Positions 1-25,316 of a stretch of 25,316 bases of DNA are shown here, piece by piece. The notes beneath the pieces were generated by a model. It was not told the DNA's origin. It did not search any database and was given only the letters and a program-made list of their open reading frames with translations. Position 1 is the stretch's first letter. The number at the start of each line of letters is the position of its first letter. The stretch is taken from IMG/VR virus record IMGVR_UViG_3300005613_000383, positions 1-25,316 of that record. The stretch is one strand, 5' to 3'. The stretch is from a virus. The position numbers and the translations under genes were made by a program.

Positions 1-860
1 GGCAATCAAAATCAGTCATGAGAATCACCTGTAAGTTGATGTAAAGAGTGAAGGATTAGAGTCCTTCAGTGAACCAAATAGGCTCAAGGGAGGATTCATA
101 AACTCCAGAAAAGGTCATGATCATGGCTGATCACAACATAAACTGAGGTAGAGCTGCTGTATCTATGGGTACTACAAGACTGCAAACCCTCAGACATAAG
201 TCAACTCTACCCAGCAAAAACAAAAGAGAGCACACACAGTGCACAAAATGATGTCAAAAGTATTAAATTGTATGGTCTGAAGCAAAATGATGATAGAAGC
301 ATTCCCCTGGGGGCCTGATGTATAGATACACCACGCCTGTATGGGGAAGATAACTAGATCTAAGACTATTGAAGAGGAGAATGCAGCCAGGGTTTGCCTG
401 GGGGACACGATAAGAATCGCGGTTCTCATACAACGCAGGGGACTTTCCGCACCTGCTCGCCTAATTATTGACCGGTCTCGTCAGAACTTACCTAGGGGAA
501 CCACTGGCCCGCGTGACGCTGACGGCGGATGGCTCAGCCTGATAAGAGGCGACCGATGCTGATTGTCAAGGTTCTGCCTGAGTTACATGTCCCGAAAGAC
601 TGAGCCAGGCTTGGTTTGGTTTGAAGTCAGAGCCGCGTGGGCTTTGACTTGTGAACCAGATTACAGATTCATGCCGAACTTGGCAAGATCTGTAGACAAT
701 TCGGCGACTGGCACAGAGGGCGAGCTGCCTGGCGGATGGAAGATCGCGACTCGTCTGAGTCCGTTTCCGATCCGTTGCAAGCAACATAGGACCACACCAC
801 GCACTAGGTCAACCCTTTCGAACCGGTTCGCAGATTGGCACACTAGGTGCGCTCCTTGTG
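1..860 (+). ncRNA. Candidate large structured noncoding RNA
   Basis: No convincing gene lies here: the short open frames overlap each other on both strands, lack good ribosome binding sites and look like no protein family. The sequence is instead rich in helices. Hairpins seen by eye: 49-55/62-68; 118-123/128-133 (TGATCA around TGGC); 302-307/343-348 enclosing 312-314/335-337 and 319-322/327-330; 387-391/397-401; 413-417/422-426 (CGCG loop); 435-439/452-456; 663-668/688-693 enclosing 672-675/682-685; 734-741/765-773 (8 bp, one bulge) capped by 748-752/757-761; 774-777/782-785; and a four-tier hairpin at 800-851. Long-range pairs include 147-153/205-211 and 530-537/600-607, and 482-487/571-576 would cross the latter as a pseudoknot. 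G-U pairs (417/422, 809/838) favour the plus strand. Size and phage setting recall the GOLLD and ROOL classes, but I cannot assign it. The 5' end may lie outside the window. Confidence 0.6.
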
Positions 861-1151
861 ACTAAGAGGAACCGCATGCGCGTGCGCGATTGTATCACAC
901 CACCCCGCCGTGGTTCACGAATTGAAACAATGATAGGAAGAGACTCCCCCATCAAGTCACACTACCCCTTACTACATTTATCTATAAGTTATACTTATCC
1001 CCCCTCCCCGGCACCCCGCAATTCGCCCTTTTTTTACTTATTTGACATATACGACGGCGTGGGCGAGAAGGGTCTGGGTATCTTCCCGGTATTTTGGGGG
1101 TAAAATTTTTGGAATAGCAATATAGTAACAGCGGCCTAGAAAAAAATCGGG
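861..1151. other. Gene-free, pyrimidine-rich spacer
   Basis: No gene is visible. The stretch contains a small hairpin (899-903/910-914, ACCAC/GTGGT around a C-rich loop) and a C/T-rich run near 990-1036 ending in seven T residues. CGAATTG at 918-924 is the exact complement of CAATTCG at 1019-1025, which lies just before CCC and the T run at 1029-1035. That could form a long-loop terminator-like structure closing the RNA candidate to the left, but a 94-nt loop makes this weak. TTGACA at 1042-1047 has no good -10 box at normal spacing. Confidence 0.5.
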
Positions 1152-1475
1152 CTAGCTAAACCGTACGAAAAGCTCCTCAGGGTGTTCTGGGAAGTAGTGC
1201 AGCGTGGCTGGACACAACCAACCTTCTTTTTTGCCATATTTGTACCAAGCACCTCCTTGTTCGGGGTTTGTTTTGGTTAGTTTCCCGTGTGAACCGGGGA
1301 AATCGGACGCAGAGAAGGTGATTCGGTGCGTTTGTTGGGTCTTGTCGCTGAATTTTTCGATAAATTCGTCGATGATTTCCGGTATACCTGCCACAAACGG
1401 TTCGTTTTCAAGTCCTTTAAAGGGATCAGTGAAAGCCCATGTGCCATGGTGCCTGTAGATCTCGATGATCATCAT
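1152..1475 (-). CDS. Small conserved-looking protein (possibly DUF6717-like)
   Basis: A 107-residue protein if read from the ATG at 1475; the frame also allows a TTG start at 1487. I chose the ATG because the MMIIEIYRHHGTW start looks like the real beginning of the domain. Visible features are HGTWAFTDPFKGL, EPFVAG, a FSASDFPG segment, a GGAWY motif and a GWLCPATLHYF stretch near the C-terminus. From memory this pattern fits a small uncharacterised family of cyanobacteria and phages (DUF6717), but I could not check it. No function is known to me. It is isolated, points left toward the gene-free region and diverges from the long virion-type gene at 1586. Confidence 0.7.
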   Translation of the reverse strand: MMIIEIYRHHGTWAFTDPFKGLENEPFVAGIPEIIDEFIEKFSDKTQQTHRITFSASDFPGSHGKLTKTNPEQGGAWYKYGKKEGWLCPATLHYFPEHPEELFVRFS

Positions 1476-1544
1476 GGAGTTGTTCAAGAAAAAACGGTGC
1501 GCTGTGCAAGCGGCAAATATAGCACCCCGTGGAGACAGGTAATT

Positions 1545-1552
1545 TATAAATA
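1545..1552 (+). promoter_or_regulatory. TATAAATA box, late-promoter-like
   Basis: An exact TATAAATA lies 33 nt before the GTG start of the 1586 gene. This is the T4-type late promoter consensus known from T4 and cyanomyoviruses. No T4 late sigma factor is seen in the window, so use by such a system is inference; it could also serve as an AT-rich -10-like element. Confidence 0.35.
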
Positions 1553-1585
1553 CGGTTTAAAATAGATAAAAGTGCGGTAAGTACA

Positions 1586-3808
1586 GTGCCTGCTCCTGAG
1601 TACGGATATAAATTTATTGATCGTGAGTTAAATCGAGGTCGTCAATCTCAATCAGAGGGTTTATATCGTCCGGCAAACCCACCTCGTCAAGGTCCGCAGC
1701 AGATGCAAAGGCGGTTTCCTTTGAGTCCAGAGGCTTCTTCGTCTATGCAATATTTCGATGATGCAGATTTTATAAGAGGTTCGATGTTGCCTCAGGTGTT
1801 CGAGGCACTTGGTGAACAAGGGCGTGATGATGTTATTAATGAAATCCGTGGTCGACGCAGAGCAGATGCTCGTCGTGCAGATAGGCGTCAACCCTTAATT
1901 GATTACGAAGAAAGGGTGCGTCCACAGGAGACTCGACTGCCTTTTACCGCAGAATTTGTAGGAGGAGAAGCTTATCAAGATATAATTCCTGGATTATTTA
2001 ACCAAATTACTGATTCGAATGAGGAAATACGAAACATTCAAACTGAAGAAGGAGTTAAGAGGTTTGGTGAATTACTTCAAAAATACCCTGAATTAGATGA
2101 GTTTTATCGTCGCCCTGTAGAAAATTTCGGCAAAGTAGCTTCGCGTATTGACCCTAAGTCGTTTGAAAAGTATAAGCAGTACACAGATTTAGAACAAAAA
2201 TACTCTGATCCCACTGCTCGCAAAAATCTTTATAACCGTGTTATCGAATCTTTAGGTGACGATGGCGTTGATGTTGGTTCACAGCTAGCGGAAGCAGAGC
2301 GGCTGTATACATCAGGAGACCCCAAGCTACAGCAAGCTGGTCGTGAGAAGATGATGGATCTTGGAGTTGATATTGCTTTAATTGAAAAACCTGCTTTTCA
2401 GGAGAGAAGACCAATCATCGGCGGCGGTGGTTACACAACACCTAAAGAAAGTGAAGATATTAAATACATCAGACAGAGAGCTGCGGACGTAGATAAATTT
2501 TTAACAAATATAGATTTTAGAGCTGGAGAACGACTTCAAAGCGAATTCCCAGGAATATATAGACCTGAATACTACACAGACACAGAAAGAACTTTTTATT
2601 CCCCCACAGATTTTATTGATGAAATCGATAGGTACGACGAAGACGGTTACAAAGTCAGCGTGGGTAGAGGGGTTAGTCGAAATCGTCTTGAAGATCTTGA
2701 ATCAATACCTGAGGATTATCAAGTCTCAAGAAACGTAGTCAGATTCTTAAAAGATAACCCTGGTTACGCAACACAAGATGTGATATTCAAAATTGGAACT
2801 CCTGGGGAGGAGATGTCTTATACGACCCTGGAAGATCTGCCTGAAAATATGAAGCGTCCAATTATGCGTTATGTGCAAGAAGCATCGATGGCTAATAGAC
2901 GAGCAGGTTCGATGCTTTATAACCATCCGATGGATAACGTAGATTTACTTGCAAGAGCTAGGGAGCAGGGTTTAGATGAGAAGACAAGTAGTTATCTGAG
3001 AGCAGCTGCACCTTTTGAAGCTAAGAATGTTACTGCTCCTTCTATTAGAGGGAAGGCGTACACTTTGGCTGGTTACGGTCCTGTTTCTCGACAAGGTGAT
3101 CAGGTTACGTATATCGACAAAGAAGGTAAGGCAATTCCCCTTCAAATCGAACCTCCTGAAAGACCGTTGGTTGGTCGTGTTTATGTCGACGAGCAAGGAG
3201 CTTTTTCTAGACCTGCGGCTTCTTACAGTTCTCAACCGAGATTTTATTCGACCTTAGTTCCTGGTGTGACGCCCGATAGCTTAGCTAACTTAGCTAAGGA
3301 CATTCGACGCACGCCTTCTTCTCTTGCGCCTGGTGTTGCTGATTTGATTCCTAGTGCTGAAGCTGTTCGCGCAGGTTATGAGCAGGGACCCGAGGCAATG
3401 GGCAAACAAATGGCTCAGGACTTTGTTGCTGGTTTACCTCTTTCTGCCGCACTTACACCAGTTTTAGCTAACCCTGCAGTTGCTCCTCTAGCTCCCGGTG
3501 TTGGTTTGGGTTTGATTGGTTCTGCAGCTGTGGAAGCAGCGGATGAAGCGGTGCGTCAGGAAACTGGTGAAGGTATTACTCCTAAGTTGCGTCAATTCTT
3601 AGGGACTAGAAAGAGGACTGGTTTAGCAGATAAACCTTACAAGATTCCTACAGAACCAAAACCCATCCCAACTGTGAGTGTTGCTGAGCCTCGTAGTGGT
3701 CTTCAGAAGTTCAGGGATGAGATTCAGTTCAGGAAAGACTTAGCTGGAGAGCGTTTTAACCCACGTCGCGGTGAGTTTGGTCTCAGTGAACTTATTTTTG
3801 GACGATGA
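1586..3808 (+). CDS. Large virion or DNA-ejection-type protein
   Basis: A 740-residue protein starting with GTG, the only reasonable start at the head of the frame. The N-terminal third is rich in Arg, Gln, Pro and charged helices (RGRRRADARRADRR near residue 90). The middle is mixed and charged. Residues about 614-651 form an Ala/Leu/Pro/Gly-rich hydrophobic stretch, followed by a basic, proline-rich tail ending in GLSELIFGR. A long soluble protein with one late hydrophobic segment, at the head of a plus-strand run of virion-like genes, fits an internal virion or ejection protein. That role is inferred from composition and context. I recognise no enzymatic motif. The next gene starts inside its stop (ATGA-type overlap), so the two are probably translationally coupled. 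Confidence 0.75.
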   Translation: MPAPEYGYKFIDRELNRGRQSQSEGLYRPANPPRQGPQQMQRRFPLSPEASSSMQYFDDADFIRGSMLPQVFEALGEQGRDDVINEIRGRRRADARRADRRQPLIDYEERVRPQETRLPFTAEFVGGEAYQDIIPGLFNQITDSNEEIRNIQTEEGVKRFGELLQKYPELDEFYRRPVENFGKVASRIDPKSFEKYKQYTDLEQKYSDPTARKNLYNRVIESLGDDGVDVGSQLAEAERLYTSGDPKLQQAGREKMMDLGVDIALIEKPAFQERRPIIGGGGYTTPKESEDIKYIRQRAADVDKFLTNIDFRAGERLQSEFPGIYRPEYYTDTERTFYSPTDFIDEIDRYDEDGYKVSVGRGVSRNRLEDLESIPEDYQVSRNVVRFLKDNPGYATQDVIFKIGTPGEEMSYTTLEDLPENMKRPIMRYVQEASMANRRAGSMLYNHPMDNVDLLARAREQGLDEKTSSYLRAAAPFEAKNVTAPSIRGKAYTLAGYGPVSRQGDQVTYIDKEGKAIPLQIEPPERPLVGRVYVDEQGAFSRPAASYSSQPRFYSTLVPGVTPDSLANLAKDIRRTPSSLAPGVADLIPSAEAVRAGYEQGPEAMGKQMAQDFVAGLPLSAALTPVLANPAVAPLAPGVGLGLIGSAAVEAADEAVRQETGEGITPKLRQFLGTRKRTGLADKPYKIPTEPKPIPTVSVAEPRSGLQKFRDEIQFRKDLAGERFNPRRGEFGLSELIFGR

Positions 3809-3987
3809 TGGACGATAGATTTCGCGTTGAATTCTCAGCCGACGTGGGATCACTGCGTTTATTAAGGAAGTCTGTCGCTTATTTTCTAGAAAAGTGGCCT
3901 GGCGGTGATCCTCAAGAGCAAGTTTCGCTTGTTGCGATGCGAACTGAATTAGATAAAGCTCTTTTAGAGTTGCTTCTAGACGAATAA
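3805..3987 (+). CDS. Small hypothetical protein
   Basis: A 60-residue protein whose ATG overlaps the stop of the preceding gene by four bases, a typical phage coupling. The sequence is acidic and helical: a Phe/Arg-rich start, a SLRLLRKSVAYFLEKWPGG segment and a leucine-rich acidic end (DKALLELLLDE). There is no signal peptide or membrane segment. It may be a small assembly or accessory factor made together with the 740-residue protein, but I do not recognise it. Confidence 0.65.
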   Translation: MMDDRFRVEFSADVGSLRLLRKSVAYFLEKWPGGDPQEQVSLVAMRTELDKALLELLLDE

Positions 3988-4022
3988 AGGCTTAACTAGA
4001 CTGGTAACAAAGGGATAGTTGG

Positions 4023-4349
4023 ATGCTTTCGACTGAAGTACGGAAAAAGGCGGAATATATTTGCAATCGAATAGCAAACGGGGCAGAAGTACAAGTTTCA
4101 GAGATGATTTGGATACAAAAATGGGCGAAAAGCAACCACAGTGTCGATTCGATGCTTCGTAGGGCCAGGAGAGAGGCGATCAGAGGTGAGCAACCTGCCG
4201 GAGGGTTAGATCAATTTCTTGATGATATGGATATTGGCGATCCGGATCCCACAGATCACTTGTCTGGGCCGCAGGATCCGACTTCTATTGCTGAGTGGTT
4301 TACGTCTAAGCGCAAGTGGTTCGTAGATGACGAAGGGTTTAGAGATTAA
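4023..4349 (+). CDS. Hypothetical acidic protein
   Basis: A 108-residue protein from an ATG shortly after an A/G-rich stretch. The N-terminal half is helical and basic (VRKKAEYICNRIANGAEVQV, then SMLRRARREAIRG). The C-terminal half is acidic with Asp-Pro repeats (DDMDIGDPDPTDHL) and ends WFTSKRKWFVDDEGF. I recognise no domain. Codon use and plus orientation match its neighbours, so it probably belongs to the same late transcription unit. Confidence 0.65.
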   Translation: MLSTEVRKKAEYICNRIANGAEVQVSEMIWIQKWAKSNHSVDSMLRRARREAIRGEQPAGGLDQFLDDMDIGDPDPTDHLSGPQDPTSIAEWFTSKRKWFVDDEGFRD

Positions 4350-4397
4350 ACAGGTGTATATCAGAACACATAGACTAAACCAGCGACAAAAAACGCA

Positions 4398-4574
4398 GTG
4401 CTCGACAAGCTTTTGGGTTCTACTGTGTGGGAACCACTCTCTAAGTTATTTCCGTTAGTTAACCACGGTAAATGCGACTCTTTGATTTGTTGCGATGAGC
4501 GGGGGTGTAAGGTCAATTACCAATTGATGGCTCATTTGAGCTGGGACGAGGATGGTAACCTTAAGGTCGATTGA
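4398..4574 (+). CDS. Small cysteine-containing protein
   Basis: A 58-residue frame from GTG to TGA. It contains CDSLICCDERGC, four cysteines in a compact cluster that could bind a metal, followed by an acidic end (SWDEDGNLKVD). No strong ribosome binding site precedes the GTG. The amino acid composition looks coding and it fills a gap in an otherwise tightly packed region. Function unknown. Confidence 0.45.
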   Translation: MLDKLLGSTVWEPLSKLFPLVNHGKCDSLICCDERGCKVNYQLMAHLSWDEDGNLKVD

Positions 4575-4622
4575 AAGGGTTTAGAGACATAGTGATTAAA
4601 AACACAGAAGAGACGCAAGCGT

Positions 4623-4748
4623 GTGGGTACTTTTACTGTGTTGAGTTTTTTCTTCGACGTGCCCAACTTCACTTTCTGGACACTGTTAATTACTCTTTTC
4701 TTTTCAGCTTTTAATTTTTGGCTTTTAAGTCCAATGCTTATTAGTTAG
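4623..4748 (+). CDS. Possible 41-residue membrane peptide
   Basis: A short GTG-initiated frame whose product is almost entirely hydrophobic and aromatic (Phe, Leu, Trp, Thr). One long stretch, about residues 14-37, could cross a membrane. Small single-span peptides are common in phages, but the T-rich DNA here would give hydrophobic codons in any case and no clear ribosome binding site is seen. It is reported as possible only. Confidence 0.3.
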   Translation: MGTFTVLSFFFDVPNFTFWTLLITLFFSAFNFWLLSPMLIS

Positions 4749-4777
4749 ACTAGATTTATTGGTTTTGTCAGAGTGTT

Positions 4778-5308
4778 GTGCCTGATTTACGCGATTTTTT
4801 ATTCCGCCCCACAGATACATTTGATATAAGAAAACCTGTTTATCGTCCAGAAGATAAGGTTGAAGTTCAGCCTTTAGCGCCGGAAACGGGTAAGCGCGAT
4901 TTTCTGTATCAGTACCTTGAGCAGAACAAAGAGGTGATGGGTCCTAAGACTCAGATGTTTGATCGTTATGCTGATCCTGATGATGGTACACTGAACAACG
5001 ACGAAATGGCCCGTGTGGACCCCACCGATAAATTCCTTCTGGATTCCCTTCGTAGGGGCGAGATTGGCGATCCAAACAGCCCGAGGATTAGAAAAGCCAT
5101 TATCGACCTGGAAAGAAAGATCTACAACGAAGGACGCGCTAGTTCGATGGATGGTGATTTGATGGCTGCGGATCCTAGTTTTTTGATTCCTAGGGAGGTT
5201 TCTCCAGAAGAGGTAAAAGGAATCAATAGGCGAGTTATCCCTGATTACGATCAAAAACGCGAAAAACTTCGTCGTGGATTCTTATCACCTCTTCTTCGAG
5301 GAGTGTGA
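4778..5308 (+). CDS. Hypothetical virion-region protein
   Basis: A 176-residue protein from a GTG start whose context (GTGCCTG) resembles that of the 1586 gene. It is hydrophilic, rich in Asp, Arg and Pro, with segments such as DFLFRPTDTFDIRKPVYRPE, DRYADPDDGTLNNDEMARV (EF-hand-like by eye, Dx(2)DxTLxxDE), DLERKIYNEGRAS and a basic end RREKLRRGFLSPLLRGV-like. There is no membrane segment or recognised domain. Position between two virion-like genes suggests a structural or assembly role. Confidence 0.65.
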   Translation: MPDLRDFLFRPTDTFDIRKPVYRPEDKVEVQPLAPETGKRDFLYQYLEQNKEVMGPKTQMFDRYADPDDGTLNNDEMARVDPTDKFLLDSLRRGEIGDPNSPRIRKAIIDLERKIYNEGRASSMDGDLMAADPSFLIPREVSPEEVKGINRRVIPDYDQKREKLRRGFLSPLLRGV

Positions 5309-5344
5309 TTAAGCTAAAGTAGAGGATATCTGCTTCGTAGAAAT

Positions 5345-6100
5345 ATGGCACGTCAAGCTGGGGAAAAGTTTGATGCCCGTAAGTTTGAAAAGTATATGCG
5401 GGCTTTTGACCGCAAAGCTTTTGGCGCTGGTTCTGGTAAGGAAAAGCCTAAAGATCGTTTTAGTGCTTTAGATGTCCGCAAGATGTTTGATGCGGGTGTC
5501 GATATGGGTGGATCAAAAGCTGACATTGCTCAGGATGTTTTAGATTACGCAGCCGACTTTCGCGGCAAGAGCAGCATGGGCGGCGGAACTGAAAGGGCGC
5601 TTGACCGACTGCGTGGTTATTTGAAAGACGATGAGCCAGATCAACCCGTAAGTGTTGACCCGATTCCTGCAGATGAGGGCATTCCGGTTCCTTTTGAAGT
5701 CCGAGAAGAGGAAGCAACTTACGCTCCTTTTAGAGGATCTTATTTTGATTTCGTTGGCGGTGATCCTAGCAATCCTGCGGACTATTACATGGGTGATCCG
5801 GACAGGGGAGGTGCCACGCGATACTTCGGAGACGAAAAATTCTTGATTGAAGATGGTGCCCCTGGTGCTGTTGTTCCCGATGGAGCCGCGAGTTTCATTC
5901 GTTCGATTCAAGATCCTGAGTACATTTCAACTTTTGGTATGAGTATGGATGAGGACGAAGATAAAGGTTACGAGACTGAAGAGGACCGTGTTTCTAGATC
6001 TGTGGCTGGAGGGTTACCTACTATTGCGAATATGTTTAGAGATCGCGCTATGGACGGATCAACGTACTATGTGAAAGGTGATCAGCGGATTTATATGTAA
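5345..6100 (+). CDS. Hypothetical virion-region protein
   Basis: A 251-residue protein from ATG. The N-terminal about 90 residues are basic and helical (KFDARKFEKYMRAFDRKAFG, VRKMFDAGVDMGGSKADIAQ) with a short Gly/Ser linker (SSMGGG). The C-terminal two-thirds are acidic and Pro/Asp/Gly-rich, with DEDEDKGYETEEDR near residue 205, and the protein ends TYYVKGDQRIYM. The two-part composition fits an internal or tail-associated structural protein. I know no matching family. It is the last gene of the left plus-strand block; about 300 gene-free bases follow. Confidence 0.65.
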   Translation: MARQAGEKFDARKFEKYMRAFDRKAFGAGSGKEKPKDRFSALDVRKMFDAGVDMGGSKADIAQDVLDYAADFRGKSSMGGGTERALDRLRGYLKDDEPDQPVSVDPIPADEGIPVPFEVREEEATYAPFRGSYFDFVGGDPSNPADYYMGDPDRGGATRYFGDEKFLIEDGAPGAVVPDGAASFIRSIQDPEYISTFGMSMDEDEDKGYETEEDRVSRSVAGGLPTIANMFRDRAMDGSTYYVKGDQRIYM

Positions 6101-6402
6101 GTTACAAGTTGGATCGAAGTTTTAACAAGCGTGGCAAATAGGGCTACGGTGTAGTTACTTGTGTGCCGCAAGTTGTAATAAAAACGGGGGGAAGCGCAAG
6201 CAGCAAGAGATGAAGGGGTGCGCAAGAAGATTAAAAAAAAAACGACGTACCTGGCTGGCTAGTGCAAATTATTCTGTGGGCACAGCCTTGCGTAAAGAGT
6301 ATTGCACGTTATCATCCGTACGAAGCTGGATCCCCCACACTGCGGCGTGACAGTGTCAGCTTCCGTGGATGGGCCGCTGGGTGCAGAAGCGGCCTTGAAG
6401 CG
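6101..6402. other. Gene-free spacer between converging units
   Basis: The interval lies between the end of the left plus-strand block and the end of a minus-strand pair. Only short, overlapping open frames of poor composition are present. It contains GTGCAA/TTGCAC (6 bp) around the 6261-6307 region enclosing a CTGTGGGCACAG hairpin, a ten-base A run near 6232-6241 (a T run on the minus strand) and the strong hairpin listed at 6372-6394. It most likely holds termination signals for both directions. Confidence 0.45.
6372..6394 (-). terminator. Strong GC hairpin just past a minus-strand stop
   Basis: GGCCGCT (6372-6378) and AGCGGCC (6388-6394) form a perfect 7-bp stem with a 9-nt loop. On the minus strand it begins about 8 nt after the stop codon of the 6403-6603 gene. 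No T run follows, so it may be an RNA-stabilising or factor-dependent end rather than a classic intrinsic terminator. Confidence 0.4.
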
Positions 6403-6603
6403 TTATTTACCAACAATCAAGTCACACTTACCTTTAACTTTTCCGCGAAGGTATAAAACCAATTTGACTCTTGCTTCTTCTGGGAGTCTTTGATCCATAA
6501 GTATTTGAGATGCTCTCTCCCGCCATCTTTCGCAGGACATATACCAGTGTGTTGGCGTGTGGTTAACAATCACCACTGCGCCAAGGAGAGCAAAAAAATG
6601 CAC
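6403..6603 (-). CDS. Small protein with ideal ribosome binding site
   Basis: A 66-residue protein read leftward from a GTG at 6603-6601. AGGAGG lies about 5 nt upstream on the minus strand, the clearest ribosome binding site in the window, which supports both the gene and the GTG start. The first 14 residues are hydrophobic (a FFALLGAVVIV stretch). The rest is Arg/Glu-rich and helical (CERWRERASQIL, RLPEEARVKLVLYLRGKVKG). It could be a small membrane-anchored peptide or a soluble helical protein; I do not recognise it. It lies downstream of the methyltransferase gene on the same strand. Confidence 0.6.
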   Translation of the reverse strand: MHFFALLGAVVIVNHTPTHWYMSCERWRERASQILMDQRLPEEARVKLVLYLRGKVKGKCDLIVGK

Positions 6604-6637
6604 CCTAACCTCCTGCTACTAATGTAAATAGTAGAAG

Positions 6638-6653
6638 AATGCTAGGGAGCATT
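6638..6653 (-). other. Hairpin between two minus-strand genes
   Basis: AATGCT and AGCATT form a 6-bp stem around a 4-nt loop, 44 nt past the stop of the methyltransferase gene. A second small inverted repeat (CTACT/AGTAG) lies between it and the AGGAGG of the next gene. The T content after the stem on the minus strand is modest, so this is a partial terminator or processing site at best. Confidence 0.35.
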
Positions 6654-6696
6654 AGAGGACTTAATAAAAGAATTAACGTCCCTAATTCACTAGGTG

Positions 6697-7413
6697 TCAT
6701 CCGTGTGATTTTTTATAATCAGCTACTTTTCCTACAAGCTGCCATCCAGTAAACATGGCAAGATCGAACGTAGCGAAAGCGTTCAGAGACATATCAACTG
6801 CTCTTTTAACGTCAGGATGCGCGTAATCGTCGAAAAAGACCACCCCGCCAGGCTTAACCATAGGCACGTATAAAGTAACGTCACGAGCAACTGAAGTCGA
6901 ATCATGTGCTCCATCGATATAAAGAATATCGATCCATGGTTCTTCACCGTAACGGTAATGAAGATGAGGGTAAATTAAGTGTGAGTAACCTTTGATAATC
7001 TCGACTTTGCCTGCATTGTCAGATTTAGCGATATTATCCCGTGCAGTTACCTCAAGTTGAGATAATCCGGGGTATTTTTCAGGCTCTCGAAGGTGTTCTT
7101 CGCTACCGGTAAAGGGGTCAATAGAAATAAGACGAGAATCAGGGTGGCTGAGATAAAAATCTGACCAGAAACAGCTTGAAGCACCTTCATAGACTCCGAT
7201 TTCAACGATTTGAAGTCTCTGTGTAGCATCTAATTCGATTTTTTTGTCGGTATTGTTGTTTTGTATTACATGTTCGCTGTTCAGGAGGGCGTCGTACCAC
7301 CCTTCCGTAAAGGTATAGCGGTCACTAAGTTGTTTCTTGCTCTTGGTTTCGACTTTAACGTTAGTATTTTCTTTAAGCTGACCCATTAGGTCCTGGAAGG
7401 ATGATGCAGTCAC
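6697..7413 (-). CDS. Class I SAM-dependent methyltransferase (Methyltransf_24 type)
   Basis: A 238-residue protein. Residues 70-79 (VEIGVYEGAS) are the SAM-binding motif I, SIDPF near 97-101 is the acidic post-I motif, ILYIDGAHD at about 163-171 and VKPGGVVFFDDY at about 186-197 complete the Rossmann-type fold. This set is typical of the Methyltransf_24 family, which includes sugar and cephalosporin-hydroxylase-like methyltransferases found in glycan gene clusters and in many cyanophages. The substrate is unknown; methylation of a sugar is plausible given the glycosyltransferases nearby. It is the first gene of a short minus-strand unit and diverges from the HNH gene across about 105 bp that must hold promoters for both. 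Confidence 0.85.
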   Translation of the reverse strand: MTASSFQDLMGQLKENTNVKVETKSKKQLSDRYTFTEGWYDALLNSEHVIQNNNTDKKIELDATQRLQIVEIGVYEGASSCFWSDFYLSHPDSRLISIDPFTGSEEHLREPEKYPGLSQLEVTARDNIAKSDNAGKVEIIKGYSHLIYPHLHYRYGEEPWIDILYIDGAHDSTSVARDVTLYVPMVKPGGVVFFDDYAHPDVKRAVDMSLNAFATFDLAMFTGWQLVGKVADYKKSHG

Positions 7414-7518
7414 TTGTAATCATGTAAACATCAGTATGGTAACAGTATAAAAAGTGTTTGACAGGACCCCACACAGCTGATTTCCGTGTAGATTCTTGGT
7501 GCCGAACGTCTGCTGAAT

Positions 7519-7914
7519 TTGAAGGTTTACGGACCCTATACCCGCAAGGACGGAAGGCAGATTGTTGTCTTTTACAAGGACGGCAAAGGCAAGACCGTGA
7601 GCTATCCCAAGTATCTGCTTGAGCAGAAACTAGGTAGAGCACTTCTTGCTCACGAGACATGTGATCACATTGATAATGATCACACCAACAACTGTCTCGA
7701 TAACCTGCAGGTTTTGTCTCGTGCGGACAATGCTCGTAAGAGCCAAGCTCTACGACCTGCTGAACTTGGAACTTTTACATGCCCCGTGTGTAATTGTTCG
7801 TTTACTAAGCCTATGAACTATGTCAAACACAATCTAAAACAGAACAAGTCCGGTCCTTATTGCTCCAGATCTTGTGCTGGTAAAGGCGGCCATCCATCTA
7901 ACAAGCCCGCTTAG
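7519..7914 (+). CDS. HNH homing-type endonuclease
   Basis: A 131-residue protein. The HNH core is at about residues 45-66: HETCDHIDNDHTNNCLDNLQ, with the metal-binding His pairs and Asn of phage HNH nucleases. A C-terminal zinc finger follows (C88, C91, C115, C119). Such proteins nick or cut DNA and spread as free-standing mobile genes. The start is uncertain: a stop lies in frame at 7489-7491 and the only usual initiator before the domain is TTG at 7519. Its stop codon (7912-7914) lies inside the following tRNA gene, so the last ten bases code for both. The zinc finger resembles the N-terminal part of the protein on the other side of the tRNA (8044-8538). Confidence 0.85.
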   Translation: MKVYGPYTRKDGRQIVVFYKDGKGKTVSYPKYLLEQKLGRALLAHETCDHIDNDHTNNCLDNLQVLSRADNARKSQALRPAELGTFTCPVCNCSFTKPMNYVKHNLKQNKSGPYCSRSCAGKGGHPSNKPA

Positions 7915-7979
7915 CCCAATTGGTAGCAGGCAACAGATTTAAGCTCTGTTCAGTGTCGGTTCGAATCCGACAGCGGGTA
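7905..7979 (+). tRNA. tRNA with UAA anticodon and short variable loop
   Basis: Full cloverleaf: acceptor 7905-7911/7972-7978 (GCCCGCT/AGCGGGT, first pair G-U), a D arm with a 3-bp stem and a GG-containing loop, anticodon stem 7933-7937/7945-7949 (ACAGA/TCTGT), loop TTTAAGC with anticodon TAA at 7940-7942, a five-base variable loop, T stem 7955-7959/7967-7971 and T loop TTCGAAT. Discriminator A at 7979; no CCA encoded. UAA would read UUA (Leu), but bacterial tRNA-Leu normally has a long variable arm, absent here. The amino acid charged is therefore uncertain. The first ten bases overlap the HNH gene. Confidence 0.85.
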
Positions 7980-8032
7980 TTAAAATCCCTCGACCTGCAA
8001 AGGTCATGCGAGTTCAAGTCTCGCCTCAGGCA
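7980..8032 (+). pseudogene. 3' half of a class II tRNA-Leu(UAA); possible att core
   Basis: Directly abutting the intact tRNA is a sequence that matches the 3' half of bacterial tRNA-Leu(UAA): anticodon-loop remainder TTAAAA and TCCCT (7980-7990), a class II variable arm with stem ACCT/AGGT around GCAA (7993-8004), a perfect T arm GCGAG-TTCAAGT-CTCGC (8008-8024) and the acceptor 3' strand CTCAGGC plus A73 (8025-8032). The matching 5' acceptor GCCTGAG and D arm are absent. Phages that integrate into tRNA genes carry such 3' halves as attP, and a tRNA-Leu target is known for cyanopodoviruses, but no integrase lies in the window. A decayed second tRNA is the alternative. Confidence 0.75.
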
Positions 8033-8043
8033 TTTCATTTCTT

Positions 8044-8538
8044 ATGGCACTCCGAACTTCTACTTCTTGGGTTGAGCTGACTTGCGATTGCTGTGGAGTT
8101 AAGTTCAAACGCAGAGCTTCCGAGCATCGTTCAAATCAAAAGAAAGGACGTACCAAGACTTTCTGTTCTTCTGTGTGTGCTGGCAAGACGCCGCCTAGGT
8201 TCTATGAGCGCAAGACAGAACCAGAACGGATTAAAGCGGCTCGTGACGGATTAAGAGAAAAGTGTCCTAATTGCGGTGAAAGGTTTTTAGCTGTTGTAGA
8301 CACCAGGCTTAACAAGCAAGGTCACCGACGTCGCAAGAAACACTGTCTTAACTGTAATTACCGTCTGACCACAATTGAGCTGCCGGAAACAGAAGCCCAT
8401 ACGCTTGTGGACAAAAGTTCACTCATTTGCCAAATGTGCATGCACAACGATCGAGAAAAGATGTGCTGCGATTTTGAAACTCCTGAGTACATGACCCCTG
8501 ATTCACAAGATTGCAATTTGTTTAAGAAGCGGACTTAA
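8044..8538 (+). CDS. Zinc protein with NrdR-type ribbon
   Basis: A 164-residue protein with three cysteine clusters. Residues 14-45 (C14, C17, C41, C45; ending FCSSVCAGK) look like the zinc finger at the C-terminus of the HNH protein encoded just before the tRNA. Residues 73-112 follow the NrdR zinc-ribbon pattern: CPNCGERF, VVDTR, GHRRRKK, CLNCNYR and TTIE. NrdR is the repressor of ribonucleotide reductase genes, but the ATP-cone that normally follows is missing. The C-terminal part (residues 129-157) has a third cluster (CQMC, CC and DCNLF). It is probably DNA-binding; whether it regulates genes or is a derivative of a mobile endonuclease is open. Confidence 0.75.
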   Translation: MALRTSTSWVELTCDCCGVKFKRRASEHRSNQKKGRTKTFCSSVCAGKTPPRFYERKTEPERIKAARDGLREKCPNCGERFLAVVDTRLNKQGHRRRKKHCLNCNYRLTTIELPETEAHTLVDKSSLICQMCMHNDREKMCCDFETPEYMTPDSQDCNLFKKRT

Positions 8539-8583
8539 CAGCCTTTCACGCACGTTAATATTTATCAAGTTGTTTATTTCTCT

Positions 8584-8772
8584 GTGGAAGAGAGGAAGTG
8601 GATCAAGGGAGTTAGAGGCGGTGAGTACTACATCAATGAACTAGGTGTCAAAATATACAAAAAAGACCAGAGCAAACAGTATCCACGTAAGTTCAAACCG
8701 AAGCGAGGTGCTTTCTACAGGCATCTTCGAAGTCAGATTGATTCAGATGGCGATAATTTGAATTTGTGTTAG
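8584..8772 (+). CDS. Small basic hypothetical protein
   Basis: A 62-residue protein from GTG. It is rich in Lys, Arg and Tyr (GEYYINELGVKIYKKD, then KFKPKRGAFYRHLRSQ), with an acidic last ten residues ending in Cys. The net positive charge suggests nucleic-acid contact, but no domain is recognised. It precedes the glycosyltransferase at 8796 by about 23 bp. Confidence 0.5.
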   Translation: MEERKWIKGVRGGEYYINELGVKIYKKDQSKQYPRKFKPKRGAFYRHLRSQIDSDGDNLNLC

Positions 8773-8795
8773 CATGCTGCTACTGCTGATGCTTC

Positions 8796-9566
8796 ATGAA
8801 TAGCATTCCTGTTCTGGGTACTGCGATCGTTAATACTCCTTACTGGTTACATCGGCTCTACATGAGTATCGATTATCCAGTCGAAAACTTTGTTGTCTTC
8901 AATAACAACGGTCGCGGTCAGATTACCCATGAAGTTGACCTGCTTAAGGAGATACCTAACAACAACGTAAAGAACGTCCACATCTGTCACTTGCCTGCGA
9001 ATGTCGGGTGCAGCGGTGCTTGGAACTTAATTATCAAAAGTTTCCTGAAAGCTCCTTACTGGGTCATCTCAAACCACGACGTAAAGTTTGAACCTGGTTT
9101 TCTAAAGGAGATGAATGAGAAGGCTCAAGATCAGGAAGTTGGTATTGTCCACGGTTCAGGCGGTGGTTGGGATATCTTCTTGCTGAAAGACTGGATGGTT
9201 CAGAAGTACGGTCTCTTTGACGAGAATCTATACCCCGGTTATTGCGAAGATATGGACTACGGGATGAGGTTCATCCACGACGACGTCAAGCGAATACTTG
9301 ATCTTGAGGCTGATTACTACCACGGTTCTAAAAAGAACGATTATTCCGATGGCTCACAGACTTGGCGGTCCGAACCAGCTATTGCTCAAGGTATCCATGT
9401 AGCTCACGAGCTAAACAAGCAGTATCTGCATTTGAAGTGGAACGAGGCGTGGCAAGGACACGTTGAGGGAGAAACTTATAAAACTCCCTTCAATCTTCAA
9501 GAAATGCCGTTGAGTTTCACGACATTCGATTTAAGCTTTGTCCGCCGCAAGCATCTTGGTTTCTGA
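8796..9566 (+). CDS. Glycosyltransferase, GT2-like
   Basis: A 256-residue GT-A-type protein. The start SIPVLGTAIVNTPYWLHRL, the VFNNNGRG segment near residue 35, NVGCSGAWNLIIKS near 69-82 and PYWVISNHDVKFEPG near 87-101 match the nucleotide-sugar-binding half of family 2-like enzymes of phages and large algal viruses. NHDV stands where the metal-binding DxD is usually found. FDENLYPGYCEDMDYGMR near 140-158 is the typical acceptor-side ED(Y) motif. It should transfer a sugar to a virion or envelope glycan; sugar and acceptor are unknown. The methyltransferase-like gene at 9568 starts one base after its stop. Confidence 0.8.
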   Translation: MNSIPVLGTAIVNTPYWLHRLYMSIDYPVENFVVFNNNGRGQITHEVDLLKEIPNNNVKNVHICHLPANVGCSGAWNLIIKSFLKAPYWVISNHDVKFEPGFLKEMNEKAQDQEVGIVHGSGGGWDIFLLKDWMVQKYGLFDENLYPGYCEDMDYGMRFIHDDVKRILDLEADYYHGSKKNDYSDGSQTWRSEPAIAQGIHVAHELNKQYLHLKWNEAWQGHVEGETYKTPFNLQEMPLSFTTFDLSFVRRKHLGF

Positions 9567-9567
9567 C

Positions 9568-10251
9568 ATGAATTCTGTACGTCACCGTATCCCTAGTGAG
9601 TGCTGGTCTGTAGACGACGATGCAGCTGCTCAAAAGTTTGATGACTGGGATTATGTTCTCAAGAGCGTTAAAACTGCATCTGAGTGTCGTATATCTTGTG
9701 ATAATCCTTTCGCTAACTGTCTGCCTGGCGATCACTACAGGCTTTTGGCTGGTCTCATTTTTAATCTCGACCGCAGCCAAGGACCACTTAGTTTGGTCGA
9801 CATTGGTACACACTACGGAACTTCTGCTCGCGTAATGCTTGATTACTCGCCTGACGAGGATCAGGTGACTACGTTTGATGTCGCTTCGTGGAAAACCTAC
9901 GAGACAACTTATTTAACTGAAAGCGATTTTGAGAGCGGGAGACTTACGCAACACCTTGAAGACCTTAAGAAAAGTGAGGTATTCAACCGGTTCGTAAAAC
10001 TCTTGGTTAACGCGGACTTCATTATGTGCGATGGGCCTAAAGACGGTACTTTCGAAAGGACGTTCTATAGTCTGTTAACAAACGTAAAATTCCCTAAGAA
10101 GAACCGTTGGCTGCTTCTTGATGACATTCGGTTCCCGAGCGAGATGCCTTCTTGGCGTTTAATTAGCTCTCCGAAGATCGATTTGACATCTTTTGGTCAT
10201 TTCAGCGGTACTGGTTTAGTCAACATCTCTGAAGGACTCAAGCTTGGGTAA
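9568..10251 (+). CDS. Methyltransferase-like protein
   Basis: A 227-residue protein; I start it at the ATG one base after the preceding stop rather than at a TTG further upstream. LVDIGTHYGTSARVM at about residues 76-90 is a SAM-binding motif I, followed by VTTFDVASW at about 100-108. MCDGPKDGTFE and RWLLLDDIRFP further on fit motifs IV and V of Rossmann methyltransferases. The organisation resembles the 6697-7413 protein, although they do not look like close copies. It probably acts on the same glycan as its glycosyltransferase neighbour. The HTH gene begins within its stop (TAATG). Confidence 0.7.
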   Translation: MNSVRHRIPSECWSVDDDAAAQKFDDWDYVLKSVKTASECRISCDNPFANCLPGDHYRLLAGLIFNLDRSQGPLSLVDIGTHYGTSARVMLDYSPDEDQVTTFDVASWKTYETTYLTESDFESGRLTQHLEDLKKSEVFNRFVKLLVNADFIMCDGPKDGTFERTFYSLLTNVKFPKKNRWLLLDDIRFPSEMPSWRLISSPKIDLTSFGHFSGTGLVNISEGLKLG

Positions 10252-10523
10252 TGCCTTTTTACTCCGCACATACAGCTAGTGGTTATTTAATTAATAACCT
10301 CAAAGACTTACTCACGCAGAAGGATATTTCTTCTTTTGCGTTGAGTAAGCAGGCTTGTCTTTCGCCAACAACGACTAGAAAAATATGCACTGACGAGCGC
10401 TATATTCCATCTCCGGATGTACTTGAGAAGATCTGCTTGACGTTAGATGTTTCTCCCGGCGACGTTTTGGCAATACAGAGTACAATGGGGTTATCTGTTG
10501 CTGTAGGTTCCGGTGTTTTCTAG
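10251..10523 (+). CDS. Xre/Cro-type HTH protein
   Basis: A 90-residue protein starting in a TAATG overlap. Residues about 15-75 form a Xre-like helix-turn-helix domain: LKDLLTQKDISSFALSKQA, then LSPTTTRKICTDE as the recognition helix region, and PSPDVLEKICLTLDVSPGDV. This matches the short HTH family with a C-terminal LDV-x-P-GD segment. The tail after residue 75 is short and hydrophobic. It may repress or activate phage genes, but its place between a methyltransferase and virion genes is unusual for a main repressor. The next gene starts inside its 3' end. Confidence 0.75.
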   Translation: MPFYSAHTASGYLINNLKDLLTQKDISSFALSKQACLSPTTTRKICTDERYIPSPDVLEKICLTLDVSPGDVLAIQSTMGLSVAVGSGVF

Positions 10524-11019
10524 GGAAGATTACGCTTTTGCGGCTCGTTTACTCGGTCTTCCGACGCCGATTACTCCGGACGAGCAAGCTGCTGCAGCCC
10601 CCGTGGTTGCTGATGTTCTTCGTAAATTTGCTCAAGGACGGGCTCCGAATCTAGAAGGTGAGCCTGGCGGCATGTATACCGGGGCCACACGGTCAATCAA
10701 CTCTTACCCAGATGTTGATGACCCGATGGGTCGCAATCAATTAGCTGCACGTTTGCGTGTTGAAGAGGTTGAACCTCCCTCAATGGACCCGGTTCTCGTC
10801 GAGCTTCTTGAACGAGTCTGCCAGCGTCCCGATCTTATGGATGAGATGCTGATGTTCCTGGACATGTTGGAGCAGCAGAGCAACATGCACATGGACGAAC
10901 TTTCTTCTCAGCGTCCTGCCGAATACGACACCCCCAACATGGGTGCTAACTATTCGATGCTGAATGCACCGTCAAGTAACAACATTCCTCCTTCTATTCA
11001 GTATCAACAACTGAGCTGA
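10513..11019 (+). CDS. Hypothetical virion-region protein
   Basis: A 168-residue protein from a GTG that overlaps the HTH gene by 11 bases. It is acidic and rich in Met, Pro and Glu. A helical N-terminal part (SREDYAFAARLLGLP, DEQAAAAPVVADVLRKFAQG) is followed by a Gly/Pro linker and a Met-rich helix (DEMLMFLDMLEQQSNMHMDE); the last 40 residues are Asn/Ser/Pro-rich and probably disordered. There is no known domain. It starts a chain of overlapping genes to 13897, likely encoding minor head, tail or ejection proteins. Confidence 0.65.
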   Translation: MFSREDYAFAARLLGLPTPITPDEQAAAAPVVADVLRKFAQGRAPNLEGEPGGMYTGATRSINSYPDVDDPMGRNQLAARLRVEEVEPPSMDPVLVELLERVCQRPDLMDEMLMFLDMLEQQSNMHMDELSSQRPAEYDTPNMGANYSMLNAPSSNNIPPSIQYQQLS

Positions 11020-11255
11020 TGAACCACCGCGAACAACAACTACGCGAACGGGACATTCGAAACGATGTTCCCGGTGTGGACCCTAATGAGTTTTTGCGTC
11101 GTTATCTAGCTTCTAATTTCCCGCAGACAGCTGCTATTGCTTCTAAACAACAAAGGGAAACAGAAGTTGCACCGATGCTTCCTGGTGAAAATGATTTAAA
11201 ATCGATAAAGAAACCGCTTAGCGGAACACAGTACGACAAACCTGGAGTTAACTGA
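11019..11255 (+). CDS. Small hypothetical protein
   Basis: A 78-residue hydrophilic protein with a TGATG start overlap at its front and the same at its end, so it is tightly coupled to both neighbours. The N-terminus is Arg/Glu/Gln-rich (REQQLRERDIRND) and the C-terminus is polar and Pro/Lys-rich (KSIKKPLSGTQYDKPG). No membrane segment or motif is recognised. It is likely a small virion or assembly component. Confidence 0.6.
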   Translation: MNHREQQLRERDIRNDVPGVDPNEFLRRYLASNFPQTAAIASKQQRETEVAPMLPGENDLKSIKKPLSGTQYDKPGVN

Positions 11256-11770
11256 TGGCTGGTCCTCTTCTTCCTACTGCTGCTGCTGCTCCCGCTACTG
11301 CTACTGCTGCTGTCGGTACTCCTGCTGGATTCAAAACAGCACTTGCTGCTGATATTCTGACCCAAATGGGGGTTAGAGGTTTAGATTCTTTATTTGGCAA
11401 TAAGGCAGCCTCTGTTACCGGAAGTAACTCAAAATTCACGATTACAGCAAATGATTTACTTGCTTTCGAGCAATGGGCTGCAGGTGAAAACTATAGACGT
11501 AGTTTGATTGGACAACCTCCGATCGACGTGCAGGCAAAATTAAAAGAAGCAATCGCTCTCAACAACAAATATTTAGAAGAGTCCTCACGTAGAGACGCTT
11601 ACTTAGCACGCGTAAGAGGTGAGCAGGAGAATATCGGTCAAGCTATTTCTTCTCTCGGTAGCTTGGGCTCAGAAGGAGAAAGAACTCTGCAAACCGCAAT
11701 TAATAAAGTTTTAGCTCAAGATCCAGTAGGATCTAATCAAGCTCTTGCCAACTTAAGCAGAGGTTTTTGA
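11255..11770 (+). CDS. Hypothetical virion-region protein
   Basis: A 171-residue protein starting in a TGATG overlap. The first 35 residues are Ala/Thr/Pro-rich and come from a GCT/ACT triplet tract. A GFKTALAADILTQMG helix follows, then AFEQWAAGENYRRSLIGQPP and a long charged helix (AKLKEAIALNNKYLEESSRR, AYLARVRGEQENIGQA) that may form a coiled coil. The helical make-up fits a small internal virion protein. I recognise no family. Confidence 0.65.
   Translation: MAGPLLPTAAAAPATATAAVGTPAGFKTALAADILTQMGVRGLDSLFGNKAASVTGSNSKFTITANDLLAFEQWAAGENYRRSLIGQPPIDVQAKLKEAIALNNKYLEESSRRDAYLARVRGEQENIGQAISSLGSLGSEGERTLQTAINKVLAQDPVGSNQALANLSRGF
11274..11313 (+). repeat. GCT/ACT triplet tract
   Basis: About 40 bases made almost wholly of GCT and ACT triplets with a few substitutions, coding for Ala/Thr with Pro near the start of the 11255 gene. 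Slippage here would add or remove whole codons and so leave the frame intact. Confidence 0.6.
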
Positions 11771-11772
11771 TT

Positions 11773-12516
11773 ATGGATAACCAAATTAAATTCGACAATC
11801 TTAACCCATTTATTAAAGCAGTAATGGGAGGATCGCAAGGTTCTGACCAACAGCTTAACCTTGCAAACGTGCAATTTTTCCCTGGACCGATGGATCGGGC
11901 GCTCAGGGATATTACTCGCGGAGCAGGCTCAGCTATTGAGAGGGGTTATGGTCAGTTGGATAAAAATGTTTTTGGTGGACTCCTGCCTGGAGGAGCTGAA
12001 AGTGTGGTCGGAAAGATGAAACGTTCGTTAGGTGATATTCCTGTTGCTCAACAAACACCACAGGCGACTCCTCAAGCACAACCTCCTGCAACGGCTACAC
12101 CAGAGCCGTCAACAAGATTACCAGGCGATCAGCCGTTAAATACGACCAGTCAGTTGGGTGGTCTTGTTGATGTTCTTCGGGATGAAATTGAAGAACGAGG
12201 TCGCAGACAAGATCGAATTACTTCTCCTGAGTACTTAGACGCCGCAATGCGTCGTAGGCAACAGGAATTAGCGTACGCCACCGATCTTCTTTCAAAGGCC
12301 CAGATGGGTCAGATGAGGGAGAAGACTCGTCGTGATGTAATTGACGGGTGGCGCAAGATCCAGCAAGAAAAGATCCGTGCCAACACCGTCATGGCAACAG
12401 CCATGATGAACACCGCTTATCTCGCTGCGACTCCTAACGCTAACGTTTTAAGTGCATTGAACGTCGCATCTGATTCTGCAATGCGTGCTTTCCAACCCGG
12501 CCAGGCGGTGAACTAA
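11773..12516 (+). CDS. Hypothetical virion-region protein
   Basis: A 247-residue protein; I start it at the ATG two bases after the preceding stop, although an overlapping TTG six bases upstream is in frame. Residues 1-80 contain Gly-rich segments (GGSQGSDQQ, RGAGSAIERGYG, GGLLPGGAE). Residues about 94-125 are a Pro/Ala/Thr/Gln linker. From about 130 on it is helical and charged (LVDVLRDEIEERGRRQDRI, RRRQQELAYATDLLSKAQM, REKTRRDVIDGWRKIQQEK), then an Ala/Asn-rich end. It fits a linker-containing virion or ejection protein; there is no definite family. Confidence 0.65.
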   Translation: MDNQIKFDNLNPFIKAVMGGSQGSDQQLNLANVQFFPGPMDRALRDITRGAGSAIERGYGQLDKNVFGGLLPGGAESVVGKMKRSLGDIPVAQQTPQATPQAQPPATATPEPSTRLPGDQPLNTTSQLGGLVDVLRDEIEERGRRQDRITSPEYLDAAMRRRQQELAYATDLLSKAQMGQMREKTRRDVIDGWRKIQQEKIRANTVMATAMMNTAYLAATPNANVLSALNVASDSAMRAFQPGQAVN

Positions 12517-12518
12517 TC

Positions 12519-13376
12519 ATGTTTATGCCACTTGTTGAGCTATCCTCCACGCTCCTTCCCCATCTTCATTTTGGGATTTTTCCGGCTTTAGCAGCTGCTG
12601 CTCCAACGATTGGTGCTATCGGCGCTGGCTTAGGCGGTGCTGCTTCATTAATTGGTGCAGTCAAGGGAGGCGGCTCGTCCGGAGGTGGCGGTGGAGGATC
12701 AGCACAACCAGCTATTCCTGGTGATTACTTTGCACTCTATGGTTCTCAAGCTGCAGCAGCAAACGTACCACTTACTATTGCAGCTCAGCGCTTTGCACAG
12801 CAATCAGGTGCAAACATTGGTGCTTTAGCTTCATATATCGAGGGTTTGAGTTCTGGTCAGAAGACTATTCTCAAGGACGCAGCGATGGATTCCCAGGCTG
12901 CTCGTGAGTTGCAGTCACGAGAAGTTGCAGGAATGCTTGATGCTGGTCGTCGATTAGCTCAAGAAGTCGGCTCGATGAAGACGGCTACTGAGATGCTTAA
13001 TCCTACGTTTGCTCAAAAAGCTGCATCGGATGCTCTGAATGCCGACAACCAGCTTGGTTTAGCTCTTGGTGGAACTAATTTAGGTATCAAAGCTGCCCAA
13101 GAGGGAGCCAAGATCAATATTGCTCAAAAGTACAGCGATACTCTGGCTAACATGCTGGGCACCAGGGCTCTCACGGAAGGAAATCTGGCGACAGGCGCAC
13201 AGCGTATTGCAGGTGCTCTTGCTCTCAACGACGCTACTACGATCAGTGATTTGACTCGTAACCAAGCAAGAGTTAAAGGCGATATCGCTAAGATTCGCGC
13301 TGGCGCTGAAGCTACCAAAGATCTCCGTCGTAATGCCATGGGCATTGCTATGTCAGGTCACAACTTCTTTGCATGA
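12519..13376 (+). CDS. Glycine-rich internal virion-type protein
   Basis: A 285-residue protein. Residues about 15-49 form a hydrophobic Ala/Gly/Ile stretch (AAAPTIGAIGAGLGGAASLI) followed by a Gly/Ser run near 50-60. The rest is Ala-rich and helical with many Gln residues (QRFAQQSGANIGALASYIEG, ELQSREVAGMLDAGRRLAQE) and repeated AQ/AN turns. This build resembles the T7 gp14-like or P22 gp7-like ejection proteins of podoviruses, which insert into the host envelope to pass DNA. The assignment is by composition only. Its stop overlaps the next start (ATGA). Confidence 0.65.
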   Translation: MFMPLVELSSTLLPHLHFGIFPALAAAAPTIGAIGAGLGGAASLIGAVKGGGSSGGGGGGSAQPAIPGDYFALYGSQAAAANVPLTIAAQRFAQQSGANIGALASYIEGLSSGQKTILKDAAMDSQAARELQSREVAGMLDAGRRLAQEVGSMKTATEMLNPTFAQKAASDALNADNQLGLALGGTNLGIKAAQEGAKINIAQKYSDTLANMLGTRALTEGNLATGAQRIAGALALNDATTISDLTRNQARVKGDIAKIRAGAEATKDLRRNAMGIAMSGHNFFA

Positions 13377-13897
13377 TTGATACTGAAGTCCGAGCCACTG
13401 TGGCCGATTGGCTGCAGTCTCTCGACAAAACCCAGAAAGACTCGTTTCTTCACTACGCGAAAAACGCCACGAGTGATATTGAGTCTTATCTGTATGCACG
13501 TTTCATGCGACCTTCGTATGAAGGTTCGATTGCAGATATCACTGCTTGGATTCAAGAGAAATACCCCAAGCAAGACTTACGTAAGGTCTTGTTAATCGAG
13601 ATCGATTCTTTGAAGACTGATATCGATAACGTAAGGCAGATGACCCTTACAGGCATGCTTGACCATGCAACGGCAGCGACGAAAATCAGCGTATTACAAA
13701 AAGAACTCCGCTCACATATTCAGGCCGTACGACAGCTCACTGACGGTCTTGATCGCCGTGGCCTTCTACTTGCTGGTGCGGATCGTTGTTTACGTGAGCT
13801 TCTGAATAGTTTTGAGGACGCCCCAACTGTGGCATCCCTGTTAGAGGACGCCTCGTTGGTTGTGTGGTCAACTATTGAGCGCGAAGAGAAGTCCTAA
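13373..13897 (+). CDS. Possible small terminase subunit
   Basis: A 174-residue helical protein starting in an ATGA overlap. A short N-terminal helical domain (ADWLQSLDKTQKDSFLHYAK; SIADITAWIQEKYPKQDLRK) could be the DNA-binding part, followed by long helices (LLIEIDSLKTDIDNVRQMT, TKISVLQKELRSHIQAVRQL) that could form the ring-forming core. It is the last plus-strand gene before the large terminase; only a minus-strand pair separates them. Size and helix pattern fit a small terminase, but no decisive motif is seen. Its 3' end overlaps the convergent propeller gene by four bases. Confidence 0.5.
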   Translation: MIDTEVRATVADWLQSLDKTQKDSFLHYAKNATSDIESYLYARFMRPSYEGSIADITAWIQEKYPKQDLRKVLLIEIDSLKTDIDNVRQMTLTGMLDHATAATKISVLQKELRSHIQAVRQLTDGLDRRGLLLAGADRCLRELLNSFEDAPTVASLLEDASLVVWSTIEREEKS

Positions 13898-14982
13898 ACC
13901 GTCTCAAGCAACGCAAGGATATTGACCAGGGGACACTTGAAGATACCCATAAAGGAGTCGTTGACTCCAAGGGCAAGTTCAATCTCGTCGTTTTCCTCGT
14001 TGTAAACCCCACCAAAAGGCAGGATACAAGCAGGTTGTTTGGAGATTGGGCGACCAGTGACGTCTGTCCACCAGATCAAACGGTCGTTTGTAGAGCCACT
14101 AAACAGGGCTTCTGTGCACTGACGAGTGATCTTGTTGAAGTTTTCGTCGAGTGTATAAGCCCCTAAATGGTATAGGAGGTATGAAATTTGATGCTTGCTG
14201 TCGTAGGCCATATATTTCCAGTGAAAAAATACTAGCCATTCGTTGCCAATTTTGATGGGTGATGTAGAATTAAAAGTTGGATATTCTCCAGTAACCTTTT
14301 TCAGGCTGCTTGAATCAATAGTTTTGTCGGGTTGTCCAGGGGTTTTAATCGTTAAAGGGATCGTTGAATACAACAGACGGAGACTTTGATCTTCGCTGAA
14401 GAAACACCAGTTCTTTTCAGGCTTACCTTCTGTGAGGTTGTCGCCAACTGGCGGGTAAACACAGTCGACAACTTTACCGAAATCGTCCACACGTCCTACG
14501 CACACTTTTGGTTGGTTAACCATCTTGTGCTTAGATGAGTCGTATTTACTCGCGTAAGAACTCGTGATGAACTGAAGGTAGAGGTTGTCGTCAGGAGCGA
14601 CAAATAGGCGTGGGTCTTCGTAGCTCAGACGATGTGGTTTTTCACGAATCTTCTTTGCACCGATGATCGTTTCGTCTCCGATCAACTCACCGACATACAC
14701 CTCGGTAGGGGTGTTGTTGTAGTAAAAGTATTTACTGTCGTGTCTAAAGGTGAAAGCCTCTGGCTGGTTTCTCCAGGTAATCAAGCGGTGACCCTTGTGT
14801 GAAATCAAGCAGGGGCTGAAGTTAGCGACTGTTTGATCAGGCAGACCATATTTAATACGTGTAAATGTGCCTCCGATATCAGAAGCTTGCTGATAAACCG
14901 TGGGGTAACCAGTTCCGGAACGAATGTCTACCGGGTGCTCTACGTAGCTAAGTGCAGTTTCGTAACGAGTTTGTTGGGTCAT
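13894..14982 (-). CDS. GH130/GH43-like beta-propeller glycoside enzyme
   Basis: A 362-residue protein. NFSPCLISHKGHRLITWRNQ at about 54-73 and SYEDPRLFVAPDDNLYLQF at about 120-138 give the N-S-P and EDPRL motifs of the five-bladed propeller enzymes, closest to GH130 mannoside phosphorylases. Later blades show EYPTFNSTSPIKIGNEWLVF and a PFGGVY segment. Members cleave or phosphorolyse sugar chains; some homologues in glycan clusters may act otherwise. With a GT4 enzyme upstream (ATGA-type overlap, so coupled) it forms a two-gene minus-strand unit. It could trim a host polysaccharide or shape a virion glycan. The exact reaction cannot be read from the sequence. Confidence 0.7.
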   Translation of the reverse strand: MTQQTRYETALSYVEHPVDIRSGTGYPTVYQQASDIGGTFTRIKYGLPDQTVANFSPCLISHKGHRLITWRNQPEAFTFRHDSKYFYYNNTPTEVYVGELIGDETIIGAKKIREKPHRLSYEDPRLFVAPDDNLYLQFITSSYASKYDSSKHKMVNQPKVCVGRVDDFGKVVDCVYPPVGDNLTEGKPEKNWCFFSEDQSLRLLYSTIPLTIKTPGQPDKTIDSSSLKKVTGEYPTFNSTSPIKIGNEWLVFFHWKYMAYDSKHQISYLLYHLGAYTLDENFNKITRQCTEALFSGSTNDRLIWWTDVTGRPISKQPACILPFGGVYNEENDEIELALGVNDSFMGIFKCPLVNILALLETV

Positions 14983-16145
14983 TTGAGCACCTCCATGGCT
15001 TTTGCAAATCCTTCAGCGACAGCTTCCCAGCGGTACTGAGGGTTCTGAGTCACGTTGTAGCAGTCGTCTGCAACTTTTTTGCGGAAGGTTTCGTCTTCGT
15101 AGAGTCGAGTCAACAGTTCTGCAGCGTGCTTGTAGTCAACAATTCCACGCTCGACGTTGAGGTCTTTGTCGTTGACCCAGGCTCCGATATTGATCAACAA
15201 ACCACTTCCGTTCCAAATGTCTTTACAGGAAGTGTGGTTTGGCACGACTTGAGCCTTACGACACATGGCGTGTTCGAAGGGAACTAACCCCCAACCTTCG
15301 CCATTAGCAGTGTTGAGGCCAACGTCACATGCGTTGTAAATAAGGTTAAGTTGTTCGTCAGGTGGTGCAGCGTGATAATTCATGTTCGGAGTCAGCGCTA
15401 CTTTCTGAGTCGGATCAATGCCGCGTCTACGAAGCTCGGTCTCTAACAGTTCTTTGATGTGCCAGCCGAGATCTTTCTCAGCCATATTCAGGTAGAGGAG
15501 AACGTCTTCTTTACCTACACAGAACTCAGCAAACGCCTTGATGGTCTGATCGATACATTTACGTGGTTGGTTTCGGTTGCCATTAAAGACAATGAATTTG
15601 TCTTGAGGCAGACCGAGCCGCTTACGAGCTTCGGTTTGATCAATTTCGTAGAACTTATCTCGGTCTAAACCGTGAGGGACAACGCCCATTTTCTTGGGTT
15701 GCACCCCGTGAGCCATCAAGCGTTGAGCTTGCTCGATGGTGAAGGTGATCGAAAAATCCCAGTCTTTGATGTACCGAAGCATAGGCAACGGATACCACTC
15801 AGAGTCGGTAGGGAAATATGCAATAAATTTAAAGTCAAACTGAGCCTTGAGGAAGTGGATGCGTTCCCAGATCTGGTTGCAGATCCAGATGTCGTTTAAA
15901 CAAATAAAGAAGTCAGGTTTTTCCTTCTCAACGATCTGTTGAATGCGTCCTACCCCGAAACGATCCCCCGGATTGTGAGCTGAAGCAGGGTAGATTTTGA
16001 AGGGATAGTCATGAGGGTCTCCTTGGTAATTAATCCCATAGACCACAACTTCATTATCTTTTCTCAAGTGATCTAGAACGCTGTGTGTCACACGAGCGAA
16101 ACCAGTATTAGAAACAGCATCCCCGTACCAAAGTATCTTCGCCAT
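14979..16145 (-). CDS. Family 4 glycosyltransferase (GT-B fold)
   Basis: A 388-residue protein. The start ILWYGDAVSNTGFARVTHSV has the GT-B Gly-rich loop, VVPHGLDRDKF at about 155-165 is the interdomain motif, FNGNRNQPRKCIDQTIKAF at about 187-205 binds the nucleotide sugar and GEGWGLVPFEHAMC at about 282-295 gives the EX7E motif (E283, E291). These are standard GT4 retaining-enzyme features. It should transfer a sugar from a nucleotide donor to a growing glycan in the host cytoplasm. Start ATG at 16145; the intergenic gap to the divergent terminase gene is only 45 bp, so both promoters must be compact or lie inside the genes. Confidence 0.85.
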   Translation of the reverse strand: MAKILWYGDAVSNTGFARVTHSVLDHLRKDNEVVVYGINYQGDPHDYPFKIYPASAHNPGDRFGVGRIQQIVEKEKPDFFICLNDIWICNQIWERIHFLKAQFDFKFIAYFPTDSEWYPLPMLRYIKDWDFSITFTIEQAQRLMAHGVQPKKMGVVPHGLDRDKFYEIDQTEARKRLGLPQDKFIVFNGNRNQPRKCIDQTIKAFAEFCVGKEDVLLYLNMAEKDLGWHIKELLETELRRRGIDPTQKVALTPNMNYHAAPPDEQLNLIYNACDVGLNTANGEGWGLVPFEHAMCRKAQVVPNHTSCKDIWNGSGLLINIGAWVNDKDLNVERGIVDYKHAAELLTRLYEDETFRKKVADDCYNVTQNPQYRWEAVAEGFAKAMEVLK

Positions 16146-16190
16146 ACAGAGTTAGAATTTCGCTAACAGTATACGAGCAGTCTTAAGAAA

Positions 16191-17711
16191 ATGCCTAGTA
16201 GAGAAACTTACGCATATCGACGTGCTCTTAAAGCACGAGCGCAAAGAGCCATCGATAGTAATGATTCTGTAATCGATAGTGTCTTTCACCGCGCTCAGAA
16301 TGATTTTCTGACATTCTGTACGCTTCTTGATAAACCTCCAGCAAAACATATGCTGGAATGGCACCAAGAATTGATTACGGGAGACAGCAATAAGTACCTT
16401 ATAGATATCGCTGGACCAAACCTTGATATTCTCAGCCCGCGTGGTTCTGCGAAGTCGACCGTACTGAACTTGTTCACAGCTTGGGTTATCGGAAAGCACA
16501 CAACCGCACAGCGTCCTCTCCAGATTATCTATTGTTCTTACAACATCGCTACCGCTATCCCCAAGAGTCGAATCATCAAACAGATCATCGACTCATCCAC
16601 ATTCAAAAAGATATTTCCAAAAGTAAAGCTAAAGGCAGGTATGCAGAGCGATATCGGTTGGTCTATTGACTTTGACTACGCAGGTATCGACAGGATCGGT
16701 GACGAGGAATTCACACTTCGTGCGGCTGGTCTTCGAGGGTCAATTACCTCAAAAAGGGCACACCTTGTCATCGTGGATGACCCCATCAAATCAAGCTCTG
16801 ACATCAAGAACCCTGCTGTGCGGGAGGAAATGAACAACAACTGGTCGTCAGTTATCGCCCCGATTGTCTTTGAAGGTGGACGTTCGATCTGTCTTGGTAC
16901 GCGATTCCATCCTTTGGATATCCACAAGACCATGTTCATCCCCAAGAAGGGCTGGAAGCAGGTGGCTCAAGAAGCCCTTACGTACGACAAACAAGGTGAA
17001 CCTGTCAGTTATTGGCCTGAGCAGTGGTCTGTTGATTACCTGATGGGTCAGAAAGAACTTGACCCTGTTGCATTTGCTTATCAGTATCAGCAACAACCGG
17101 TGATGACGTCTGATCTTGTCCTTTCACCTGACCTTCTTATTAAAGGAGAAGTTGAAACTGAGTTTGATTCTCTCGCAGTCGGTATCGACTTGTCAGCTAG
17201 TAAGAATGAGACTTCTGACTACACAGCTTTTGTCCTCGGAGGGCGATTAAAAGATAAGTATTTTATTATCGATTCTCATCAAGTCAGGTCGATTGGAAAC
17301 TTAGAAAAGATCGATTTGTTATGCGACATGCTTGTCGAGTGGGGAATTCTAGAACTTCAAGATGATCAATATTTTCCCACTTATTCAACAGTCACTCTCG
17401 TTGTGGAAGCAGTCGCATATCAAGCTTCTTTAGCGGCAGATCTGAAACGTGTGCTTCTTGTTGAGCGAGGGCTGAGCAACCTTAATATCCACGAGGTCAA
17501 GGGTTTCAGGGGAGACAAGATCGCAAGATTCCGAGGCACTCTTGGAATTTTGGAAAACAAAAAAGTTACTTTTAATAAATACCGTAAGTTCGATGCTTTA
17601 ATGGATCAGATCGTAAACGTTGGTGCAACGTCACACGATGACTTGCTCGACGCTTACACGCACCTGATCAACTACCTGCAACGACGGGGCAATTACAACG
17701 TCGAGTTCTGA
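16191..17711 (+). CDS. terL: Terminase large subunit
   Basis: A 506-residue packaging motor. Walker A is PRGSAKST at about 83-90 and the Walker B region is HLVIVDDPI at about 191-199 (Asp-Asp where Asp-Glu is usual). The C-terminal RNase H-like nuclease has GIDLSASKNETSDYTAF with D333, VTLVVEAVAY with E406, and SHDDLLDAYTHL with D483, D484 and D487 as candidate metal ligands. It cuts concatemeric DNA and pumps it into the prohead through the portal. The ATG follows the very short divergent gap to the GT4 gene; the next gene starts at its stop (TGATGG). The portal lies 2.5 kb downstream after an inserted set of glycan and small genes. Confidence 0.95.
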   Translation: MPSRETYAYRRALKARAQRAIDSNDSVIDSVFHRAQNDFLTFCTLLDKPPAKHMLEWHQELITGDSNKYLIDIAGPNLDILSPRGSAKSTVLNLFTAWVIGKHTTAQRPLQIIYCSYNIATAIPKSRIIKQIIDSSTFKKIFPKVKLKAGMQSDIGWSIDFDYAGIDRIGDEEFTLRAAGLRGSITSKRAHLVIVDDPIKSSSDIKNPAVREEMNNNWSSVIAPIVFEGGRSICLGTRFHPLDIHKTMFIPKKGWKQVAQEALTYDKQGEPVSYWPEQWSVDYLMGQKELDPVAFAYQYQQQPVMTSDLVLSPDLLIKGEVETEFDSLAVGIDLSASKNETSDYTAFVLGGRLKDKYFIIDSHQVRSIGNLEKIDLLCDMLVEWGILELQDDQYFPTYSTVTLVVEAVAYQASLAADLKRVLLVERGLSNLNIHEVKGFRGDKIARFRGTLGILENKKVTFNKYRKFDALMDQIVNVGATSHDDLLDAYTHLINYLQRRGNYNVEF

Positions 17712-18583
17712 TGGAATCTATTTATATAGCGATCACAGCGCACAACCCTCTTTCTCGCATTGAGAAAACTCTTGCAGTTCTGAGAGCTTACGAGACTCTT
17801 CCTTTGAAGGTTCACGTAGAGTTCTTTATCGATTACGAGCACGCTTACGACTTAGATGAGTTTTCCCTCATCGTTGGAGGACATGTTCATCTCGATCAAG
17901 TCGGTTTTACTGTCGCAGATGAGTCTTATGCAGGTTTTGCACTTTGCTGGGCTCATAAACCAAATCTTGCAAAAGCCATAAGAGATAAAAAATATGACTT
18001 TTATATGTACTCAGAGAACGATATGCTCTTTGGGTCTAAGCAGTTTGTTTACTGGCGTGACTACAAAGATTTACTCAAACCATTAAATCTTGAGCCTGGT
18101 TTCTGCCGATATGAGGAATACAAAGGTCTAGATATACCTTTCGATAATTACAAAAAGTGGGACCTTTACGGACTTACCCCTGATGTGTGGGACGAAATCC
18201 CTTACGAATGCGGAACGATCTTGACGCCAAACGATAAAAATTTCCTCGGCTTTACTTCTCTCGGTAATCCCTACGCAGGTCTAATGATTCTCGATCAGGA
18301 CGATGCCGAGAAGTATATAAAGAGTGAAAGCTGTCACCCTCAACTAAGCCACCGCGTGGTCGGTAAACGTAATTGGCCGATCGCTGATCGTAGTTCTATG
18401 GGTTTAGCTTTTGAGGGTTTAAAACCAAATCAGGAACACCGTCGAGTTGTGCCATTAATCAAATGTGGTGACTCAGTTCAGATTCACCCCTGCGGTTTAG
18501 TGAGGCATCTTGATGTTAAATATTCGCCTGCTTTATACGAAGGATCAGATACCATTCATACCGGAAACATGTTCTTGACGTGA
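17711..18583 (+). CDS. Glycosyltransferase-like protein
   Basis: A 290-residue protein coupled to the terminase gene by a one-base overlap. The N-terminus (SIYIAITAHNPLSRIEKTLA) reads as the first beta-strand and loop of a GT-A fold, FYMYSENDMLFGSKQF near residue 95-110 as the equivalent of the DxD region (here ENDM), and the C-terminal half has several aromatic and His-containing segments (HPCGLVRHLD). I infer a glycosyltransferase-related enzyme. The absence of a clear DxD leaves room for an inactive or non-canonical member. Confidence 0.6.
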   Translation: MESIYIAITAHNPLSRIEKTLAVLRAYETLPLKVHVEFFIDYEHAYDLDEFSLIVGGHVHLDQVGFTVADESYAGFALCWAHKPNLAKAIRDKKYDFYMYSENDMLFGSKQFVYWRDYKDLLKPLNLEPGFCRYEEYKGLDIPFDNYKKWDLYGLTPDVWDEIPYECGTILTPNDKNFLGFTSLGNPYAGLMILDQDDAEKYIKSESCHPQLSHRVVGKRNWPIADRSSMGLAFEGLKPNQEHRRVVPLIKCGDSVQIHPCGLVRHLDVKYSPALYEGSDTIHTGNMFLT

Positions 18584-18798
18584 TGGAAGCAGTAAATCAT
18601 CCCGCACATTACTCACAGGGTAATATCGAGTGCATTGACGCAATGATGTCTGCTGCTGGTGTTGAAGGCGTCAAGTCTTTTTGTCACTTGTCTTGCTTTA
18701 AGTACCTCTGGCGATTTCAGCACAAGAACGGAGTGGAGGATCTGAAGAAAGCACAGTGGTACTTGAATAAACTTATTGAAATAAGTACGTTAGACTGA
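18583..18798 (+). CDS. DUF3310 family protein
   Basis: A 71-residue protein starting at the ATG in a TGATG overlap; a GTG one codon earlier is less likely. VNHPAHYSQGNIECIDAM at the start and FCHLSCFKYLWRFQHKNG, then DLKKAQWYLNKLI, are the hallmarks of DUF3310, a small family widespread in phages, in which the NHPxHY and KYLWR segments are conserved. Members are sometimes annotated as nucleotide-kinase-like, without proof. Its role in the virus is unknown. Confidence 0.9.
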   Translation: MEAVNHPAHYSQGNIECIDAMMSAAGVEGVKSFCHLSCFKYLWRFQHKNGVEDLKKAQWYLNKLIEISTLD

Positions 18799-18815
18799 TA
18801 AAAAAATAATCCTCT

Positions 18816-19103
18816 ATGGATATCCGCGCTTTTGGTTCTGTGTATGGGCAGCAGTCGCAGCTGCCTTATGCAAGCGGGTTTCACTGGCAACCCAGTGACG
18901 GAGAAAAGACTTTTGGGACTTGCCGCGCTCTTTTTATTGAAAACAAAAGCTCTAGTAGTAAAGATGATCTGTATGTTCGTTTAAATGATATGGCTGAAAA
19001 TGAGTTTCTTCACGTTGAGAATGTCGCTGGTGATATTTTTCTGCCTTTTGGTGCAGTTACACTGAGTGGAGGATCTATTAACGCCGCTCTGGTGTTGTAC
19101 TGA
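18816..19103 (+). CDS. Small hypothetical beta-rich protein
   Basis: A 95-residue protein with alternating polar and hydrophobic residues, suggesting a beta-sandwich (GTCRALFIENKSSSSKDDLY, HVENVAGDIFLPFGAVTLSG). It resembles small phage decoration or spike-base proteins in overall pattern, but I cannot name a family. It lies upstream of the portal and is coupled to the next gene by a TGATG overlap. Confidence 0.6.
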   Translation: MDIRAFGSVYGQQSQLPYASGFHWQPSDGEKTFGTCRALFIENKSSSSKDDLYVRLNDMAENEFLHVENVAGDIFLPFGAVTLSGGSINAALVLY

Positions 19104-19402
19104 TGAGTGATTTTCAAGAATTTGGGAATATTCTCGCTAACAGGTACGCCCAGGCAGTCGGTGCTGCAAATAAACAGAGAGCACGCGAGCAGTCTGTAAC
19201 TGAGGACTTCGAGTCTTTTGAGCAAAGCAGCTTTAACCAGCAAGTAGGTGGTCCCACACCTCCAGAGATGCCCTCGACTAACGACGGAGCTGCACAGTTT
19301 CAAACGGAATCTATTCCTCCAGAAGAGCAAGACATAGAGGATATGAAGAACTTACTCCTTGAACGGAGTAAGAAACGTTTTCAGATGGGTGATATAGATT
19401 GA
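19103..19402 (+). CDS. Small hypothetical protein
   Basis: A 99-residue acidic protein. The N-terminal helix (FQEFGNILANRYAQAVGAAN) is followed by a Gln/Glu/Ser/Pro-rich, probably disordered middle (QQVGGPTPPEMPSTNDG) and a charged C-terminal helix (EQDIEDMKNLLLERSKKRFQ). It starts in the stop of the previous gene and is likely a minor virion or assembly factor. No family recognised. Confidence 0.6.
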   Translation: MSDFQEFGNILANRYAQAVGAANKQRAREQSVTEDFESFEQSSFNQQVGGPTPPEMPSTNDGAAQFQTESIPPEEQDIEDMKNLLLERSKKRFQMGDID

Positions 19403-19438
19403 GATTGAGGTAACATACTGCTACTAAGCTTTAGTGCA

Positions 19439-20260
19439 GTGCTGATCGATTGTTTTCCTTATTTCAACGAAAAAGAAATTCTTGAGCTTCGCGTAGAAAC
19501 TCTTAAAGACCACGTAGATGGTTTTTTAATCACAGATGCAAACCGCACCCACAGGGGTGATCCTAAAGAGTTTTCTTGCGTAGAGACCATTAAGGAGCTG
19601 GGTCTGCCTGAGGAAAAGATTCAAGTTCTGCACGTTGAACTACCTCCGTACGAGGAGGCTCCTGACCCATGGGTTCGAGAACGAGGCCAGCGTGACGCTT
19701 TAAGTGTCGGTCTTTTCATGATGCCTGACGACACTTATTTTATTTGCAGTGACTGCGATGAAATTACAAACCCAGAGAAGCTAACAGAGATAAAAGAAGC
19801 AGTAGATACTCACTGTGACAAAACTGTCAGGTTGTCCATGTCCATGCATTACGGAAGGGCTGATCGTCAACTTGTTTCACCTAAAGGAGAAAAGTTTGAT
19901 TGGCGATGTGGCACCGCTTCGACAGTCGGTCAGCTCAGGGAGTTTGGAACGCTTTCATCGTTGAGGGCGACCACGAATAACTGGTATGTAGGCAACAGGG
20001 ACGCTGGTTGGCACTTGAGTTGGATGGGTGACAGTGATCGTCGTAAGACAAAACTGCGAAATATCGCGGAGTATTATATCTGGGATAAACCAGAAGTACA
20101 AAAACTATGTGATGACTTTGTACCAGAAGAGGGCAATACAGACATGCTGGGACGTGAAGATCACTTAATTACGTCTTATCCAGTTTCAAAACTTCCAGAA
20201 GCAGCCCTTAGAATAGAGCGAGTACGGAACTACCTCTTGCCTGACGGTCATGAGGTCTAA
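19439..20260 (+). CDS. Family 17 glycosyltransferase
   Basis: A 273-residue protein starting at GTG, the first usable start in frame. IDCFPYFNEKEILELRVETL near residues 3-22 and DGFLITDANRTHRGDPK near 27-43 are the N-terminal motifs of GT17, the family of eukaryotic beta-1,4-mannosyl-glycoprotein N-acetylglucosaminyltransferases that also has bacterial and viral members. FICSDCDEITNPEKL near 100-114 holds the Asp-rich metal site, and AGWHLSWMGD near 182-191 matches the family's GWH-W-G segment. Donor and acceptor are unknown. It lies directly before the portal gene, six bases apart. Confidence 0.85.
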   Translation: MLIDCFPYFNEKEILELRVETLKDHVDGFLITDANRTHRGDPKEFSCVETIKELGLPEEKIQVLHVELPPYEEAPDPWVRERGQRDALSVGLFMMPDDTYFICSDCDEITNPEKLTEIKEAVDTHCDKTVRLSMSMHYGRADRQLVSPKGEKFDWRCGTASTVGQLREFGTLSSLRATTNNWYVGNRDAGWHLSWMGDSDRRKTKLRNIAEYYIWDKPEVQKLCDDFVPEEGNTDMLGREDHLITSYPVSKLPEAALRIERVRNYLLPDGHEV

Positions 20261-20266
20261 TAAATA

Positions 20267-22486
20267 ATGACAGCTTCTGTTGACATCCGTAATCAGTTTG
20301 AAGAGATCCTTGAGGCAGCTCGTACTCAAGATCGCTCAAGCCAGGCTGCAACAATGGTGGTCTTAAGCCACCTTCAGCAAATGACCCTCTTGATGATCAA
20401 GAAGGGTTTGTCTTTTTATTGTGATCAAGATACATATAAGAGTAGAACTAAGTTTATTCATGACGTAATTGAGCTAAACCGTCTCGATATAAGGTTTCCT
20501 GCAATTATCAGGAACTTTTTGATCGACGGTTGCGGCCTGTTTTACTTTCGCCCAGACCCAAAATTAAAATATCAGATTTATTTCTTTAATAAGAAGCAAT
20601 ATCGTGTCTACCACGACGCTAATGGTCAAATTGAAGAAGTCGTCATTCTTTACGATTACAAGGTAAAGAACAATAATCTCGGTTTACCAAGTGATGTTTA
20701 CGGTCAGAACAAGCGTTACGTTCGTTTAAGCATCACTGCCGATGAAATTACTGAAAACGAGTCAGACACTGAGCTTAGTTTTGAGCTTGAGCCTGGTGGA
20801 ATACTTACTGCAGATCGAAAAAGACCTAATCAACTTGGATTTGTCCCTGCTGTTGAGGTTTTAAACAAACCTAACGCCAGTGGAACAGAAGGAGAGGGTG
20901 ATTTTGACCCTTTCATGGAGCAAATTGTGCTTCATGACCAGATGCTCAGGAATATTTCGAAAAATATTGAGTTTTTTGGTAACCCAACGTTGATTTCGAG
21001 CCGTCCGCGCTCCGATTTACTCGAAGCGTCGGACTCTGGAAGCACTTTTAGACCCACAATCAGTTCTCAGTCTGGTTTTGCGGGTCAAAATACGCCTTCA
21101 ACACGCGCCAGTGAGCCTTTTGGCTCTGCGATGGGCGGTGGCTTGCGTGTTCCACGCATTATTGCCAACGTTGAGCCTTCTGATCGAGTCGGTTACATGA
21201 CTCCGGACCCGATCAGCGGAGATATGAACCGTTATGCGCTTCTTTTACGCGAAGAAATTCGTACAGCGCTCGGCGGAGTCGATGAAATCTCTATTTCGGC
21301 AGGTGCGACTGCCACAGAGATCAAAGGCTTGATGGGTCGCGCCCAAGCGACTGCAACAAGAAAGAATAAGAGCTTCTTGACTTACGGTTTCTGTGCTCTC
21401 TTGGAGATGATGATTTATCACCAAGAAACAGTCTTCCGCGAGTCATTTATCGCGGCTCTAAACTTAAAAGAACCTAAAGAACCTGAAGAAATCACTGAAG
21501 AATCGGCTGATAAGTTCCGCAAGGCTTCAATTCGGTTCGAAACCAAGTTAAATCAAGAAATGCAGAAGGCACTTACCGAAAATAAGGTGCCTCGTGGTGT
21601 TATCGGTCTACCAGAAGATGGTGACCGTAGTGTCAGCTACAGATACCAGGGTGATGTCTACGAAGACACTGCTTATGACGTCCTACAAAAGTCAATGGTC
21701 GTCCGCAACATGCAGGAATTAGGTGTTGAGAGTGTAGAAGCTCTTAAATACCTTTTCCCTGATAAAAATGAGTCTGAACGTGCCGAAATGTTGAGAGGAT
21801 TTCCTTTCAGAATGGTTGGACAAGTTCAGTCGTCAATGCAGCAGTTCCTGGTATTATTAAACCAGATGTTGCAGTCTCCGCATCCTCTTGCGCCTGATCA
21901 ACCTTTAGCGGCTGATCCTAGACTGAATATCACTCCGCTCCTTTACAGGACATTCGATCACCTTGCGGAAGAACTAACTTACTCGGGTAGCTATGAGCCA
22001 GCAGATCCAAGCTTCGACCCCGAGCCCGGTCTCCCCGGCGGCAGCCCCGGCGGTAATCAGCGACCAGGGCTCAACGACCGCCTCTCCGCAGCAGTGGGTG
22101 GTCCAAGGAGCTACCCCGGCGGTAGCTTCGGTTCCTACAGCCCAACCGCCGTCCCAGGTGGCACCGGCTTCGGTTCCTTCTATCAGTCCCCAGTACAACC
22201 CGTCAACGTACAGCTCCTCCCCGAGCAACCCTTGGGAAGCAGCGATGGGTTCTCTGGAGCGGGTGCTAACCTCCCAATCACTATCCCCCAGCCAGGCAGC
22301 ACAGTATCAAACCCAGGCACCACAGCAGGCTACAACACAGATCAGTCAGCCTTCTCAGGTCCAGCCTTGGGCTTACCAGCAGCCGGTTCAGCAGACCTCG
22401 CCTACCAGCGTCTCACGGACCCAGACTTCCTCTCGGGCTTCTACGGACCGGAGCCTAAGCGAGGCAAGCGCCGAGGTCGTTCGTAA
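20267..22486 (+). CDS. Portal protein
   Basis: A 739-residue protein placed before a scaffold-like gene and the capsid gene, as expected for the dodecameric DNA gate of the head. The N-terminal half shows helical and beta segments typical of large portals (SHLQQMTLLMIKKGLSFY, RNFLIDGCGLFYFRPDPK, YQIYFFNKKQYRVYHDANGQ) and a middle part with SAGATATEIKGLMGRAQATA. I saw no exact signature, so the call rests on size, pattern and position. The last about 164 residues (from about 576) are Gly/Pro/Ser-rich, end in a basic KRGKRRGRS tail, and are encoded by DNA that also encodes the scaffold-like protein in another frame. Confidence 0.8.
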   Translation: MTASVDIRNQFEEILEAARTQDRSSQAATMVVLSHLQQMTLLMIKKGLSFYCDQDTYKSRTKFIHDVIELNRLDIRFPAIIRNFLIDGCGLFYFRPDPKLKYQIYFFNKKQYRVYHDANGQIEEVVILYDYKVKNNNLGLPSDVYGQNKRYVRLSITADEITENESDTELSFELEPGGILTADRKRPNQLGFVPAVEVLNKPNASGTEGEGDFDPFMEQIVLHDQMLRNISKNIEFFGNPTLISSRPRSDLLEASDSGSTFRPTISSQSGFAGQNTPSTRASEPFGSAMGGGLRVPRIIANVEPSDRVGYMTPDPISGDMNRYALLLREEIRTALGGVDEISISAGATATEIKGLMGRAQATATRKNKSFLTYGFCALLEMMIYHQETVFRESFIAALNLKEPKEPEEITEESADKFRKASIRFETKLNQEMQKALTENKVPRGVIGLPEDGDRSVSYRYQGDVYEDTAYDVLQKSMVVRNMQELGVESVEALKYLFPDKNESERAEMLRGFPFRMVGQVQSSMQQFLVLLNQMLQSPHPLAPDQPLAADPRLNITPLLYRTFDHLAEELTYSGSYEPADPSFDPEPGLPGGSPGGNQRPGLNDRLSAAVGGPRSYPGGSFGSYSPTAVPGGTGFGSFYQSPVQPVNVQLLPEQPLGSSDGFSGAGANLPITIPQPGSTVSNPGTTAGYNTDQSAFSGPALGLPAAGSADLAYQRLTDPDFLSGFYGPEPKRGKRRGRS

Positions 22487-22910
22487 CTTCGGAATCGAAG
22501 CCCCCGGAATTTTGAATGCTTACGCGTGTGCCCTTGAGGACATGCTCGTTGAGCAAGCTCAAAAAACCGATCAAGTCATTCAGATTGCTTCCAACATGGA
22601 GCAGATCTTGACCGATCCTGATCACCTGGCCGATTACACCGATCGTTACTTTACCGAAGTGGTTCCTGTCGACATCGAAGAAGCCTTCAACGATGAGGGT
22701 CAGTACAACCCCGACTCTGTCTATCAGCAGCAGTACGACATGCCTGCTCCCCCCGTGGGCGCAGCTGGTCAGGTCGGTGTTCCCAACGGTCAGTCCTGGG
22801 AGCAATTCGGTGAAGTTATGAGCCGCTCTCCTGAGAACGCCTGGCGTGTCTTGAGCCAGATGCAACCTGAAGCTTTACGGAGCAAACTGTTGTTCATGGA
22901 ACCTTCCTGA
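21993..22910 (+). CDS. Scaffold-like protein overlapping the portal gene
   Basis: A 305-residue protein whose first about 164 codons overlap the portal gene in another frame. The N-terminal part is Gln/Ser/Pro/Thr-rich with a NPWEAAMGSLERVLTSQSLS segment. The C-terminal half is acidic and helical (YACALEDMLVEQAQKTDQVI, SNMEQILTDPDHLADYTDRY). Position between portal and capsid genes, acidity and helix content fit a head scaffold. The 22487-22910 part is clearly coding because no other frame competes. The start at 21993 is the first ATG but has no strong ribosome binding site, so the true start could be an internal Met such as that of MGSLERVL. Confidence 0.75.
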   Translation: MSQQIQASTPSPVSPAAAPAVISDQGSTTASPQQWVVQGATPAVASVPTAQPPSQVAPASVPSISPQYNPSTYSSSPSNPWEAAMGSLERVLTSQSLSPSQAAQYQTQAPQQATTQISQPSQVQPWAYQQPVQQTSPTSVSRTQTSSRASTDRSLSEASAEVVRNFGIEAPGILNAYACALEDMLVEQAQKTDQVIQIASNMEQILTDPDHLADYTDRYFTEVVPVDIEEAFNDEGQYNPDSVYQQQYDMPAPPVGAAGQVGVPNGQSWEQFGEVMSRSPENAWRVLSQMQPEALRSKLLFMEPS

Positions 22911-22935
22911 TTATCCTTAAAAAGGAAGAGAATCA

Positions 22936-22972
22936 ACCCTGTCAGTCAAGCCATCTGACAGGGTCTTTTTTT
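22936..22972 (+). terminator. Intrinsic terminator after the scaffold gene
   Basis: ACCCTGTCAG (22936-22945) pairs perfectly with CTGACAGGGT (22955-22964) around a 9-nt loop, followed by C and seven T residues. It lies 25 nt after the scaffold stop and is the clearest Rho-independent terminator of the window. It should separate portal/scaffold transcripts from capsid expression, so the capsid gene probably has its own promoter. Confidence 0.9.
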
Positions 22973-22999
22973 GTCTACACTTGAAAAAAGATTTCACTT

Positions 23000-23164
23000 A
23001 TGGATCGCCGCAGAGAGCCACGCCGTAAAGATGGTCGTCGTCACGACGGACGACGCAAAACTTCTCATGTCAGGCAGTCAGCCTGGGCAACTGTGCGTGA
23101 GCCTGCTGAAGAACAGCAACCTGTGGCGATGCAAGAGTCTTTTGACGAGAATATTAATCTTTAG
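23000..23164 (+). CDS. Small arginine-rich protein
   Basis: A 54-residue protein from ATG, read just after the terminator. The N-terminal 25 residues are extremely basic (DRRREPRRKDGRRHDGRRK), and the C-terminus is acidic and Gln-rich (EPAEEQQPVAMQESFDENIN). The composition suggests a nucleic-acid-binding peptide or a basic tail interacting with capsid or DNA. Its stop overlaps by 11 bases with the 3' end of the convergent holin-like gene. No family recognised. Confidence 0.55.
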   Translation: MDRRREPRRKDGRRHDGRRKTSHVRQSAWATVREPAEEQQPVAMQESFDENINL

Positions 23165-23462
23165 TGTCTGCAGTGATCTTTTTTTCGATCATTTTTTCAG
23201 CAGTGCTCAGAATCTTAATACCGCAGTAACCCCCAATAAAAGCAATAGCTACTGACTCAGACTTACTGAGCTTGAATCTTTCTGATACAGCAGGAGATAC
23301 AAAAACAGCGAGAGCCCAACCTACGAAAAGTGCTCTTGTGAAGTGAAAAAAGATATCCCTACCTTTCTTTGGGTGGACGATGGACTCGCTAACAGAACCT
23401 GCCACAGAACCTCCAGCGATGTCGCAGTCAACTACGACAACATCAAGGATCTTATCAAGCAT
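23154..23462 (-). CDS. Holin-like membrane protein
   Basis: A 102-residue protein on the minus strand. GAGAGG lies about 4-5 nt before the ATG at 23462. Hydrophobic segments are at about residues 39-60 (FTRALFVGWALAVFVSPAVS) and 69-86 (ESVAIAFIGGYCGIKILS), with a Gly/Ala/Val-rich, weakly hydrophobic part near 8-25 that may be a third, and a charged C-terminus (EKMIEKKITADTKD). This matches small phage holins (LydA / holin 3_3-like), which form holes in the inner membrane for lysis. No endolysin is seen in the window. It sits alone and opposite in direction between scaffold and capsid genes. Confidence 0.6.
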   Translation of the reverse strand: MLDKILDVVVVDCDIAGGSVAGSVSESIVHPKKGRDIFFHFTRALFVGWALAVFVSPAVSERFKLSKSESVAIAFIGGYCGIKILSTAEKMIEKKITADTKD

Positions 23463-23523
23463 TGATCCTCTCAGTCTTTTTTAATGATAAACCGATTTAG
23501 AGTAAAAGAAATAGGTAAAAAGT

Positions 23524-24729
23524 ATGACTTACGCTGCTTTAACAAACTGGCGATACGACAAGAACATTTATCATCAAATTCAGTCTGGTCCCCAAAGAAC
23601 TTCTAACGATTTAAATCTTACAGATACTTATGTTCTGACTTCTAGTGGATATGTTTATGCATCAGGGGAACAACAAACTTATGTAGCGCTCACTGAGCCT
23701 GGTGCAAATTTCGGGATCGTTACTCCAGGACCACCTCAAGCTTTTCCTGCAGATTTAGGAATTGAAACTACTTCTTATCCAGAGACAAGAACCTTAGAAG
23801 TCACCGTTGTAAACGACGGTGGGAATAAATTTGCCCTTGATGGTGTATCTCAACAAAGTCTTACTCTTTATCAAGGAAGCACATATATTTTTGACTTATC
23901 CGATTCTTCGACATCCTCGCACCCGTTCAGGTTGAGTGAGACTCAAGACGGAACTCATGCCAGTGGCTCAGCTTTTACAAACGGAGTAACGACATCTGGC
24001 ACTCAAGGAAACCCTGGCGCTTACTTACAAATTGTTGTTCCTACAGGACAGACAGGCGCTGTTTATCCCTATTGCACTGTCCACGCTGGGATGGGTGGGT
24101 CAGCAGTTTATTCTTTTAATGCGCCTCCATATAACTTACCTATTTACCAAAGCACAGAATGGCGAGCAGTTCCTCCGACGATTAGCGGTTACTGGACTAA
24201 TTACGATAACTACGAACAACATGCATCTGGCGTACTAACTGTTTACAACGGTTATCGTCGTCAGGCGATGATTAGTACTGCGAACGCGACAGTTCAGACA
24301 GCGTTTGGCCCGATTCCTGGTGTTAAAAGTATTGGGGCTTATACGTATTGGAACGGAGCACAGCCCTCCACACAGCTTTACAGCCCGTTTAATACTCCTT
24401 TTGGTAATGACAGCACTAATGGTTCGACAGGGGGTGCAGGAACTTACCCCCGTGGAGGCTATCCGATCCTTTACAACACAGTCGTCTCAGGAGAAAGTAG
24501 AGCTGACTGGGAGTATGCACCGCCTGTATATTGTCAAACTTTTGCATCAGCCGAGAGATCAAATGTTCCTGGAACGATGGAGAGCGTAATTAGAGGAATG
24601 TACCGAGGAAGAGCCTCTACATACGTTCCTAATTACGGTGCTGCTTACGGTGTTCTTGGAGAAGGCGTACGAGGCATGATTCGAACATTTAGTCCAGGCG
24701 TCAACAGCTCAAATCAGAAAGGTATTTAA
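23524..24729 (+). CDS. Virion-type protein with cupredoxin-like domain
   Basis: A 401-residue protein. Residues about 91-200 form a cupredoxin-like domain: VTVVNDGGNKFALDGVSQQS, then STYIFDLSDSSTSSHPFRLS, and YPYCTVHAGMGGS. The blue-copper ligands are all present as H133, C184, H187 and M190, with C-x2-H-x2-M spacing. Such domains are known in marine cyanophage structural proteins, where copper binding has not, to my knowledge, been shown. The C-terminal half is rich in Tyr, Gly, Asn and Pro, ending in a STYVPNYGAAYGVLGEGVRG-type segment typical of structural proteins. Location just before the capsid gene suggests a head decoration, fibre or neck protein. Confidence 0.75.
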   Translation: MTYAALTNWRYDKNIYHQIQSGPQRTSNDLNLTDTYVLTSSGYVYASGEQQTYVALTEPGANFGIVTPGPPQAFPADLGIETTSYPETRTLEVTVVNDGGNKFALDGVSQQSLTLYQGSTYIFDLSDSSTSSHPFRLSETQDGTHASGSAFTNGVTTSGTQGNPGAYLQIVVPTGQTGAVYPYCTVHAGMGGSAVYSFNAPPYNLPIYQSTEWRAVPPTISGYWTNYDNYEQHASGVLTVYNGYRRQAMISTANATVQTAFGPIPGVKSIGAYTYWNGAQPSTQLYSPFNTPFGNDSTNGSTGGAGTYPRGGYPILYNTVVSGESRADWEYAPPVYCQTFASAERSNVPGTMESVIRGMYRGRASTYVPNYGAAYGVLGEGVRGMIRTFSPGVNSSNQKGI

Positions 24730-24771
24730 CGCTAAAAACGCAACACTTATATGCTGACTTTTATAAATCTC

Positions 24772-24779
24772 CTTTATGA
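24772..24779 (+). promoter_or_regulatory. TATAAATC box before the capsid gene
   Basis: TATAAATC differs by one base from the TATAAATA box at 1545-1552. The distances to the next start codons are similar (29 and 33 nt). It lies in the 79-bp gap before the capsid gene, where a strong promoter is expected. Alone it is weak evidence. Confidence 0.3.
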
Positions 24780-24808
24780 TTACAAAGTAGTTTCTACGGA
24801 ACTTATCG

Positions 24809-25316
24809 ATGTTCATCGATAATGATTTTCCGAAGATTCTCGGTGCCGAATTATATCGGCCTCACCCGGCTTATATCGTGGAAATGGCGGCTGAGCCCGT
24901 CGTTGTCCATGACTTCTCTAAACAGCCTGGTCAGACGGTCCAACTTGACCGTTACCGGTTCTTCGGAAACCCCGGCTCCAAGGAGTCCCGCGAGCGGACT
25001 GCTGAGCAGACGATCGGTACGGCCAACAGCCGGAACATCGTGAAGGACAAGGTGCTTGTCACCCTTCGCGAGTACACCGGCCCTGCGGACCCGAGCGACC
25101 CCACCCAGCCTTCTACCTTCAAGATTGCTCGGGAAACCCTGATCACCGCGCAGCGTCTGCTGCTCGATACAGGCAACCTGACCACCTTCCACCAGTCCAT
25201 CGGCAGCCTGACTCTGCTCGATGACTATCGTCGTTGGCGCGATCGGGTGTTCATCAACGAACTCCTGAAAGCTGTTTCCAAGGGTCAGTCTTCTGACTCA
25301 CAGGGTGGTTACTACT
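24809..25316 (+). CDS. Major capsid protein, 5' part only
   Basis: An open frame from ATG that runs off the right edge; the first 169 residues are visible. The sequence begins FIDNDFPKILGAELYRPHPA, then shows VVHDFSKQPGQTVQLDRYRF, TIGTANSRNIVKDKVLVTLR and LLDDYRRWRDRVFINELLKA. This looks like the start of an N4-gp56-like, HK97-fold major capsid protein, whose N-terminal part contains a similar VVxxFxKxPGxTVxLxRxR segment. The G/C-rich third positions (many C-ending codons) differ from the preceding gene and fit high expression. The C-terminus, which would settle the family, is outside the window. Confidence 0.75.
   Translation, partial: MFIDNDFPKILGAELYRPHPAYIVEMAAEPVVVHDFSKQPGQTVQLDRYRFFGNPGSKESRERTAEQTIGTANSRNIVKDKVLVTLREYTGPADPSDPTQPSTFKIARETLITAQRLLLDTGNLTTFHQSIGSLTLLDDYRRWRDRVFINELLKAVSKGQSSDSQGGYY

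Follow-up and report, generated by a model that had tools for sequence, protein, structure and literature searches.

The first kilobase of the window, by which we mean the whole stretch of 25,316 bases from an IMG/VR virus record, appears to encode a large, conserved and uncatalogued structured RNA, a prediction supported by covariation, by shuffled-alignment controls and by a covariance model. A large undescribed RNA had been proposed here in an earlier sequence-only reading, on the plus strand; judged by the comparative evidence below, the RNA is on the opposite, minus strand. The same reading had described positions 1 to 860 as lacking a convincing gene and rich in nested hairpins, both of which were borne out (the longest ORF has 100 aa), but its extent was wrong: the element spans ~49 to ~1028, and the window opens with 20-odd bases that belong to the start of a leftward gene (Table 1). 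Protein coding was discarded as an improbable explanation, given that no ORF exceeds 100 aa and that element lengths vary among homologues. As in large ornate phage RNAs, the element is long, highly structured, conserved by covariation and without an ORF. Because its large terminase and portal/virion protein place the window near Synechococcus phage S-EIV1 (portal identity, 46%), the source virus is, on these markers, a cyanophage and a distant relative of S-EIV1; blastn of the window DNA against phage records gave no matches. The window also carries a tRNA-Leu gene at 7905 to 7979.

Homologues were gathered via the neighboring 740-aa gene, the portal, small neighbor genes and two DNA motifs, and were aligned from the conserved A/T-run to the first leftward ORF. 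The element occurs at the equivalent place in ~24 related IMG/VR contigs, with lengths between 780 and 1420 nt. Both ends of the RNA are alike among homologues, and the middle is mosaic and swapped between phages: positions ~716 to 800 of the window are nearly identical in contig L006 despite differing flanks, and the groups diverge too strongly in the central part for one consensus fold to cover the family. Several contigs start, end or wrap in or near the RNA (window 1 to 20, the starts of L241 and L005, and L219/L220), suggesting that strain variation at the RNA breaks assemblies.

Table 1. Predicted features at the left end of the window (window coordinates)
Feature	Positions	Strand	Details
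First leftward gene, start	1..28	-	GTG at 28-26 or ATG at 19-17; truncated by the window edge
Whole structured RNA (predicted)	49..1028	-	~980 nt, read leftward from ~1028 to 49; predicted 5′ and 3′ ends
Terminal hairpin H1	49..68	-	UGAAGGA-CUCUAA-UCCUUCA; both sides changed in 4 of 7 pairs across homologues
Hairpin H2	70..86	-	UGAGCC/GGUUCA; 97-98% of cells paired; compensatory change in 2 pairs
GAUCA hairpin	114..137	-	palindromic stem sequence in every sequence of the model alignment
Rod hairpin	142..216	-	31 base pairs; G-U versus A-C cells and fold z (see text)
Hairpin A	227..244	-	G-U kept on minus; plus would need A-C
Direct repeat, copy 2	288..300	-	CUUCUAUCAUC
Nested central-region hairpin	302..348	-	z -4.1; helices 302-307/343-348 and 312-321/328-337
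UUCG-loop hairpin	588..601	-	GUCU-UUCG-GGAC; GUCC-UUCG-GGAC in L003
5′-domain hairpin	836..856	-	GCGCAC-CUA-GUGUGC, then CCAAUC motif
Direct repeat, copy 1	928..941	-	CUUCCUAUCAU
Conserved block, putative divergent promoter	1029..1140	.	alignment of 22 sequences including S-EIV1

Folded as a single sequence, the region gave z values of −6.1 on the plus strand and −5.1 on the minus strand. Since coding controls from the same window reached −4.4 and −7.1, we regard such folding as weak evidence and rejected its energy as proof; for the same reason homologues were gathered and comparative tests were left to decide. One global alignment of all members was too divergent (9 to 18 consensus pairs), so groups were analyzed separately, and a strict strand-symmetric helix finder was too stringent, returning 3 helices. 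Compared with column-shuffled alignments (16 to 20 shuffles per group, which makes the z values approximate), the consensus folds of four groups scored −8.5, −5.4, −9.4 and −6.5 on the minus strand, with −9.4 for the group holding the window, versus −5.0, −1.1, −5.1 and −7.3 on the plus strand. Set against the shuffled difference, the difference between strands favored minus with z values of −4.7, −3.1, −2.6 and −0.8, the last belonging to group V (L006, L097 and L214), where the preference is not clear. Wobble pairs and A-C mismatches were counted in helices found by Watson-Crick pairs only. On this count, G-U pairs were more frequent on the minus strand in the L006 group (18 versus 4) and in the L215 group (15 versus 3) and even between strands in the window's own group; because some helices favor plus, for example through G-U near 634 to 660, the case for the minus strand rests on totals. 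Taken as a whole, G-U pairs favor minus, contradicting the G-U argument by which the plus strand had been proposed. In addition, GNRA and UUCG loops are kept on the minus strand, and the variation in GNRA loops obeys the rule (GCAA to GCGA, GAAA to GAGA).

Compensatory base changes, for which the sequence-only reading had suggested examining homologues, are present in many helices. Across seven sequences, 94.8% of the cells in H1 and H2 are paired and six pairs have changed on both sides, a covariation score reached by none of 500 shuffles, and slid versions of the two helices drop to 28 to 52% paired cells; adding the GAUCA hairpin gave a similar result. H2 holds a G-U pair on the minus strand (G-C in some homologues) that would be A-C on the plus strand. 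For the rod hairpin, four homologues together show 98 Watson-Crick, 23 G-U, no A-C and 3 other cells on the minus strand, and the rod folds alone with z −6.0 on minus versus −2.7 on plus in the window and −8.0 versus −3.9 in L004; a long rod equivalent to it occurs in the L215 group. Three of the helices named in the sequence-only reading survive in conserved form: the long-range helix 147-153/205-211 is the base of this much longer rod, the nested hairpin in the central region (302-348) recurs, and close homologues retain the crossing helix 482-487/571-576 as a consensus version, 482-492/565-576. Helix 530-537/600-607, by comparison, is not conserved, its second half being lost from L004 and L101 in the alignment. 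The distance from the 5′-domain hairpin to the 5′ end is ~180 to 185 nt in most close homologues and 196 to 257 nt in others. A recurrent intergenic element of T4-like cyanophages, GUGUGCCAAU...GCACAC...CCCCAUUGG, resembles a pseudoknot (for instance at L122:4825-4925, at L158:3055-3147 and in L110 upstream of 6001); at a loose cut-off it was found at 210 places in 122 phage records, with no Rfam match, and a stretch resembling it lies in the 5′ domain of the large RNAs of L101, L003, L212 and L236.

A covariance model of the 3′-terminal module, R1, built from H1, H2 and the GAUCA hairpins, matched L006 (6e-8), L224 (2e-5) and L230 (8e-5) outside its training set, as well as L212, L236, L097, L231, L235 and L219, and L215 weakly. 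All of these nontraining matches lie at the expected place and on the expected strand, and nothing of comparable score was found in T4-like cyanophage contigs. In L221, a second, weaker match (E 0.003) lies at 331 to 420, farther along the same strand.

At the other end, the RNA is predicted to begin at an A-run adjoining a conserved block of 110 bp. On the minus strand this block reads CTTCTCGCCC (1061 to 1070), followed after ~20 nt by TAAGTA and A7 (1029 to 1040), a pattern that takes the form of an A/T-rich hexamer and then seven or eight A across homologues; on the plus strand it holds a −10-like TATAGT (1121 to 1126), a TATAAT-like hexamer. From these motifs we infer a divergent promoter. 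The promoter motif had no hits in GTDB genomes. Just beyond the promoter-like block, L215 carries a tRNA gene on the plus strand (1964 to 2036), as do L216, L231 and L235 likewise; the Rfam search calls the tRNA in L215 and L216, and its anticodon is CAT by eye. A DUF6717 gene with >90% identity between phages adjoins the block in some of them (window 1152 to 1487, minus strand) and lies ~2.4 kb off it in L006 (4331 to 4666).

Between the end of the 3′ module and the start codon of the first leftward ORF lie 19 to 31 nt. The family of this ORF varies across phages, with several unrelated ones represented, among them Pfam Kyano_Gp96; L219 holds an intact homologue of the window's first leftward gene. 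No clear terminator was found at the 3′ end of the RNA, so that a free RNA would need processing. Hairpin A has a terminator-like score and, in many homologues, a U-rich stretch behind it, the U-run being missing in the L215 group, and is a weak candidate for a terminator that would give a product of ~810 nt. In many members the CUUCCUAUCAU motif occurs twice, ~80 to 120 nt and ~700 to 1020 nt from the 5′ end, the two copies bracketing the mosaic middle. The copies are more alike within one phage than between phages (L215, L213 and L211 have 17, 13 and 12 nt identical, respectively), and could serve as sites for protein binding or for recombination.

How much of this RNA the neighboring genes require can be gauged from S-EIV1 (KJ410740), whose junction has the same promoter-like block and gene layout with only ~390 nt between. 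This leader (L226:19043-19432) is structured on the minus strand (z −4.5), is less than half as long as the window RNA and gives no R1 match; it holds UGACUACGUUA twice on the minus strand. S-EIV1 thus manages with ~390 nt, which indicates that expression of those genes in this phage does not depend on the full RNA.

Taken together, we consider it fairly probable that the ~980 nt of the minus strand form the untranslated leader of a leftward transcript that acts as RNA itself. Leftward transcription would start at the divergent promoter block, the RNA would be the first kilobase of the transcript in an S-EIV1-like cyanophage, and it would act in its own right during infection, either freed from the leader by processing or as a stable 5′ scaffold of the transcript, like large ornate phage RNAs. 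An autonomous RNA is most likely because the association is with the promoter and not with any one gene; together with the short S-EIV1 leader, this linkage speaks against a switch specific to one gene and favors an autonomous RNA or a general 5′ scaffold. It is possible, if doubtful, that the RNA instead acts purely in cis, staying on the leftward mRNA without a separate product and controlling it by antitermination, RNase E protection or translation of the first gene. Structured leaders are common, the RNA always sits just ahead of the first leftward ORF (19 to 31 nt), and no convincing terminator was found at its end; however, the downstream gene family varies between phages, S-EIV1 does with ~390 nt, and ~1 kb with many domains far exceeds any phage leader known to us. 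Both readings fit, and we give more weight to the autonomous RNA. An unlikely but more far-reaching form of it would be an independent ornate-RNA family, freed from the leftward leader during infection of cyanobacteria and self-assembling into a defined particle; possible cues to self-assembly are the palindromic GAUCA hairpin, the paired repeat motifs and, in L003, a loop, CUUAGUUAC, complementary to a linker, GUAACUAAG.

The remaining explanations fare much worse. A plus-strand noncoding RNA ending at the T-run 1029 to 1035 would accommodate the conservation of that run, the A-rich putative loops on plus and some G-U pairs there, but is made very improbable by the strand tests, by the rod with no A-C on minus and by the G-U pair in H2. 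The T-run itself was rejected as a plus-strand terminator because homologues have C-rich sequence without a stem before it, and a minus promoter is the better reading of the block. Similarly little credence is due to a DNA-level element (an origin of replication, a packaging site or a recombination hotspot that would fold only as single-stranded DNA, if at all): a position between divergent gene blocks, direct repeats around a mosaic middle and the several contigs that break here would suit it, whereas strand-asymmetric wobble and tetraloop patterns indicate single-stranded RNA and compensatory changes occur in many helices. A very divergent GOLLD or ROOL RNA, suggested by the similar size, the phage setting, the combination of conserved and variable domains and the tRNA adjoining the block in some relatives, is hardly credible at all given that searches of both strands of the window and 13 homologous stretches found no Rfam match (E up to 1 to 10).

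To our knowledge, there are few large ornate RNAs, and what they do is among the open questions of bacterial RNA biology. Of 4227 Rfam families, only tRNAs reach the gathering score, with no riboswitch, ribozyme or intron. Running the covariance models named in the sequence-only reading (GOLLD, ROOL, OLE, HEARO and raiA) returned no match; the window gave none on plus or minus at E up to 5 to 10, and the 13 homologous stretches likewise gave none on either strand. The RNA is therefore not a recognizable GOLLD or ROOL member, and the likeness to these RNAs holds for size and phage setting but not for covariance-model matches, in the window or in the 13 stretches. GOLLD assembles into a homo-14-mer cage. 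OLE, HEARO and raiA are large bacterial structured RNAs, as the window RNA would be, and none has a covariance-model match in the window or the homologous stretches. Cyanophage structured RNAs in likely 5′ UTRs include manA, wcaG and PhotoRC-II (PMC2864571); these are tied to metabolic or photosynthesis genes, and the window RNA is without an Rfam match. Nearest in kind in size, complexity and setting are GOLLD (RF01998), which is >800 nt long, phage or prophage encoded, of unknown function and often near tRNA, with one part conserved and one variable, and ROOL, a large ornate phage RNA of unknown function that forms an RNA cage (PMC12286853). GOLLD conserves its 3′ half over its 5′ half and sits in a tRNA island, whereas the window RNA has both termini conserved around a variable middle and is joined to the start of a gene block; ROOL differs in genomic context. 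The window RNA most likely represents a new family of large phage RNA. An unrelated family from aquatic cyanophages that is linked to a promoter, and not to a tRNA island, would offer a new comparison, and the isolate S-EIV1, with its short version, an experimental entry point.
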